A stretch of DNA of 64,000 bases from Bacteroides caecimuris. GTDB taxonomy: Bacteria > Bacteroidota > Bacteroidia > Bacteroidales > Bacteroidaceae. A program made the translations under genes and the position numbers. The notes under the pieces are model-generated. The model searched no databases. It had not been told where the DNA came from and was given only the letters and a program-made list of their open reading frames with translations. The first letter of the stretch is position 1. Each line of letters begins with the position of its first letter. The stretch lies in the NCBI RefSeq assembly GCF_001688725.2, contig NZ_CP015401.2, positions 1,426,001 through 1,490,000 on the forward strand, given 5' to 3'. Positions 1 to 64,000 of the stretch are shown in pieces.

Positions 1-1180
1 ATTTTCCGATATAAAATCCTTGATCGTTGTTCTTCATTGGAGTGTAAAACGGAACAAGAAAGTTAATGAATCCGTAGCGCACTTCATCATTCGGAAAATC
101 AAGCCGATAGTTCTGAAACTCTCTGTCGTAATCCTTAATAGTCAGATATCCACTTTGATAAATCAGCGGTATAGGATTATTGGCATCCATTCTGTATTCT
201 ACAAAAGAAGAAGCAGGTGCTTCTATGCCATTTAATAAAGTACGGAGATCATATTCACTTTTTTGTAGTAGTTCAACCAAGAATGTTGGCGTACCGGTTT
301 GGAACCAATAGCTGCCCAACTCCAATTTGCTGAAAGCATTCAATACGCTAAACGGATTGAATACCCCTGAGCCATCCGGGTGAAAATGATAACCGTCATA
401 GTTACGTTTCATTGCTGTGACTACTTCTTCTGGAGTTTGATGATTCTTACGACCGAAAATTTCAATCTCGGGTTTAAAAGTACTCTCCAATTCTTCTTGG
501 GTAATACCGCAAAGTGTGGCATAAGAATAGTCTAAACTAATGTCATTCAACTGATTCAGATCACTGAATACGCTGACTTGAGAGAACTTCGTAACTCCGG
601 TCAGGAAAACAAAACGGAGATATGCGTCGGCACTTTTCAGCACTCCATAAAAGGCTTTTAATGTCTGACGATAGTCCTCGAATAATTTCGGACGAGTAAT
701 AGCCTGCAAAAGTGGTTTGTCATATTCGTCCACTAATACGACGACGTTTTTTCCTGTTTTCAGAAAAGCTTGCTCGATCACATAGCTAAAACGTTCTTCA
801 GGACTACGGTCTTTTTTCTCATCACCATAAATAGCTTCCCATTTTTCTAAATATTGGTTTAGCATTGCAATTAAATCCGCTGCTGTCTCATATTTTTTTG
901 CATTCAGATCAAGGTGTAAAACTGGATACTGTTCCCATTTCGTCTCTAGTTGTTCAATGGCTAATCCATTAAATAGCTCTTTTTTCCCTTGGAAATAAGC
1001 ATCGAATGTCGAAATTAATAAACTTTTACCAAAGCGGCGTGGTCTGCTTAGAAAATATGGCTTTCCCAAATTGGCCATACGCCATATAAGCGCGGTTTTA
1101 TCTACATAAAGATAATTCTCCTTCCGTATTCCTTCGAATGTCTGTATTCCAATAGGAAGTTTACGCATTAAGTTGTCCAT
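1..1180 (-). CDS. AAA-ATPase-like / PD-(D/E)XK nuclease-like protein, partial
   Basis: The reading frame starts with ATG at 1178-1180 and stays open to the window edge, so about 393 N-terminal residues are visible and the C-terminus is missing. It opens with LPIGIQTFEGIRKENYLYVD and a Walker-A-like SRPRRFGKSL at residues 45-54. A Walker-B-like stretch VVVLVDEYDKP lies near residue 145. This is the layout of the PF09820 AAA-ATPase-like family, which usually carries a PD-(D/E)XK nuclease-like domain (DUF1703) at the C-terminus, here off the edge. The family is highly multiplied in Bacteroides and has no agreed function. Neighbours give no operon context. The family call is firm; any cellular role is unknown. 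Confidence 0.85.
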   Translation of the reverse strand, partial: MDNLMRKLPIGIQTFEGIRKENYLYVDKTALIWRMANLGKPYFLSRPRRFGKSLLISTFDAYFQGKKELFNGLAIEQLETKWEQYPVLHLDLNAKKYETAADLIAMLNQYLEKWEAIYGDEKKDRSPEERFSYVIEQAFLKTGKNVVVLVDEYDKPLLQAITRPKLFEDYRQTLKAFYGVLKSADAYLRFVFLTGVTKFSQVSVFSDLNQLNDISLDYSYATLCGITQEELESTFKPEIEIFGRKNHQTPEEVVTAMKRNYDGYHFHPDGSGVFNPFSVLNAFSKLELGSYWFQTGTPTFLVELLQKSEYDLRTLLNGIEAPASSFVEYRMDANNPIPLIYQSGYLTIKDYDREFQNYRLDFPNDEVRYGFINFLVPFYTPMKNNDQGFYIGK

Positions 1181-1206
1181 ATCCGATGGTTTTAGAGTTT
1201 CTTACG

Positions 1207-1214
1207 CAAAGATA
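1207..1214 (-). promoter_or_regulatory. Bacteroides -7 box for the partial ATPase gene
   Basis: On the minus strand this reads TATCTTTG, an exact TAnnTTTG, 27 bases before the start codon. No clear -33 TTTG at the usual spacing was seen. Confidence 0.55.
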
Positions 1215-1306
1215 CAATATGCAAATGAGAATTTAGGCAGAATACAAACATTATCTTTTCAGAATAAATTCAGTTTTACGCCTTTCATTTGCCGGAGATA
1301 ATTTAT

Positions 1307-1314
1307 TATCTTTG
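1307..1314 (+). promoter_or_regulatory. Bacteroides -7 box for the DUF2490 gene
   Basis: TATCTTTG, an exact TAnnTTTG, lies 20 bases before the ATG at 1335, giving a very short leader. It is divergent from the box at 1207-1214. Confidence 0.6.
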
Positions 1315-1334
1315 TAACTTTAACCCGATAATCA

Positions 1335-1988
1335 ATGAGTAGAATAATATTAAATACTAAGATTTGGCTGTTTGTGTTGTTGTTTGGAATGTCGTTTTCC
1401 GCGTGGGCACAAAGTGATGATTTCAATACATGGACTAAATTCAAGGTAAATCATAAGATAGATTCCTGTTTCTCGGTTTCAGGCGATTTAGAGTTCCGTA
1501 TGAAAGATGATGTAAGTCGGTTGGATCGTTGGGGATTGACTGCGGGCGGAAGTTATCGTCCTTATTCTTTTTTGAATTTTGGGGTAGGATATGAGGCTCA
1601 TCTTTTGAATTTGGGTGATTCAGACTGGAAGTTGAGACATCGCTATCATATATCTGCCACTGCCAACTTTCGTTATCAATGGTTGAAAGTGTCTTTGCGG
1701 GAGAGGTTTCAGCAGACTTTTGACCGTGGTGATTCTGAAACTCGTCTACGTTCTCGTTTGAAGTTATCCTATGCTCCTACAAAAGGAATCGTTTCTCCTT
1801 ATTTTTCTGTTGAAATTTATCAAAGTCTGGATGATACCTCTTTTTGGAGAGCAGACCGTATGCGCTATCGTCCCGGAGTGGAGATTGCTTTAGCCAAACG
1901 TTGGTCATTGGATGCATTTTATTGTTATCAATATGCATCTTCGCAAGGCAGACACATTGCCGGAATAGAAGTGGGGTATTCTTTCTGA
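1335..1988 (+). CDS. DUF2490 family outer-membrane beta-barrel protein
   Basis: This 217-residue protein begins with a signal peptide ending in WAQ (about residue 26), so it is exported. The mature part alternates short aromatic/charged strands (for example LRHRYHISATANFRYQWL) and ends in phenylalanine after VGYSF, the usual C-terminal signature for outer-membrane barrel insertion. The pattern fits DUF2490 proteins of Bacteroidetes, whose substrate is unknown. It is transcribed alone from a promoter just upstream; the following 320 bases separate it from the fimbrillin-like gene. Confidence 0.8.
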   Translation: MSRIILNTKIWLFVLLFGMSFSAWAQSDDFNTWTKFKVNHKIDSCFSVSGDLEFRMKDDVSRLDRWGLTAGGSYRPYSFLNFGVGYEAHLLNLGDSDWKLRHRYHISATANFRYQWLKVSLRERFQQTFDRGDSETRLRSRLKLSYAPTKGIVSPYFSVEIYQSLDDTSFWRADRMRYRPGVEIALAKRWSLDAFYCYQYASSQGRHIAGIEVGYSF

Positions 1989-2311
1989 AATAAATGACGG
2001 ATAGTAAATAATAACTAATGCTAATATAATAATGTGGAGTTCAGAATGTCTTGTATTTGTATGTGATATGTAAATGATTGATTATTTGTTCTTTATATAA
2101 AAGATTGTTTTTTTTAAAGGAAAATATTTCTTTTCTTAACTATAATCTGTACTTTCGCTCTCACATTTCAAACTGTAATGTGGAAATTTAAGATTTTACA
2201 GTTGCAACAAACGTGTTGTATGGTTTTTCATAACCGAAAGTGAAAACTTCCTCTTATGGCATTCTTTCTGCCTAATCTAGAATTTCTTTTTTTAACTAAT
2301 AGAAAAACAAA
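1989..2311 (+). other. AT-rich intergenic region with a possible promoter
   Basis: There is no credible ORF here. The sequence TACTTTCG at 2150-2157 matches TAnnTTTG at all but one base and could serve the downstream fimbrillin-like gene with a leader of about 150 bases. Otherwise it is AT-rich with no strong hairpin. Confidence 0.35.
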
Positions 2312-4213
2312 ATGAAAACATGTCATAATCTATCTGTCGGAGTAGGTTCGTTTATTTTCTGTTGTATTGTGTTTACAGCTTGTGTAAACCATATTTCGGA
2401 GGAAGGGAAAGACGTCAATAATGGAGATATTCCATTAAAGTTTGTTGCTGATATTCATGAGATTATGAACACCCGTGTAGTAAATAATAGTTTTGAGGAA
2501 GGAGATGAAGTGGGGTTATTTGCACTTGCAGGAACTGCTACAATGCAAGAAGAACGTTATGCAGATAATCTTCATTTTGTGCGTTCATCTACTGGTGAGT
2601 TTGTATCTGATGAATCGGTTTACTATCCGGATGATGGAATTACATTGAATTTAATCAGTTATTATCCATATCAGAAGAGTGGAGTAGCAATGGGGGAAAG
2701 TTCCATGCAAGTGACCGTTGCAACAACTCAAGATAAACCGGATGATTATTCTCATTCTGATTTTCTAGTTGCTTCCAAAAAGGAAGTATTAGCCAGTAAA
2801 GACGCAGTTGCTTTGACTTACACTCACCAGTTTTTTCGTATGAAAATAGTCCTTGTCCCTGGAGAGGGAGAGAATATAGAAGAAATACTGTCTGTGAAAC
2901 CTACACTTTCGGTGAGTGGCTTTTATACTAAGGCTATTTATGATTTTCAGAAGAAAACATTCTCTGCCTATTCTGAAGAGAAAGATATAACTCCTGCAGG
3001 AGAATGGGAAATAAAAGACGGTCGACTAGTAGGAAAAGAGCTTATTTTGATTCCCCAAGAGACGACAGTTGGATACCAATACATAACATTGGAAGCTGCA
3101 GGCAAACTATATACCAGTTTATTACCACTTACTTTCCAATTGGAAAGTGGAAAACAGAGAGAATTGGAAATAACATTTGTATCGGCTGAAGATATATTGA
3201 TGAGTGAAATGAATGGAGAAATCGGAGATTGGGAGGGGACTGAAGTGGATCATACCGAATCAGTTATTCTTCATAAATACATAGATGTTTCGGAACTGAC
3301 TTTTGAAAAATCGAATGTGTACAAAGTGATGCATTCAGGAAAACAAGTAGCCGAAATATGTAAAGAGTATCTTGTAACTCCGGATTTTTCTTCTCAAGCG
3401 ATTGTTGCTTATCCGATGAAAGAAGACGACAGCGTTAATTTATCTCAAGGGATTGTGGCACAGTTGCTGGGAAAATCAGGAAAAGTGAATGGTGGAAGTG
3501 TATCGTGGAATATGGAAGATCACTCATTAACCTATGTGAATGGCACTTTATTGGCTCGCAATAATGTTTATGTGCTGGCAGACGGGACGATCTCCTTATC
3601 GGTTGCGATGGCCGATGATGCATTATCTGTTCTAGCATTGGAAGATGTCGTTCGTGACGTACGTGGAGGAGTCATCCATAATTATCCGCTAGTGAAGATC
3701 GGAACTCAATACTGGATGAGGAATAATTTGGAGGCATCTTTATATGTAGATGGCAGTTCTATTGCTAGATTAGATACGGTGTCTGCGAATACTGCTGGAT
3801 ATTTGCTGTCTGATACGGGATATTATTTTTATACTGCTAATGTAGCACTTTCTGCTAACATCTTACCAACTCATTGGAGTATACCGGATTGGGAAGACTG
3901 GAACATTTTAAAAGATTACTTGAAGGGAGAGGCTTCTTTGTTGAAGTCAGGAAATTGGGTACCCTTAAAGCCGGGAGAACAAGTGCAACCTGCAACTAAT
4001 TTATCAGGTTTTAATGCTGTTCCCGTGGGAATGTGCGTAGGAGCTTTTCAAGCAGATTATGAGAAAAAACATCTTGCATATTGGACGTTGGACAATACAA
4101 ATACTGCTATCAACACGAAAGTTTTCTACATGAAAAGTGATACAAATATTATAGAAGAATCTAATGCCGGTGTTGATACAAAAGCTTTTGCTATTCGTTG
4201 CATACGAAAGTAA
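2312..4213 (+). CDS. Fimbrillin-like lipoprotein with FISUMP C-terminal domain
   Basis: The 633-residue product starts with a lipoprotein signal (FCCIVFTACVN, lipobox cysteine near residue 24), so it should be a surface or periplasmic lipoprotein. The N-terminal third (IPLKFVADI, TRVVNNSFEEGDEVGLFAL, and YYPDDGITLNLISYYPY) matches the Mfa_like_1/fimbrillin family of Bacteroidetes. The last 200 residues (VKIGTQYWMRNNL, HWSIPDWEDW, AFAIRCIR) look like the Fibrobacter succinogenes major paralogous domain (TIGR02145). The combination suggests a fimbrial accessory or tip-like adhesin rather than the major subunit; that is inference. It stands alone, without the usual fim/mfa cluster next to it. 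Confidence 0.75.
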   Translation: MKTCHNLSVGVGSFIFCCIVFTACVNHISEEGKDVNNGDIPLKFVADIHEIMNTRVVNNSFEEGDEVGLFALAGTATMQEERYADNLHFVRSSTGEFVSDESVYYPDDGITLNLISYYPYQKSGVAMGESSMQVTVATTQDKPDDYSHSDFLVASKKEVLASKDAVALTYTHQFFRMKIVLVPGEGENIEEILSVKPTLSVSGFYTKAIYDFQKKTFSAYSEEKDITPAGEWEIKDGRLVGKELILIPQETTVGYQYITLEAAGKLYTSLLPLTFQLESGKQRELEITFVSAEDILMSEMNGEIGDWEGTEVDHTESVILHKYIDVSELTFEKSNVYKVMHSGKQVAEICKEYLVTPDFSSQAIVAYPMKEDDSVNLSQGIVAQLLGKSGKVNGGSVSWNMEDHSLTYVNGTLLARNNVYVLADGTISLSVAMADDALSVLALEDVVRDVRGGVIHNYPLVKIGTQYWMRNNLEASLYVDGSSIARLDTVSANTAGYLLSDTGYYFYTANVALSANILPTHWSIPDWEDWNILKDYLKGEASLLKSGNWVPLKPGEQVQPATNLSGFNAVPVGMCVGAFQADYEKKHLAYWTLDNTNTAINTKVFYMKSDTNIIEESNAGVDTKAFAIRCIRK

Positions 4214-4311
4214 ATCGGTGAAAAGGGATTGTCTTTTTCGAAATGTGATGTAGAACCGGAAGAAATATAACCTTTAATTTGAAATGAAAACTCAAGTTTT
4301 TGTGATAAATG

Positions 4312-4343
4312 TTTGGTGGTTTCAAACAAATACTTTACTTTTG
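4312..4343 (+). promoter_or_regulatory. Promoter of the his operon
   Basis: TTTG (4312-4315) and TACTTTTG (4336-4343, an exact TAnnTTTG) are separated by 20 bases, the canonical Bacteroides spacing. Transcription would begin about 4350, a few bases before the leader peptide. Confidence 0.75.
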
Positions 4344-4363
4344 TCGCAGTTAATAGAAGAAAT

Positions 4364-4408
4364 ATGAAATATACAACTACACATCATCATCATTTTCCTA
4401 ACGAATAA
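4364..4408 (+). CDS. hisL: his operon leader peptide (four consecutive His)
   Basis: A 14-codon ORF reads MKYTTTHHHHFPNE and ends with TAA at 4406-4408. Four successive CAT codons at 4382-4393 make its translation sensitive to charged tRNA-His. It lies between the his promoter and a terminator hairpin, just ahead of hisG. It is too short for routine gene calling, but its position and His content make it a textbook attenuation leader. Confidence 0.9.
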   Translation: MKYTTTHHHHFPNE

Positions 4409-4409
4409 T

Positions 4410-4487
4410 CGGTGGGCATGGATGATATTGTGTATGACTATATAAATGATAACTAAGGCTTGCCGAATACGGTAAGCCTTTTTTTAT
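4410..4487 (+). terminator. his attenuator: terminator and competing antiterminator
   Basis: The terminator is AAGGCTTGCCG (4455-4465), a 4-base loop, and CGGTAAGCCTT (4470-4480), an 11-bp stem with one G-U pair, followed by a T run. Immediately after the leader stop codon, CGGTGGGC (4410-4417) can pair with GCTTGCCG (4458-4465), using three G-U pairs, and so blocks the terminator. A ribosome stalled at the His codons would leave that segment free to form the antiterminator. Confidence 0.8.
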
Positions 4488-4525
4488 TTCGCAGCGCATA
4501 TTATAATTAAAAATTAAATAAAGTC

Positions 4526-5377
4526 ATGTTAAGAATCGCAGTACAAGCCAAAGGACGTCTCTTTGAAGAGACTATGGCGCTTTTAGGAGAGTCAGATATT
4601 AAGTTGAGCACTACCAAACGTACCTTATTGGTGCAATCTTCCAATTTCCCTATTGAAGTTCTATTCCTTCGTGATGATGATATCCCGCAGACAGTGGCTA
4701 CTGGTGTAGCAGACTTGGGAATTGTTGGCGAAAACGAATTTATAGAAAAAGAAGAAGATGCGGAAATCATCAAACGTTTGGGATTCAGTAGGTGTCGTCT
4801 TTCATTGGCTATGCCGAAAGATCTTGAATATCCTGGTTTGTCATGGTTTAACGGTAAGAAGATTGCTACTTCCTATCCGGTTATTCTTCGTAACTTCCTG
4901 AAGAAAAATGGTGTAAATGCTGAAATTCATGTGATTACCGGTTCTGTAGAAGTGTCTCCGGGAATTGGGTTGGCTGATGCTATTTTCGATATTGTAAGCT
5001 CCGGTTCTACGTTGGTGAGTAACCGATTGAAAGAAGTAGAAGTCGTAATGAAGTCGGAAGCATTGTTGATTGGTAACAAGAATATGAGCGACGAGAAAAA
5101 AGAAGTGCTCGAAGAACTACTGTTCCGCATGAATGCAGTAAAAACAGCCGAAGATAAAAAATATGTATTGATGAATGCTCCGAAAGATAAACTGGAAGAA
5201 ATCATAGCTGTATTGCCGGGTATGAAGAGTCCTACGGTGATGCCGTTGGCACAGGAAGGCTGGTGCTCTGTCCATACAGTACTTGATGAAAAACGTTTTT
5301 GGGAAATCATTGGAAAACTGAAAGGACTGGGAGCAGAAGGTATTTTAGTGCTGCCGATTGAAAAGATGATTGTATAA
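4526..5377 (+). CDS. hisG: ATP phosphoribosyltransferase (long form)
   Basis: HisG joins ATP and PRPP to form phosphoribosyl-ATP, the first committed and feedback-inhibited step of histidine synthesis in the cytosol. The 283-residue length and the C-terminal segment (YVLMNAPKDKLEEIIAVLPG... SVHTVLDEKRFW) identify the long form, which carries its own ACT-like regulatory domain and needs no HisZ. The PRPP-binding region is visible as DIVSSGSTLVSN near residue 155. It is the first gene after the attenuator, in an operon with hisD, hisC and hisB. Start ATG at 4526. Confidence 0.97.
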   Translation: MLRIAVQAKGRLFEETMALLGESDIKLSTTKRTLLVQSSNFPIEVLFLRDDDIPQTVATGVADLGIVGENEFIEKEEDAEIIKRLGFSRCRLSLAMPKDLEYPGLSWFNGKKIATSYPVILRNFLKKNGVNAEIHVITGSVEVSPGIGLADAIFDIVSSGSTLVSNRLKEVEVVMKSEALLIGNKNMSDEKKEVLEELLFRMNAVKTAEDKKYVLMNAPKDKLEEIIAVLPGMKSPTVMPLAQEGWCSVHTVLDEKRFWEIIGKLKGLGAEGILVLPIEKMIV

Positions 5378-5469
5378 ATATATATAGGCATAGATTTCAC
5401 GGGTTACACAGATAATCTAGTCGCTAATCCCAGATGTCGTGTAATTCGTGCCTAAATAAGATATAAACT

Positions 5470-6759
5470 ATGAAATTGATTAAATATCCCTCAAAAGAGC
5501 AGTGGACTGAACTTTTGGAACGTCCGGCACTGAATACGGAAAGCTTGTTCGATACAGTTCGTGCTATTATAAATAAGGTAAGAGCAGAAGGTGACAAAGC
5601 GGTATTAGAGTATGAAGCTGCTTTTGATAAAGTCACTTTGTCCGCGCTTGCTGTGACTCCTGAAGAGATACAAGTTGCCGGAAGATTGGTAAGCGATGAA
5701 TTGAAAGCAGCCATTTCCTTGGCAAAACAGAATATTGAAACCTTTCACGCTTCCCAACGTTTTGTCGGAAAGAAGGTGGAAACAATGAACGGTGTGACTT
5801 GCTGGCAAAAATCAGTGGGAATAGAAAAAGTGGGATTGTATATTCCGGGTGGAACAGCACCACTTTTCTCAACAGTGTTGATGCTGGCTGTTCCGGCTAA
5901 AATTGCAGGATGCAAGGAAATCGTACTTTGTACACCTCCCGATAAGAATGGAAACATTCATTCCGCTATTCTTTTTGCTGCGCAACTGGCAGGTGTCAGC
6001 AAAATATTCAAGGCAGGTGGTGTGCAAGCTATTGCCTCTATGGCCTATGGAACGGAGAGTGTCCCTAAAGTATATAAGATATTTGGTCCGGGTAATCAAT
6101 ATGTGACAGCTGCCAAACAGTTGGTAAGCCTGCGTGATGTAGCTATTGATATGCCCGCCGGTCCTTCAGAAGTGGAAGTGTTGGCTGACGTCTCTGCTAA
6201 TCCGGCTTTTGTTGCGGCGGATCTCTTGTCACAAGCAGAACACGGAATAGATAGTCAGGCTATATTGATTACCACTTCCGAGAAACTTCAAACAGAAGTA
6301 ATGGCAGAAGTAGACCGTCAATTAGCCGAATTGCCTCGTCGTGAAATAGCTGCCAAATCATTGGAGAATAGTAAATTGATATTAGTAAAGAATATGGATG
6401 AAGCATTGGAACTGACTAATGCGTACGCGCCGGAACATTTAATTATAGAAACGGAAAACTACATGGAAGTAGCGGAACATGTAGTAAATGCCGGTTCTGT
6501 CTTCCTTGGTTCGTTAACTCCCGAGAGTGCCGGAGACTATGCTTCCGGAACGAACCACACTTTGCCAACCAATGGTTATGCCAAAGCCTATAGCGGTGTC
6601 AGTCTGGATAGTTTTATCCGCAAGATTACGTTCCAGGAAATTCTTCCGGCAGGAATAAAGGCTATTGGTCCTACTATTGAAGAGATGGCGGCTAACGAAC
6701 ATTTGGATGCGCATAAAAATGCGGTCACAGTTCGTCTCAAAGCAATTCAAAATTCATAA
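5470..6759 (+). CDS. hisD: Histidinol dehydrogenase
   Basis: HisD performs the last two oxidations, L-histidinol to L-histidine, with NAD and Zn. The 429-residue protein has the family motifs [46 protein letters not shown] and [11 protein letters not shown], and a metal/catalytic region EHLIIET with [20 protein letters not shown]. It lies 92 bases after hisG; that gap holds no hairpin and no separate promoter that I can support. It should be co-transcribed and attenuated with hisG. Confidence 0.97.
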
Positions 6760-6775
6760 CTTAAAATTTAAAGAA

Positions 6776-7816
6776 GTGAAAACATTACAAGAATTAACCC
6801 GGCCGAATATCTGGAAATTAAAGCCATACTCTTCGGCACGTGATGAATATAAAGGAGTCACCGCTTCTGTTTTTCTGGATGCAAACGAAAATCCGTACAA
6901 TACGCCTCACAACCGTTATCCGGACCCTATGCAGTGTGAACTGAAAACATTGTTGTCGAAAATCAAGAAAGTATCTCCCGAACATATTTTTCTCGGAAAC
7001 GGCAGTGATGAAGCCATCGACTTGGTCTTTCGTGCTTTCTGCGAACCGGGTAAAGATAATGTAGTAGCTATCGATCCTACTTATGGAATGTATCAGGTCT
7101 GTGCTGATGTGAACGATGTGGAATATCGGAAAGTATTGTTGGATGATGACTTCCAGTTCTCTGCTGACAAATTGCTGGCAGCTACCGATGAGCATACCAA
7201 ACTTATTTTCCTTTGTTCTCCTAATAATCCGACGGGAAATGATCTGCTTCGTTCCGAAATAGAAAAGATTCTTTGCCAGTTTGAAGGATTGGTAATGCTG
7301 GATGAGGCTTACAATGATTTTTCTAAAGCTCCGTCTTTCCTCGAAGAGTTGGATAAATATCCTAATCTAGTCGTATTCCAGACATTCTCCAAAGCTTGGG
7401 GATGTGCTGCTATCCGTTTGGGAATGGCTTTTGCTTCCAAAGAGATTATTGATATTCTCAATAAAATCAAATATCCTTATAATGTCAACCAGTTGACTCA
7501 ACAGCAAGCCATCGCCATGTTGCATAAACATGATGAGATAGAACGTTGGGTGAAAACTCTGAAGGAAGAACGTGACCATCTGGAAGCGGAATTTGAAAAG
7601 CTTCCATGTGCCATTAAACTGTTTCCGTCTGATGCGAATTTCTTTTTGGTAAAAGTGACGGATGCCGTGAAAATCTACAATTATTTGGTAGGTGAAGGAA
7701 TTATTGTGCGTAACCGCCATAACATTTCACTTTGTTGCAACTGTTTGCGTGTGACTGTCGGTACCCGTGTAGAGAATAATACACTATTAGCCACCCTTAA
7801 AAAATATCCGGGATAA
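6776..7816 (+). CDS. hisC: Histidinol-phosphate aminotransferase
   Basis: HisC transfers the amino group from glutamate to imidazole-acetol phosphate. I chose the GTG at 6776 (product begins with [17 protein letters not shown] after the initiator), 16 bases after hisD. An upstream in-frame ATG at 6665 lies inside hisD and would add 37 alien residues. The 346-residue protein is a fold-type I PLP enzyme: [15 protein letters not shown] and [14 protein letters not shown] (PLP lysine and phosphate-binding Arg). The C-terminal [13 protein letters not shown] carries the substrate-binding Arg. Confidence 0.95.
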
Positions 7817-7819
7817 TTT

Positions 7820-8944
7820 ATGAAGAAGAAAGTATTATTTATAGATAGAGATGGTACGTTGGTGATAGAGCCTCCTGTAGATTACCAACTCGACTCATTG
7901 GAGAAGCTAGAATTCTATCCGAAAGTATTCCGTAATTTAGGTTTTATCCGCAGCAAACTCGATTTTGAATTTGTGATGGTCACCAATCAGGATGGATTGG
8001 GTACATCTTCTTTCCCGGAAGAAACGTTTTGGCCTGCCCATAATCTGATGCTTAAAACATTAGAAGGAGAGGGGATTACTTTTGATGAGATTCTGATAGA
8101 CCGTAGTTTCCCAGAAGACAATGCGCCCACCCGTAAACCGCGTACCGGAATGTTGACGAAGTATCTAAATAATCAGGAATACGATCTTGCCGGAAGTTTT
8201 GTTATAGGCGACCGTCTTACGGATGTGGAACTTGCCAAGAATTTGGGTTGTCGGGCAATCTATCTGCAAAATTCACCTGAAACCCTGAAAGAAAAAGGAT
8301 TGGAAGAAGTATGCGCCCTTGCAACAACTGACTGGGATCAGATAGCAGAGTTCCTTTTTGCCGGAGAACGGAAAGCGGAAGTACGTCGTACAACAAAAGA
8401 AACAGATATTGATGTGGCTTTGAACTTGGATGGAAACGGCTGTTGTAACATTTCTACCGGTCTTGGCTTTTTCGACCACATGCTTGAGCAGATTGGAAAA
8501 CACTCCGGTATGGACTTGACAATTCGTGTGAAAGGAGATCTGGAGGTAGACGAACATCATACGATCGAAGACACTGCTATTGCATTAGGCGAATGTATTT
8601 ACCAGGCTTTAGGCAGTAAGCGGGGAATTGAGCGTTATGGCTATGCTTTACCGATGGATGATTGTCTTTGTCAGGTTTGCCTGGACTTTGGTGGTCGTCC
8701 CTGGCTGGTTTGGGATGCCGAATTCAAGCGTGAGAAGATAGGGGAGATGCCAACGGAAATGTTCCTTCATTTCTTTAAGTCACTAAGTGATGCGGCAAAA
8801 ATGAATCTGAACATCAAGGCGGAAGGACAAAATGAACATCATAAGATAGAAGGTATTTTTAAAGCCCTTGCCCGTGCCTTGAAAATGGCAATCAAAAGAG
8901 ATATTTATCATTTTGAACTTCCCTCCAGCAAGGGAGTACTTTGA
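7820..8944 (+). CDS. hisB: Bifunctional histidinol-phosphatase / imidazoleglycerol-phosphate dehydratase
   Basis: The 374-residue protein fuses two activities. The N-terminal 165 residues are a HAD phosphatase (FIDRDGTL nucleophile motif near residue 8; [22 protein letters not shown]). The C-terminal half is IGP dehydratase with paired metal-binding repeats ([64 protein letters not shown]). It begins 3 bases after the hisC stop, so translation is probably coupled. No hisH, hisA, hisF or hisIE follow; they must be elsewhere. Confidence 0.97.
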
Positions 8945-8970
8945 TCTTTTTAGAATAACAATATAGACTT

Positions 8971-9534
8971 ATGCAGAAAAGAATCCTGTTGAGCCTACTT
9001 TTGGGAGTAATCTTCTCTATTTCAATTTTTAGTCAGAATCTGAAAATAGAGAAGATTACTCTTCCTGATAGTGAATTAACCAATCTGTACAAGATAGATT
9101 CAGGTGTATATCGTTCAGAGCAACCTTCGCATGAAGACTTTAAGGCTTTGGAAAAGTATGGTATCGGCGAAGCTCTCAATCTCCGTAATAGACATAGTGA
9201 TGATGATGAAGCCGCAGGAACGAATGTAAAGCTTCATCGTGTAAAGACCAAAGCTCATTCCATCAATGAAGAACAGTTGATTGAAGCATTGCGTATTATA
9301 AAGCATCGTAAAGCGCCGATTGTTATCCATTGCCATCACGGATCAGATCGCACAGGAGCTGTTTGCGCACTTTATCGAGTGGTATTTCAGAATGTTTCAA
9401 AAGAAGACGCGATTCATGAAATGACGGAAGGCGGTTTTGGCTTTCATCGTATTTATAAAAATATCATCCGGAGGATTAAAGAAGCGGATATAGAGCAGAT
9501 AAGAAGAAAAGTTATGTGCACAGAGGGACTTTAG
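8971..9534 (+). CDS. Exported dual-specificity/tyrosine phosphatase-like protein
   Basis: The protein is 187 residues with an N-terminal hydrophobic signal (LLSLLLGVIFSISIFSQ), so it is probably periplasmic. The phosphatase P-loop is clear as HCHHGSDRTG, the HCx5R signature with catalytic Cys and Arg, preceded by a GIGEALNLRN segment where a general-acid Asp would be sought. It starts 26 bases after hisB and may be read through from the his operon. The substrate is unknown; the family includes protein, phosphoinositide and inositol-phosphate phosphatases. Confidence 0.8.
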   Translation: MQKRILLSLLLGVIFSISIFSQNLKIEKITLPDSELTNLYKIDSGVYRSEQPSHEDFKALEKYGIGEALNLRNRHSDDDEAAGTNVKLHRVKTKAHSINEEQLIEALRIIKHRKAPIVIHCHHGSDRTGAVCALYRVVFQNVSKEDAIHEMTEGGFGFHRIYKNIIRRIKEADIEQIRRKVMCTEGL

Positions 9535-9612
9535 TATGTAATTTTGTGCAGATACATGTCTTGTTGAAATGTTGTATTGAAGCTATGATGAGGCGTTGTT
9601 TTTCTCAATCAT

Positions 9613-9694
9613 TCTCACTGCTATGAGAAAAAAATCTCACTGCGATGAGAATATTTTCTCATAGTAATGAGTATTTTTTCTCATAGCAGTGAGA
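9613..9694. repeat. Four 16-bp palindromes at exact 22-bp spacing
   Basis: Units start at 9613 (TCTCACTGCTATGAGA), 9635 (TCTCACTGCGATGAGA), 9657 (TCTCATAGTAATGAGT) and 9679 (TCTCATAGCAGTGAGA). The first and last are exact reverse complements. The two halves (9613-9650 and 9657-9694) also form one 38-bp imperfect inverted repeat around a 6-base loop, with T or A runs between units. It sits between two convergent genes, so a bidirectional terminator is the simplest role; a protein-binding array is the alternative. Confidence 0.75.
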
Positions 9695-9714
9695 ATATTT
9701 TGATGTTGTACTTC

Positions 9715-11640
9715 CTATAAATTCTCTATTTCTTTAAGCCACATGGTTGAACTGGCATCGCTCGGCATTCTCCAATCTCCTCTCGGGCTGATAGAAATGC
9801 TTCCTACTTTAGGACCGTCCGGTAAACAAGAACGCTTGAACTGTTGGTTGAAGAAACGACGGAAGAAAATGAAAAGCCATTTCTTAATGGTTTCTTCATC
9901 ATACATATCTTTGAATGTAGTTTTTGCCAAATAGAATATCTTGGATGGTCGGAAACCAAAGCGTAAGAAATAATATAGGAAGAAGTCGTGCAGTTCATAA
10001 GGACCTACCAAATCTTCTGTTTTCTGTTTAATCTCTCCGTTCTCATCTGCTGGAATCAATTCCGGGCTAATAGGAGTGTCTACAATATCAAGTAAAGTAG
10101 CTTTCGAGTTTTCGTCCATACCGTTTTCCGCCACCCACTGTACTAAATATTTCACAAGTGTTTTGGGAACACTCGCATTTACCCCGTACATGGACATGTG
10201 GTCGCCGTTGTAAGTAGCCCATCCCAATGCAAGTTCCGATAAGTCCCCTGTGCCGATAACCATTCCCCAAGTCTGATTGGCCACATCCATTAGTATTTGT
10301 GTACGTTCGCGCGCTTGAGAATTTTCGTATGTAACGTCATGCACATTCACGTCATGTTCGATGTCCTTAAAATGTTGGATGCAGGCATCCTTAATGCTAA
10401 TTTCACGAATTGATATACCTAATGATTTCATTAGATCGATCGCATTATGGTAGGTGCGGTCGGTCGTACCAAAACCTGGCATTGTGATTCCGAGAATACC
10501 TTTCCGGGACAATCCCAGTTTATCAAAGGTCTTCACGCAAACAAGTAATGCCAGTGTTGAGTCTAATCCGCCGGAGATACCTATTACGGCAGTTTTAGCT
10601 CCTGTATGAACAAGTCTTTGTGCCAGTCCCGCTACCTGAATGGAGAACACTTCTTCACAATGTTCGTTTAGTTCTATTCCCTGTGGTACAAAAGGATGAG
10701 AATTAAATTTCCGGGTTAAGGTTAGTTCTTTGCTGTTGACAAATTCAGTCACAATCGAAACCGCTTTTTTATCCTCTAAGTTTGCTTGATTAGCTGCAAA
10801 GGTTGTATTTATTCTGCGTTCTGCCCGGATACGTTCAACATCAATTTCGCTGATAATAAGTTGTTCTTCCATGCTGAAACGTTCGCTGCGCGCTAGAAGG
10901 CTTCCATTTTCGTAAATCAATCCGTTTCCGGCAAAGACTACGTCAGTAGTAGACTCTCCAAAGCCGCACGAAGAGAATACATATCCGGCAATACAGCGTG
11001 CAGACTGTTGGCTGATAAGCGAACAAAGATAATTGTTTTTGCCGATACCTTCGTTGTCTGCAGACATGTTGAAAATAATTTCTGCACCTTGTAGTGCCAA
11101 GGAAGAACTAGGAGGTATCGTAGACCAAAGGTCCTCGCAAATTTCGATACCAAAGGTAGTATCTGAAGTTTCAAAAAGTAGATTGGCGCCTATGGGAACG
11201 ATCTGTCCACATAGCCGCACATTATTGGTTGTTAACTGGAAAGCCGAGGTAAACCAGCGTTGTTCATAGAATTCCTTATAATTCGGGAGATAAGTTTTGG
11301 CTGCAACACCTAGCACTTTTCCCTTCTGAATAACTACGGCTGCATTGATTACTGTCGAGTTGACTACTACAGGCATACCGACAATGGAAATAATATCTAA
11401 TTGACGGGTGTTATTCAAAATTTGCATCAGGGCCATTTCTGCTTCTTCCAGCAAAAGTTGTTGTCCGAATAGATCACCACAGGTGTATCCGGTAATACTC
11501 ATTTCCGGGAATATAATGATCTGCACTCCTTTTCCTTCGGCTACTGCAATCAAACTTTCTATCTTCTCTACATTGAATTTACAGTCTGCCACTTTTACGT
11601 GTGGCACAGCTGCAGCTACTTTCACAAATCCGTAGTTCAT
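9715..11640 (-). CDS. nadE: Glutamine-dependent NAD+ synthetase
   Basis: The 641-residue enzyme makes NAD from nicotinate adenine dinucleotide, using glutamine as ammonia donor. The N-terminal half is a nitrilase-type glutaminase (FPEMSITGYTCGD with Glu46, and FGIEICEDLW with the catalytic Cys). The C-terminal half is the synthetase with the ATP-pyrophosphatase loop GISGGLDSTLAL near residue 355. GTGDLSELALGWATYNGDHMS completes the NAD synthase signature. It is monocistronic and convergent with the phosphatase gene. Start ATG at 11640. Confidence 0.96.
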   Translation of the reverse strand: MNYGFVKVAAAVPHVKVADCKFNVEKIESLIAVAEGKGVQIIIFPEMSITGYTCGDLFGQQLLLEEAEMALMQILNNTRQLDIISIVGMPVVVNSTVINAAVVIQKGKVLGVAAKTYLPNYKEFYEQRWFTSAFQLTTNNVRLCGQIVPIGANLLFETSDTTFGIEICEDLWSTIPPSSSLALQGAEIIFNMSADNEGIGKNNYLCSLISQQSARCIAGYVFSSCGFGESTTDVVFAGNGLIYENGSLLARSERFSMEEQLIISEIDVERIRAERRINTTFAANQANLEDKKAVSIVTEFVNSKELTLTRKFNSHPFVPQGIELNEHCEEVFSIQVAGLAQRLVHTGAKTAVIGISGGLDSTLALLVCVKTFDKLGLSRKGILGITMPGFGTTDRTYHNAIDLMKSLGISIREISIKDACIQHFKDIEHDVNVHDVTYENSQARERTQILMDVANQTWGMVIGTGDLSELALGWATYNGDHMSMYGVNASVPKTLVKYLVQWVAENGMDENSKATLLDIVDTPISPELIPADENGEIKQKTEDLVGPYELHDFFLYYFLRFGFRPSKIFYLAKTTFKDMYDEETIKKWLFIFFRRFFNQQFKRSCLPDGPKVGSISISPRGDWRMPSDASSTMWLKEIENL

Positions 11641-11668
11641 CTTATACCTTATTTATATATAATGGATG

Positions 11669-11676
11669 CAAAAATA
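11669..11676 (-). promoter_or_regulatory. -7 box for nadE
   Basis: On the minus strand it reads TATTTTTG (TAnnTTTG), 28 bases before the nadE ATG. Confidence 0.55.
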
Positions 11677-11811
11677 GAAAATAGTTTTGAATAATTATCT
11701 TTTCTGTATTGAATCCTCTTAATAAGCTATTTTATATGAGTTGCGATGTTGGTGTTTGAGCAATCTATTGAAAAAACTTTGATTTTGCTTGCAAATCAAA
11801 TAAAGCCTTCT

Positions 11812-11819
11812 TATCTTTG
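11812..11819 (+). promoter_or_regulatory. -7 box for the perR-like/rubrerythrin operon
   Basis: TATCTTTG, an exact TAnnTTTG, lies 47 bases before the ATG at 11867. A TTG at 11790-11792 is 19 bases upstream. Confidence 0.65.
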
Positions 11820-11827
11820 CATTGGAT

Positions 11828-11842
11828 TTATAATTGTAATAG
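11828..11842 (+). promoter_or_regulatory. Possible Per/Fur box (autoregulation)
   Basis: TTATAATTGTAATAG resembles the PerR box TTATAATnATTATAA, with the first half perfect and about 4 of 7 positions in the second. It sits just downstream of the expected transcription start of a Fur-family gene. This is inference from similarity to a consensus known from other phyla. Confidence 0.35.
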
Positions 11843-11866
11843 ATACAACTTTGAAAAGAAAGGAAG

Positions 11867-12298
11867 ATGATGAAACCATACGATCGATTATTAGAGCATA
11901 ATATCAAGCCTTCCATGCAACGCATCGCTATCATGGAATATTTGATGGAGCATCCGATTCATCCGTCGGCTGATGATATTTATACAGCATTATCTCCTGT
12001 GATGCCGACACTTTCAAAGACAACAGTTTATAATACTTTGAAATTGTTTTCCGAACAGGGAGCGGCATTAATGCTTACGATTGACGAAAAGAATACAAAC
12101 TTTGATGCGGATACTTCTGTACATTCCCATTTCCTTTGCAAACGTTGCGGACATATTTATGATTTGAAATGTCCGGAAGCGATTAAACAAATGGAAAATC
12201 AGGAAATGGATGATCATCAGGTATCGGAAGCTCATTATTATTATAAAGGTATTTGCAAGAATTGCTTAAGTAAAGATAAAGAAACACGTATTGATTAA
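11867..12298 (+). CDS. perR: Fur family transcriptional regulator, PerR-like
   Basis: This 143-residue regulator has an N-terminal winged helix (MQRIAIMEYLMEHPIHPSADDIYTALSPVMPTLSKTTVYNTLKLF) and a C-terminal metal domain. The zinc CxxC pairs are HFLCKRCGHIYDL and GICKNCL; metal-binding His residues are in SVHSHF. In PerR proteins, oxidation of a metal-ligand His by peroxide releases repression. The immediately downstream rubrerythrin gene, 22 bases away, supports a peroxide-sensing role over iron or zinc sensing, but sequence alone does not settle the metal. Confidence 0.8.
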   Translation: MMKPYDRLLEHNIKPSMQRIAIMEYLMEHPIHPSADDIYTALSPVMPTLSKTTVYNTLKLFSEQGAALMLTIDEKNTNFDADTSVHSHFLCKRCGHIYDLKCPEAIKQMENQEMDDHQVSEAHYYYKGICKNCLSKDKETRID

Positions 12299-12320
12299 TT
12301 AATTTAAAATTGAGAAGAAA

Positions 12321-12881
12321 ATGAAGAAATTTAGATGTACTGTATGCGGTTACGTTCATGAAGGTGACGCAGCTCCTGAGAAATGTCCGTTGTGTAAAGC
12401 TCCTGCCAGCAAATTCGTAGAAGTTGTTGAAGTAGAAGGTGGCACATTGTCTTTTGCTGACGAACACGTTATCGGTGTTGCAAAAGGTTGTGACGAAGAA
12501 ATGATCAAAGACCTGAACAATCACTTCATGGGAGAATGTACTGAAGTTGGTATGTATTTGGCTATGAGCCGTCAGGCAGATCGCGAAGGTTATCCTGAAG
12601 TGGCTGAAGCTTTCAAACGTTACGCTTGGGAAGAAGCTGAACATGCTGCTAAGTTTGCAGAACTGTTGGGCGACTGCGTATGGGATACTAAAACTAACTT
12701 GCAGAAACGTAAAGATGCTGAACAAGGTGCGTGTGAAGACAAAAAACGTATCGCAACTCGTGCTAAAGCTTTGAACTTGGATGCTATCCATGACACTGTA
12801 CACGAAATGTGCAAAGACGAAGCTCGTCACGGTAAAGGTTTTGAAGGATTATATAATCGTTATTTCGGTGATAAGAAATAA
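12321..12881 (+). CDS. rbr: Reverse rubrerythrin (peroxide reductase)
   Basis: The 186-residue protein begins with the rubredoxin-type Fe(SCys)4 domain (CTVCGY at residues 5-10, CPLCKAP near 22), followed by the diiron ferritin-like four-helix domain ([41 protein letters not shown], then [12 protein letters not shown]). In classical rubrerythrin the order is the opposite, so this is the reverse form, which reduces H2O2 to water in anaerobes. It is co-transcribed with the PerR-like gene and ends at a strong terminator. Confidence 0.93.
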
Positions 12882-12900
12882 TTAAGCCTAATAAACTCTT

Positions 12901-12937
12901 AAAAGGTCTGTATTCCGCAACGAATACAGACCTTTTT
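12901..12937 (+). terminator. Intrinsic terminator after rubrerythrin
   Basis: A perfect 15-bp stem, AAAAGGTCTGTATTC (12901-12915) with GAATACAGACCTTTT (12922-12936), encloses a 6-base loop and is followed by T residues. Confidence 0.9.
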
Positions 12938-12974
12938 ATTTATATTTGTCTATCAATTTTTAAATACCACAGTT

Positions 12975-13610
12975 ATGAGAAAAGTACAACTATTGTTAAT
13001 TTGTTTAATGCTTTCAGCGGCTGCCTTTGCTGCTGATAAGGTCATTAAATTGCCGAAGCCTAATTTAAACCGCACTGGTGCGGTGATGAAGGCATTGTCT
13101 GAACGACATTCAACTCGCGAATATGCTTCGAAAACATTGAGCCTAGCTGATCTGTCTGATTTGTTGTGGGCTGCTAATGGAATAAACCGTAAGGAATCCG
13201 GAATGAGAACCGCTCCGTCAGCGTTGAATAAACAGGATGTGGATGTATATGTAGTGTTGCCTGAAGGAAGTTATCTGTATGATGCTAAAAATCATCAGTT
13301 GACACTGAAAGCTGCGGGAGATTATCGTGGTGCAGTGGCAGGTGGTCAGGCGTTTGTGAAAACAGCTCCGGTATCATTAGTTTTAATCAGCGATCTTTCT
13401 CGGTTTGGTGATGCCAAAAGTCCACGCAGCCAGTTGATGGGGGCTATGGATGCCGGTATTGTTTCCCAAAATATTTCAATCTTTTGTTCTGCTGCTAACT
13501 TGGCAACAGTACCACGTGCTTCGATGGACAATGAGCAGCTAAAGAAAGTTTTGAAATTGAAAGATAGTCAGATGCCAATGATGAATCATCCTGTAGGATA
13601 CTTTAAATAA
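12975..13610 (+). CDS. Exported nitroreductase family protein (SagB/ThcOx-like)
   Basis: The 211-residue protein has a signal peptide (LLLICLMLSAAAFAADK, cut near residue 20) followed by an FMN-dependent nitroreductase fold: RHSTREYASKTLSLADLSDLLWAANGINR near residues 43-73 and a C-terminal AMDAGIVSQNISIFCSAANLATVPRASMD. The Arg/Ser-rich RHSTR segment is the usual FMN phosphate contact. The substrate is unknown. Export is unusual for soluble FMN oxidoreductases but common in this Bacteroides subgroup. It is monocistronic, between two terminators. Confidence 0.82.
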   Translation: MRKVQLLLICLMLSAAAFAADKVIKLPKPNLNRTGAVMKALSERHSTREYASKTLSLADLSDLLWAANGINRKESGMRTAPSALNKQDVDVYVVLPEGSYLYDAKNHQLTLKAAGDYRGAVAGGQAFVKTAPVSLVLISDLSRFGDAKSPRSQLMGAMDAGIVSQNISIFCSAANLATVPRASMDNEQLKKVLKLKDSQMPMMNHPVGYFK

Positions 13611-13666
13611 CAATTCGCAGGAAGACTTATAAGCCGTATAAAGAAGATTTATAAGCCTATAAAAAA

Positions 13667-13748
13667 GAGTGACGCTATCTCTATCGGATACCGTCACTCT
13701 TTGCTTGTTATAGCGTCACTATCCCTGACCGGATACCGTCACTATATT
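13667..13748. terminator. Paired hairpins between convergent genes
   Basis: AGAGTGACG-C-TATC (13667-13679) pairs with GATA-C-CGTCACTCT (13687-13700). The sequence GGATACCGTCACT is repeated at about 13731-13743, next to a second TAGCGTCACTATC segment. The structure lies between the nitroreductase (+) and thioredoxin (-) genes and can terminate in both directions. Confidence 0.65.
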
Positions 13749-13755
13749 TTCTTCA

Positions 13756-14220
13756 TTATTTCAAGAGAAATTCATCAATCGCTTTCTTGTAAGTTGCTTT
13801 ATCAGCAGCTCCACGGAAAAGCTGTGGATCCCCTTTCATCGGAATGAACACAAACAATGGAATACTTGTAGCATTGAACAAAGCTGCCAGTTCTTTTTGT
13901 TTATCCACGTTAACTTTGTAGATGACAATTTTTCCAGCATATTCCTTTGCCAGTTCTTTCATGATAGGAGCTGTCTGACGGCAAGGTCCGCACCAATCTG
14001 CATATAAATCGATGATGGCGGGCTTGTCGCCTTTGTATTTCCACTCCTTTGATTTCTCATAATCGAAGACGTCTTTCAGAAACATATCTTTGTCCATTAC
14101 GACGACTTCACCGTTACCTGTTACCTCTTTTTTACCTTGATTGGATTCCCTGCTGTCATTGAAAGCGTATACAATCACGCTTACCATAACAAGGGCTACC
14201 ATTACTAATACTTTCTTCAT
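13756..14220 (-). CDS. Exported thioredoxin-fold protein
   Basis: The 154-residue protein has an N-terminal signal/anchor (VLVMVALVMVSVIVYAF) and a thioredoxin domain with the WCGPC active site in IDLYADWCGPCRQTAPIM (about residues 68-85). The cis-Pro loop is SIPLFVFIP. It is a periplasmic or membrane-anchored disulfide oxidoreductase. It lies 17 bases downstream of the cytosolic thioredoxin gene on the same strand, so the two form an operon. The specific partner is unknown. Confidence 0.87.
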   Translation of the reverse strand: MKKVLVMVALVMVSVIVYAFNDSRESNQGKKEVTGNGEVVVMDKDMFLKDVFDYEKSKEWKYKGDKPAIIDLYADWCGPCRQTAPIMKELAKEYAGKIVIYKVNVDKQKELAALFNATSIPLFVFIPMKGDPQLFRGAADKATYKKAIDEFLLK

Positions 14221-14237
14221 TCGTTATCTTTATCGTT

Positions 14238-14537
14238 TTAACTATAATGCTTTTCAATAATCCCTTGCAGCTCGCTGCTATGGATTACGCCGGAATGTCT
14301 CCAGACAGCCTCTCCGTTTTTAAATAATATAAAGGTCGGGACAGCTTGTATGCGATATTTAGTAGCCAGGTCTTCATGCTGGTCAACATCTATCTTTGCA
14401 ATACGTGCTTTATCTCCTACAATTAATTTTAGTTCTTCTAAAACTGGTTTCATAGCTTTACAGGGGCCACACCATTCTGCAAAGAAATCAACTAAAACCG
14501 GTACCGGTGACTGTATTAAATCTTCAAACTTTTCCAT
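14238..14537 (-). CDS. trxA: Thioredoxin
   Basis: This 99-residue cytosolic thioredoxin has the canonical FFAEWCGPCKAMKPVL active site (Cys near residues 22 and 25), the cis-Pro loop QAVPTFILFKNG and the C-terminal helix SELQGIIEKH. It is first in a two-gene unit with the exported thioredoxin-fold protein. Start ATG at 14537. Confidence 0.92.
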   Translation of the reverse strand: MEKFEDLIQSPVPVLVDFFAEWCGPCKAMKPVLEELKLIVGDKARIAKIDVDQHEDLATKYRIQAVPTFILFKNGEAVWRHSGVIHSSELQGIIEKHYS

Positions 14538-14711
14538 AATCTTTCCTTTCTTAGAGTTAAATGACAGTCATTGAAGACTGCAAATATAAATCCTATTTTA
14601 TTATAATAACGAAAAAAAGTCGTTTTTGTTCATGCAATAGTAATCGTAAGATTTTTATTTCGTCACGAAGCTTGTGAGTGAGGATATGCTCTTCGTAAGA
14701 TTTGTGAAATA

Positions 14712-14815
14712 GTAATTAACGTGAGTTCAATAGATGTCTGTACTTTTCGATTCTCCTCCTTCCCGAAGGAGGGGAAGCCATGCGGGCGAACTTATATCGA
14801 ACTCACGTTAATTAC
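14712..14815. repeat. MITE-like 104-bp element with 17-bp inverted ends
   Basis: GTAATTAACGTGAGTTC (14712-14728) is the exact reverse complement of GAACTCACGTTAATTAC (14799-14815). Inside is a CCTCCTT/AAGGAGG hairpin. About 55 bases of it recur in inverted orientation at 21535-21589. The rest of the intergenic stretch 14538-14866 shows nothing else I can support. Confidence 0.65.
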
Positions 14816-14866
14816 GAGGAGTTTGTCTGATTAAGGATAAGTTGAAAAGAAAAATGATTCTTCTGT

Positions 14867-17026
14867 TTATTCCACAATAGTCAATTCATCAATAATATGA
14901 GATGCTCCCGCATATTTGTCAATAATAAATAAGGTATAGCGGATGTCGACGCAAGCGGCTCGTTGTGAGGAAGGACGGAAAGCGATGTCTCCTGTCAAAC
15001 CTTCAAAATTGCGGTCGAAAGCAGTTCCTACCAATTGACCTTTGCTGTTAAATACCGGACTACCGGAATTACCTCCTGTGTTGTCGGTGTTTACAATAAA
15101 GCAGACGGGCATTTCACCGTTTTTACCATAGCGTCCATAATCCTGGGATTTATACAGCTCTTTCAATTTTTGAGGCACTACAAACTCCCAGTTATCTGGA
15201 TCTTCTTTCTCCATTACACCTTTGAGGGTAGTATGAGCATCATACACAACACCGTCAGCCGGTTCATAAGGAAGTACCCGACCGTAGGTCAACCGTAAAG
15301 TTGAATTGGCATCCGGATAAATATGTATACCTTTTTCCTGTTTCATATCCATCATGCCTTTCACCCATACTTTATGAGCAGCGTCATAGTTCTGATTGGC
15401 TTCTTTCATGGCAATGGCTGTTTTCAGGATTCCGTCGGTAATAGAATGTTTGAATAATACCATCCAGTCATATCCTATTTTATACAAACTTGGTTTCTTG
15501 ATAAACTTCTCAAAGTTTTTAGGATTGCCAAAAATAGAATGTTCAAAGCAAGCATCGACGAAGGCATCAATACTTCCCTTGAAGCGGGAATTGATGATTT
15601 CGAAGATATTGATTCGTTGTTCCTCCGAAATATAGTTGGCATAAGTTTTCAGCATCTCTTTGGCAACCATCCGTTCTACCTCGGGGAAGGGGACAGAAGC
15701 AAAATACTTATCAGCTTCTTGCTTTAATTTTAGCTTCGCCTCTTTTATTTGCTCCTTATCTTTTGATTTCAGAGCGGCAACCAATTCCATCGTGGAAGGG
15801 ATGCGCATAAAATCGAGTGCGGTGACCAATGCTTCATTGATAGCCTGCTGATGATAGATCGCGTCACGGCGATGAGCTACAATAGAGCGAATCTCATCAA
15901 AAGCTTTCTGATATGAATCATCTCCTTTTTTACGGCCGCGGGCTAATAATTCCTCTTGCTGCGCACGTTTGGTATCCAGTACGTTGAGACGTACCAGTCC
16001 TTCGTTCATACCGATAGCATTCTTCCAGTAGTTGGCTGATGAAGCATATTTGCTTGCATAATGAATACGTACGGCAGGATCTTTCAGCATTTGCTCCATG
16101 AGCACTTTCTGACGGGCTCCACGTACATGCTGGCGCATAAAGTTAGTCGTTTGCATCCGTTCTTCCACTTCGTCGGAAATCATATATCGCCAGTTACGTC
16201 CCGGAAATCCCATCACAAAGGTGAAATCTCCTTCCTGAACTCCGGCAATGCTGATTTTCAGGTGTTTCTTTACCTGCAAAGGAACGTTATCTTTTGAATA
16301 TTCTGCCGGTTTTCCGTTCTTGTCCGCATAAATACGGAAAAGGGAAAAGTCGCCTGTGTGACGAGGCCACATCCAGTTGTCGGTATCTGCACCGAATTTG
16401 CCGATGGAAGAAGGAGGAGCGCCCACCATACGAATATCACTGTACACTGTTTTGATGAACATATAATATTTGTTTCCTCCGTAAAAAGCCTTGAGCTCCA
16501 GTTTTGTTGCAGGAGTTATTTCTATGTTCTCTGCTTTGGCGAAACGTTCTGCCACGGTGCCCAGATAACTTGGTGATAGGTAGTTGATACCTTCCGGGTC
16601 CGAATCTTTTTTCAGTTGCTCATTGACGTAATCGGTCACATCCAAAATCCGGTCGATAAATGTGACGGTCAATCCCGGAGTAGGAAGTTCCGCGTCACGG
16701 TTCATAGCCCAGAAACCATCTGTCAGGTAGTCATGTTCCACATTACTGTGTTGCTGGATAGCTCCATAACCACAGTGGTGATTCGTCAGTACCAGTCCTT
16801 CGGAAGAGATAATTTCTCCTGTGCATCCTCTTCCAAAGTGTACCACAGCATCTTTCAGAGAAAGACCGTACGCGTCGTATACTTCTTCGATCGGAATTTC
16901 AAGACCGAGTTCGCGCATGGCAACTGCGTTCTGAGTTTTCAGATCGGTTAGCATCCACATGCCTTCGTCGGCGTGGATGCTAAGAGTTGCCAGTGAAAAT
17001 AGGACAAATAGGATTTGTTTTCTCAT
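14867..17026 (-). CDS. dpp11: S46 dipeptidyl-peptidase, DPP11 type (Asp/Glu-specific)
   Basis: This 719-residue exported peptidase (signal ending near ADEG, residue 20) releases N-terminal dipeptides in the periplasm. The S46 marks are [28 protein letters not shown] (catalytic His about residue 84), [24 protein letters not shown] with the Asp, and NTGGNSGSP with the Ser. Eighteen residues after that Ser is Arg (GTAFDRNFEGL). In Porphyromonas the equivalent Arg673 makes DPP11 specific for acidic P1 residues, so I call DPP11. Its ATG directly abuts the stop of the DPP7 gene upstream. Confidence 0.9.
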   Translation of the reverse strand: MRKQILFVLFSLATLSIHADEGMWMLTDLKTQNAVAMRELGLEIPIEEVYDAYGLSLKDAVVHFGRGCTGEIISSEGLVLTNHHCGYGAIQQHSNVEHDYLTDGFWAMNRDAELPTPGLTVTFIDRILDVTDYVNEQLKKDSDPEGINYLSPSYLGTVAERFAKAENIEITPATKLELKAFYGGNKYYMFIKTVYSDIRMVGAPPSSIGKFGADTDNWMWPRHTGDFSLFRIYADKNGKPAEYSKDNVPLQVKKHLKISIAGVQEGDFTFVMGFPGRNWRYMISDEVEERMQTTNFMRQHVRGARQKVLMEQMLKDPAVRIHYASKYASSANYWKNAIGMNEGLVRLNVLDTKRAQQEELLARGRKKGDDSYQKAFDEIRSIVAHRRDAIYHQQAINEALVTALDFMRIPSTMELVAALKSKDKEQIKEAKLKLKQEADKYFASVPFPEVERMVAKEMLKTYANYISEEQRINIFEIINSRFKGSIDAFVDACFEHSIFGNPKNFEKFIKKPSLYKIGYDWMVLFKHSITDGILKTAIAMKEANQNYDAAHKVWVKGMMDMKQEKGIHIYPDANSTLRLTYGRVLPYEPADGVVYDAHTTLKGVMEKEDPDNWEFVVPQKLKELYKSQDYGRYGKNGEMPVCFIVNTDNTGGNSGSPVFNSKGQLVGTAFDRNFEGLTGDIAFRPSSQRAACVDIRYTLFIIDKYAGASHIIDELTIVE

Positions 17027-19186
17027 TTATTCTACGATTGTCATTTCATTAATCAGATGTCCGCAGTTGCCTAACTTCTCTAGAATGAACAAGACATAAC
17101 GGATATCCAGGTTGATACAACGTTGCAGGTTGTTGTCGAAGTTGATGTCACCGCTCAATGATTCCCAGTTACCATCGAAAGCACAGCCGATCAGTTCTCC
17201 GTTTTCATTCAGTACCGGGCTGCCGGAGTTACCACCGGTGATGTCATTGGTAGACAGGAAGCAGACAGGCATATCACCGTTCGGTAAAGCATAACGGCCA
17301 TAATCTTTCTTCTCAATCAGCTCTTTCAGTTTGGCAGGTACAACGAACTCACGGTCTTCCGGATTTTCTTTTTCAAGAATACCTTTAGTGGTGGTGTAAT
17401 AGTTGTAGTGTACACCGTCTTTCGGATCGTATGGTTTCACGTTACCATAAGTCAGACGAATGGTAAAGTTGGCGTCCGGGTAAGAAGGTACAGGCAATTT
17501 CATTTCGCCCAGACCACGAATATAAGTTTTGTGTAGCAAAGCCAGTTCCTGATCCATGTCCTTGAGCTGGGAAACCAGTTTATCCATCAAGTCATATTTA
17601 GACTGGCAGTATTGCAGTGCAAGATCGTTGTCGATTGCTTTCACTGACGGCTTCTTCATAAACTTCTCGAAGTTTGCGCGGTTGGCAAAAATAGAGTTGT
17701 CGTACATATCATCAACAAATTTGTTGTAATCGCCCTTATATTTCTGCTCAATCACTTTGTAGATAGACGGACGCTGGTCAGCCGGAATCATTTCCGCATA
17801 TAACGGGAACAATGCTTTAGCAACCTTGCGGTCTACTTCATGGTCATAATCTTTGTTGTGGATACTTTCGTAAGTGCTTTCCAGCGCTTTCATACGTGCT
17901 TCGATCACAGAGTCGTTCTTTTCAAGCAATGCTTCACGTGTGTTAGATAACATGACATTACCAAATTCGATAGCTCCGAAGAAAGTCTCTCTCAAGCAAG
18001 TATATTGATAATTGAGAGGAGTTGTTTTAGCTACCAAGTCGTCGATGTTCTTCACAACTGCCGCATACTCGGCATTGTTTTGTGCCTTTGCAAATTCTGC
18101 GAATTTAGCTTCCTGTGCAGCTTTCGTTCCCAACACATCATTATCGATGATGGCTTTATTCATACCGATGGAGTTTTTCCAATAATTGCTGGAACCCGCA
18201 TACTTGTTAGCATACTGGATACGGATTTTATCACTGGCATTCATCACTTCCTTCAGGACAGCCAAACGTGCGCCACGAATACGGATACGCGGGTCGTTCT
18301 CCGATTCCATACGTTCTTTCACCTCTGATACAGTCAGGTAACGGCTCGTGCTTCCGGGGAATCCCATAATCATTGCGTAATCTCCTTCTTTCAAACCTTT
18401 GATAGAGATAGACAAATGTTTCTTTGTTTTCAGGGGGACATTGTTTTCACTGTATTCTGCTGGTTCACCGTTCGCGTCAGCATAGATACGGAACATGGAG
18501 AAATCGCCGGTATGGCGCGGCCACATCCAGTTGTCTGTCTCGCCGCCAAACTTACCGATAGAAGAGGGGGGAGCAGCTACCATACGTACATCCGGATATA
18601 TTTTCTTATAAAAAAGATAGAATTTATTTCCGGCATAGAATGGAAGAGCCTGCGGAACAATTCCTTTTTTGTCTGCCAGGTCACTTTTGATATAAAGGTC
18701 ATGAGCCAGCTTTTGAAGGAATGTATTGCTGAATGATTCGGATTCGGTGATTTCTTTTGCCGCAATCTTGGCATTGACAATATCCGTAATATCGTCGATA
18801 CGTTCGATAAATGTGAATTTCAGTCCCGGAGTAGGAAGCTCTTTATCTCTGGAAGTAGCCCAAAAACCATCTGTCAGATAATCATGCTCAACACTACTAT
18901 GTTGCTGGATAGAAGCGTAGCCACAGTGGTGATTGGTTAGAATCAAACCTTCGGGCGAGATAATTTCTCCCGTACATCCACCTCCGAATATACCTACAGC
19001 ATCTTTGAGAGAAACACCGTTTGGATTGTATAAATCCTGGGCTTCTAGTTTTAATCCCTGTTTTTTCATCATGTCTATGGAGTGTTGCTGTTGCATCAAT
19101 TGCAATAGCCACATACCCTCATCCGCTCTAACGGAAAATACAACAAGCGCAGCCAGCGCTAATAAATAAAATCTTAGTTTGTTCAT
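17027..19186 (-). CDS. dpp7: S46 dipeptidyl-peptidase, DPP7 type (hydrophobic P1)
   Basis: The 719-residue paralogue of the next gene has a signal peptide ([17 protein letters not shown]) and the same S46 His ([28 protein letters not shown]), Asp ([24 protein letters not shown]) and Ser (TGGNSGSPV). Eighteen residues after the Ser is Gly ([11 protein letters not shown]). Gly at this S1 position marks DPP7, which prefers hydrophobic P1 residues. Together the two enzymes cover hydrophobic and acidic dipeptides for amino-acid nutrition. It is first in the two-gene operon. Confidence 0.9.
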
Positions 19187-19240
19187 TATTTAACGATAAA
19201 ATTTGAATATATGATTGTTAATATGTTCTGTTCCTCATTC

Positions 19241-20485
19241 TCAACTCTCCACCCTCAATTCTCCATTTCTTAAAGCTTCCATGATATTAGCAGGCGGACG
19301 TTGATTCATCAGTTCGTTTTTCATGAAGTCCATGTAAGGAGCTACGTGTTTAAAGAACTGATAATAACCTTTGCATAAGTAGTTCAATCCCGGTTCTCCT
19401 TCTGCCGTTTGGCTAAAACGGTTTTTGGGGCATTCCCCGTTACAGGCAAACAGGAACTCACACTCCTTGCATTGAGTAGGGAGAGACTGGTATTTCATGT
19501 TTCCGAAGTTGTGCTGACGTTCGCTATGCATCATTTCTACCAGTGTCTTACTGTAAATGTTACCTAACTTATATTCAGGAAATACAAAATGGTCGCAAGA
19601 ATAAACATCTCCGTTGAATTCCATTACACCGGCATGGCCGCAAGTCTTTGCCATCGTGCATATACCGGGTTGTTCACCCATCCAGTTGGCTAGGGTAGAA
19701 TCGAATATCTGCACATAGTATTTGCCTACATCTTCTTTCACCCATTCGTCGAAAATAGTACAGAGGAAGTTCCCCCATTGTTCCGGAGTGATTGAAAAGT
19801 CAGCCAGTGTTCCGGCTTTATTTTCGGCAAGCGAAGCGAGATGACGTCCGTCTTCATGTGAAAGAATACGTTCAACGATGGGAGCGAACTGGATATACTG
19901 ACAGCCGATTTCTTTGAAGAAACGATAAAACTCTAACGGATAGTCGGCATTGAAGTCGTTAATAACTGCCATTGCATTCCATTCTACCCCGTGTTTCTTC
20001 AGAAGATTGATGCCTTGCATCACTTTCACAAAAGAAGGTTTTCCCAGTTTGTTTTTGCGATACTCGTCATGAAACTCCTGGGGACCGTCGATGGAGACAC
20101 CTACCAGCCAATTGTTTTCACGGAAGAATTCGCACCATTCGTCCGTGAGCATAGTTCCGTTGGTCTGGATGCAATTGTCGATCGTACGTCCGTGAGCATA
20201 TTTCTTTTGCAGTTCCATTGCCCTTTTATAGAAGGAGAGTGGTCGCATCAGCGTTTCTCCTCCGTGCCAGGTGAAAAGTACCTGCGGCATGGTTTGTGAG
20301 TTTATGTACTCGTCGATAAACTTTTCTAGAAGTTCATCGCTCATAACGTGTTTGGGATTGTCTTTGTATAGGTTGGCCTTTTCCAAATAATAGCAATACT
20401 CGCATGCTAGGTTGCATACGGCACCTACAGGCTTTACCATTACATAAAGCGGTTTTGCAAAAGGAGCAAATGTTGATGTTTTCAT
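19241..20485 (-). CDS. Anaerobic sulfatase-maturating enzyme (radical SAM)
   Basis: The 414-residue anSME converts an active-site Cys or Ser of sulfatases into formylglycine, activating them for host-glycan desulfation. The start is ATG at 20485 (MKTSTFAPFAKPLYVMVKP). The radical-SAM CxxxCxxC is at residues 24, 28 and 31. The SPASM cysteines for two further clusters are in CTMAKTCGHAGVMEFNGDVYSC and CKECEFLFACNGECPKNR. The same frame is open upstream to 20938, but that part is antisense to the next gene and is not coding. In B. thetaiotaomicron this enzyme has also been called chuR. Confidence 0.93.
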   Translation of the reverse strand: MKTSTFAPFAKPLYVMVKPVGAVCNLACEYCYYLEKANLYKDNPKHVMSDELLEKFIDEYINSQTMPQVLFTWHGGETLMRPLSFYKRAMELQKKYAHGRTIDNCIQTNGTMLTDEWCEFFRENNWLVGVSIDGPQEFHDEYRKNKLGKPSFVKVMQGINLLKKHGVEWNAMAVINDFNADYPLEFYRFFKEIGCQYIQFAPIVERILSHEDGRHLASLAENKAGTLADFSITPEQWGNFLCTIFDEWVKEDVGKYYVQIFDSTLANWMGEQPGICTMAKTCGHAGVMEFNGDVYSCDHFVFPEYKLGNIYSKTLVEMMHSERQHNFGNMKYQSLPTQCKECEFLFACNGECPKNRFSQTAEGEPGLNYLCKGYYQFFKHVAPYMDFMKNELMNQRPPANIMEALRNGELRVES

Positions 20486-20490
20486 GACTG

Positions 20491-20498
20491 CAAAATTA
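20491..20498 (-). promoter_or_regulatory. -7 box for anSME
   Basis: It reads TAATTTTG (TAnnTTTG) on the minus strand, 5 bases before the ATG at 20485. The transcript would then be leaderless or nearly so, unless another promoter exists further upstream. Confidence 0.45.
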
Positions 20499-20613
20499 GA
20501 TAAACTAAATGAAAAAAACTGCCTTACACCTATGTTTATAAGGATTATTAAAGAAAAGAGTCTTACAAGATTTAAATATTGATAAAATGTTTCATTGAAT
20601 TCTGAATCAGTTG

Positions 20614-20621
20614 TACCTTTG
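20614..20621 (+). promoter_or_regulatory. -7 box for the DUF4369 lipoprotein gene
   Basis: TACCTTTG, an exact TAnnTTTG, lies 21 bases before the ATG at 20643; TTG at 20595-20597 is 16 bases upstream. Confidence 0.55.
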
Positions 20622-20642
20622 TGCACAGAATTTAATGAATAG

Positions 20643-21377
20643 ATGAACGTGAATAAAATTTTGCCTTTTTTGCTTTTGCTTCCGTTTCTAGCTTCCTGTA
20701 CCAGTAAGTACAAGATTGAAGGAACATCTTCAGTGAATAGTCTGGATGGAAAGATGCTATATCTTAAATCCCTGCGTGATGGCGAGTGGGTGAAGCTGGA
20801 TTCTGCTGAAGTGGTGCATGGTCTGTTTTCAATGAAAGGGAAAATAGATTCCGTACAGATGGTGACACTATATATGGATGAAGAAAGCATTATGCCGATC
20901 GTTCTGGAAAGTGGAAAAATAACCGTTACCATCAGCAATACAGACTTGAAGGCAGTGGGGACCTCTTTAAATAATGCGTTGTACGAGTTTATCAGCCAAA
21001 GAAACCAATTGGAAGAAAGTATCAGCGAACTGGAGCAGAGAGAAACCCGTATGGTATTGGATGGAGGGGATTTGGATGAAATTCACAGTCAGCTGGTAGT
21101 GGAAGGTGATTCGCTGATGAAAGCGATGAATCAGTATGTGAAAACGTTCATTTCCGACAATTACGAAAATGTATTGGGACCCAGTGTATTTATGATGCTT
21201 TGCAGCTCTTTGCCTTATCCCATTATGACTCCGCAGATAGATGAGATTATAAAAGATGCTCCTTATTCTTTTAAAGACAATAAACTGGTCAGAGAATTCC
21301 TGTCTAAAGCAAGAGAAAACATGAAGTTGATAGAAGAACATCAACGATTGGAACAAAATGCTTCAACAAATAAGTAA
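20643..21377 (+). CDS. DUF4369 domain lipoprotein
   Basis: The 244-residue protein has a lipoprotein signal (LPFLLLLPFLASC, lipid-bearing Cys at residue 19). The following 90 residues (YKIEGTSSVNSLDGKMLYLKSLRDGEWVKLDSAEVVHGLFSMKGKID) match DUF4369, which in Bacteroidetes normally precedes a TlpA-like thioredoxin domain. Here no WCxxC is present. The rest is a charged helical segment, so this is a DUF4369-only protein. Function unknown. It is divergent from anSME. Confidence 0.8.
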   Translation: MNVNKILPFLLLLPFLASCTSKYKIEGTSSVNSLDGKMLYLKSLRDGEWVKLDSAEVVHGLFSMKGKIDSVQMVTLYMDEESIMPIVLESGKITVTISNTDLKAVGTSLNNALYEFISQRNQLEESISELEQRETRMVLDGGDLDEIHSQLVVEGDSLMKAMNQYVKTFISDNYENVLGPSVFMMLCSSLPYPIMTPQIDEIIKDAPYSFKDNKLVREFLSKARENMKLIEEHQRLEQNASTNK

Positions 21378-21448
21378 TACTTGAATTTTTGTGTAATTCT
21401 GAAAGGCTTTTATAACTTCTTTATTTGTACGAGAGGTGTCCGAAGGAC

Positions 21449-21589
21449 GGGGTGGTAGGATAAATGGGGTCATTCCTATCTTAGTGTAGATGATAGACTT
21501 ATGTATTTACCTACCACCTCCCCCTACGGGTACTCCTCCTTCCTGAAGGAGGAGAATCGAAAAGTACAGGCATCTATCGAACTCACGTT
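21449..21589. repeat. Intergenic repeats, including a second copy of the 14.7-kb element
   Basis: 21535-21589 matches the reverse complement of 14718-14773 at about 51 of 55 positions, including the CCTCCTT/AAGGAGG hairpin and the GAATCGAAAAGTACAG block. GGTGGTAGG (21451-21459) and CCTACCACC (21510-21518) form a further inverted repeat. No gene is seen in 21378-21704. Confidence 0.65.
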
Positions 21590-21704
21590 AAATATGACAA
21601 AAGAAACTAGAGTCGAACACTTTCGCTTTCAAGGGTGTCTGCAGCAAAAAACACCGATGAAAAGGGGCTTTTTCAAAGAACTGAAGGCGGTTTATAATAC
21701 TGGA

Positions 21705-22463
21705 TTACTGATCCTGATCTTCGTTTTTCACCATTCCCTTATGTTGCTCCGGGAGGGCACTTTCAACAGCAGCGTATGCCTCTGCCATGGTTGCCTTGAT
21801 ATTTTCCATGCCTTTTCCTTTGGGAGGAATAGGGTTGTGAATAGTCAGAATCATGCGATGGCGATGTATCCATTTGCCTGTGCGTGGGAGGATTTCAAAT
21901 GAGCCATCGATAGTGACAGGTACCACTGCCAACTGTAAATCATCTGCCAATTGGAAAGCCCCTTTTTTAAAATATCCCATGTGCCCGGTAAAAGTGCGTG
22001 CGCCTTCGGGAAAGACCACTAGAGAAACTCCGTCTTTCAACGAGTCTTTTGCCTGCCGGATGGTTTCCAAAACCTTTTTCGGACCGGAACGGTCTACAAA
22101 GATATGTCCTGCACTTTCACAGGCTTTTCCGACGAATGGCAATTTGCGCAGACTTTTTTTCATCATCCATTTAAAGTTTCTTCCAATGAAGCCGTAGATG
22201 AGGAATATATCAAATGACCCCTGATGATTAGGCACAAAAATATAGGAAGTTTTGTCATGCAGCTTTTCGCGCCCCTCAATCTTCACGGGAATCAACAGGA
22301 ACAGACAAATTAATTGTGACCATATCTTCCCCGGATAATATCCCCAAAAGTGGGCTCCTCCCAAGAGGGAACCTACAATAGTGACGATTGCTGTAAGGAT
22401 GGTCAGCACTAATAAAATAGGCAATGCGATGCAAATCTGATAAATATAATACAGTATCTTCAT
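21705..22463 (-). CDS. plsC: 1-acyl-sn-glycerol-3-phosphate acyltransferase
   Basis: PlsC acylates lysophosphatidic acid to phosphatidic acid at the inner membrane. The 252-residue protein has an N-terminal membrane segment (ALPILLVLTILTAIVTIVGSLL), the catalytic NHxxxxD motif as VPNHQGSFDIF near residue 77, and the glycerol-phosphate-binding VFPEGAR. It is the first host gene next to the ICE. The element lies about 20 bases upstream of its start, with the junction on its -7 box. Confidence 0.92.
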   Translation of the reverse strand: MKILYYIYQICIALPILLVLTILTAIVTIVGSLLGGAHFWGYYPGKIWSQLICLFLLIPVKIEGREKLHDKTSYIFVPNHQGSFDIFLIYGFIGRNFKWMMKKSLRKLPFVGKACESAGHIFVDRSGPKKVLETIRQAKDSLKDGVSLVVFPEGARTFTGHMGYFKKGAFQLADDLQLAVVPVTIDGSFEILPRTGKWIHRHRMILTIHNPIPPKGKGMENIKATMAEAYAAVESALPEQHKGMVKNEDQDQ

Positions 22464-22482
22464 AAGGTTGGACTTTTAGTTT

Positions 22483-22492
22483 GCAAAGTTAC
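22483..22492 (-). other. attL: attL core of the ICE, overlapping the plsC -7 box
   Basis: The minus strand reads GTAACTTTGC, matching GTAnnTTTGC, the 10-bp core shared by CTnDOT and its chromosomal targets. Bases 22484-22491 are TAACTTTG, an exact TAnnTTTG promoter box 20 bases upstream of plsC. The int gene begins 320 bases to the right, as expected at attL. Confidence 0.85.
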
Positions 22493-22689
22493 TACAAAAA
22501 AGTGAAATGCGGAAAGATATAGTGATAGAATTGAGTTACAAGGGTTTTGGTTGAAGTGGCGATAATCCGTGAAGCCATTACAATCCCTGCCGAAGCCAAA
22601 TCCTGACGCCGCTACGTTACTTGTTCGTAACCATGCCCGAAAATGCGACAAACGGGTACGAATAGCGAAACAAGGCTCTAAGGAATAGT

Positions 22690-22705
22690 GAGTTATCCAT
22701 AACTC
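22690..22705. repeat. Perfect palindrome upstream of int
   Basis: GAGTTAT-CC-ATAACTC is a 7-bp perfect inverted repeat about 107 bases before the int start, within the int leader/attachment region. It could be an operator or an IntDOT/Xis arm-type site. The remainder of 22493-22811 holds only short repeated ATGCGA motifs. Confidence 0.5.
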
Positions 22706-22811
22706 ATGCGAAAAATCAGGTTACGGAAAAAGATTGCGCCGTTCCTCCCCGTTTTGCGTACCAACACCGGACTCTTCACCAACTAATTTTGAAACCCAAA
22801 AATTAAGGACA

Positions 22812-24047
22812 ATGAAGAGTACATTTTCAGTAATCTACTACCTCAAGCGTCAGGTAGTGAAAAAGGACGGGACAGTTCCCGTCATGGGACGCATCACGGT
22901 GGACGGCAGCCAGACACAGTTCAGCTGCAAACTGACTGTCGATCCGAAACTGTGGGACACCAAAGGTGGACGTGTCACGGGCAGAAGCACGGCGGCACTC
23001 GAAACGAACCGTATGCTTGACAAGATGCGGGTACGCATCAACAGGCATTATCAGGAAATCATGGAGCGTGACAACTTCGTCACGGCGGAGAAGGTGAAGA
23101 ACGCCTTTCTCGGACTGGAACACCGCTACCACACGCTGATGCAGGTGTTCCGCCAGCACAACGAGGACTACGAGAAGCAGGTGGAGGCAGGCATGAAAGC
23201 CAAAGGCACGCTGCTGAAGTACCGCACCGTTTACAAGCACATGCAAGAGTTCCTCGACATCCGCTACCATGTGAAGGACATCGCCCTAAAAGAGCTTACC
23301 CCGGCTTTCATCTCCGACTTCGAGATGTTCCTGCGCACGGACAAGCACTGCTGCACCAATACCGTGTGGCTGTACGTCTGCCCGTTACGGACGATGGTAT
23401 TCATCGCCATCAACAACGAGTGGCTGACGCGCGACCCGTTCCGCGAGTATGAAATCAAGAAGGAGGAAACAACACGCAGTTTCCTGACCAAAGATGAGAT
23501 CCGCCTGCTGATGGAGGGGAAACTGAAAAACGCCAAACAGGAATTGTACCGCGACCTCTACCTGTTCTGCGCCTTCACGGGGCTGTCGTTCGCGGATATG
23601 CGCAACCTTACGGAAGAGAATATCCGCACCTACTTCGACGAACACGAGTGGATAAACATCAACCGCCAGAAAACGGGCGTGGTGTCCAACATCCGCCTGC
23701 TCGACATCGCCAACCGCATAATCGGCAAATACCGGGGACTGTGCGGGGACGGCAGGATATTTCCCGTTCCGCATTATAACACGTGCCTTGCCGGTATCCG
23801 TGCCGTCGCCAAGCGTTGCGGCATCACCAAGCATATCACGTGGCATCAGAGCCGCCACACGGCAGCCACGACGATATTCCTCTCCAACGGTGTTCCCATC
23901 GAAACGGTCAGCTCCATGCTCGGACACAAGAGCATAAAGACGACGCAGATTTACGCAAAGATAACCAAAGAGAAGCTCAATCAGGACATGGAGAACCTTG
24001 CCGCAAGATTGAACGGCGTCGAGGAATTTGCAGGTTGCACCATCTAA
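22812..24047 (+). CDS. intDOT: CTnDOT-type tyrosine integrase
   Basis: The 411-residue length equals that of CTnDOT integrase when started at ATG 22812 (MKSTFSVIYYLKRQ). It integrates and excises the element at GTAnnTTTGC cores. The unusual Ser259 replaces the first catalytic Arg (FTGLSFADM). His345 and Arg348 lie in WHQSRHT, and the nucleophile Tyr381 is in TTQIYAKI. N-terminal arm-binding and SAM-like core-binding domains precede the catalytic domain. An in-frame upstream ATG at 22734 would lengthen it by 26 residues and is not supported by homologues. Confidence 0.96.
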   Translation: MKSTFSVIYYLKRQVVKKDGTVPVMGRITVDGSQTQFSCKLTVDPKLWDTKGGRVTGRSTAALETNRMLDKMRVRINRHYQEIMERDNFVTAEKVKNAFLGLEHRYHTLMQVFRQHNEDYEKQVEAGMKAKGTLLKYRTVYKHMQEFLDIRYHVKDIALKELTPAFISDFEMFLRTDKHCCTNTVWLYVCPLRTMVFIAINNEWLTRDPFREYEIKKEETTRSFLTKDEIRLLMEGKLKNAKQELYRDLYLFCAFTGLSFADMRNLTEENIRTYFDEHEWININRQKTGVVSNIRLLDIANRIIGKYRGLCGDGRIFPVPHYNTCLAGIRAVAKRCGITKHITWHQSRHTAATTIFLSNGVPIETVSSMLGHKSIKTTQIYAKITKEKLNQDMENLAARLNGVEEFAGCTI

Positions 24048-24058
24048 AAAGAAAAGCC

Positions 24059-24421
24059 ATGAAACGTGACACAATCATCATCGAGGACAAGGCAGTCAGC
24101 GTAACCGGTAACGACGTGTGGATGACCGCCACCGAAATAGCCGGATTGTTCCATACGACCGTCCCGGCAGTGAACGCCGCCATCAGAGCCGTCCGCAAGT
24201 CGGACGTGCTGAACGACTACGAGGTGTGCCGCTACATGCAGCTTGAAAACGGGCTGCACGCGGACGTGTACGCCCTTGAAATCATCATCCCGGTCGCTTT
24301 CAGGGTGAATACCTACAACACCCACCTGTTCCGCACATGGCTGGTGGGAAAGGCACTCTCACAAGAGAAACGGCAGACATACGTGATGTTCATACAGAAC
24401 GGAAAAGCCGGGTATTGCTGA
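24059..24421 (+). CDS. Small DNA-binding-like protein next to int (RhuM-like)
   Basis: The 120-residue product starts at ATG 24059 (MKRDTIIIEDKAVSVTGNDV), 11 bases after int. WMTATEIAGLFHTTVPAVNAAIRAV looks like a helix-turn-helix in the style of RhuM-type proteins. Its role in the element is unknown. It is followed directly by a strong bidirectional terminator. Confidence 0.7.
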   Translation: MKRDTIIIEDKAVSVTGNDVWMTATEIAGLFHTTVPAVNAAIRAVRKSDVLNDYEVCRYMQLENGLHADVYALEIIIPVAFRVNTYNTHLFRTWLVGKALSQEKRQTYVMFIQNGKAGYC

Positions 24422-24441
24422 TTGCACATACCCCATAAGAC

Positions 24442-24486
24442 AAGTAAACGGGTAGCACCACAAAAGGTGTCACCCGTTTACTTTTT
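24442..24486. terminator. Strong bidirectional terminator
   Basis: AAGTAAACGGGTAGCACC pairs with GGTGTCACCCGTTTACTT (about 24442-24459 and 24466-24483) with a 6-base loop and only one mismatch and one G-U pair, then a T run. It separates the int unit from the converging small genes. Confidence 0.88.
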
Positions 24487-24498
24487 CATGAAACCGCC

Positions 24499-24804
24499 TC
24501 ACTCCAGCGGCTTGCGGTAGTTCGCTTCCAGTACCCCGCGCAGCCCCGTTTCCGGGTAAAGCACCTTCCCTCCCAAAAGTATGAAGGGCAACACGCGGTT
24601 GTTGCGGTATTCCTGCAAGGTGCGCCGGCTCACACGGAGCAGTTCCGACACCTCGCCGTCCGTCAGGTAACGTTCCCCGTCCAGCGGAGGACGGTAGCTT
24701 TCCAGAAATGCGGACAGCCATTTCGAGCCTTTGCGCATATCCTGCACCACAGAGGCTATCGGCTCGTCTTCCATCGTAAAAACATCGTTGTTCTCGTTCA
24801 TCAT
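24499..24804 (-). CDS. Helix-turn-helix / excisionase-like protein
   Basis: About 101 residues from ATG 24804 (MMNENNDVF). The segment YLTDGEVSELLRVSRRTLQEYRNNRVLPFILLGGKVLYPE is a MerR/Xis-like winged helix of the DUF-type found in Bacteroides mobile elements. It is second in a minus-strand pair, 31 bases after the preceding gene, and faces the int unit. An upstream ATG at 24867 would overlap the previous gene. In CTnDOT two small genes of this type lie between int and xis; their function is not established. Confidence 0.75.
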   Translation of the reverse strand: MMNENNDVFTMEDEPIASVVQDMRKGSKWLSAFLESYRPPLDGERYLTDGEVSELLRVSRRTLQEYRNNRVLPFILLGGKVLYPETGLRGVLEANYRKPLE

Positions 24805-24835
24805 AACTTCGGATTCAGTGGGTGAATAAATCAAA

Positions 24836-25135
24836 TCATCTGCCGTGCGGATAGAGCGTGCCGACAAGCGGTATCAGCCGCTTCACCTCCTCTGGCTTGT
24901 AATAGAACCTGCGGTTTATCTGCGAGTAGCCGATAAGCCGCCTGTCACGCAGCGTCTGCAACGTGCGCGGGCTTATTCTCAACTGCCCGCAGACCTCCTC
25001 GCCCGTGAGCCATCTTTCCATGCGCCCCGTGTCGCTTTTGCGCCTCAGGGCGGCGACCTTCTCCGAGAGTGCGCCGAATGCCGCCACCATCATCTCGAAA
25101 GTCTTTTTCTCGATAGATACTATTTCCATATTCAT
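24836..25135 (-). CDS. Helix-turn-helix / excisionase-like protein
   Basis: About 99 residues starting at ATG 25135 (MNMEIVSIEKKTFEMM). WLTGEEVCGQLRISPRTLQTLRDRRLIGYSQINRRFYYKPEEV is a MerR/Xis-type winged helix. It is first in a two-gene unit read from the promoter at 25154-25161, divergent from the excision operon. The two proteins might regulate or assist excision, but that is inference. Confidence 0.75.
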   Translation of the reverse strand: MNMEIVSIEKKTFEMMVAAFGALSEKVAALRRKSDTGRMERWLTGEEVCGQLRISPRTLQTLRDRRLIGYSQINRRFYYKPEEVKRLIPLVGTLYPHGR

Positions 25136-25153
25136 GTCATTTAGAGTTTGCCG

Positions 25154-25161
25154 CAAAGGTA
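25154..25161 (-). promoter_or_regulatory. -7 box for the divergent small HTH genes
   Basis: TACCTTTG on the minus strand matches TAnnTTTG and lies 18 bases before the ATG at 25135. Confidence 0.55.
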
Positions 25162-25253
25162 ACGAAACGGCATACAAGACGTATCGTTTTCCGCTGAAAG
25201 GCTGCCTGTTGCGCCGTTTGACCGGGTTACGGAGCCATCTTCCGCAAAAATCT

Positions 25254-25268
25254 TACGTGAGTCACGTA
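25254..25268. promoter_or_regulatory. Palindrome upstream of xis2c, candidate RteC site
   Basis: TACGTGA-G-TCACGTA is a perfect 7-bp inverted repeat 69 bases before xis2c. RteC is known to activate the CTnDOT excision promoter by binding inverted half-sites upstream of it. The position fits; the specific assignment is inference. The downstream -7 candidate (GAATTTTG, 25301-25308) departs from consensus, as expected for an activator-dependent promoter. Confidence 0.6.
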
Positions 25269-25336
25269 GTGAGTTGTTAAAGCCCCTTTTGTTTATTGCC
25301 GAATTTTGTCGCAGAAACAAAAAGAAAGGACTGAAC

Positions 25337-25699
25337 ATGAAAGTGATAACAATGGAAAGTTCCGCCTACAAGGAGATGATGGCGCAGATTGCGAACATCG
25401 CAGGGTACATCCGCGAGGCAAGGGACGAGAAGAAACGGAAGCGGGAAACCGAAGACAAGCTGCTTGACACGGCACAGGCGGCGAAGATGCTCAACGTGAG
25501 CAAGCGCACCATGCAGCGTATGCGCACCGACCACCGTATCGAGTATGTGGTGGTACGCGGAAGCTGCCGCTACCGCCTTTCCGAGATACTGCGGCTATTG
25601 GAGGACAACACAGTAAGGAACGAGGAAGGGACAATAGACACCCTGTTCCACAACCACACGCTGCGCACGGGCGGCAAACCAAAAGGAAGGAGGACATAG
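25337..25699 (+). CDS. xis2c: Excision protein Xis2c
   Basis: The 120-residue protein starts at ATG 25337 (MKVITMESSAYKEMM). Its winged-helix segment DTAQAAKMLNVSKRTMQRMRTDHRIEYVVVRGSCRYRLSE is typical of recombination directionality factors of CTnDOT. With Xis2d it bends attachment-site DNA during IntDOT excision and also activates mob/tra transcription (family knowledge). It is the first gene of the excision operon, with a 3-base gap to xis2d. Confidence 0.88.
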   Translation: MKVITMESSAYKEMMAQIANIAGYIREARDEKKRKRETEDKLLDTAQAAKMLNVSKRTMQRMRTDHRIEYVVVRGSCRYRLSEILRLLEDNTVRNEEGTIDTLFHNHTLRTGGKPKGRRT

Positions 25700-25702
25700 G
25701 TC

Positions 25703-26053
25703 ATGGAACTGCTCACACGAAACAACTTCGAGGGCTGGATGCAGAAGCTGATGGAACGGCTCGACCGTCAGGACGAACTGCTGCTGGCGATGAAGGCTGA
25801 GGGGAAACAGCCCACTATCACGGAAAGCATCCGCCTTTTCGACAATCAGGATTTGTGCATGTTGCTCCAGATAAGCAAACGCACCCTCCAACGCTACCGC
25901 AGCGTAGGCGCATTGCCCTACAAGACGCTGGGCAAGAAGACCTATTACAGCGAGGAGGACGTGCTGACATTCCTTTCCAACCATATCAAGGACTTCAAAA
26001 AGGAAGATATAGCCTTCTACAAGGCTCGTATCCATAATTTCTTTCATAAATAA
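25703..26053 (+). CDS. xis2d: Excision protein Xis2d
   Basis: A 116-residue paralogue-like partner of Xis2c, with an N-terminal helical segment and the winged helix FDNQDLCMLLQISKRTLQRYRSVGALPYKTLGKKTYYSEEDV. In CTnDOT it is an essential excision factor and also a regulator of transfer genes. It starts 3 bases after xis2c, implying translational coupling, and is followed 20 bases later by orf3. Confidence 0.88.
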   Translation: MELLTRNNFEGWMQKLMERLDRQDELLLAMKAEGKQPTITESIRLFDNQDLCMLLQISKRTLQRYRSVGALPYKTLGKKTYYSEEDVLTFLSNHIKDFKKEDIAFYKARIHNFFHK

Positions 26054-26073
26054 CCCATTAAAACATTTTTCAG

Positions 26074-27645
26074 ATGGCAAAGAAAAAAGACGAAAAGGAC
26101 GTGCTGGTAGTCCGTGACGAGAAGACAGGCGAGATCAGCGTGGTAGCCGGGCTGAACGCGGACGGCACACCCAAGCGCACCCCCGCAAAAGCGGAGAACG
26201 CGCAGAGTTTCCTGCAATTCGACCGACATGGCGACGTGCTGGACAACTTCTTCAAGAACTTCTTCCGGCAGTGCAAGGAACCCAGCCGCTTCGGTTTCTA
26301 CCGCATTGCGGCAGACCAAGCTGAAAATCTCTTAGAGGTGATGAAGCAACTGCTGAAAGACCCCGAAGCGAACAAGGAGCTGCTCGCCCCTCACAAGGTG
26401 GACACCTCCGACTATGAGAAGAAGGTGCAGGAAGAGATGGCAGCACAACAGACAGAGAAACAAGAACCTCAAAAACAGGAGAACATGGAACAACGGAAAG
26501 AACAGCAACAGGACAAATCCGAACAGATGCAGGGCAAACGTGGCTACCAGCCCATCGACGAGAGTAAAATCAACTGGCAGGAGCTGGAGGACAGATGGGG
26601 CGTAAAGCGGGACAACCTTGAAAAGTCCGGCGACCTTACGAAGATGCTCAACTATGGCAAGTCCGACTTGGTAAAGGTCAAACCGACCTTCGGCGGCGAA
26701 TCATTCGAGCTGGACGCCCGCCTCTCCTTCAAGAAGGACGGTGAGGGAAACATCAGCCTCGTGCCGCACTTCATCCGCAAGGAGCAGAAGCTGGATGAGT
26801 ACAAGGAACACAAATTCTCCGACAATGACCGGAAGAACCTCCGCGAAACGGGCAATCTCGGTAGGGTCGTGGACATTGTGGACAGGGAAACGGGCGAGAT
26901 CATCCCCTCCTACATCAGCATCGACCGCAAGACGAATGAAATCACGGACATTCCGGCAAGCAGGGTGCGCATCCCGGAGCGCATCGGCAAGACGGAAATC
27001 ACCACGCAGGAGCGGGACATGCTCCGCGCCGGACTGCCCGTACGCGACAAGCTCATCGAGCGCAACGACGGCAGAAAGTTCGTCACCACCCTGCAAGTGA
27101 ACGTGGAGCAGCGCGGCGTGGAGTTCGTGCCGGGAACCGGCAAGTCGCCCCGTACCGCACAGACACAGGAAACCAAAGGCGACACATCGAAAAGTCAGGC
27201 GCAGGGCGGGGAAAATGCCGCACAGACCAAGAAGGAGCAACGCCGCAACACGTGGACGAACGAGGACGGCAGCATCCGCCCCATCAGCAAATGGAGCGGC
27301 GTGAGCTTCACCGACCAGCAGAAAGCCGACTATGTGGCGGGTAAAGCCGTGAAGCTGGAGAACGTGACCGACAAGCAGGGCTTCCATGCCACGATGTATA
27401 TCAAGTTCAACCCGGAGAAGGGACGCCCGTACCGCTACGACACGAACCCTGACAATGCACAGCAGGTTGCTCCGTCCAACGAGAGCCGCACGCAGGTGGC
27501 GGTGAACAACGATGGCAAGACCAACGAGGCTACAAAGAATCTGAGAGAGCCGTTGCAGAAAGGTCAGACCAACCCGAAGGACGCCCGCCAGCAACAGCAG
27601 CAGGAGAAGCCGCAGAAGAAAACGGGCAAGGGCATGAAAATGTAA
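26074..27645 (+). CDS. orf3: Excision operon Orf3 (DUF3945-type protein)
   Basis: The 523-residue protein is rich in charged and Gln residues, with a low-complexity KQEPQKQENMEQRKEQQQDK stretch at about 130-150 and a Lys/Gln-rich tail. The conserved middle repeats (QELEDRWGVKRDNLEKSGDLTKMLNYGKSDLV; IPERIGKTEITTQERDMLRAGLPVRD; VSFTDQQKADYVAGKAVKLENV) match DUF3945/DUF4099 proteins of Bacteroides mobile elements. Orf3 of CTnDOT sits at this position but is reported to be dispensable for excision. Function unknown. Confidence 0.82.
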   Translation: MAKKKDEKDVLVVRDEKTGEISVVAGLNADGTPKRTPAKAENAQSFLQFDRHGDVLDNFFKNFFRQCKEPSRFGFYRIAADQAENLLEVMKQLLKDPEANKELLAPHKVDTSDYEKKVQEEMAAQQTEKQEPQKQENMEQRKEQQQDKSEQMQGKRGYQPIDESKINWQELEDRWGVKRDNLEKSGDLTKMLNYGKSDLVKVKPTFGGESFELDARLSFKKDGEGNISLVPHFIRKEQKLDEYKEHKFSDNDRKNLRETGNLGRVVDIVDRETGEIIPSYISIDRKTNEITDIPASRVRIPERIGKTEITTQERDMLRAGLPVRDKLIERNDGRKFVTTLQVNVEQRGVEFVPGTGKSPRTAQTQETKGDTSKSQAQGGENAAQTKKEQRRNTWTNEDGSIRPISKWSGVSFTDQQKADYVAGKAVKLENVTDKQGFHATMYIKFNPEKGRPYRYDTNPDNAQQVAPSNESRTQVAVNNDGKTNEATKNLREPLQKGQTNPKDARQQQQQEKPQKKTGKGMKM

Positions 27646-27705
27646 TCCCGTGTCCGCCACTGAATCCAAAATAAAATCCAAAGTATCAACAAAAAAGAAG
27701 AAGAC

Positions 27706-29793
27706 ATGAAGACAATCATTGCAGAAAAGCCCTCCGTGGCACGTGAAATCGCCCGCATCGTGGGCGCGACAAAGAGAGAGGAAGGATATTTCGAGGGAGG
27801 CGGTTATGCCGTGACATGGGCATTCGGACACCTCGTTCAGCTTGCCATGCCCGACGGCTACGGCGTGCGCGGATTTGTCCGTGACAACCTCCCGATTATT
27901 CCCGACACATTCACGCTCGTCCCCCGTCAGGTCAGGACGGAGAAAGGTTACAAGCCCGACAGCGGCGTGGTGTCGCAGATAAAAGTCATCAAAAGACTGT
28001 TCGACACAAGCGAACATATCATCGTGGCGACCGATGCCGGACGCGAGGGAGAGCTTATCTTCCGCTACCTCTACCACTATACGGGTTGCACCACTCCTTT
28101 CGTGCGCCTGTGGATCAGCTCTCTCACCGACAAAGCTATCCGCGAGGGACTGCGGAAACTCGAAGACGGCAGCAAATACGACAACCTCTACCTCGCCGCC
28201 AAAGCGCGGAGCGAATCCGACTGGCTCGTGGGCATCAACGGCACACAGGCGTTATCCATCGCCGCCGGACACGGCACGTATTCCGTGGGGCGGGTGCAGA
28301 CACCAACGTTGGCTATGGTATGTGAACGCTACTGGGAGAACCGCCGCTTTACGTCCGAAGCATTCTGGCAGCTCCATATCGCAACGGACGGTTGCGACGG
28401 CGAAGTCGTGAAATTCTCATCCTCCGAGAAATGGAAAGAGAAAGAACCGGCGATGGAACTATATAATAAGGTAAAGGCGGCAGGTTGCGCCACTGTCACG
28501 AAAGCCGAGCGCAAGGAGAAGACGGAGGAAACTCCCTTGCTCTACGACCTGACCACGCTCCAGAAAGAAGCCAACGCCAAGCACGGCTTCACGGCGGAAC
28601 AGACGCTTGAAATCGCGCAGAAACTCTACGAAAAGAAGTTGATAACCTATCCGAGAACGGGAAGCCGCTACATCCCCGAAGACGTGTTTGCCGAAATTCC
28701 CAAACTGCTCGCTTTCATCGGCACACAGCCCGAATGGAAAGACAAGGTGCGGGCAAAAGCCGCCCCGACACGCCGCAGCGTGGACGACGGCAAGGTGACA
28801 GACCACCATGCCCTGCTCGTCACGGGTGAGAAACCGCTCTTCCTCTCCAAAGAGGACAATACCATCTATCAGATGATTGCCGGGCGCATGGTCGAGGCAT
28901 TCTCTGAGAAATGCGTCAAGGATGTGACCACTGTCACGGCGGAATGTGCCGGAGTGGAGTTTACCGTAAAAGGCAGCGTCGTGAAGCAAACCGGATGGCG
29001 TGCCGTCTATGGCGAGGAAAAAGAGGAAATTACCATCCCCGGCTGGCAGGAAGGCGACACGCTGACACCGAAAGGCTCGTCCATTACCGAAGGAAAGACC
29101 AAACCCAAGCCGCTGCATACCGAAGCCACCCTGCTCTCGGCAATGGAAACGGCGGGCAAGGAAATTGAGGACGACGCACTGCGGCAGGCGATGAAGGACT
29201 GTGGCATCGGTACTCCCGCCACACGCGCCTCCATCATCGAAACGCTTTTCAAGCGCGGTTACATGGAACGCTGCAAGAAGTCGCTTGTTCCCACCGAAAA
29301 AGGACTTGCCCTCAATTCCGTCGTCAAGACGATGCGCATCGCCGATGTTGCCATGACGGGCGAATGGGAAAAGGAGCTGGCGCGTATCGAGCGCGGGGAA
29401 CTGTCCGACGACACCTTCCGCAAGGAGATAGAGGCGTACACACGTGAGATAACCTCCGAACTGATCTCGTGCGACAAGCTCTTCGGCAGCCGTGACTCCG
29501 GCTGCGCGTGTCCCAAGTGTGGCACGGGCAGGATGCGGTTCTACGGCAAGGTGGTACGCTGCGACAACACGGAGTGCGGACTGCCCGTGTTCCGGCTGAA
29601 AGCGGGACGCACCCTGTCCGACGATGAAATCAAAGACCTGCTCACCGAAGGGCATACCAAGCTGCTCAAAGGGTTCAAGAGCAAACAGGGCAAGAGTTTC
29701 GATGCTGTTGTCGCCTTTGACGGGGAATATAACACGACTTTTGTGTTCCCGGAGGCTAAAAAGGACAAGAAATTTTCAGGACGGAAGAAATAG
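27706..29793 (+). CDS. exc: Exc, type IA topoisomerase (TopB-like)
   Basis: The 695-residue protein has the Toprim motif (IIAEKPSVAREIARIVGA at the N-terminus; ATDAGREGELIFRYLY with DxD-like acids), the catalytic Tyr near residue 316 in LITYPRTGSRYIP, and C-terminal zinc-finger cysteines (CACPKCGTG...CDNTECGLPVF). In CTnDOT Exc is a topoisomerase III-type protein required for full excision. The leader carries the recurring AAATCCAAAGTA motif at 27674-27685. It is the last gene of the excision operon. Confidence 0.92.
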   Translation: MKTIIAEKPSVAREIARIVGATKREEGYFEGGGYAVTWAFGHLVQLAMPDGYGVRGFVRDNLPIIPDTFTLVPRQVRTEKGYKPDSGVVSQIKVIKRLFDTSEHIIVATDAGREGELIFRYLYHYTGCTTPFVRLWISSLTDKAIREGLRKLEDGSKYDNLYLAAKARSESDWLVGINGTQALSIAAGHGTYSVGRVQTPTLAMVCERYWENRRFTSEAFWQLHIATDGCDGEVVKFSSSEKWKEKEPAMELYNKVKAAGCATVTKAERKEKTEETPLLYDLTTLQKEANAKHGFTAEQTLEIAQKLYEKKLITYPRTGSRYIPEDVFAEIPKLLAFIGTQPEWKDKVRAKAAPTRRSVDDGKVTDHHALLVTGEKPLFLSKEDNTIYQMIAGRMVEAFSEKCVKDVTTVTAECAGVEFTVKGSVVKQTGWRAVYGEEKEEITIPGWQEGDTLTPKGSSITEGKTKPKPLHTEATLLSAMETAGKEIEDDALRQAMKDCGIGTPATRASIIETLFKRGYMERCKKSLVPTEKGLALNSVVKTMRIADVAMTGEWEKELARIERGELSDDTFRKEIEAYTREITSELISCDKLFGSRDSGCACPKCGTGRMRFYGKVVRCDNTECGLPVFRLKAGRTLSDDEIKDLLTEGHTKLLKGFKSKQGKSFDAVVAFDGEYNTTFVFPEAKKDKKFSGRKK

Positions 29794-29796
29794 TAT

Positions 29797-29804
29797 TAAC
29801 TTTG
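29797..29804 (+). promoter_or_regulatory. -7 box for the RteR-like sRNA
   Basis: TAACTTTG, an exact TAnnTTTG, lies 3 bases after the exc stop codon and about 7 bases before the inferred sRNA start. Confidence 0.6.
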
Positions 29805-29810
29805 CCACTT

Positions 29811-29902
29811 GTTCAGAGTAATGAATTGTTCTTCGATACCGGATTACACTCATACTTTGGATTTAGTGGTGGCACTCGGAGGGATACCGAGTGCCTTTTT
29901 CT
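29811..29902 (+). ncRNA. rteR: RteR-like small regulatory RNA
   Basis: The -7 box at 29797-29804 and a terminator of GGCACTCGG (29871-29879), a 7-base loop, CCGAGTGCC (29887-29895) and T5 define a transcript of about 90 nt immediately downstream of exc. CTnDOT encodes RteR, a roughly 90-nt RNA that lowers tra operon transcripts, immediately after the excision operon. Size, place and signals agree; I cannot compare the sequence itself. Confidence 0.7.
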
Positions 29903-29955
29903 TCCTTTTTCCAACCGATTATCCCGTTAATTATCAATCCGCTAAATCCAAAGTA

Positions 29956-30408
29956 ATGAACAACAAGAAGAAAAACGAGGGTCAGACCGACTTTTCCTAT
30001 TACGGTCTGTACCTGCTGGACTATCTCCGCACGAACAAGTTTGAACAGGCTGACGACACCGCTTTCATACGGGAACGGGCCGACCGTGCCGCCGAAACGT
30101 ATGAGAGGGCACGGCTTGAAGGCTATCCCGCCGATGGTGCGCAGGAACTGGCGATGGACACGCTGCTGCGCGGGCTGCATTATTCCCGTTACGCCATCCT
30201 CCGCGAAGTCGTGGAAAACGAGTTTGCCGATGAAGTGCCGGAAGAGAAGCGTGAAGCCTTTGTCCTGAAACTGCTGCCGCTTGTCGGCAACGTGTTCTCC
30301 GTCTATGACCTCTCGGATGACAATTTCGCCCTGTCTTCCGATTACGACCTGCTCTACACGGAGCTGACGGGAGCAACCGTCCTTTACTTAGACGAATATG
30401 GCGTTTAA
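29956..30408 (+). CDS. DUF1896 family protein
   Basis: The 150-residue product starts at ATG 29956 (MNNKKKNEGQTDFSYYGLYLLDYLR), directly after an AAATCCAAAGTA motif. Upstream in-frame codons lie within the sRNA locus and are unlikely to be used. It matches DUF1896, common in Bacteroides ICEs just before the large methyltransferase-helicase gene, with which it overlaps by 11 bases. The acidic composition (pI probably low) is visible, but the function is unknown. Confidence 0.78.
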   Translation: MNNKKKNEGQTDFSYYGLYLLDYLRTNKFEQADDTAFIRERADRAAETYERARLEGYPADGAQELAMDTLLRGLHYSRYAILREVVENEFADEVPEEKREAFVLKLLPLVGNVFSVYDLSDDNFALSSDYDLLYTELTGATVLYLDEYGV

Positions 30409-33400
30409 CCGCAAACAGAAACTGCGGGACAACATCGAGGCGATACGGACGGCATTCATCCTTGACAGGGAAAATAGGACAGCGACAACCGAAGAGCGTG
30501 CCATACTTCAAAGGTACTGCGGTTTCGGCGGTCTGAAATGTATCCTCAACCCTGCAAAGGAACTGACGGATGCCGTCCGGTGGGCGAAATCCGACCTCGA
30601 ACTGTTCGCCCCGACGGTGGAGCTGCACAGGCTTATCCGTGAGAACAGCAAGGACGAAACAGAGTACAAGCGGTTTGTGGATTCGCTGAAAGCGTCCGTG
30701 CTGACCGCTTTCTACACCCCCAAAGAGATAACCGACACCATCGCGGACGTGCTGGCAGATTACAGCGTCCGCCCCGCCCGTATGCTCGAACCGTCGGCAG
30801 GTGTCGGCGTGTTCGTGGATTCCATGCTGCGGCACAGCCCCAATGCGGATGTGATGGCTTTCGAGAAGGATCTGCTCACGGGTACAATCTTGAGGCATCT
30901 CTATCCCGACCAGAAAATGCGCACCTGCGGTTTTGAGAAAATCGAAAGACCGTTCAACAATTATTTCGACTTGGCGGTGTCCAACATTCCGTTCGGTGAC
31001 ATTGCCGTGTTCGACGCGGAGTTTCAGCGGAGCGACTCTTTCGGCAGACGCTCCGCCCAGAAAACCATCCACAACTATTTCTTTCTCAAAGGACTGGATG
31101 CCGTGCGTGACGGCGGTATCGTGGCGTTCATCACCTCGCAAGGGGTATTGAATAGCACCAAGACCTCCGTGCGTAACGAGCTGTTCAGTCAGGCCAATCT
31201 GGTATCCGCGATACGCCTGCCCAACAACCTGTTCACGGACAACGCGGGCACGGAGGTGGGCAGTGACCTGATTGTCCTGCAAAAGAACCTCAGCAAGAAG
31301 GAAATGTCGCAGGACGAGCGGCTGATGACCGTGATACAGACGGACACGAAAACCGCCCTGACCGACAACGCCTATTTCATCCACCACCCGGAACGCATCG
31401 TGCATACGATGGCGAAACTTGACACAGACCCCTACGGGAAGCCCGCTATGGTTTATCTGCACGAGGGCAAGGCAGCAGGCATCGCCGGGGATTTGCGCCG
31501 TATGCTCGACGAGGATTTCCATTACAGGCTTGCCATGCGCTTGTATTCGGGTTCAATCCGGCAGGCAGGAACGGAAGAAAAAGTTGCCGTTCAAAATAAA
31601 GTAGAGCGTCCTGCCATAAAATTGGAAACAGTATCCTCGGCGCAGACGGTGGAAACTCCGACAGAAAAGCCGCAACCCGCAGATGAAAAGCCGGAGATAG
31701 AACCGCGCCCGCAATATTCCGCAGGCGTGCAGCTCACCCTGCTTGACCTCTGGGGGATGACGGAAGAGGTCAGCCAACCGAAAACCTCCAAAAAGAAAAA
31801 GACGGTGAAAAAGGCAGTTACGGCAAAGTCCACTCCGCCCAAACCGAAAGTCACGGTTACACCGACAGCTCCAACTGCAAAACCCGCAATGGAGAATAAG
31901 GAGGTGAAAGCGGAGAACACCGCCAAGCCTGCCGACCCGGACGACATCTATGCCACACTGGACTGGGATACCAATCCTCCCATCAACGGTTTCTATGAAA
32001 TGATGATGGGTTTGACGCCGGAGCGTAGGAAAGAACTTCGGGAACTGGCAAGGCAGCATAACGAGAAACAAGTGGCGGAAAAGACGGAAGTGAAAGCCGT
32101 GCCGGAAACTTCCCGTGAGCAGCCACGACAGGAGGAAACACAGCCGGAGGCAGTCGCCGCACCTGCCGTTACAGATACCCCATCGGAAGCGGTGGGGACT
32201 TTCCTTTTCCCCGACATCGAAGCGGAAAAGCCGAAGGAGGAAGTCGTGGACCTTTCTCCGCGTGCCTACCACCGCACGCCGGAGATGCACCTGCGCGAAG
32301 GGTCGCTGGTGGCTGACCGGGGGCGTCATAACATCGGCTACCTGAAAGACATCACGCCATACGGGGCGACATTCCAGCCGCTCGACCTGAAAGGATACCA
32401 GAAGGAAAAGGCGTTGTTGTATGTGTCGCTGCGTGACGCCTACGAGCGTCTGTACCGTTATGAATCGCTCCGGCGCGAGGCAAATGTTCCGTGGCGAGAG
32501 CATCTGAATACCTGTTACGATGAGTTTGTCATGCGCTACGGCAACCTCAACGCCAAGCAGAACGTGAAGTTAGTGATGATGGATGCGGGCGGGCGCGACA
32601 TCCTTTCGCTGGAACGGATGGAAAACGGAAAGTTCGTCAAGGCGGACATCTTCGAGCATCCTGTTTCCTTCGCGGTGGAGAGCCATGCCAACGTAGGCTC
32701 TCCCGAAGAAGCCCTGTCTGCGTCGCTCAACAAATATGGTACGGTCAATCTCGACTATATGCGGGAGATAACCGACAGCACGGCGGAGGATTTGCTCACT
32801 GCCCTGCAAGGGCGCATCTACTACAATCCGCTCGTGACCGGTTACGAAATCAAAGACCGTTTCATCGCCGGAAATGTCATAGAGAAAGCGGAACGCATAG
32901 AGGCATGGATGGGTGACAATCCCGAAAATGAGCGTATGCCGGAGGTGAAGCAGGCGTTGGAGGCTCTGAAAGATGCCGAGCCGCAGCGCATCGCCTTCGA
33001 GGATCTGGACTTCAATTTCGGGGAACGCTGGATTCCGACGGGTGTCTATGCCGCCTACATGAGCCGGCTGTTCGACACGGAGGTGAAAATCGCCTATTCC
33101 GCAAGCATGGACGAGTTTTCGGTGGTGTGCGGCTACCGCACCATGAAAATCACGGACGAGTTTCTGGTGAAGGGGTATTACCGGAACTATGACGGTATGC
33201 ACCTCCTAAAACACGCCCTGCACAACACCTGCCCTGACATGATGAAGTCCATCGGCAAGGACGAGCATGGCAACGACATCAAGATGCGCGACAGCGAGGG
33301 AATACAACTCGCCAACGCCAAGATTGACGAGATACGAAACGGCTTCTCCGAATGGCTCGAAGAGCAGTCGCCGCAGTTCAAGGAGCGGCTTGTGACGATG

Positions 33401-34153
33401 TATAACCGCAAGTTCAACTGTTTCGTGCGCCCGCGCTACGACGGCTCCCATCAGACCTTTCCCGACCTCAACCTGAAAGGGCTGGCAAGCCGGGGTATCA
33501 AGAGCGTCTATCCCTCACAGATGGATTGCGTCTGGATGTTGAAACAGAACGGCGGCGGAATTTGCGACCACGAGGTGGGAACCGGTAAGACGCTGATAAT
33601 GTGCATCGCCGCGCATGAGATGAAGCGTCTGAATTTGGCACACAAGCCGATGATTATCGGGCTGAAAGCCAACGTTGCGGAGATTGCAGCCACCTATCAG
33701 GCGGCATATCCCAACGCACGTATTCTGTACGCTTCGGAGAAGGACTTTTCGACCGCCAACCGTGTGCGCTTCTTCAATAATATAAAGAACAACGACTACG
33801 ATTGCGTCATCATGTCGCACGACCAGTTCGGCAAGATACCGCAGTCGCCGGAATTGCAGCAGCGCATCCTGCAAGCAGAGCTTGACACGGTGGAGGAAAA
33901 CCTCGAAGTGCTACGGCAGCAGGGAAAGAACGTGTCGCGGGCGATGCTGAAAGGATTGGAGAAGCGCAAGCACAACCTTGAAGCGAAGCTGGAGAAGGTG
34001 GAACACGCCATAAAGTCACGCACGGACGATGTGGTGGATTTCAAGCAGATGGGCATCGACCACATCTTCATAGATGAGAGCCATTATCAGAACTTTTATG
34101 AGTTTCCTATTAAATTACTCAATTATTTAGTAATCATTTGTTTTGATCCGTAA
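30398..34153 (+). pseudogene. Methyltransferase-helicase, 5' fragment (interrupted)
   Basis: The frame encodes 1228 native residues to GAGAGCCA at 34083 and then reads about 23 alien codons inside the inserted element. Visible parts are an N6-adenine methyltransferase fold (FYTPKEITDTIAD, LEPSAGVGVFVDSML, and NIPFGD near residue 196), a Pro/Lys-rich linker (about 410-530), a middle domain, then the helicase half with Walker A HEVGTGKTL near residue 1060 and Walker B IFIDESH near 1227. The C-terminal helicase lobe is on the other side of the RIT element. The fusion recalls the DarB antirestriction protein of phage P1. Truncation removes motifs V-VI, so helicase activity should be lost. Confidence 0.88.
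34084..34109. repeat. Left inverted repeat of the RIT element
   Basis: It begins TTATCAGAACTTTTATGA and matches the reverse complement of 37531-37556 at 25 of 26 positions. A nearby inner inverted copy, GTTCTGATTA, lies at 34157-34166, giving two opposed sites at this end. Confidence 0.9.
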
Positions 34154-34210
34154 ACAGTTCTGATTATATTCCGTCATAATTGTAGAATAACTTTTAAACA
34201 AGATGCGATT

Positions 34211-35422
34211 ATGGACATATTTAATCTGAATGAAAAAGTCGAGGGGCTTGTTTCTTATTTACAAGAAACCGGTTATTCAGCCATGTACATAGGCTATGTG
34301 AAGAAAATGGCTGAGTGGCTATCGGAAAATGCTAACCATTATAAATGGCAGAGTTTCTCCGACGTTGAACCGACATTAAAAGAATTGTGGTCCAACAAGT
34401 ATACCTACAGGAACAAGGTACGCCTGTTGCGTGTAATCTGCCAATACATTGAGAATGGATTATTACCCGATGGTTGCAAACACTACAGCAAGCCTCACCA
34501 CTATGAGTTGCTCGGCGCAGAATACAAGGATGTAACGGACATGGCTTTCAACATGGTAGACAGACGTTGCAAATTTTCAATAAATGTGAAGTATGCGCTA
34601 TCTTCGTTCTTCTTCCGGCTACAGGAAATGGGAGTGTACTCATTCGAATCAATAACAGAAGATGCGGTATTGGAAGTGTTTTCCAAAGACAGAAAACCGA
34701 AAATGGGCCATTCGCTCAAATATTCGGTGGAATATGGGCTGAAAGCCTGTTTGCCTCACTATGGCAAATCCGTTGAACGTATAATCGCATACCTGCCGTC
34801 CATACCCAATATGCGGAAAAACATTCAATACCTTACGGAGCAAGAACTGACTGCTATCAGGCATACTTTAGAACACGATAGCACAATATCTCTACAGGAC
34901 AAAGCCATCATAACCTTGGCCATGTACACGGGATTGCGTGGATGTGACATCTCTGCACTCACGCTTGACAGCTTCGATTGGGAACACGACCTGATAAAAA
35001 TCACTCAGGCAAAGACGGGACAGCCCCTGACATTGCCACTCCGTGCCGTGGTAGGAAACGCTGTATTTGATTACCTGCTCAAAGAACGTCCCCGAAGCCC
35101 GGAACCATATGTTTTTCTTACAGTACAGGTGCCATACAGAAGGCTTCATACAAGCAATCTCGATGCTATATGCTCAAAAGTCATGTGCAAAGCAGGAATA
35201 AGACAAGGTGAAAATGAGAGAAAGAGTCTGCATCTGTTCCGCCACAATGTGGCAACGGCCCTGTTGCAGGGCGGTGTGCAGCAACCTGTCATAAGTGCCA
35301 CCCTCGGCCATGCGTCCCCGGATTCTCTCGACCGCTACCTTAGTGCGGAATTCAAGAGGCTGAAGGAATGTTCATTGAGCATAGAATACTTTCCCGTAGG
35401 AAAGGGGGTGTTTGACGTATGA
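34211..35422 (+). CDS. ritA: RIT tyrosine recombinase A
   Basis: The first of the trio, 403 residues. The catalytic domain shows the box I Arg (MYTGLRGCDISAL), HLFRHNVATALL (box II HxxR) and LGHASPDSLDRYLSAEF, with the Tyr nucleophile in DRYLS. The N-terminal part is a SAM-like core-binding domain. The trio probably act together, each on part of the element ends. It ends overlapping ritB by 4 bases (ATGA). Start ATG at 34211, 128 bases inside the left inverted repeat. Confidence 0.9.
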   Translation: MDIFNLNEKVEGLVSYLQETGYSAMYIGYVKKMAEWLSENANHYKWQSFSDVEPTLKELWSNKYTYRNKVRLLRVICQYIENGLLPDGCKHYSKPHHYELLGAEYKDVTDMAFNMVDRRCKFSINVKYALSSFFFRLQEMGVYSFESITEDAVLEVFSKDRKPKMGHSLKYSVEYGLKACLPHYGKSVERIIAYLPSIPNMRKNIQYLTEQELTAIRHTLEHDSTISLQDKAIITLAMYTGLRGCDISALTLDSFDWEHDLIKITQAKTGQPLTLPLRAVVGNAVFDYLLKERPRSPEPYVFLTVQVPYRRLHTSNLDAICSKVMCKAGIRQGENERKSLHLFRHNVATALLQGGVQQPVISATLGHASPDSLDRYLSAEFKRLKECSLSIEYFPVGKGVFDV

Positions 35423-36375
35423 AAACTATTTCATTCCTATCCAACGCTATAGAATGGTATGAAAAATACCGCAAGGCTTCCGGGCGTAACAGCCATAGCT
35501 ATGTCAAGAACGTAATACTGTTCGATCATTTTTGCGCAAGGGAATATCCGGGACAAACTGAGCTTACCCAAGAAATCGTGGACAGATGGTGCAGGCTACG
35601 TCCGACTGAATGCACAAACTCCTGCGTGTCACGTGTCTATCCTGTCTTGGACTTCATCAAGTACATGAACAAGCGTGGAATGACGAAAATTGACTTGCCG
35701 CAAGTGCCAAGGTCTGTGCCGAGGACTTATACGCCGCATCCTTTTACACACGATGAATTGAAACGCTTCTTTGACGCTTGCGACAACATAAAGCCAAGGC
35801 GTGGCAGACTCGCGGCCATCCAGCGCATGACACTGCCGGTGTTCTTCCGTTTACTGTACAGTTCAGGAATAAGGACAACCGAAGCCATCCTGCTGGAACG
35901 CGATGACGTAAACCTTGAAAATGGCGTGGTATCCATCAAACGTGGCAAAGGGTATGACCAGCATTATGTAGTCCTCCATGACACAATGTTGCCCCTGATG
36001 CGTACTTATGACGGAAAAATAGATGGACTGATTCCGAACCGCAGGGTGTTTTTCCCGACACCGGATGACAAGCCGCACCCTCCTGTATGGGTAACGTACC
36101 ACTTCAAAGTGCTGTGGCAAAGCTGCAATTCATCCCGCGCAATCCCATACGAACTAAGGCACAACTACGCCATAGAGAACATAAACAGCTGGACACACCA
36201 AGGATTTGCCGTACATGACAAATTGCTGGCTCTAAGCAAGAGTATGGGGCACAGGCAAATAGAAAGTACATTGGCTTACTACTCTTTGACTCCGGCGATT
36301 TCGGACATAATGGCGTGTACCGACAATGAAATCAGCCAACAATTAACGCAAGACGATTATGAAAAAGAAGATTAA
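35419..36375 (+). CDS. ritB: RIT tyrosine recombinase B
   Basis: This 318-residue recombinase has box I Arg in LLYSSGIRTTEAILLERDDVNLE, box II YELRHNYAIENI (Arg kept, HxxR His replaced by Tyr-Glu-Leu), and MGHRQIESTLAYYSL with the Tyr nucleophile. It overlaps ritA by 4 bases and ritC by 17 bases, so the three are translationally coupled. The altered box II suggests a specialised role within the trio; that is inference. Confidence 0.88.
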   Translation: MKTISFLSNAIEWYEKYRKASGRNSHSYVKNVILFDHFCAREYPGQTELTQEIVDRWCRLRPTECTNSCVSRVYPVLDFIKYMNKRGMTKIDLPQVPRSVPRTYTPHPFTHDELKRFFDACDNIKPRRGRLAAIQRMTLPVFFRLLYSSGIRTTEAILLERDDVNLENGVVSIKRGKGYDQHYVVLHDTMLPLMRTYDGKIDGLIPNRRVFFPTPDDKPHPPVWVTYHFKVLWQSCNSSRAIPYELRHNYAIENINSWTHQGFAVHDKLLALSKSMGHRQIESTLAYYSLTPAISDIMACTDNEISQQLTQDDYEKED

Positions 36376-37408
36376 CCCACAGGCCATGCAGATTGCCGCG
36401 TGCCTGCATGACTGGCTTGAACACCATGTGCCTTCCATCAAGGCGTGCAGCCGACATACCCTAAGAAACTACCATGTTTCCATGACGCTTTATGCAGAGT
36501 TCCTCAGAACGGTAAAAGGCATAACGCCCGAAACGTTGAATGCTGATTGCTTTTGCAAGAAAAACATTGAGGAGTGGATTGTTTGGATGAAAAAAGTCCG
36601 TAACTGTAGCCCGGCAACCTGCAATGTGAGATTGTCCGCCTTGCGCGCTTTTCTGAAATACCTATCAGATAATGACATATCATTCGTTTCAGTGTTCCTG
36701 CAGGCGGAGAATGTGCCGAATGAAAAAACTCCAAAAAGGAAAGTGATCGGGCTCAGCAAGTTGGCTGTTGACACGCTTTTATCCATGCCAAACCAAAGAA
36801 CCGCCATTGGTTTTCGTGATTACACGCTTCTGCTTCTTCTGTATTCGACTGCCGTGCGCATCAATGAGCTTTTGACGCTGAAGATTTGCAATATTACCAT
36901 GGACTGCGCAAAACCTCACATAATTGTCATAGGAAAAGGACGAAAGAGACGCCCAATACCTCTTCTGGCAAAGCCTGTTCAATATTTGAAGAAATACCTT
37001 ACCGAGTGTCATCCTAATCCTGGCGATGCTGAAGCATTACTCTTCAGTTCAAAAAGCAGAGGTATATACACACCCATGTCTGCGGAAAATGTTAATAAAA
37101 TGCTGAAAAGGTACGCAAAGATGGCGCATGGCAAATGCAGTGACGTTCCTTTGGACATACATGCGCATCAGTTCAGGCACGCCAAAGCATCCCATTGGCT
37201 TGAAAACGGCATGAACATTGCCCAAATCTCTTATTTGCTTGGGCATGAGAATATCCAAACGACAATGGTATATCTTGACATAACTACCGAACAAGAGGAA
37301 AAAGCATTGGAAACGCTTGAGGATGAAAACCAGAGGTGCGTTGGTAAGAAATGGAAATCGGCAAAAGGTAAAATGGAACTTGAGGTTTTCTTGGGTTTGC
37401 ATAAATGA
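36359..37408 (+). CDS. ritC: RIT tyrosine recombinase C
   Basis: The 349-residue recombinase has box I Arg in LLYSTAVRINELLTL, box II HAHQFRHAKASHWL and LGHENIQTTMVYLDIT with the Tyr nucleophile in TTMVYLD. A SAM-like N-terminal domain (ACSRHTLRNYHVSMTLYAEFL) precedes it. It is last in the trio and ends 122 bases before the right inverted repeat. The start overlaps ritB by 17 bases. Confidence 0.9.
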   Translation: MKKKINPQAMQIAACLHDWLEHHVPSIKACSRHTLRNYHVSMTLYAEFLRTVKGITPETLNADCFCKKNIEEWIVWMKKVRNCSPATCNVRLSALRAFLKYLSDNDISFVSVFLQAENVPNEKTPKRKVIGLSKLAVDTLLSMPNQRTAIGFRDYTLLLLLYSTAVRINELLTLKICNITMDCAKPHIIVIGKGRKRRPIPLLAKPVQYLKKYLTECHPNPGDAEALLFSSKSRGIYTPMSAENVNKMLKRYAKMAHGKCSDVPLDIHAHQFRHAKASHWLENGMNIAQISYLLGHENIQTTMVYLDITTEQEEKALETLEDENQRCVGKKWKSAKGKMELEVFLGLHK

Positions 37409-37530
37409 CGAATGTGGGGTATTGTGCTTGTAATAAGTACAATGCCTCATTTCATAACAACTCACTCAATAAATAATCCGAACTATATTAAAATGCAACA
37501 AAATAAGAATCAGCAACTTGATGCGAAATT

Positions 37531-37556
37531 TAGGAAATTCATAAAAGTTCTGATAA
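37531..37556. repeat. Right inverted repeat of the RIT element
   Basis: It ends TCATAAAAGTTCTGATAA, the inverted partner of 34084-34109. A further 26 bases (37557-37582) separate it from the GAGCCA junction, with no counterpart at the left end, so the two ends are asymmetric. Confidence 0.85.
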
Positions 37557-37582
37557 TGACATAAATCCAAAATTCCGGATTT

Positions 37583-39719
37583 GAGCCACCAGTTCAAGAA
37601 TCTGACTTTCAACACGCGCCACGACCGTGTGGCGGGATTGGGAAACAGCGAGGGAAGCCAGAAGGCACTTAACATGCTCTTTGCCATACGCACCATACAG
37701 GAGCGCACAGGAAAAGACTTGGGTGCGACCTTCCTCTCCGGCACGACTATCAGCAACTCACTGACTGAATTGTACCTGCTGTTCAAGTACCTGCGCCCGA
37801 AGGAGCTGGAACGGCAGGACATAAGGTGTTTCGACGCTTGGGCGGCGATATTTGCCAAGAAGACGACGGATTTTGAATTTAACGTGACGAACAATGTGGT
37901 CCAGAAGGAGCGTTTCCGCTACTTCATCAAAGTGCCGGAGCTTGCCGCCTTCTATAATGAAATCACGGACTACCGCACGGCGGAGGATGTGGGCGTTGAC
38001 CGTCCTGCCAAGAACGAGATACTGCACCATATACCGCCCACGCCGGAACAGGAGGACTTCATACAGAAACTGATGCAGTTCGCCAAGACGGGCGATGCCA
38101 CCTTGTTGGGCAGGCTGCCGCTTTCGGAAACGGAAGAAAAGGCGAAGATGCTCATCGCCACGGACTATGCCCGGAAAATGGCACTCGACATGCGCATGAT
38201 AGACCCGAATTACGAAGATCATCCCGACAACAAAGCGAGTCACTGTGCCAAGATGATCGCGGAGTATTATCAAAAATACGACGCCCAGAAAGGCACGCAG
38301 TTCGTTTTCTCTGATTTGGGGACATACCAGCCGGGCGACGGGTGGAACGTCTATTCGGAAATCAAGCGCAAACTGACGGAGGACTACGGTATACCGCCAA
38401 GCGAGGTGCGCTTCATTCAGGAGTGCAAGACCGACAAGGCGCGGAAGGCGGTGATAGACGCCATGAACGCCGGGACGGTGCGTGTGCTGTTCGGCTCTAC
38501 CTCTATGCTCGGAACGGGTGTGAACGCCCAGAAACGGTGTGTGGCTATCCATCATCTCGATACGCCGTGGCGACCGTCCGACTTGCAACAGCGTGACGGA
38601 CGCGGAGTTAGGGCAGGTAATGAGATTGCCAAACATTTCGCCGGGAACAACGTGGATGTAATCATCTACGCGGTGGAGAAGTCACTGGACAGCTACAAGT
38701 TCAACCTCCTGCACTGCAAGCAGACTTTCATAAGCCAGCTCAAAAGCGGTGCGATGGGTGCGCGTACCATCGACGAGGGGGCAATGGACGAAAAATCGGG
38801 CATGAATTTCTCGGAATACATGGCGTTGCTCTCCGGCAATACCGACCTGTTGGACAAGGCGAAACTGGAAAAGCGGATCGCATCGCTCGAAGGGGAACGC
38901 AAGTCGTTCAACAAGGGCAAGCGTGATTCGGAGTTCAAGCTGGAGTCAAAGACCGGCGAGTTGCGCAACAACACGGCTTTCATAGATGCCATGACGGAGG
39001 ACTGGAACCGCTTCCTGTCGGTGGTGCAGACCGACAAGGAGGGCAACCGCCTTAATATAATAAAGGTGGACGGAGTGGATTCCGCCGATGAGAAGGTCAT
39101 CGGAAAGCGTTTGCAGGAGATAGCCAAGAATGCCACGACCGGAGGGTTGTACACGCAGGTCGGTGAACTTTACGGTTTTCCGATAAAGGTGGTGAGCGAA
39201 AGGATACTCAAAGAGGGATTGGAGTTCACCGACAACCGCTTCGTGGTCGAGGGGAACTACAAGTACACCTACAACAACGGGCATCTGGCGATGGCTGACC
39301 CGTTGGCCGCCGCCCGCAACTTCCTCAACGCGATGGAGAGGATACCCTCCATCATCGACCAGTACAAGGCGAAGAACGAGGTGCTGGAGATGGAGATACC
39401 GCAGTTACAGGAGATAGCGGGTAAGGTGTGGAAGAAGGAGGACGAGCTGAAGCAGTTGAAGTCCGAACTTGCCGCCCTTGACCGAAAAATTCAGCTGGAG
39501 CTTGCGCCACCCACGCCCGAAGTCGCAGAAAAGGAGAATGAAGGGCAACAGCTCAAGCCGGAAGCGGAAGATGTGAGGAACAGGCAGGCGCAATATCCCG
39601 AAAATGCACCGCCGCAGATACGCAGTCCGGCGGATAGTATCGTTGCCAACCATGTCATAATCGGGCGTCCGGGACTGTATGCCAAGGAGGAAACCCGGTC
39701 CAAAGGATTGAAAATATAA
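37583..39719 (+). pseudogene. Methyltransferase-helicase, 3' fragment (C-terminal helicase lobe)
   Basis: This is the 3' part of the split gene, about 711 residues ([30 protein letters not shown] onward). It carries the second RecA-like lobe with [36 protein letters not shown] and motif [15 protein letters not shown], then a coiled-coil/KEE-rich tail. A TTG at 37581 is in frame (MSHQFKNL) and might allow re-initiation, but no good Shine-Dalgarno or promoter is seen. No ATPase motifs I/II remain here, so it is unlikely to be active alone. Confidence 0.85.
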
Positions 39720-39742
39720 CCTAAGGAATTTTATCTGAAGTA

Positions 39743-39846
39743 TTAATAAGGGCTATCCCAAAAGGTCTAAAAGTAAATTTTATCCTTTCTGCAAGTATCT
39801 ATAGGATGGCAACTGCATTTTTTTCTTTTTGGGCAGCCCTTATTAA
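39743..39846. repeat. Imperfect inverted repeat, terminator or MITE-like
   Basis: TTAATAAGGGCT-A-TCCCAAAAG (39743 onward) faces CTTTTTGGG-C-AGCCCTTATTAA (39825-39846). It lies just after the methyltransferase-helicase stop. It could end that transcript; the GGGCTnTCCCAAAA start also resembles insertion-sequence ends, so a tiny relic is possible. Confidence 0.55.
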
Positions 39847-39923
39847 AATTTATTCTTATTTTAGGTTATATACATTCATGTCCATTTATGTAAAAAATTC
39901 CTGCTGACCTTGTTTATGTCTTG

Positions 39924-40106
39924 TCAGTCACCATTTGCAAAACCATATTTGACCCTCAAAGAGGCTGAATTTGATAAGTAACTTGCTACATACTCATAAT
40001 AAGGAGCTAAATAGAACACGAATGGGAAATACACAAATGCTAAACTAAAGAAGATATTGGCCAAAATAAACGCTATACCGAGAGAGAAACTTGATTTTTC
40101 AACTTC
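39924..40106 (-). pseudogene. Possible remnant of a small membrane protein
   Basis: The minus strand is open for about 60 codons without a start codon and reads a hydrophobic stretch, LGIAFILANIFFSLAFVYFP, then LAPYYEYVASYLSN, ending GFANGD and TGA at 39924-39926. A preceding MFEQHRF segment is in another frame. This suggests a decayed gene in the 657-base stretch before tetQ. No family recognised. Confidence 0.3.
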
Positions 40107-40211
40107 CTAAAACGGTGTTGTTCAAACATTTCTACTTATTTGTACTTGCCAGTTGAACCTACGCTTCCCTAATAAAATGTCTATGGTAAAAAGTTAAAAA
40201 ATCCTCCCACT

Positions 40212-40242
40212 TTTGTTAGATATATTTTTTTGTGTAATTTTG
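40212..40242 (+). promoter_or_regulatory. Promoter of the tetQ-rteA-rteB operon
   Basis: TTTG (40212-40215) is followed 19 bases later by TAATTTTG (40235-40242), an exact Bacteroides -33/-7 pair. It gives a leader of about 130 bases before tetQ. Confidence 0.75.
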
Positions 40243-40305
40243 TAATCGTTATGCGGCAGTAATAATATACATATTAATACGAGTTAGTAATCCTGTAGTT
40301 CTCAT

Positions 40306-40356
40306 ATGCTACGAGGAGGTATTAAAAGGTGCGTTTCGACAATGCATCTACTGTAG
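40306..40356 (+). CDS. tetQ leader peptide
   Basis: A 16-codon [19 protein letters not shown], ends with TAG 20 bases before the tetQ ATG. tetQ-rteA-rteB is known to be controlled by translational attenuation in its leader: tetracycline-stalled ribosomes on a short leader ORF free the tetQ start region. This ORF is in the right place. Whether it is the exact published leader peptide I cannot verify. Confidence 0.6.
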
Positions 40357-40376
40357 TATATTATTGCTTAATCCAA

Positions 40377-42302
40377 ATGAATATTATAAATTTAGGAATT
40401 CTTGCTCACATTGATGCAGGAAAAACTTCCGTAACCGAGAATCTGCTGTTTGCCAGTGGAGCAACGGAAAAGTGCGGCCGTGTGGATAATGGTGACACCA
40501 TAACGGACTCTATGGATATAGAGAAACGTAGAGGAATTACTGTCCGGGCTTCTACGACATCTATTATCTGGAATGGAGTGAAATGCAATATCATTGACAC
40601 TCCGGGACACATGGATTTTATTGCGGAAGTGGAGCGGACATTCAAAATGCTTGATGGAGCAGTCCTCATCTTATCCGCAAAGGAAGGCATACAAGCGCAG
40701 ACAAAGTTGCTGTTCAGTACTTTACAAAAGCTGCAAATCCCGACAATTATATTTATCAATAAGATTGACCGTGCCGGTGTGAATTTGGAGCGTTTGTATA
40801 TGGATATAAAAACAAATCTGTCGCAAGATGTCCTGTTTATGCAAACTGTTGTCGATGGATCGGTTTATCCGGTTTGCTCCCAAACATATATAAAGGAAGA
40901 ATACAAAGAATTTGTATGCAACCATGACGACGATATATTAGAACGATATTTGGCGGATAGCGAAATTTCACCGGCTGATTATTGGAATACGATAATCGCT
41001 CTTGTGGCAAAAGCCAAAGTCTATCCGGTGCTACATGGATCAGCAATGTTCAATATCGGTATCAATGAGTTGTTGGACGCCATTTCTTCTTTTATACTTC
41101 CTCCGGCATCAGTCTCAAACAGACTTTCAGCTTATCTCTATAAGATAGAGCATGACCCCAAAGGGCATAAAAGAAGTTTTCTTAAAATAATTGACGGAAG
41201 TCTGAGACTTCGAGACGTTGTAAGAATCAACGATTCGGAAAAATTCATCAAGATTAAAAATCTAAAGACTATTTATCAGGGCAGAGAGATAAATGTTGAT
41301 GAAGTGGGTGCCAATGATATCGCGATTGTAGAAGATATAGAAGATTTTCGAATCGGAGATTATTTAGGTGCTAAACCTTGTTTGATTCAAGGATTATCTC
41401 ATCAGCATCCCGCTCTCAAATCCTCCGTCCGGCCAAATAAGCCCGAAGAGAGAAGCAAGGTGATATCCGCTCTGAATACATTGTGGATTGAAGACCCGTC
41501 TTTGTCCTTTTCCATAAACTCATATAGTGATGAATTGGAAATCTCGTTATATGGTTTGACCCAAAAGGAAATCATACAGACATTGCTGGAAGAACGATTT
41601 TCCGTAAAGGTCCATTTTGATGAGATCAAGACTATCTACAAAGAACGACCTATAAAAAAGGTCAATAAGATTATTCAGATCGAAGTACCACCCAACCCTT
41701 ACTGGGCCACAATAGGGCTGACTCTTGAACCCTTACCGTTAGGGGCAGGGTTGCAAATCGAAAGTGACATCTCCTATGGTTATCTGAACCATTCTTTTCA
41801 AAATGCCGTTTTTGAAGGGATTCGTATGTCTTGCCAATCTGGTTTACATGGATGGGAAGTGACAGATCTGAAAGTAACTTTTACTCAAGCCGAGTATTAT
41901 AGCCCGGTAAGTACACCTGCTGATTTCAGACAGCTGACCCCTTATGTCTTCAGGCTGGCTTTGCAACAGTCAGGTGTGGACATTCTCGAACCGATGCTCT
42001 GTTTTGAGTTGCAGATACCCCAAGTAGCGAGTTCCAAAGCTATTACAGATTTGCAAAAACTGATGTCTGAGATTGAAGACATCAGTTGTAATAATGAGTG
42101 GTGTCATATTAAAGGGAAAGTTCCATTAAATACAAGTAAAGACTATGCCTCAGAAGTAAGTTCGTACACTAAGGGCTTAGGCATTTTTATGGTTAAGCCA
42201 TGTGGGTATCAAATAACAAAAGACGGTTATTCTGATAATATCCGCATGAACGAAAAAGATAAACTTTTATTCATGTTCCAAAAATCAATGTCATTAAAAT
42301 AA
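40377..42302 (+). CDS. tetQ: Tetracycline resistance ribosomal protection protein TetQ
   Basis: TetQ is an EF-G-like GTPase that removes tetracycline from the ribosome. From ATG 40377 the protein is 641 residues, the usual TetQ length ([18 protein letters not shown]). The G motifs are AHIDAGKTS (residues 10-18), DTPGHMDF near 74 and NKID near 128. An in-frame upstream start at 40329 lies inside the leader and is not used. It is followed without a gap by rteA (TAATG, one-base overlap). Low GC compared with the tra block. Confidence 0.98.
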
Positions 42303-44621
42303 TGGAGCGGTCAGGAAATTTCTATAAGGCAATACGGTTGGGATATATACTTATCTCCATTCTTATCGGATGTATGGCATATAATAGCCTCTATGAATGG
42401 CAGGAGATAGAAGCATTAGAACTTGGCAATAAAAAAATAGACGAGCTCCGAAAAGAAATAAACAATATCAATATTCAAATGATAAAATTTTCTCTATTGG
42501 GTGAAACAATACTGGAATGGAACGATAAAGATATCGAGCATTACCATGCACGGCGTATGGCAATGGACAGTATGCTCTGCCGTTTCAAGGCCACCTATCC
42601 AGCAGAGCGCATCGATAGTGTGCGCAGTCTTTTAGAGGATAAGGAACGACAGATGTTCCAGATAGTCCGGTTAATGGATGAACAACAATCTATTAACAAG
42701 AAGATAGCCAATCAAATTCCGGTTATTGTACAGAAAAGTGTGCAGGAACAGTCCAAAAAGCCAAAACGAAAAGGTTTCTTAGGCATATTCGGCAAAAAAA
42801 AAGGAAGTAACTCCAGCAGTATCAACCACTATCCTTCATTCGGTCAATAGAAACGTAATCAGCGAACAGAAAGTGCAGGATCGCCAATTGTCGGAACAAG
42901 CCGACAGCCTTGCAGCTCGTAATGCAGAACTTAACAGACAACTGCAAGAATTGATTTGCCAAATAGAAGAAAAGGTACAAACCGAACTGCAAAGCCGGGA
43001 AAACGAAATAGTTGCCATGCGTGAAAAGTCATTTATGCAAGTAGGCGGTTTAATGGGATTCGTTCTTCTATTGTTGTTAATTTCCTACATCATCATACAT
43101 CGTGATGCAAAAAGCATTAAACAATACAAGCACAAGACAACTGATTTGATAAGGCAACTGGAACAATCCGTACAACGGAACGAGGCACTGATAACGTCAA
43201 GGAAGAAGGCGGTACATACTATCACCCATGAACTGCGCACACCGCTGACAGCAATAACAGGCTATGCCGGACTGATACGGAAAGAACAGTGTGAGGATAA
43301 GTCCGGGCAGTATATCCAAAACATACTGCAATCCTCCGACCGTATGCGGGATATGCTTAACACTTTGCTTGACTTCTTCCGCCTGGACAACGGCAAGGAA
43401 CAGCCCCGTCTGTCACCCTGCCGGATTTCAGCAATCACGCACACACTTGAAACGGAGTTCATGCCTGTTGCCGTGAACAAAGGGCTGTCCTTGTCCGTGA
43501 AGACTGGACACGATGCCATTGTATTGACCGACAAAGAGCGAATAATACAAATCGGGAATAACCTGCTGTCAAACGCTGTCAAGTTCACAGAAGAAGGCGG
43601 TGTTTCTTTGATTACTGAATATGATAATGGAGTTCTGACACTGGTCGTTGAAGATACAGGTACAGGCATGACAGAAGAGGAACAGAAACAAGCGTTCGGT
43701 GCGTTTGAACGTCTATCAAATGCCGCCGCAAAGGAGGGTTTCGGGCTTGGGCTTGCCATAATGCGTAATATTGTGTCGATGCTTGGCGGAACAATCCGTT
43801 TAGACAGCAAGAAAGGGAAAGGCAGTCGTTTCACAGTTGAAATTTCTATGCAGGAAGCTGAAGAACAGCTTGGATATACAAGCAATACACCTGTTTATCA
43901 TAACAATAAATTCCATGATGTTGTCGCCATTGACAATGATGAGGTATTACTTCTGATGCTGAAAGAGATGTATTCCCAAGAAGGAATACACTGCGACACT
44001 TGCACCGATGCTGCGGCACTGATGGAAATGATACGCCAGAAAGAATACAGCCTGTTGCTGACAGACTTGAATATGCCCGATATAAACGGTTTCGAATTGC
44101 TGGAACTGTTGCGTTCGTCCAACGTGGGCAATTCACCAACAATCCCGGTGGTTGTGGCAACCGCTTCGGGCAGTTGTAACAAAGGGGAACTATTGGCAAA
44201 AGGCTTTGCCGGATGCCTGTTCAAACCGTTCTCCATATCGGAACTGATGGAGGTTTCCGACAGGTGTGCCATAAAAGCGACACCGGACGGGAAACCGGAC
44301 TTTTCCGCCTTATTGTCCTATGGCAATGAAGCCGTCATGCTGGAAAAGTTGATAACTGAAACAGAAAAGGAAATGCAGGCGGTACGGGATGCAGCAAAAG
44401 AAAAAGACCTGCAAAAGCTGGATTCCCTGATCCACCACCTGCGCAGTTCGTGGGAGGTGCTCCGTGCCGACCAACCGCTGAATGTACTTTACGGATTGCT
44501 TCGTGGCGATGCTCTCCCGGATGGTGAAGCGTTAAGCCATGCCGTGACTGCCGTGCTGGATAAGGGAGTGGAAATAATACGGTTGGCAGAAGAGGAAAGG
44601 AGAAAATACGAAGATGAATAA
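42302..44621 (+). pseudogene. rteA: Hybrid sensor histidine kinase RteA, frameshifted in an A9 tract
   Basis: Two frames, 42302-42850 and 42873-44621, together make one 772-residue RteA if one A is removed from the run at 42794-42802 (GGC-A9-GG). The combined protein has a TM helix at the N-terminus, a coiled coil, a second TM (LMGFVLLLLLISYIII), HisKA with HELRTPL near residue 308, HATPase_c (NNLLSNAV, DTGTGM, GFGLGLAI), a receiver domain with TDLNMPD near 585 and an HPt-like LIHHLRSSWEV. It partners RteB. With nine As, translation ends at 42850 unless slippage occurs or a GTG at 42873 restarts. Confidence 0.9.
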
Positions 44622-45936
44622 GACAAAAATAATTGTGGTGGAAGACAACATCGTGTATTGCGAATATGTCTGCAATATGCTGTCACGGGAGGGCTACCGC
44701 AATATGAAGGCTTACCACCTCTCAACCGCGAAGAAACATCTGCAACAGGCAACAGATAATGATATCGTGGTTGCCGACCTGCGTCTGCCTGACGGCAGTG
44801 GCATAGACCTTTTGTGCTGGATGCGAAAGGAGGGAAAGATGCAGCCCTTCATCATTATGACCGACTACGCCGAAGTTAATACCGCCGTGGAAAGCATGAA
44901 ACTCGGCTCGATAGACTATATTCCCAAACAGCTTGTGGAGGATAAACTTGTCCCCCTGATCCGTTCCATACTGAAAGAACGTCAGGCAGGACAACGCCGT
45001 ATGCCTATATTCGCCCGTGAAGGTTCCGCCTTTCAGAAAATCATGCACCGCATAAGGCTGGTAGCCGCCACCGATATGAGCGTGATGATATTTGGTGAGA
45101 ACGGCACGGGCAAGGAGCATATTGCCCACCTGTTGCATGACAAGAGCAAACGTGCAGGCAAGCCATTTGTGGCGGTGGACTGCGGTTCACTCTCCAAAGA
45201 GCTTGCACCGTCGGCTTTCTTCGGACACGTCAAAGGTGCATTTACAGGTGCGGACAATGCCAAGAAAGGATATTTCCATGAGGCGGAAGGCGGCACGTTG
45301 TTTCTGGACGAGGTAGGAAACCTCGCGTTGGAAACCCAACAGATGTTGCTCCGTGCCATACAGGAGAGGCGGTATCGCCCGGTCGGAGACAAGGCAGACC
45401 GGAATTTCAATGTCCGCATCATCGCTGCTACCAATGAAGATTTGGAGGTATCGGTGAATGAAAAGCGTTTTCGGCAGGATCTTCTGTACCGCCTGCACGA
45501 CTTCGGGATAACCGTTCCTCCGTTGCGTGACTGTCAAGAAGACATTATGCCGCTGGCAGAGTTCTTCCGTGATATGGCAAACAGAGAGCTGGAGTGTAGC
45601 GTGAGCGGGTTCAGTTCCGAAGCACGTAAAGCGTTGCTGACACACGCATGGCCGGGCAACGTGCGGGAACTTCGGCAGAAAGTTATGGGTGCTGTATTGC
45701 AGGCGCAGGAAGGTGTTGTCATGAAAGAGCATCTGGAACTTGCCGTGACGAAACCGACCTCTACTGTCAGCTTCGCCTTGCGCAATGACGCGGAGGATAA
45801 GGAGCGGATATTGCGTGCGTTGAAACAGGCAAACGGCAACCGGAGTGTCGCCGCAGAACTGCTCGGCATAGGCAGGACAACACTATACAGCAAACTTGAA
45901 GAGTATGGACTTAAATATAAATTCAAGCAATCATAG
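44614..45936 (+). CDS. rteB: Sigma-54-type response regulator RteB
   Basis: This 440-residue NtrC-like regulator has a receiver domain with the phospho-acceptor near Asp55 (VVADLRLPDG), an AAA+ domain with Walker A GENGTGKEH near residue 160, GAFTGA near 208, FLDEVGNL, and a C-terminal FIS helix-turn-helix (NRSVAAELLGIGRTTLYSKLEEY). In CTnDOT it activates rteC. The start overlaps the rteA stop by 8 bases. The intact GAFTGA implies sigma-54 contact, though the sigma factor used in Bacteroides here is not shown by sequence. Confidence 0.96.
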   Translation: MNKTKIIVVEDNIVYCEYVCNMLSREGYRNMKAYHLSTAKKHLQQATDNDIVVADLRLPDGSGIDLLCWMRKEGKMQPFIIMTDYAEVNTAVESMKLGSIDYIPKQLVEDKLVPLIRSILKERQAGQRRMPIFAREGSAFQKIMHRIRLVAATDMSVMIFGENGTGKEHIAHLLHDKSKRAGKPFVAVDCGSLSKELAPSAFFGHVKGAFTGADNAKKGYFHEAEGGTLFLDEVGNLALETQQMLLRAIQERRYRPVGDKADRNFNVRIIAATNEDLEVSVNEKRFRQDLLYRLHDFGITVPPLRDCQEDIMPLAEFFRDMANRELECSVSGFSSEARKALLTHAWPGNVRELRQKVMGAVLQAQEGVVMKEHLELAVTKPTSTVSFALRNDAEDKERILRALKQANGNRSVAAELLGIGRTTLYSKLEEYGLKYKFKQS

Positions 45937-45958
45937 CCCGTAATTCACTGAATTTGGC

Positions 45959-45966
45959 TATCTTTG
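45959..45966 (+). promoter_or_regulatory. -7 box for the structured leader and RibD-like gene
   Basis: TATCTTTG matches TAnnTTTG and lies 23 bases after rteB. Transcription would start about 45973, giving a roughly 240-nt leader before the ATG at 46216. Confidence 0.6.
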
Positions 45967-46038
45967 CATAACATTTGAGAAAAACGGCGATTGGCAGGAG
46001 CTTTTCGCCGCCAACATATAGGATAAGACCGCAAGGCG

Positions 46039-46188
46039 TTTCAAGCGAAAATCTGGTAAATTGGAACTACGGAGACGATTGCGTGATGCTTATGCTATGC
46101 TTACGCATAGCGTGCATTCACGTACTCTCCGTAAAGGCTTTACCAGAGCCATCGCTTGAAGGTAGTGTGAATTGCACGCTACTTTTTT
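46039..46188 (+). ncRNA. Long rod-like structured leader RNA ending in a terminator
   Basis: Nested helices are P1 (46040-46048/46152-46160), P2 (46052-46060/46139-46147), P3 (46068-46075/46126-46133), P4 (46082-46089/46114-46122) and P5 (46092-46100/46105-46113, loop TTAC). They are perfect or nearly so and are separated by internal loops. It is followed by terminator GTAGTGTG (46162-46169)/CACGCTAC (46175-46182) and T6, 33 bases before a RibD-like gene. This is a riboswitch or attenuator architecture. Another hairpin lies at 45985-46010. I do not recognise a known class. Confidence 0.65.
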
Positions 46189-46215
46189 ACCCTTGCCTAA
46201 CGAAAGGAAACGATT

Positions 46216-46638
46216 ATGGGTAAAGTTCAGATTCTCGCCGTACTGACGATGGACGGATGTCTTTCTTCAGAGTTATATGATAAAGCACATCAGGATTTGT
46301 GCCTTGACCGTTGCGGTCTTGATGAAATCAGGAAGAAAGCCTTTTACCGTGTGACACCGGACTATTCCATTTCAATGCTGCACGAATGGAGAAAAGACTG
46401 CACAAACATCCGTTACCTCGCGGAAGCCACACCGGACACGGCAGACTATATAAACGGACTGCTGCGGATGCACGCTGTGGATGAAATCATACTATACACC
46501 GTTCCTTTCATATCCGGAAGCGGACGACATTTTTTTAAGTCGGCTCTGCCAGAGCAACACTGGACGCTTTCCTCTTTGAAAAGCTATCCCAACGGTGTAT
46601 GTCGCATTATCTATATCCTTGATAAAAAAGCAAGATAG
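46216..46638 (+). CDS. RibD C-terminal / dihydrofolate reductase-like protein
   Basis: The 140-residue protein matches the RibD C-terminal reductase fold: VQILAVLTMDGCLSSEL at the N-terminus, RYLAEATPDTADYINGLLRMHAVDEIILYTVPFISGSGRHFFKSALPEQHWTLSSLKSYPNGVCRIIY. GGGRH-like ISGSGRHFF is the NADPH contact region. Members reduce pyrimidine or pterin substrates, or are uncharacterised 'dihydrofolate reductase family' proteins. It sits between rteB and rteC, with its own promoter and a structured leader, so its expression seems conditional. Function on the ICE is unknown. Confidence 0.72.
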   Translation: MGKVQILAVLTMDGCLSSELYDKAHQDLCLDRCGLDEIRKKAFYRVTPDYSISMLHEWRKDCTNIRYLAEATPDTADYINGLLRMHAVDEIILYTVPFISGSGRHFFKSALPEQHWTLSSLKSYPNGVCRIIYILDKKAR

Positions 46639-46758
46639 CCAAAATGTGCGGCAAGCATACATTTCTATTTTCAGGAATAGAATAAATGTTCCGATTACAA
46701 ACAATTTAAGTCGGAGATAATTTGTCCTTGTGAAAAAATACTGAATTTTATACCTCTG

Positions 46759-46796
46759 AAATCCAGCACTTTGTAAAATTGAGTGTTGGATTTTTT
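46759..46796 (+). terminator. Intrinsic terminator after the RibD-like gene
   Basis: AAATCCAGCACT (46759-46770) pairs with AGTGTTGGATTT (46782-46793), 12 bp with one G-U pair, then T6. It lies 80 bases before rteC, so rteC must start from its own RteB-dependent promoter or depend on antitermination. Confidence 0.85.
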
Positions 46797-46876
46797 ATTT
46801 TCTGCCGCGTTTTTTGCCAATTATATTCATGTGCGCACGCAGAAAACAAAGTGTAATTTTCAAAATTGACAGAACC

Positions 46877-47482
46877 ATGAATTATTTCTTGCTGGCGGAA
46901 ACCGACTTTTTCCGCCTGATAAACGAAGCCGGCGACTGCAATATGGAAACGGCATACACGGCTTTCGCCACCCAAGTGATCGAACTGTGCAACGGCGGCA
47001 TGGACATGAACCTTACCGTCATCGCGCTTGCCTACATCGAAATCGAGTTGCAGCACCATCCCGTACGTAATCTGTCAGAAGAAAAAAGAGAGATTGCCGC
47101 CTACGTCAGCAAGGCTCTGTCTTTCGTAAGAAAGATGCAGAAATTCCTTGCCACGCCCCAAGTGCCACCACTAATATCCGCCAACAACGCAACAGAAACC
47201 ACCGCCAGCCTTCTTCAATGGACGGGCAATGCCATCGACCTCGTGGAACTTATCTACGGCATAGACGTGATGGGCTGCATCAACAACGGCAATATGCCGC
47301 TCAAACAGCTCGCCCCACTTCTCTATAAGATATTCGGGGTTGATTCTAAAGACTGCTACCGCTTCTACACTGATATCAAACGCCGGAAGAACGAAAGCCG
47401 CACCTATTTCATTGACAGGATGCAGGAAAAACTGAACGAGAGAATGTTGCGTGATGAGGAGTTGGAGCGGATGAGAAAATAA
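46877..47482 (+). CDS. rteC: RteC, activator of the excision operon
   Basis: The 201-residue protein starts at ATG 46877 (MNYFLLAETDFFRLINEAGD). It is all-helical. The C-terminal part (QLAPLLYKIFGVDSKDCYRFYTDIKRRKNESRTYFIDRMQEKL) contains a winged-helix-like segment. It matches RteC of CTnDOT, which RteB induces and which binds upstream of xis2c. A longer in-frame start at 46814 adds 21 residues; the shorter is preferred because it follows an A/G-rich leader. Confidence 0.93.
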   Translation: MNYFLLAETDFFRLINEAGDCNMETAYTAFATQVIELCNGGMDMNLTVIALAYIEIELQHHPVRNLSEEKREIAAYVSKALSFVRKMQKFLATPQVPPLISANNATETTASLLQWTGNAIDLVELIYGIDVMGCINNGNMPLKQLAPLLYKIFGVDSKDCYRFYTDIKRRKNESRTYFIDRMQEKLNERMLRDEELERMRK

Positions 47483-47504
47483 AAAAATATCCATTACATA
47501 TGAG

Positions 47505-47534
47505 AAGACAGGAATACTCGTATCCTGTCTTTTT
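47505..47534 (+). terminator. Intrinsic terminator after rteC
   Basis: AAGACAGGA (47505-47513) pairs with TCCTGTCTT (47523-47531), with TAC/GTA inside and one bulge, then T residues. The remainder of 47535-47757 is AT-rich, with no gene seen. Confidence 0.8.
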
Positions 47535-47757
47535 ATTTTCATTTAATTATATATTAATTAGCACAATATATGTGAGTTTTTCATTCCTATAAGGACAAAT
47601 TTCAGAAACGTATGTCTGGTAAATTATTGAGTCATCATAGTATGAACATATATCATTACTAAAAACAATGAAACAACTTCCATAAGATTGTGGTTGTAAA
47701 AATCGCCATTTAATAGCCCGTTTTTTTTGTAAAATTCGCCAATTAAAAAAATATGAT

Positions 47758-47765
47758 TATCTTTG
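47758..47765 (+). promoter_or_regulatory. -7 box for the DUF4143/KAP cassette
   Basis: TATCTTTG, an exact TAnnTTTG, 18 bases before the ATG at 47784. The cassette therefore has its own promoter. Confidence 0.6.
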
Positions 47766-47783
47766 CATTATATTTTATAAGGT

Positions 47784-48914
47784 ATGGAAACAGTAAATAG
47801 AATACTTCAAGAGAAGATTACAGCACGAATCGCGCCCAATAAAGCAGTACTGATTTTTGGTGCTCGCCGTGTTGGTAAAACGGTAATGATGCGTAAAATT
47901 GTGGACAACTATTCAGGTAGGACGATGATGCTCAACGGCGAAGACTACGACACATTAGCACTATTGGAGAATCGCTCAATAGCCAATTATCGGCATTTAT
48001 TGGATGGTATTGATTTGCTGGCTATTGATGAGGCACAGAACATACCACAAATCGGTAGTATTCTGAAGTTGATAGTTGATGAAATACCGGGAATAAGTGT
48101 CTTGGCAAGTGGTTCTTCGTCATTCGATTTGCTGAATAAGACTGGTGAACCGTTGGTCGGCCGCAGTACGCAATTTCTCCTTACACCATTCTCGCAACGG
48201 GAAATCGCACAGACGGAAACGGCACTTGAAACCCGCCAGAACCTCGAAGCGCGCTTGATTTACGGTTCCTATCCCGAAGTAGTAATGATGGAGAACTATG
48301 AACGTAAAACAGACTACCTACGTGATATTGTCGGTGCATACCTGCTTAAAGATATCTTAGCAATTGACGGCTTAAAAAATTCGAGCAAGATGCGCGATCT
48401 ACTGCGATTGATAGCTTTTCAGTTGGGCAGCGAAGTTTCTTACGAAGAGTTAGGTAAACAACTCGGCATGAGCAAGACGACCGTTGAAAAATACCTCGAC
48501 CTATTGGAAAAGGTCTTCGTTATCTATCGTCTGGGGGCTTATTCGCGTAACCTACGCAAGGAGGTTACAAAAGCTGGCAAGTGGTACTTCTACGACAACG
48601 GCATTCGCAATGCCATTATCGGGGCTTTCTCACCGCTGGCCATTCGGCAGGATGTCGGTGCGCTGTGGGAGAACTACATCATCGGAGAGCGGCGCAAAGC
48701 GAACTTCAATGAGGGACTGCACAGGGAGTTCTATTTCTGGCGCACCTACGACAAACAGGAAATCGACCTGATTGAGGAGAGTGCCGACAGTCTTACCGCC
48801 TTGGAGTTCAAGTGGGGAAATAAAATGCCGGCCGCACCGAAAGCCTTCCAAGAAGCCTATCCCTATGCCGAGTTTCATGTGGTAAATCGGGAGAATTATT
48901 TGGAGTTCGTATAA
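47784..48914 (+). CDS. AAA_14 / DUF4143 ATPase
   Basis: This 376-residue protein has Walker A GARRVGKT (residues 26-33) and Walker B DLLAIDEAQNIPQ near 74, followed by SSFDLLNKTGEPLVGRS and the C-terminal DUF4143 domain (YPEVVMMENYERKTDYLRDIVGAYLLKDIL; EVDLIEE-type EIDLIEESADSLTALEFKW). The EIDLI...EFKW ending resembles a PD-(D/E)XK-like core. The family is widespread and uncharacterised, often on mobile DNA. It lies 16 bases upstream of the KAP NTPase, with which it forms a probable two-gene unit of lower GC than the surrounding tra DNA. Confidence 0.85.
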   Translation: METVNRILQEKITARIAPNKAVLIFGARRVGKTVMMRKIVDNYSGRTMMLNGEDYDTLALLENRSIANYRHLLDGIDLLAIDEAQNIPQIGSILKLIVDEIPGISVLASGSSSFDLLNKTGEPLVGRSTQFLLTPFSQREIAQTETALETRQNLEARLIYGSYPEVVMMENYERKTDYLRDIVGAYLLKDILAIDGLKNSSKMRDLLRLIAFQLGSEVSYEELGKQLGMSKTTVEKYLDLLEKVFVIYRLGAYSRNLRKEVTKAGKWYFYDNGIRNAIIGAFSPLAIRQDVGALWENYIIGERRKANFNEGLHREFYFWRTYDKQEIDLIEESADSLTALEFKWGNKMPAAPKAFQEAYPYAEFHVVNRENYLEFV

Positions 48915-48930
48915 TCAATAAATTACGTAT

Positions 48931-51900
48931 ATGGAAACAAAACTACAATCCAAACAGCAATATCCGCGGTTTATCCAAAATAAACCGTGTGGTATTGACA
49001 AATTCGATGGAGGTTCGCAAGAAAGGTTGGCAAAAACTATTGCTCGCCATTTTTGTCAGAATGATTCATTGGATGAGGAATGTACTTTACCTCGAATTAT
49101 CGGCATCGAAGGTATTTGGGGATCTGGAAAATCCAACGTGGTTAAAATGTTGGAACGTGAATTATCAGACGACTATTACTTTTTTGAGTATGACGCATGG
49201 GGACATCAAGAGGACTTGCAACGCCGCTCTATATTGGAATTGCTTACAAGCAAACTTATTGATGATGGTATCCTATCTGGAAATGCAACAATAAAAGTCA
49301 AAGGTGGAGGTACGAAAACCGTATCATGGTCTGAAAAGCTGAAATATTTATTAGCCCGTAAAACGGAGACCGTAACCGAAAAATATCCCCTTATCAGTAA
49401 TGGTATGGTTGCGGCATTTTTGGTTGCAGTTTTAACTCCGATATTTACATTTATTGCGTATGCAGTAAAACCTACACCCACAACATGGTGGTTTTCTTTA
49501 TTGTCTATTATCATAGCTGCACTGCCAGTTCTTATTGCATTGTGCGTTTGGAAATGGGCATATAGCAAAGATCATAAATATGGATGGAGTTATATGTTAG
49601 CTATTTATCAAGATAAAGTCGAAAAGGACGTTTGCTATGAGACTTTGAGCGAAGACGAACCAACGGTTTACGAGTTCAAAACATGGATGCAAGACATTTC
49701 TGATTTTATCAAGGAAAAAGGACAACGTAAATTAGTCCTTGTTTTTGACAACATGGATCGTCTCCCCGCTGAAAAAGTAAAAGAATTATGGTCTTCTATC
49801 CATACGTTCTTCGCCGATAGCGGTTTTGAAAATGTTTGGGCTGTTATTCCTTTCGATGAAACACATTTAGCTTGTGCATTCGGAGATGAGACCGACGAAC
49901 AAACGAAACAACTGACCAAGTATTTTATCAATAAAACTTTCCCTATTGTTTATCGTGTTGCTCCTCCTGTTATTACCGACTATCGAAGTATATTCAACAA
50001 ACTGTTTGTTGAAGCATTTGGAGAAACAGAAAATGAAGCGAAAGAAACTATAAATCGGATATTCAGATTGGTAAATCCTAATGCCAATGTTAGGGAAATT
50101 ATATCATATATCAATGAGATGGTCGCTCTTAAACAAGAGTGGTGTAACGAAATTTTGATGATAAACATAGCATTGTTCTGTTTGAAGAAGACGGATATTC
50201 TGGCAAATCCAGTAGAACAAATATTGTCCGGCGACTATCTGAATGGCATTCAAACAATAATTAACAATGATCTGCAAACACAACGCGAAATTGCAGCTTT
50301 GGTATATGGTGTCGATGTTGAAGATGCTCGACAAATTCCATTGAAAAAATATATTGAAGGCTGCATCAACGGAGAAGAAGACCACGACATAAATCAATAT
50401 GCAGAGACTAATAAACAATTTGACACTGTATTAGAAGAAGTTATACAATGTATGGACAATGCGCTTATCGATAAGATTATACATTGTTTGCATAAATTAA
50501 CTCGAAAGAGCGATGTTATTCTGCGTGTATGGCAAAGAATAGCACAATTGAAATTAAAAGAATCCATAGAGAAGCAGGTGTTCCCTGTCGAATACCAAGA
50601 ACTGCTGTTGCATTTAGACACGGAAAGCCAAAACCATGTGATTGCTCAATTATATAAGAAGATAGTTCGGTTCAATGACTTCAATGGCGGCGACTATTTC
50701 AAAACGTTAGATGCAATAGACAGGTTTATTGCGCAAAATAAGTTGGCGTGCGATTTTACGTCATTGATTGAAGCAAAAACAGTCAAGCCAAATACATTTA
50801 TCGATTATATTCAAGCTGCAAATGCAACAGATGCTGCCTATCGGGATAACGCGACAACTAAAGCATATAAATATTATCAAGTAGCAACAAATTCGGAGGC
50901 GCTCGATAATTATTTGGCAAACTTACTACCCGATAATTTCGACCATGCAGATATTGTAAAAACGTTAAAAGATAATTCTACCTATACGTTTCCAACGCTT
51001 TTGCAAGCGATCACGAATTGCATTGATGAACAGAATGTAAATAAAGATAATATAGGGGCTATATTTACAACCTATCGTTTATTGGCATCTGACGAAGAAA
51101 GACCTTTACCTGTAACGTTAGATTCAACCTACATAAATCAGTTGCATTCTGAATTAGAAACTGATGGCCGAAACATTAAAGAGTCTGGATATTACGATTT
51201 AGTCGCCATGCAATTGGCACATGGTCATTCCGTTTCCTTAATAGAGGGTGGAGATATAAAATATGTTGCAGAACTCATGGACTATTATGTGGATCATGGA
51301 GACTTATTAGTAAATAGTGTGGGATGGAATATACCGCTATTAAATGAAACACTACAATACATGGTAAATCATAAACTTGGCTATAAATTATTGCTCTCAG
51401 ACATATTGCCCCAATTTGAAGATATTAAGAACAGAATAGGTGTAACGGATGAGGTATTTATCGAGCATTTAGCAGAGTGGAATACCGATTTGGATAAGTA
51501 TATCACTAAGAACAATATTAAAGATGTAATTCCTGACGCATCTTTTTACGATTTGACCACTAAAATAAGCAATGTCCTGACCGATCATATCAATAAAATA
51601 GCGTTCGAAGCGTTGTCTGAAATAAGTGTTGATACATTATACGCCCAAAGAACAGCACATACATCATATTATTGGTTTGTCGCAATAAAACATTTACTGG
51701 CTAAAATCAAATCCTTGCCAGATAACTTGACTGAATTTGGCAAAAAGATTCTGATGGATATTGCTTCTGGAACTCAAAGTTTGAATCCTTTCCCTAATTG
51801 TTTCAAGAATATAGTTGAAAGATTGGATAAACGAAAAATTAAATCGACAGTTACCGATATAAGAAATGATTTCTGCATCGGTAAAAAGACTATCAATGCA

Positions 51901-52185
51901 ATAAAGTTTCAATTTTTCGAAACATGGCTTAGATCGCATGGTAATTTGAAAAGTCAAGCTGGAGACGTTATTGATAAAATAGTGAAACCTGTAATTTCCG
52001 ATGGGGCATGCCGTTCATTGATTCTGCAAAACAAAGATTTTTATATGGATTTAATAAATACAGCAGGGGATGATGCTTATGAATTGAAAAAGAGTCTCCG
52101 AAACCTCATACAAAAAGATTCAGATCCGCAATTGGTTAAATTTGTCAATTCGATAGATTCAGTACCTGAGGTTGAAACCGCGTAA
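48931..52185 (+). CDS. KAP family P-loop NTPase, membrane-associated
   Basis: The 1084-residue protein has an N-terminal KAP NTPase domain: Walker A GIWGSGKS (residues 61-68), FFEYDAWGHQEDLQRR, a pair of transmembrane helices inserted at about 155-212, and Walker B KLVLVFDNMDRLP near 268. The insertion of TM helices between Walker A and B is diagnostic for KAP proteins, which include phage T7-excluding PifA. The remaining 650 residues are helical, without recognisable catalytic motifs. Strong AT bias sets it apart from mob/tra. A phage-defence role is inference. Confidence 0.85.
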   Translation: METKLQSKQQYPRFIQNKPCGIDKFDGGSQERLAKTIARHFCQNDSLDEECTLPRIIGIEGIWGSGKSNVVKMLERELSDDYYFFEYDAWGHQEDLQRRSILELLTSKLIDDGILSGNATIKVKGGGTKTVSWSEKLKYLLARKTETVTEKYPLISNGMVAAFLVAVLTPIFTFIAYAVKPTPTTWWFSLLSIIIAALPVLIALCVWKWAYSKDHKYGWSYMLAIYQDKVEKDVCYETLSEDEPTVYEFKTWMQDISDFIKEKGQRKLVLVFDNMDRLPAEKVKELWSSIHTFFADSGFENVWAVIPFDETHLACAFGDETDEQTKQLTKYFINKTFPIVYRVAPPVITDYRSIFNKLFVEAFGETENEAKETINRIFRLVNPNANVREIISYINEMVALKQEWCNEILMINIALFCLKKTDILANPVEQILSGDYLNGIQTIINNDLQTQREIAALVYGVDVEDARQIPLKKYIEGCINGEEDHDINQYAETNKQFDTVLEEVIQCMDNALIDKIIHCLHKLTRKSDVILRVWQRIAQLKLKESIEKQVFPVEYQELLLHLDTESQNHVIAQLYKKIVRFNDFNGGDYFKTLDAIDRFIAQNKLACDFTSLIEAKTVKPNTFIDYIQAANATDAAYRDNATTKAYKYYQVATNSEALDNYLANLLPDNFDHADIVKTLKDNSTYTFPTLLQAITNCIDEQNVNKDNIGAIFTTYRLLASDEERPLPVTLDSTYINQLHSELETDGRNIKESGYYDLVAMQLAHGHSVSLIEGGDIKYVAELMDYYVDHGDLLVNSVGWNIPLLNETLQYMVNHKLGYKLLLSDILPQFEDIKNRIGVTDEVFIEHLAEWNTDLDKYITKNNIKDVIPDASFYDLTTKISNVLTDHINKIAFEALSEISVDTLYAQRTAHTSYYWFVAIKHLLAKIKSLPDNLTEFGKKILMDIASGTQSLNPFPNCFKNIVERLDKRKIKSTVTDIRNDFCIGKKTINAIKFQFFETWLRSHGNLKSQAGDVIDKIVKPVISDGACRSLILQNKDFYMDLINTAGDDAYELKKSLRNLIQKDSDPQLVKFVNSIDSVPEVETA

Positions 52186-52190
52186 GTATT

Positions 52191-52323
52191 TGTCTAACAA
52201 GTCCGAATTTTACGATTTTACCCGTCAGAACTGAAGTGCCCCCCAAAAAAATTGTATCCAACTTTTGGGGGTCACTTCAAACTTCGATAGGGATAATTTT
52301 CAATTTTGGGGACTTGTTAGACA
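52191..52323. repeat. Nested inverted repeats between KAP gene and mobC
   Basis: TGTCTAACAAGTCC (52191-52204) and GGACTTGTTAGACA (52310-52323) are exact inverted copies; the second overlaps the mobC stop codon. Inside, TGAAGTG-CCCCCCAAAA faces TTTTGGGGG-T-CACTTCA, flanked by AAC on both sides, resembling back-to-back insertion-sequence ends with a 3-bp target duplication. At minimum it is a strong bidirectional terminator. Confidence 0.6.
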
Positions 52324-54335
52324 GTCTCATTATCTGGTAGCAGTTTACACAGCACCGGATCGTTTTTGATACGCTCCAGTTCCTCCTGCACAATCTGCTT
52401 CACCTCTTCCTTGATGCGCCGGTAGTTCGCCTGCACCGTTTCCTTCATGCGGTCGTTGCCGTCCTCGTCCGTGAAGTTTGTAATGACGGGAATTTTCTTG
52501 TAGGCACTTTCTTCCCGTTTCACCTTTTCGGCATCCACCACAATCTCGCAATGAAAAATCTTCTGCTCGATACGCTCGTTGAAGTTGTCGGATACAGAAC
52601 CGACAAACATTCCCTGCGTAAGCCCGGAAATCTTACTCGGTGGAATGAGCGCGTCCATCTGCGTGTTGATGGAGGTGGAAACATCCTGCCGGTTGATGGA
52701 GATGGACTGCCGTTTCTGCAACACCTTACCGAACCGCTCGGAGAGCGTCTTGGCTGTTTCCCCCACCACCTGACCGGAGAAAATATTGCCGACAGTGTTC
52801 ATCACCACTTTCGCCTCTTTGTCCCCGTAGTCACGCACTAACTGGCTGAAATCCTGAAAGCCCAGACACACGGCAACCTTGTTGCTTCGGGCGGTAGCTA
52901 TAAGATTGTCCAACCCTTTGAAGTATATTGTGGGCAACTCGTCGATGATGACCGATGACTTCAGCATCCCCTTCTTGTTGATGAGCTTCACGATACGGGA
53001 ATTATACAGACCGAGTGCCGCACCGTAGATATTCTGACGGTCGGGATTGTTACCCACGCAGAGGATTTTCGGCTCTTCGGGATTGTTGATGTCCAGCGTA
53101 AACTCGCTGTCTGACATCACCCAGTAGAGCTGCGGTGAAATCATCCTCGAAAGCGGGATTTTTGCCGACGCTATCTGACCCATGAGCTGCTCCGCAGCCC
53201 CTCCAAGCCACGCATCCATGAACGGCGAAAGGTAGTTCTCCAGCTCCGGATAAGAGGTCAGTATCGGAAATATATCCTCGTAACGGCGGTTCAGAAACTC
53301 GATAGCATGGGGAAACGTGCAAAACTTCCCGTTCTGATAGATTTTGAGATACCAGATAATACTGGCAAACAGAATGATAGGTGACTCCACGAAGAAGTCG
53401 CCCTGCTTTTGCACCCACGTTTTATTGAGGTTGAGCATTATTGTGTAGGCACTCTCATAGGCATCCGTAATATCTTCCATAAAATCCGGGTGAATGGGAT
53501 TGCACCGATGAGAGCGTCGCGGGTCGTCGAAGTTGATCACATAGAACTTCGGCTTTACCTTGTAGCCGTCCGGGTGGTTCAGCAAATGGTTGTAGGCAAT
53601 AGTAGATAGGTCGGGATACTTGAAATCGTAGATGTATTGACTAAAGCCCTTTTCAATCTGTTGCTTGATAAAATTGTTTACCACGGCATAGGACTTGCCG
53701 CTGCCCGGCGTACCCAACACGATGGACGCACGGAAGGGATTAACTACATTGATCCAACCGTTGTTCCAGCGTTTCCTGTAATAGAAACGTGTCGGCAGAT
53801 TGACCGAATACTCGCTTTCGATAAGCCTCGTTTCCTGCATGAAACTCTCGTTCTCGTTGTTGAAAACATCCTCCATCAAATTGTGTTTCAACAGGCGGCT
53901 CATCCACAGACCACCCATCAACAGGCAGACATAGCCCGTTCCAATGGTAAGGACATACAGTCCCGTCACCGCTTCAAGCGGCAGCGGCAGGGGCAGCAAC
54001 CACCAGTTCAGGAAAAACAGCACGAACCCGACGGCAAATGCTGTCCAGATTCTCCCCCAAGTGATTTTCTCACCCTTGACACCCTTCGTACCCAGACAGG
54101 ACAAGGCAAGCAAAAGGACGGAAAACAGCTTCGTGTAGAGAATGGAATGGAACAGCCCCGCCGTGCGGTCGAAGTTCAGAAGGATTTTGTCCACCACGCC
54201 GATGTTCACGCCCCACAGCCGGATGGCTTCGTAGCAGAACCAGTACACGTTCATGACCACTAAAATGATACTCACGGCACGCAGAAAATCCATGATTTTC
54301 GCCAATGCCCTCAAATCGTCTTCTTGTTGTGACAT
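52317..54335 (-). CDS. mobC: Conjugative coupling protein MobC (VirD4/TraG family)
   Basis: The 672-residue coupling protein delivers the relaxase-DNA complex to the secretion channel. Three or four TM helices occupy the first 160 residues. Walker A GTPGSGKSYAV is near residue 210, with DPRRSHRCNPIHPDFM and SSVIIDELPTIYFKGL (Walker B) further on, and the C-terminal QAVVGETAKTLSERFG. It is last in the mobA-mobB-mobC unit and reads toward the KAP gene. The name follows the CTnDOT scheme; elsewhere such proteins are called TraG or VirD4. Confidence 0.93.
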   Translation of the reverse strand: MSQQEDDLRALAKIMDFLRAVSIILVVMNVYWFCYEAIRLWGVNIGVVDKILLNFDRTAGLFHSILYTKLFSVLLLALSCLGTKGVKGEKITWGRIWTAFAVGFVLFFLNWWLLPLPLPLEAVTGLYVLTIGTGYVCLLMGGLWMSRLLKHNLMEDVFNNENESFMQETRLIESEYSVNLPTRFYYRKRWNNGWINVVNPFRASIVLGTPGSGKSYAVVNNFIKQQIEKGFSQYIYDFKYPDLSTIAYNHLLNHPDGYKVKPKFYVINFDDPRRSHRCNPIHPDFMEDITDAYESAYTIMLNLNKTWVQKQGDFFVESPIILFASIIWYLKIYQNGKFCTFPHAIEFLNRRYEDIFPILTSYPELENYLSPFMDAWLGGAAEQLMGQIASAKIPLSRMISPQLYWVMSDSEFTLDINNPEEPKILCVGNNPDRQNIYGAALGLYNSRIVKLINKKGMLKSSVIIDELPTIYFKGLDNLIATARSNKVAVCLGFQDFSQLVRDYGDKEAKVVMNTVGNIFSGQVVGETAKTLSERFGKVLQKRQSISINRQDVSTSINTQMDALIPPSKISGLTQGMFVGSVSDNFNERIEQKIFHCEIVVDAEKVKREESAYKKIPVITNFTDEDGNDRMKETVQANYRRIKEEVKQIVQEELERIKNDPVLCKLLPDNETV

Positions 54336-54365
54336 ACATTGATTTTTTAATTGTTGATACTCTGA

Positions 54366-55613
54366 TTACATACCCAAGCCCTTGCGTTTTTTCTTCTTTT
54401 TGCGCTTCATCGCCCGGATGAAAGCCTCTTCCTCGGCATCTACCGCCGGACCTTCGGGAGTGAGCAAGCCCATACCGCCCGATATATCTTCACTGTCGTA
54501 GGCGGTCTGCCCGTGTGCCTTGTCCGCAGCATCCACAGGGATGGATAGCGGTATCGGCGGTTGTCCGGCGTATGGCAGGGTGAAGTGTTCCTGCAAGGCA
54601 TTCGCCGAAAGCTCCTTACCCATGCGCGAACCGTTCAGCACGCATCCCGTGCGGTGGTCGATGAAGGTAGCCCCATAGATGCGCCCTTCCTCTGTGTAGC
54701 GCAGTACGGTGTCGATGCCCTTCTCTTTGAGTTGGGATACAAATTTGTCCTTGTCATAAGTGCCTTGCAGCACGGAAAGGACGGTGCGTTTCGTCATGTC
54801 TGCCAGTTTCCTATCCTTGATTTCCGATTTGGAACGGACAAACTTCTTCTGTACGGCTTCATAGCCTGCGGACTTCCCGAAAAGCGAGGATTTGAACGGG
54901 TTGCCCACCTTGTTACCCTTGTCGTCCGTGACGGAATAGACCAGCCCGTGATACTCCCGTCCGCGCACGTTGCCCCTCGCTTCCTCCACCGTCATATTAT
55001 ATAAGGAAAGGAGCGCACGGTATTCGCCCATCGTCTGGAAACGGTACTGCCCATTCAGAGCCTTCACGGTGTTGCCTACCTGCTTCTTCACATCACCTGC
55101 CGATGCGGCCACCTTGCGCAACGGATTATCCAATCTCTGATTTTTACGTTCTGCCGGATGCAATCCGTACTTCTGTTCCAGTTCCCTGCGGATACGGTCG
55201 CTGCGGCGGTAGAGAAAATCCCGGTTGAGCCTTTTCCCGTTCTCGTCCACGTTGACCGTCACGATGTGCAGGTGGTGGCGGTCGATGTCCTCGTGCTTGA
55301 ATACAAGATAAGGCTGGTTTCCGAAACCGAGTTTTTCCAGATACTCGCGGGCGATATTCTGCAACTCAATATCGGTCAGCACATCCTCCGGGTGCGGGTT
55401 GAGAGAGATATGCACCACCGGCTTCTCGATCTTCATCTGCGGTGGCAGGAAGGTGAGAAAACCCTCCATCGCCTTGCCTATGTCCACCGTTCCCGAACCG
55501 TCATTGTAGATGCGGTTGGTGGTGAGAAGCCGCCCCTGCGCCTCGTTAATCTTCTCCCCGTTGTAGGCAATCGCGCCGTACAACGAACTTCCTACACTGA
55601 TTTTTGCGACCAT
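54366..55613 (-). CDS. mobB: Relaxase MobB
   Basis: The 415-residue relaxase nicks at oriT and leads the strand into the recipient. The N-terminal relaxase domain shows VHISLNPHPEDVLTD and FKHEDIDRHHLHIVTVNVDENGKRLNRDF, the three-His metal motif (HxDxxHxHxH). A Tyr for strand transfer is expected in the first 40 residues (GAIAYNGEKINE). The C-terminus is a Lys-rich tail. It overlaps mobA by 22 bases and ends 30 bases before mobC. Confidence 0.92.
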   Translation of the reverse strand: MVAKISVGSSLYGAIAYNGEKINEAQGRLLTTNRIYNDGSGTVDIGKAMEGFLTFLPPQMKIEKPVVHISLNPHPEDVLTDIELQNIAREYLEKLGFGNQPYLVFKHEDIDRHHLHIVTVNVDENGKRLNRDFLYRRSDRIRRELEQKYGLHPAERKNQRLDNPLRKVAASAGDVKKQVGNTVKALNGQYRFQTMGEYRALLSLYNMTVEEARGNVRGREYHGLVYSVTDDKGNKVGNPFKSSLFGKSAGYEAVQKKFVRSKSEIKDRKLADMTKRTVLSVLQGTYDKDKFVSQLKEKGIDTVLRYTEEGRIYGATFIDHRTGCVLNGSRMGKELSANALQEHFTLPYAGQPPIPLSIPVDAADKAHGQTAYDSEDISGGMGLLTPEGPAVDAEEEAFIRAMKRKKKKKRKGLGM

Positions 55614-56020
55614 TTTGCCTCCATTTCCCTTGAAAGTTCCACAATCCGGCGGCTCAGTTTCACGAGTTCGACGGTGTGTTGCTCTAATTTGTAGAGCAAC
55701 GCCATCGCCTTTTTCTCTGAAAAATGCAGCCTCAGTTCCTTCACGACTTGGTTGTAATTCGTACCCACGGCACGGAATTGTGCATGAAAATCCGACAGTT
55801 TGGTGTAATAGTCCACCAACGTCTTGTCCACCTTCAGCACCTTGAACGGTTGCCCGAAGAAGTGCGCTTTGAGGAAAACAGACCGTGCATAGACACCCGA
55901 TTTTCCGAACATGGCGAGGAAACGGTTGTGTTCCTCCTCGTTGAAACGGACGGTGTACCGGTACACCGCCGGATCAAGTTTGGGATTTCTCCCTGATTTG
56001 CTTTTCCTTTTCTCTTTCAT
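55592..56020 (-). CDS. mobA: MobA, relaxosome accessory protein
   Basis: The 142-residue basic protein has an N-terminal ribbon-helix-helix-like segment (YRYTVRFNEEEHNRFLAMFGKSGVYARSVFLKAHFFGQP) followed by helices (AVGTNYNQVVKELRLHFSEKKAMALLYKLEQHTVEL) typical of the MobC/BmgB relaxosome family. It binds near oriT and helps the relaxase. It is the first gene of the mob unit, next to the oriT-like region. An AAATCCAAAGTA motif ends 2 bases before the ATG. Confidence 0.9.
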   Translation of the reverse strand: MKEKRKSKSGRNPKLDPAVYRYTVRFNEEEHNRFLAMFGKSGVYARSVFLKAHFFGQPFKVLKVDKTLVDYYTKLSDFHAQFRAVGTNYNQVVKELRLHFSEKKAMALLYKLEQHTVELVKLSRRIVELSREMEAKWSQKSV

Positions 56021-56729
56021 ATTACTTTGGATTTAGCGGATTGACGGCATAAGCCGCCGCTTCGGATTACAGCACCGCAGTTCTGAAAGGCTTCCCGACT
56101 TCGGAGGGAAAGCCCGCCCCCTGCAAGGGCAAGTGCTTTTCGTGGCTGCTCAAAATATTTTGAGCGGCTGAAAAGACATCTTGCTATGTTCAGGTGAACA
56201 TAAAAATCCGTCAGGGGACGGATTGGGAAAATACCTTTCAGGACTCCGGGCCGCGCGTCATCGGCGAACCCTGCTGTCCGGGTGCAAAGTTACGCCCTTA
56301 AAGCGGTATCGGACAGATGCTTGACCCGGTCAATGACTGCCAACCGGCGCAACGTGCCGCCACTTGCCGGAGAAGTGATACAGGTTCCAAAATATACTTG
56401 TTTATTTGCAGCATGATTCAAGAAACGAACGATTTGAAGATATGATAAACGGAACATTCAAATACCCGGAAATCCGCTTCTTCGGATACTTGCCGAAACG
56501 GATACCCGAACCGTCGGAAACCCGGTTCTCCGACAATTCGGTGACGTATGGATTCAATGACTTCATGACGCAATGTCGTCAATCACCATTTGTCCGACGC
56601 ACCGCTTCACCACAGAACCGGATACGCGACGACCCGCCTGCGTGTGTAGTCACGGAAGCGGATGGTGCGACAGCCAAATCCGTATGGAAACAGAAAAACA
56701 AATCATCAACAATTAAAATAAATGGAACT
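56021..56729. other. oriT: oriT-like region between mob and tra operons
   Basis: About 700 bases with no convincing gene separate the divergent mob and tra units. Adjacent perfect hairpins are ATGTTC-AGGT-GAACAT (56186-56201) and AATCCGTC-AGGG-GACGGATT (56205-56224). CTnDOT oriT lies beside mobA. The exact nic site is not determinable by eye. The stretch 56406-56729 is open in frame with traA, but its translation looks non-biological. Confidence 0.6.
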
Positions 56730-57491
56730 ATGAGTAAGGAAATCTTCGTTGCATTCGCAACACAGAAAGGTGGCATCGGCAAATCCACTGTCACGGCACT
56801 TGCCGCCAGCTACCTGCACAACGTGAAAGGCTACAATGTCGCCGTCGTGGACTGCGACGACCCGCAGCACAGCATCCACGGGCTGCGCGAACACGAAATG
56901 GGGCTTATCGACAGCAGCACCTACTTCAAGGCTCTCGCTTGCGACCATTTCCGCCGGATCAAAAAGAACGCCTACACCATCGTCAAAAGCAATGCGGTGA
57001 ACGCCCTCGACGATGCCGAGAGGATGATTGCCACTGAGGACGTGAAACCCGACGTGGTGTTCTTCGACATGCCCGGCACACTCCGAAGCAACGGCGTGAT
57101 AAAGACGCTCTCGCAGATGGACTACATTTTCACTCCGCTGAGTGCCGACCGCTTTGTCGTGGAGAGTACCCTGAAATTCGTCACGATGTTCCGCGACAGG
57201 CTGATGACTACCGGACAGGCGAAAACAAAGGGGCTGCATCTGTTCTGGACGATGGTGGACGGCAGGGAGAGGAACGACTTGTACGGCATCTACGAGGAAG
57301 TGATAGCCGAAATGGGCTTTTCGGTACTTTCCACCCGCTTGCCCGACAGCAAGAAGTTCCGCCGTGACCTTTCGGAAGAGCGCAAGAGCGTTTTCCGCTC
57401 CACCATCTTCCCGATGGACACGGCACTGCTGAAAGGGAGTGGCATCCGGGAGTTTTCCGAAGAGATAAGCGACATCATCAGACCGCAGTGA
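56730..57491 (+). CDS. traA: TraA, ParA-like ATPase
   Basis: The 253-residue protein starts at ATG 56730 (MSKEIFVAFATQKGGIGKST), giving a deviant Walker A KGGIGKST at residues 13-20 and DPQHSIHG and VFFDMPGTL motifs of the ParA/MinD family. It opens the tra operon in Bacteroides CTns and may position or regulate transfer machinery; its exact role is not established. The stop overlaps the next start (GTGA). Confidence 0.9.
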   Translation: MSKEIFVAFATQKGGIGKSTVTALAASYLHNVKGYNVAVVDCDDPQHSIHGLREHEMGLIDSSTYFKALACDHFRRIKKNAYTIVKSNAVNALDDAERMIATEDVKPDVVFFDMPGTLRSNGVIKTLSQMDYIFTPLSADRFVVESTLKFVTMFRDRLMTTGQAKTKGLHLFWTMVDGRERNDLYGIYEEVIAEMGFSVLSTRLPDSKKFRRDLSEERKSVFRSTIFPMDTALLKGSGIREFSEEISDIIRPQ

Positions 57492-57934
57492 GCATGGGCA
57501 GCAGGAAAGTGAACACGGAAGGCATCGACGAGGAACTGCTGTTAGCCTCCATCGGGCGGCGCACACAGGACGGGACACTGCGCCCCGCACAGGAAGTACC
57601 CGCAGCTGCACCGACCGAAGAGGACACCGCCGCACCGGAACCATCTCCTGTGCAACCCGTAACACGGGAAAAAGCGCAGAGGGAAAGTGGACGCCGGAAA
57701 AGGCAGGACGAGGACTACAACGAGCTATTCCTGCGCCGCAACGAGATAAAGACCCGCCAATGTGTCTATATCAGCCGTGACGTCCACGGCAAGATCCTCA
57801 GAATCGTGAACGACATCGCCGGAGGGGAAATCTCAGTAGGCGGATATGTGGATACCGTGCTGCGCCAGCATCTGGAACAGCACAAGGAGAGAATCAACGA
57901 ACTGTACAAGAAACAACGTGAAGATCTGATTTGA
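57488..57934 (+). CDS. traB: DUF3408 protein TraB
   Basis: The 148-residue protein begins at GTG 57488 or, less coupled, at ATG 57494. The first 75 residues are Pro/Ala/Glu-rich and disordered; the last 70 (FLRRNEIKTRQCVYISRDVHGKILRIVNDIAGGEISVGGYVDTVLRQHLEQH) are the DUF3408 domain, which resembles a ribbon-helix-helix fold. It is in the conserved tra order. Role unknown. Confidence 0.82.
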   Translation: MSMGSRKVNTEGIDEELLLASIGRRTQDGTLRPAQEVPAAAPTEEDTAAPEPSPVQPVTREKAQRESGRRKRQDEDYNELFLRRNEIKTRQCVYISRDVHGKILRIVNDIAGGEISVGGYVDTVLRQHLEQHKERINELYKKQREDLI

Positions 57935-57936
57935 AA

Positions 57937-58290
57937 ATGGAAAAAGAAATGACACCGAATGAAAAAAGACCACAGCAAGACTGCGGAGGTATGTTTACCC
58001 AAGTGCAGGCGAGTGTGGAAATACTGTCGCCTGTCCCGGTAAGCGGCAAATGCAGTGAGAAGGACTATGAACGCCTGTTCATCCGCGACCCGGAAGTAAA
58101 GGCACGTGAGGGGAAGATGGCGTATGTGCGCCCGGAGTACCACGAGCGTATCATGCGTATCACCCGTGTAATCGGGCATGACCGGCTTACGCTGTCCGCT
58201 TACATCGACCATGTGCTGACGCACCACTTCAACCAGTGCGAAGATGCGATAAAGAGCCTTTATGCCCGAAATTACAATTCAGTATTCTAA
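57937..58290 (+). CDS. traC: DUF3408 protein TraC
   Basis: The 117-residue paralogue of TraB (FIRDPEVKAREGKMAYVRPEYHERIMRITRVIGHDRLTLSAYIDHVLTHHFNQ) begins at ATG 57937, two bases after the TraB stop. DUF3408 fold; role unknown. A tandem pair of DUF3408 genes is typical of Bacteroides tra operons. Confidence 0.8.
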   Translation: MEKEMTPNEKRPQQDCGGMFTQVQASVEILSPVPVSGKCSEKDYERLFIRDPEVKAREGKMAYVRPEYHERIMRITRVIGHDRLTLSAYIDHVLTHHFNQCEDAIKSLYARNYNSVF

Positions 58291-58306
58291 CCAAAAACGG
58301 AAGGAT

Positions 58307-59035
58307 ATGAATTACACAATCAGCATGACAGACATTCTGCTGGCGGTATCGGTCGGCTGCAACCTCTGGTTCCTGTTCCTGCTCCTTTACGAGCGCATCA
58401 TGGACACGCGGATTGTCCGCTTCTTCAAGGGCATTGTCGGATTATGGCGGTCACTGGACGGGAATGAGGCTAAACGCATAGCGGCACACGAGGAAGTCCC
58501 TGCGGAAAAGGCGGACATCATCGGCAAGAGCCGTTTCAGGATGGCATCCACCCGGACAACCGCTGCCATACCGACGCAAGAAGCCGCCACTATTGAAAAA
58601 GGCATTGAGCTGTCGGAGGAAGAGGCTACTTTTGACGACGGAAAAACGGGAAACGCATCCCGCCCGGCACAAGTCCCGGAGGAAAAACTCGATGAGACCT
58701 TCACGAGCATACCGCCGGAGGAACTGGGATACGGGGACGACGAACCGGAAGAGGACGCCTCGGACACGCCACGGGCTTCGGGCAGCAGCTTTGACGAGAT
58801 TGACGACGCCTGCAAGACCGCCAAAAACCCGGACGCGACACAGGCGGAACGTGAAAAGGCGGCTAAGGTGTTCACCGACATGGAGGGCACGGAGTTGTAC
58901 GAGAAAATGATGGAAGGCTCTTCGGAGATAGGCATCCGCATCAAGGGGCTTATCGAGATTCGGCTGAAGAAATCTGAAAAGGAGTTCGTCGTGCCGGACA
59001 ACATCGAGGAGTTCGACATTCGCAACTATGTATGA
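58307..59035 (+). CDS. traD: TraD-like membrane protein
   Basis: The 242-residue protein starts at ATG 58307 (MNYTISMTDILLAVSVGCNLWFLFLLLYERIMD), giving one N-terminal TM helix. The rest is acidic and low-complexity (Glu/Asp-rich, 90-160) ending in a helical KGLIEIRLKKSEKEFVVPDNIEEFD. A position-specific tra gene (DUF4122-like) of unknown function. 59036-59236 holds no gene; it contains an AAAACCAAAGTA motif at 59155-59166. Confidence 0.72.
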   Translation: MNYTISMTDILLAVSVGCNLWFLFLLLYERIMDTRIVRFFKGIVGLWRSLDGNEAKRIAAHEEVPAEKADIIGKSRFRMASTRTTAAIPTQEAATIEKGIELSEEEATFDDGKTGNASRPAQVPEEKLDETFTSIPPEELGYGDDEPEEDASDTPRASGSSFDEIDDACKTAKNPDATQAEREKAAKVFTDMEGTELYEKMMEGSSEIGIRIKGLIEIRLKKSEKEFVVPDNIEEFDIRNYV

Positions 59036-59236
59036 CAACAATAAAAGAAATGAACATGAAAGAATGACATCAACCCACGCGGCGAGGAAACGCAAGGCGC
59101 ATCCCCATCCGCAACGGACACGCCCACGTCCGTGGAAACAAACGGGCATCCACTAAAACCAAAGTAAAGAAACAAAGTATCAACCGCCCGACAAAGGACC
59201 ATCCACCCTTTTGACGGCAAAAAACAAGAACAGTTT

Positions 59237-59554
59237 ATGAACAAGAACATCTTGAAAAACAGAAAAGCAATCCTCTCCGCGGCACTTGTCATCGCCGCAA
59301 CCGCCTCCGCTTTCGCGCAGGGAAACGGCATCGCGGGCATCAACGAAGCCACCTCTATGGTGAGTTCTTATTTCGACCCCGGAACTAAACTGATATACGC
59401 CATCGGTGCAGTCGTCGGGCTTATCGGGGGCGTAAAAGTGTACGGCAAGTTTTCATCGGGCGACCCCGACACCAGCAAGACAGCCGCCTCGTGGTTCGGC
59501 GCGTGCATCTTCCTGATTGTTGCCGCCACCATCCTGCGCTCATTCTTCCTTTAA
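59237..59554 (+). CDS. traE: TraE, DUF4134 (VirB2-like)
   Basis: The 105-residue protein has a signal-like N-terminus ending in AFAQG and two hydrophobic segments (LIYAIGAVVGLIGGVKVYG and WFGACIFLIVAATILRSFF), the size and topology of VirB2-type pilin subunits. It matches DUF4134. Followed 10 bases later by traF. Confidence 0.87.
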   Translation: MNKNILKNRKAILSAALVIAATASAFAQGNGIAGINEATSMVSSYFDPGTKLIYAIGAVVGLIGGVKVYGKFSSGDPDTSKTAASWFGACIFLIVAATILRSFFL

Positions 59555-59564
59555 TAAATAATGT

Positions 59565-59897
59565 ATGGCTGAATACCCAATCAACAAGGGTATCGGCCGT
59601 CCGGTAGAGTTCAAGGGCTTGAAGGCACAGTACCTCTTCATCTTCTGCGGAGGTCTGCTGGCTCTCTTCGTCCTGTTCGTCATCCTCTACATGGTCGGTA
59701 TCGACCAGTGGATATGTATCGGCTTCGGCGCGGCATCGTCCTCCCTCCTTGTATGGCAGACCTTCGCGCTGAACGCCCGGTACGGTGAACACGGGCTGAT
59801 GAAATTAGGAGCGGCACGGAGCCATCCCCGATACCTTATCAACCGGCGGCGGATAACCCGTCTGTTCAAACGACAACGAAAGGAAGAAAGACAATGA
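59565..59897 (+). CDS. traF: TraF, DUF4133 (VirB3-like)
   Basis: The 110-residue membrane protein (GGLLALFVLFVILYMVGI; FGAASSSLLVWQTF) matches DUF4133, the Bacteroides counterpart of VirB3. It overlaps traG by 4 bases (ATGA), as VirB3/VirB4 genes commonly do. Confidence 0.87.
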   Translation: MAEYPINKGIGRPVEFKGLKAQYLFIFCGGLLALFVLFVILYMVGIDQWICIGFGAASSSLLVWQTFALNARYGEHGLMKLGAARSHPRYLINRRRITRLFKRQRKEERQ

Positions 59898-62398
59898 GGA
59901 ATACATCGAAAATGACAACACTGGAAAACAGGTTCCCACTTTTAGCGGTGGAGCATGGCTGCATCATCTCAAAGGACGCCGACATCACGGTGGCTTTCGA
60001 GGTGGAACTACCGGAACTTTACACCGTGACGGGTGCGGAGTACGAGGCGATACACAGTTGCTGGTGCAAGGCTATCAAGGTGCTGCCGGACTACTCCGTC
60101 GTCCACAAACAGGACTGGTTCATCAAGGAACGCTACAAACCGGAGCTTCAGAAGGACGACATGAGCTTTTTAAGCCGCTCTTTCGAGCGTCACTTCAACG
60201 AGCGTCCGTACCTGAAACACACCTGCTACCTCTACCTGACCAAGACAACAAAGGAGCGTAACCGGATGCAGAGCAATTTCAGCACGCTGTGCCGGGGACA
60301 TATCATCCCGAAGGAGCTGGACAGGGAAACCACGACCAAGTTCTTGGAAGCCTGCGAACAGTTCGAGCGCATCATGAACGACAGCGGGCTTGTCAGGCTG
60401 CGCCGCCTCTCCACCGATGAGATTGTGGGTACTGAGGGAAAGACGGGACTTATTGAACGCTACTTCTCGCTCATGCCGGAAGGTGACACCACCTTGCAGG
60501 ACATCGAGCTTTCGGCAAGGGAGATGCGCATCGGCGACAACCGCCTGTGTCTGCACACCCTCTCCGACGCGGAAGACCTGCCGGGCAAGGTGGCTACCGA
60601 CACCCGTTACGAGAAGCTCTCCACCGACCGGAGTGACTGCCGACTGTCATTCGCCTCCCCGGTGGGGCTTCTGCTCTCCTGCAACCATATCTACAACCAG
60701 TATGTGCTGATAGACAACAGTGAGGAAACCTTGCAGAAGTTCGAGAAGTCCGCCCGTAACATGCAGTCGCTATCTCGCTATTCAAGGAGCAACAGCATCA
60801 ACCGCGAGTGGATAGACCAATACCTGAACGAAGCCCATTCCTACGGACTGACCTCGGTACGGGCACACTTCAACGTCATGGCGTGGAGCGACGATGCGGA
60901 GGAACTGAAGCATATCAAGAACGACGTGGGCAGCCAGTTGGCAAGCATGGAATGCGTGCCGCGCCACAACACCATCGACTGCCCGACACTCTACTGGGCG
61001 GCGATACCCGGCAATGCGGCGGACTTCCCGGCGGAAGAGAGTTTCCACACCTTCATCGAACAGGCGGTGTGCCTGTTCACAGAGGAAACCAACTACCGCA
61101 GCTCGCTCTCGCCCTTCGGCATCAAGATGGTGGACAGGCTCACGGGAAAACCGCTGCACCTTGACATCTCCGACCTGCCCATGAAGCGAGGTATCACGAC
61201 CAACCGCAACAAGTTCGTGCTGGGTCCTTCGGGCAGCGGCAAGTCTTTCTTCATGAACCACCTCGTGCGCCAATATTATGAGCAAGGCGCACATGTGGTA
61301 TTGGTGGACACGGGAAACTCCTATCAGGGCTTGTGCGGCATGATCCGACGCAAGACAGGCGGAGCGGACGGTGTGTATTTCACCTACACGGAAGATAAGC
61401 CCATCAGCTTCAACCCGTTCTACACCGACGATTACATCTTCGACGTGGAGAAGAAGGACAGCATCAAGACCCTGTTGCTGACGCTCTGGAAGTCGGAGGA
61501 CGACAAGGTGACAAAGACGGAGAGCGGCGAGCTGGGCAGTGCCGTGAGTGCCTATATTGAGCGCATCCAATCCGACCGTAGCATCGTGCCGTCGTTCAAC
61601 ACCTTCTACGAGTATATGCGTGACGACTACCGCAAGGAACTGGCACAGCGTGACATCAAGGTGGAGAAGTCCGACTTCAACATCGACAACATGCTCACCA
61701 CCATGCGGCAGTATTACCGGGGCGGGCGTTACGATTTCCTGCTCAACTCCACGGAGAACATCGACCTGCTCGGCAAGCGGTTCATCGTCTTCGAGATAGA
61801 TTCGATTAAAGAAAACCGCGAACTGTTCCCCGTCGTGACCATCATCATCATGGAAGCCTTCATCAACAAGATGCGGCGGCTGAAAGGCGTGCGGAAACAG
61901 CTTATCGTGGAAGAGGCTTGGAAGGCCCTCTCATCGGCGAACATGGCTGAATATCTGCGCTATATGTATAAGACGGTCAGAAAATATTACGGCGAGGCAA
62001 TCGTGGTGACGCAGGAGGTGGACGACATTATCAGTTCTCCGGTGGTCAAAGAGAGCATTATCAACAACTCGGATTGTAAAATCCTGCTTGACCAAAGGAA
62101 ATATATGAACAAGTTCGACCAGATACAGGCGTTGCTCGGACTGACGGAAAAGGAGAAGTCGCAGATACTCTCCATCAACATGGCGAACAACCCTTCACGG
62201 CTCTACAAGGAGGTGTGGATAGGCTTGGGCGGCACGCAGTCGGCGGTCTATGCCACGGAGGTCAGCGCGGAAGAGTATCTGGCGTACACCACCGAGGAAA
62301 CGGAAAAAGTGGAGGTTTACCGTCTGGCGGAGAAGCTGGGCGACGACATCGAAGCCGCCATCCGGCAGCTTGCCGAAAGGCGGAGAAACAAGGAATAA
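59894..62398 (+). CDS. traG: TraG, VirB4-type conjugation ATPase
   Basis: The 834-residue ATPase powers the type IV secretion channel at the inner membrane. An N-terminal CagE/TrbE-like domain precedes Walker A LGPSGSGKSFFMNHLV near residue 445 and Walker B LIVEEAWKAL near 670, then TQEVDDIISSPVVKESIINNSD, a VirB4 signature. Start ATG at 59894. It is the largest and best-conserved tra gene in the window. Confidence 0.95.
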   Translation: MRNTSKMTTLENRFPLLAVEHGCIISKDADITVAFEVELPELYTVTGAEYEAIHSCWCKAIKVLPDYSVVHKQDWFIKERYKPELQKDDMSFLSRSFERHFNERPYLKHTCYLYLTKTTKERNRMQSNFSTLCRGHIIPKELDRETTTKFLEACEQFERIMNDSGLVRLRRLSTDEIVGTEGKTGLIERYFSLMPEGDTTLQDIELSAREMRIGDNRLCLHTLSDAEDLPGKVATDTRYEKLSTDRSDCRLSFASPVGLLLSCNHIYNQYVLIDNSEETLQKFEKSARNMQSLSRYSRSNSINREWIDQYLNEAHSYGLTSVRAHFNVMAWSDDAEELKHIKNDVGSQLASMECVPRHNTIDCPTLYWAAIPGNAADFPAEESFHTFIEQAVCLFTEETNYRSSLSPFGIKMVDRLTGKPLHLDISDLPMKRGITTNRNKFVLGPSGSGKSFFMNHLVRQYYEQGAHVVLVDTGNSYQGLCGMIRRKTGGADGVYFTYTEDKPISFNPFYTDDYIFDVEKKDSIKTLLLTLWKSEDDKVTKTESGELGSAVSAYIERIQSDRSIVPSFNTFYEYMRDDYRKELAQRDIKVEKSDFNIDNMLTTMRQYYRGGRYDFLLNSTENIDLLGKRFIVFEIDSIKENRELFPVVTIIIMEAFINKMRRLKGVRKQLIVEEAWKALSSANMAEYLRYMYKTVRKYYGEAIVVTQEVDDIISSPVVKESIINNSDCKILLDQRKYMNKFDQIQALLGLTEKEKSQILSINMANNPSRLYKEVWIGLGGTQSAVYATEVSAEEYLAYTTEETEKVEVYRLAEKLGDDIEAAIRQLAERRRNKE

Positions 62399-62438
62399 CT
62401 AAAAAACAGAATGTATCAACCAAAAAAGAAAAACGCGT

Positions 62439-62819
62439 ATGAATTTACCAAAAGTGAAAATGCTGCAAGTCAGCAAGTGCCTTATCGGATTGGCGGTCAT
62501 GATGCTGCAATCCTGCGACGTGGCCGACAACCGCCGCGACATGCTGTGCGGGAACTGGGAGAGCGTGGAGGGAAAACCTGACGTGCTTATCTACAAGGAG
62601 GGCGAAGCCTACAAAGTGACGGTGTTCCGTCGTAGCGGTCTGCGCCGCAAGCTCAAGCCGGAAACCTATCTCTTGCAGGAGGAGAACGGCAACCTGTTCA
62701 TGAACACCGGCTTCCGCATCGACGTGTCCTACAACGAGGCCACGGATGTGCTGACTTTCTCGCCAAACGGGGACTATGTGCGGGTGAAGCCGCAGCCGGG
62801 ACATCCGACCGAAGAATAA
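62439..62819 (+). CDS. DUF3876 lipoprotein-like protein
   Basis: The 126-residue protein has a signal with a lipobox (GLAVMMLQSC, Cys near residue 25) and a small beta-rich domain (GNWESVEGKPDVLIYKEGEAYKVTVFRRSG) of the DUF3876 family seen at this place in Bacteroides tra operons. Probably a periplasmic accessory lipoprotein of the transfer apparatus. Function unknown. Confidence 0.75.
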   Translation: MNLPKVKMLQVSKCLIGLAVMMLQSCDVADNRRDMLCGNWESVEGKPDVLIYKEGEAYKVTVFRRSGLRRKLKPETYLLQEENGNLFMNTGFRIDVSYNEATDVLTFSPNGDYVRVKPQPGHPTEE

Positions 62820-62842
62820 CAACCACTAAAATCCAAAGTAAC

Positions 62843-63472
62843 ATGAGAACAAGAATAACAATGATTATCTGCCTGTGCCTGCTTTTCGCGGGCAGGGCAA
62901 GCGCACAGTGGGTCGTAAGCGATCCGGGCAATCTAGCGCAGGGCATCATCAATGCCTCCAAAAACATCATCCATACCTCCAAGACCGCCACGAACATGGT
63001 GAGCAACTTTCAGGAGACGGTGAAAATCTATCAGCAGGGCAAGAAGTATTACGATGCCCTCAAATCGGTGAACAATCTGGTCAAGGACGCCCGCAAGGTG
63101 CAGCAGACCATCCTGATGGTGGGCGACATCACAGACATCTATGTGAACAGTTTCCAACGGATGCTCCGTGACGGGAATTTCAGACCCGAAGAGCTTTCCG
63201 CAATCGCTTTCGGCTACACGAAACTGCTGGAGGAAAGCAACGAAGTGTTGACGGAACTCAGGAACGTGGTGAACATCACCACGCTCTCCATGACCGACAA
63301 GGAGCGCATGGACGTGGTGGAACGCTGCCACTCGAAGATGAAGCGTTACCGCAACCTCGTGAGCTACTACACGAACAAGAACATCTCCGTGAGTTACCTG
63401 CGTGCGAAAAAGAAGAACGACCTCGACCGCATCATGGGGCTGTACGGGAACATGAACGAAAGATACTGGTAG
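62843..63472 (+). CDS. traI: TraI, DUF4141 (VirB5-like)
   Basis: The 209-residue exported protein (signal ending ASAQ, near residue 20) is helical (NASKNIIHTSKTATNMVSNFQETVKIYQQG) and matches DUF4141, compared by position with VirB5-like pilus-tip components. An AAATCCAAAGTA motif ends 2 bases before the ATG. Followed 3 bases later by traJ. Confidence 0.85.
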   Translation: MRTRITMIICLCLLFAGRASAQWVVSDPGNLAQGIINASKNIIHTSKTATNMVSNFQETVKIYQQGKKYYDALKSVNNLVKDARKVQQTILMVGDITDIYVNSFQRMLRDGNFRPEELSAIAFGYTKLLEESNEVLTELRNVVNITTLSMTDKERMDVVERCHSKMKRYRNLVSYYTNKNISVSYLRAKKKNDLDRIMGLYGNMNERYW

Positions 63473-63475
63473 CCT

Positions 63476-64000
63476 ATGAAGTTCGACAACCTTCATCAGA
63501 TTTTACGTTCACTTTATGAGCAGATGATGCCGCTGTGTGGGGACATGGCTGGTGTGGCGAAAGGCATCGCCGGGCTGGGTGCGCTGTTCTACGTCGCCTA
63601 CCGGGTATGGCAGTCGCTGGCGAGAGCTGAACCGATAGACGTATTCCCGATGCTCCGTCCTTTTGCCATCGGTCTGTGCATCATGTTCTTCCCGACTGTG
63701 GTGCTGGGCACGATAAACAGCATCCTCTCACCCGTCGTACAGGGCACGGCAAAGATGCTGGAGGCGGAAACGCTGGACATGAACCGATACCGGGAGCAGA
63801 AGGACAAACTGGAATACGAGGCGATGGTACGCAACCCCGAAACCGCCTACCTCGTGTCCAACGAGGAATTTGACAAGCAACTGGAGGAACTCGGCTGGTC
63901 GCCCTCCGACATGGTGACGATGGCGGGAATGTATATCGACCGGGGAATGTACAACATGAAGAAGAGCATCCGCGACTTCTTCCGCGAGATACTCGAACTG
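63476..64000 (+). CDS. traJ: TraJ, partial (VirB6-like)
   Basis: Starts at ATG 63476 (MKFDNLHQILRSLYEQMMPL) and is open to the window edge, 175 residues seen. TM segments include AGLGALFYVAYRVW and PFAIGLCIMFFPTVVLGTINSIL, then a soluble loop. It matches conjugative transposon TraJ, the polytopic VirB6-like channel protein. Confidence 0.9.
   Translation, partial: MKFDNLHQILRSLYEQMMPLCGDMAGVAKGIAGLGALFYVAYRVWQSLARAEPIDVFPMLRPFAIGLCIMFFPTVVLGTINSILSPVVQGTAKMLEAETLDMNRYREQKDKLEYEAMVRNPETAYLVSNEEFDKQLEELGWSPSDMVTMAGMYIDRGMYNMKKSIRDFFREILEL

Follow-up and report, generated by a model that had tools for sequence, protein, structure and literature searches.

A structured leader RNA with competing, covarying pairings precedes a RibD-like gene on a Bacteroides ICE and belongs to a large, apparently undescribed family in Bacteroidota

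Introduction

Between a regulator gene and a small RibD/DHFR-like gene, the ICE in our 64-kb window (the whole stretch of Bacteroides caecimuris DNA that was analysed, 64,000 nucleotides) contains a long imperfect palindrome, which raises the question of whether it works as DNA or as RNA and, in the latter case, on which genes. A sequence-only reading had proposed a riboswitch or another cis-acting attenuator of no recognised class, had pointed out that a mobile-element gene controlled by a metabolite or antibiotic next to the tetracycline regulators would be new, and had kept a stable sRNA as the alternative. We examined the fold of this stretch, its conservation and distribution, and the genes that follow its homologues.

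Results

A stable rod with a terminator on the ICE

Positions 46020-46192 fold with a minimum free energy of -73.5 kcal/mol, whereas 200 dinucleotide shuffles give -43.3 ± 3.3 and none of them folds as well (0/200; z = -9.07), and the longer stretch 45966-46222 also stands apart from its shuffles (z = -7.07). All five nested helices of the sequence-only reading, P1 to P5, are present where it had placed them, the terminator hairpin and its T6 follow the rod directly (46161-46188), and the -7 box proposed at 45959 was found as TATCTTTG (Table 1). From the position of this box, transcription would start near 45973. At the place of the hairpin that separates promoter and rod, homologues show, by eye, hairpins of differing sequence.

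Table 1. Features of the leader and its neighbourhood, in window coordinates
Feature	Position	Strand	Evidence or remark
rteB homologue, upstream	44614-45936	+	Response_reg + Sigma54_activat + HTH_8
-7 promoter element (Bacteroidota) TATCTTTG	45959-45966	+	read from sequence
Variable 5' hairpin CGGCGA...UCGCCG	45985-46010	+	single-sequence fold
PK1 5' strand (alpha)	CGCAA 46030-46034, CGUUUC 46037-46042	+	covariation
P1	46040-46048/46152-46160	+	8/9 pairs double-changed in 26 sequences; z = 35.9 in 133 members
AAA of P1-P2 loop, facing CC 46149-46150	46049-46051	+	unpaired; A46049 in 90% of 91
P2	46052-46060/46139-46147	+	fold + 26-sequence covariation
UU of P2-P3 loop, facing GG 46136-46137	46061-46062	+	unpaired; 98-99% of 91
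P3	46069-46075/46126-46132	+	fold; z = 33.8 in 133 members
PK1 3' strand (alpha prime)	GAGACG 46072-46077, UUGCG 46079-46083	+	covariation; competes with P3/P4
P4	46080-46089/46114-46124	+	fold + 26-sequence covariation
P4/P5 5' strand, apical arm (segment 1)	46080-46100	+	fold, covariation
P5	46092-46100/46105-46113	+	fold + 26-sequence covariation
P5/P4 3' strand	46105-46124	+	fold, covariation
Segment 2, UAGCGUGCA	46108-46116	+	common to P5/P4 and PK2
3' strands of P3, P2, P1	46126-46160	+	fold, covariation
Local terminator hairpin (3:4)	46161-46169/46175-46183	+	89.1% of cells paired in A1
Segment 4, UGCACGCUA	46173-46181	+	mostly terminator 3' arm; complementary to 46108-46116 (PK2)
U-run T6	46183-46188	+	read from sequence
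RibD_C/DHFR-like gene, 140 aa, adjoining leader	46216-46638	+	Pfam RibD_C match
RteC-like gene, further downstream, frame as listed	46814-47482	+	Pfam RteC E 1.1e-25, residues 124-213

No well-spaced -33 box was seen by eye upstream of the leader. A simple consensus scan listed neither the promoter nor the terminator hairpin of the leader, its counts being about those expected from shuffled sequence. Two candidates were discarded: a sigma-54 promoter noticed by eye (TTGGC-TATCT-TTGC), whose spacing we take to be wrong for this class, and a small hairpin, CGC/GCG, that the single-sequence fold shows on the 5' side, which looks poorly conserved by eye and in whose stead we tested the pairing PK1 described below.

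The adjoining gene starts at 46216, 27 nt past the T-run. Its product does match Pfam RibD_C, as had been suggested, although weakly and partially (E 3e-5; 24.3 bits for a cut-off of 24.1; residues 76-129); it matches no NCBIfam model at E ≤ 0.01, so that RibD/DHFR-like is a loose label, and has no close solved structure by sequence (one match, E 2.1). The upstream gene is designated rteB, a name that we take to come from CTnDOT. A B. fragilis record shows the same order, with tet(Q), an ATP-binding protein, a sigma-54 dependent regulator, a dihydrofolate reductase family protein and an RteC domain protein; tet(Q) is visible in one of the four annotated stretches examined around leader copies. 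Two other ICE-like records read RteC ... primase/helicase, leader RNA, dihydrofolate reductase family protein and topoisomerase. The rteA homologue of the window (42302-44621) is divided into two frames (42302-42850 and 42873-44621) and is a single CDS in the related B. fragilis record L034. Between its RteC-like and mob genes (47784-52185), the window also contains a 1084-aa KAP-type P-loop protein and an AAA_14/DUF4143 ATPase, at the place of which L034 has an acetyltransferase gene.

The leader accompanies the RibD-like gene on ICEs

Blast comparisons with 45937-46222 gave matches in 35 of 251 family genomes. The 51 loci with a match include many near-identical copies, as well as the window itself twice; all or part of the rod is present in 45 of them, and in 42 of these 45 the RibD-like gene comes next (the exceptions are L026, L027 and L045). 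The aligned part of the leader RNA retains 65-86% identity where the RibD-like protein shows 24-47%; for instance, L033 combines 68% nucleotide identity with 24% amino acid identity in the adjoining protein. Using the protein as query, we found 34 matching places in 201 family genomes, including that of the window, and the leader lies directly upstream in 33 of them (29 of the 30 loci L304-L333, plus L036, L003, L113 and L343); the sole exception is in a single genome, G172 (L325, L344). At the sensitivity used, plasmid and phage collections contained few leader copies.

In L022, L026 and L036, the rod is of the L003 type and the flanks look like those of L002/L018 (for L026, this was judged on the 5' side alone), as if the rod had been exchanged between ICEs as a cassette. 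In genome G080, the 5' part of a leader with rteB (L040, C3:353447-353573) and a 3' part with the RibD-like gene (L021, C3:269660-269838, which still scores as a full-length model match) are separated by ca. 84 kb of the same contig, the element having probably been split within the rod by a rearrangement. Four further loci (L047, L048, L051 and L053) match the promoter region alone (query positions 6-52, 82-85% identity) and have no rod, possibly reflecting just a shared -7 promoter sequence.

The rod and two competing pairings covary

From a set of 27 we aligned 26 distinct homologues (alignment A1), dropping L021, whose 5' part is unrelated, and retaining L028, whose 5' part looks unrelated, and L026, without a 3' end. 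In A1, 91.5% of the rod cells are paired and 19 of the 37 pairs are changed on both sides. The rod has a covariation score of 0.317. Shuffles give 0.163 ± 0.009, and slid versions of the rod 0.035-0.118; 0/500 shuffles attain the observed score and 15/500 its number of pair types, in statistics that, as all those on A1, ignore relatedness among the sequences. P3 is the weakest helix (66.2% of cells paired). G-U exceeds A-C in the rod, by 81:19 in A1 and by 343:87 in the wider alignment A2 (see below), which points to an RNA of the + strand.

Two other pairings compete with the rod, and each of them also covaries in A1. PK1 joins 46030-46034 to 46079-46083 and 46037-46042 to 46072-46077, the last three bases of 46037-46042 being common to PK1 and P1. 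In A1, 87.0% of its cells are paired and 7 of 11 pairs are changed on both sides; no shuffle in 500 reaches its covariation score and four reach its count of double-change cells, although the pairing is imperfect, with column pair 19-63 failing in 12 of the 26 sequences. PK2 joins 46108-46116 to 46173-46181 (94.7% of cells paired), and here column 165, in the terminator loop, covaries with the apical column 103 (CG 18, AU 3, GC 3, UA 1; paired in all 25 ungapped sequences). For the local terminator 3:4, 0/500 shuffles reach the covariation score and 264/500 the number of pair types. Compensatory changes, which the sequence-only reading had proposed to look for, are thus abundant among the homologues.

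Homologues occur across the phylum, and those scanned match no Rfam 15 family

We built one covariance model on A1 (R1) and another (R2) on A2, a model-based alignment of 91 matches that was fitted to the R1 structure and contains some near-identical rows. E-values from both are rough, owing to a short calibration, and their phylum searches used largely the same draw of genomes. At E ≤ 1e-3, R1 matched 87 of the 393 genomes drawn from the order and 28 of the 395 drawn from the phylum; R2, at E ≤ 1e-4, matched 63 of 395 phylum genomes. Counted by genus, the leader RNA appeared in 62 of the 206 genera drawn from the order and in 32 of the 170 drawn from the phylum. In the host genome, R2 also detected 11 copies (E ≤ 0.01), and in the window a single match up to E = 10, which is the leader at 46013-46188. 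Loops and strands recur in distant family members. With a search pattern built on the P2 region, at least 118 named stretches were retrieved, and the 80 with a listed title belong, as we assign the classes, mostly to Flavobacteriia, Chitinophagia, Sphingobacteriia and Bacteroidia. The named stretches among the matches listed include metagenome-assembled genomes (MAGs) labelled Lentisphaerae and one labelled Pelotomaculum, which are perhaps mis-binned.

None of the loci scanned matched a family of Rfam 15 (4227 models) at the leader, in agreement with the earlier failure to recognise a known class. There was no match to E = 5 in window positions 45900-46250, chance-level matches alone in one further locus, L166 (best E 1.3), none at gathering score at the leader in 20 + 18 divergent loci and none to E = 0.1 at the leader in 12 loci. 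We assume that this library includes T-box, 6S, GEMM, ZTP and Flavo-1, and no Flavo-1 match was reported at the leader loci scanned. A fluoride riboswitch match at gathering score lies near a leader copy in L073 (773-841, -). We also considered rteR (RF04181), and rejected it because this separate Rfam family has no match in the window or at the leader. The rteR sRNA itself is found near, and opposite to, the DHFR-family gene in L302 (6762-6835, -), L187 (2131-2204, -) and L168 (6449-6522, -), and ca. 0.8 kb past that gene in L070 (40-122, +).

The listings and passages of the literature compared, among them passages of PMC10994844, PMC7366714, PMC10865816 and PMC1976400, yielded no description of this leader family, and term searches of PMC11109978 and PMC8632094 gave no hits. 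The leader may still be an unnamed entry of a transcript atlas or candidate catalogue.

Pairings, promoter and U-run in 133 family members

We drew 133 non-redundant members from 261 sites, all of them carrying the anchor bases. Because the sequence pattern behind this set fixes P2 bases, we did not use it to judge their conservation. Against shuffled partners, the best stems gave z = 35.9 for P1, 33.8 for P3, 16.1 for PK1 and 19.5 for PK2, compared with 0.3 and 1.4 for two control pairs of windows expected to be unrelated. Upstream of the AAWCTGG anchor, at -125 to -70, 75 of 132 members carry the promoter motif TAnnTTTG, which occurs in 1/126, 3/132 and 5/132 in three control windows. A T5 run lies 22-42 nt past the 3' strand of P2 in 108 of the 133 members, versus 0, 0, 8, 10 and 13 of 133 for five other windows. 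In 113/133 members, no more than 4 nt separate the end of segment 4 from TTTT, and in 12/133 no TTTT follows it.

Members of the ICE-type set retain the local 3:4 terminator, which most of the wider family seem to lack: among the 123 members with a T-run, a local hairpin next to it (simple stem score ≥ 11) was found in 28 (12/34 and 16/89). Median energies are -29.6 kcal/mol for the upper arm, -23.8 for the 2:4 duplex, -13.6 for the PK1 duplex and -0.7 for the local hairpin. These duplex energies ignore pseudoknot costs and have no shuffled control; they place the rod and the alternative folds in the same order of stability. The minimum free energy fold of the early transcript contains PK1 in all four prefixes tried and in 132 of 133 members, yet also in 108-114 of 133 chimeric controls, so that this figure says little beyond the covariation.

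The invariant positions of the leader are unpaired

Four positions are invariant in all 91 sequences of A2, and all four are unpaired: A46050, A46051, C46149 and C46150, which face each other in the P1-P2 loop. In the P2-P3 loop, G46136 and G46137 are kept in 95-98% of the 91 sequences; some paired P2 bases and the U-run are as conserved as the UU/GG bases of this loop. Judging from the alignment, such near-invariant AAA/CC and UU/GG loops would look like a binding pocket.

The leader precedes many types of genes on the same strand

We took as the downstream gene the nearest frame of at least 110 aa, a call that fails in 14 of the at least 118 loci. Among the matches listed, this next gene is on the strand of the leader in 101 of 104 loci, whereas the upstream gene shows no such bias (56/103). 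The 101 downstream proteins among the matches listed, each cut at 330 aa, were profile-searched in Pfam and NCBIfam. A SusC/RagA model was found in 27 of the 101, the Pfam TonB plug likewise in 27, Response_reg (Pfam) in 10, one NCBIfam response-regulator model in 17, RibD_C in eight, redoxin in six and sigma-70 region 2 (Sigma70_r2) in five; the remainder, in the same set of listed matches, are mixed or without a family, with PLD and GmrSD among their types. Copies elsewhere in the host genome are followed by a GIY-YIG-like protein, whose match is weak and does not reach the Pfam cut-off, by a PLD-like and a DUF4468 protein, and by others without a family. The gap from the leader to the next called gene, among the matches listed, is often 200-500 nt and sometimes more, which is longer than in the ICE type. 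In L150, L153, L175, L179, L190, L222, L241, L245, L259 and others, leaders with a similar P1 precede related small response-regulator-like proteins (METGTAQKKITLAFINDKSP...), which suggests one conserved regulatory unit.

The same RNA thus occurs phylum-wide before many gene types, and the idea of a feature peculiar to one mobile element and controlled by a metabolite or by tetracycline is not supported as stated; for the same reason, a single neighbour gene does not point to tetracycline, folate or flavin as the signal, and the mixed gene set argues instead for a global cue or a protein. We found no common metabolic theme in the downstream genes, which is unusual for a metabolite riboswitch. 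Riboswitches for global signals likewise have no single gene theme, and the missing theme lowers the riboswitch claim without excluding it.

Discussion

The best reading of the leader is a riboswitch-like transcription attenuator. We give a probability of roughly two in three (0.68) to the view that 46013-46188 is the cis-acting leader of a Bacteroidota-wide family and controls read-through by co-transcriptional strand exchange. The attenuator-like layout of the sequence-only reading is supported by a structured leader with a promoter-like box and a terminator before the RibD-like gene. As in riboswitches, a conserved structured domain carries near-invariant unpaired residues and lies upstream of its gene on the same strand. 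The promoter-like box, the U-run, the covariation of rod, PK1 and PK2, the orientation of the genes and the conservation of the loops are direct observations, and from them we infer termination, switching and its sign, and the existence of a ligand.

In this model, RNA polymerase would begin near 45973, and the 5' segment alpha would pair first with alpha prime (PK1), after which the apical hairpin 1:2 would fold. The descending strand of the rod may then displace alpha, zip P1-P5 and lock away segment 2, unless a stabilised PK1 blocks it; in that case most of P1 and P2 could still close, and segment 2 would pair with segment 4 (PK2), ending at the U-run. What decides between the folds is probably the recognition of the AAA/CC and UU/GG internal loops by a ligand or a protein. 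Since 2:4 is the sole stem at the U-run in most members, by a simple stem test, termination there probably falls to 2:4 and antitermination to the full rod. The ICE type has an extra 3:4 stem ending at the U-run, so there the sign of the switch could be reversed or ambiguous. Part of PK1 and PK2 could also persist throughout and would then not represent an alternative fold.

A more specific form of this model is tentative, and we hold it to be possible with the odds against it: a phylum-wide, ligand-sensing RNA whose 5' and 3' flanks each invade the upper arm, forming two exchangeable pseudoknots of which the second is the intrinsic terminator. Such an RNA would respond to one global signal and would have been recruited time and again to SusC loci, regulators, other genes and conjugative elements. 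It is somewhat unlikely that the same cis attenuator responds instead to a protein, with its loops binding a host RNA-binding protein or antitermination factor. The diverse downstream genes, many of them with envelope or regulatory functions, resemble a global regulon more than one pathway, and Bacteroides does have a global RRM protein, RbpB, described as binding many RNAs in the part of PMC11697453 seen; however, a small-molecule pocket would account for the conserved loops just as well.

The stable sRNA put forward as an alternative would be a terminated, trans-acting RNA of ca. 215 nt that base-pairs elsewhere, its neighbour gene being incidental. The promoter-like box and U-run of its own would suit such a product, as would an RNA that is better conserved than the adjoining proteins (68% nt versus 24% aa in L033). 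Nevertheless, it is a clearly less likely explanation, because the next gene is on the same strand in 101/104 loci among the matches listed, and there are many different such genes; besides, the leader lies directly upstream at 33/34 RibD-like places and we noticed no conserved single-stranded seed. The terminated form of a cis-acting leader may in addition act in trans.

Improbable to a somewhat greater degree is a fixed double pseudoknot that serves mRNA stability, processing or ribosome access without switching. PK1 and PK2 could partly coexist with P1/P2, and exchange is not strictly required. Still, PK1 uses bases of P1/P3/P4, and PK2 those of P4/P5 and the local terminator, so their full coexistence with rod and terminator is impossible in the window, and the U-run is strongly conserved. 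Attenuation by a ribosome translating a leader peptide from an 82-aa frame across the rod (45975-46223) is very improbable: the frame is open in the window and in 8/26 homologues (2/26 and 2/26 for the other frames), but it is closed in 18/26, so that there is no conserved short reading frame, and the length of the stretch varies from 159 to 172 nt. Equally improbable is a hairpin acting as ssDNA, be it in recombination, as a transfer origin or as a single-strand initiation site, since its ICE location and palindrome are offset by the conserved promoter-like box, U-run and gene orientation, by the ca. 4:1 ratio of G-U over A-C on the + strand, and by the many copies before genes such as SusC receptors, not transfer genes.

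The attenuator that we favour shares with known transcription-terminating riboswitches and attenuators a structured 5' leader, near-invariant loop bases, competing pairings and a stem at the U-run. It differs from them in its mixed gene set, in matching nothing in Rfam 15, and in its two crossing helices, with 5' and 3' flanks both folding into the upper arm. The rteR sRNA resides on the same kind of Bacteroides ICEs, and in L302 just past the DHFR-family gene on the other strand, but its model has 84 positions and a different sequence and structure. The Flavo-1 motif, a widespread structured RNA of Flavobacteriaceae, is described in the part of PMC9723704 seen as indistinctly sense or antisense to transcripts, unlike the oriented leader. 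FopS sRNAs are, like the leader, multi-copy in Bacteroides and linked to SusC; according to the sections of PMC11697453 consulted, which also name a six-member paralogous Bacteroides sRNA family, they are paralogues that act in trans through a single-stranded 5' stretch followed by a terminator hairpin, a description that sets them apart, and their structure was deposited in Rfam. There was no FopS match to the leader among our Rfam 15 results, on the assumption that FopS is part of that release. The HMP2_* catalogue of the human microbiome comprises thousands of candidate structured RNAs, two of those named in the portion of PMC8040213 seen being exclusive to Bacteroidetes; the leader might be an unnamed entry there. 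The leader RNAs form a large and apparently undescribed family, set apart from Flavo-1 and FopS by the descriptions of these.

If our reading is true, a cis-regulatory RNA that occurs in many genera of Bacteroidota, often in several copies, and that matches no Rfam 15 family would be a missing regulatory layer in a dominant gut phylum. Genes for nutrient receptors and response regulators, as well as genes of ICEs, follow its copies. With two pairings that compete and covary, the switching mechanism lends itself to direct tests in vitro, and a search for the ligand has a concrete starting point in the invariant loops. On Bacteroides ICEs, the leader is a candidate control point for the genes beside the rteB regulator.
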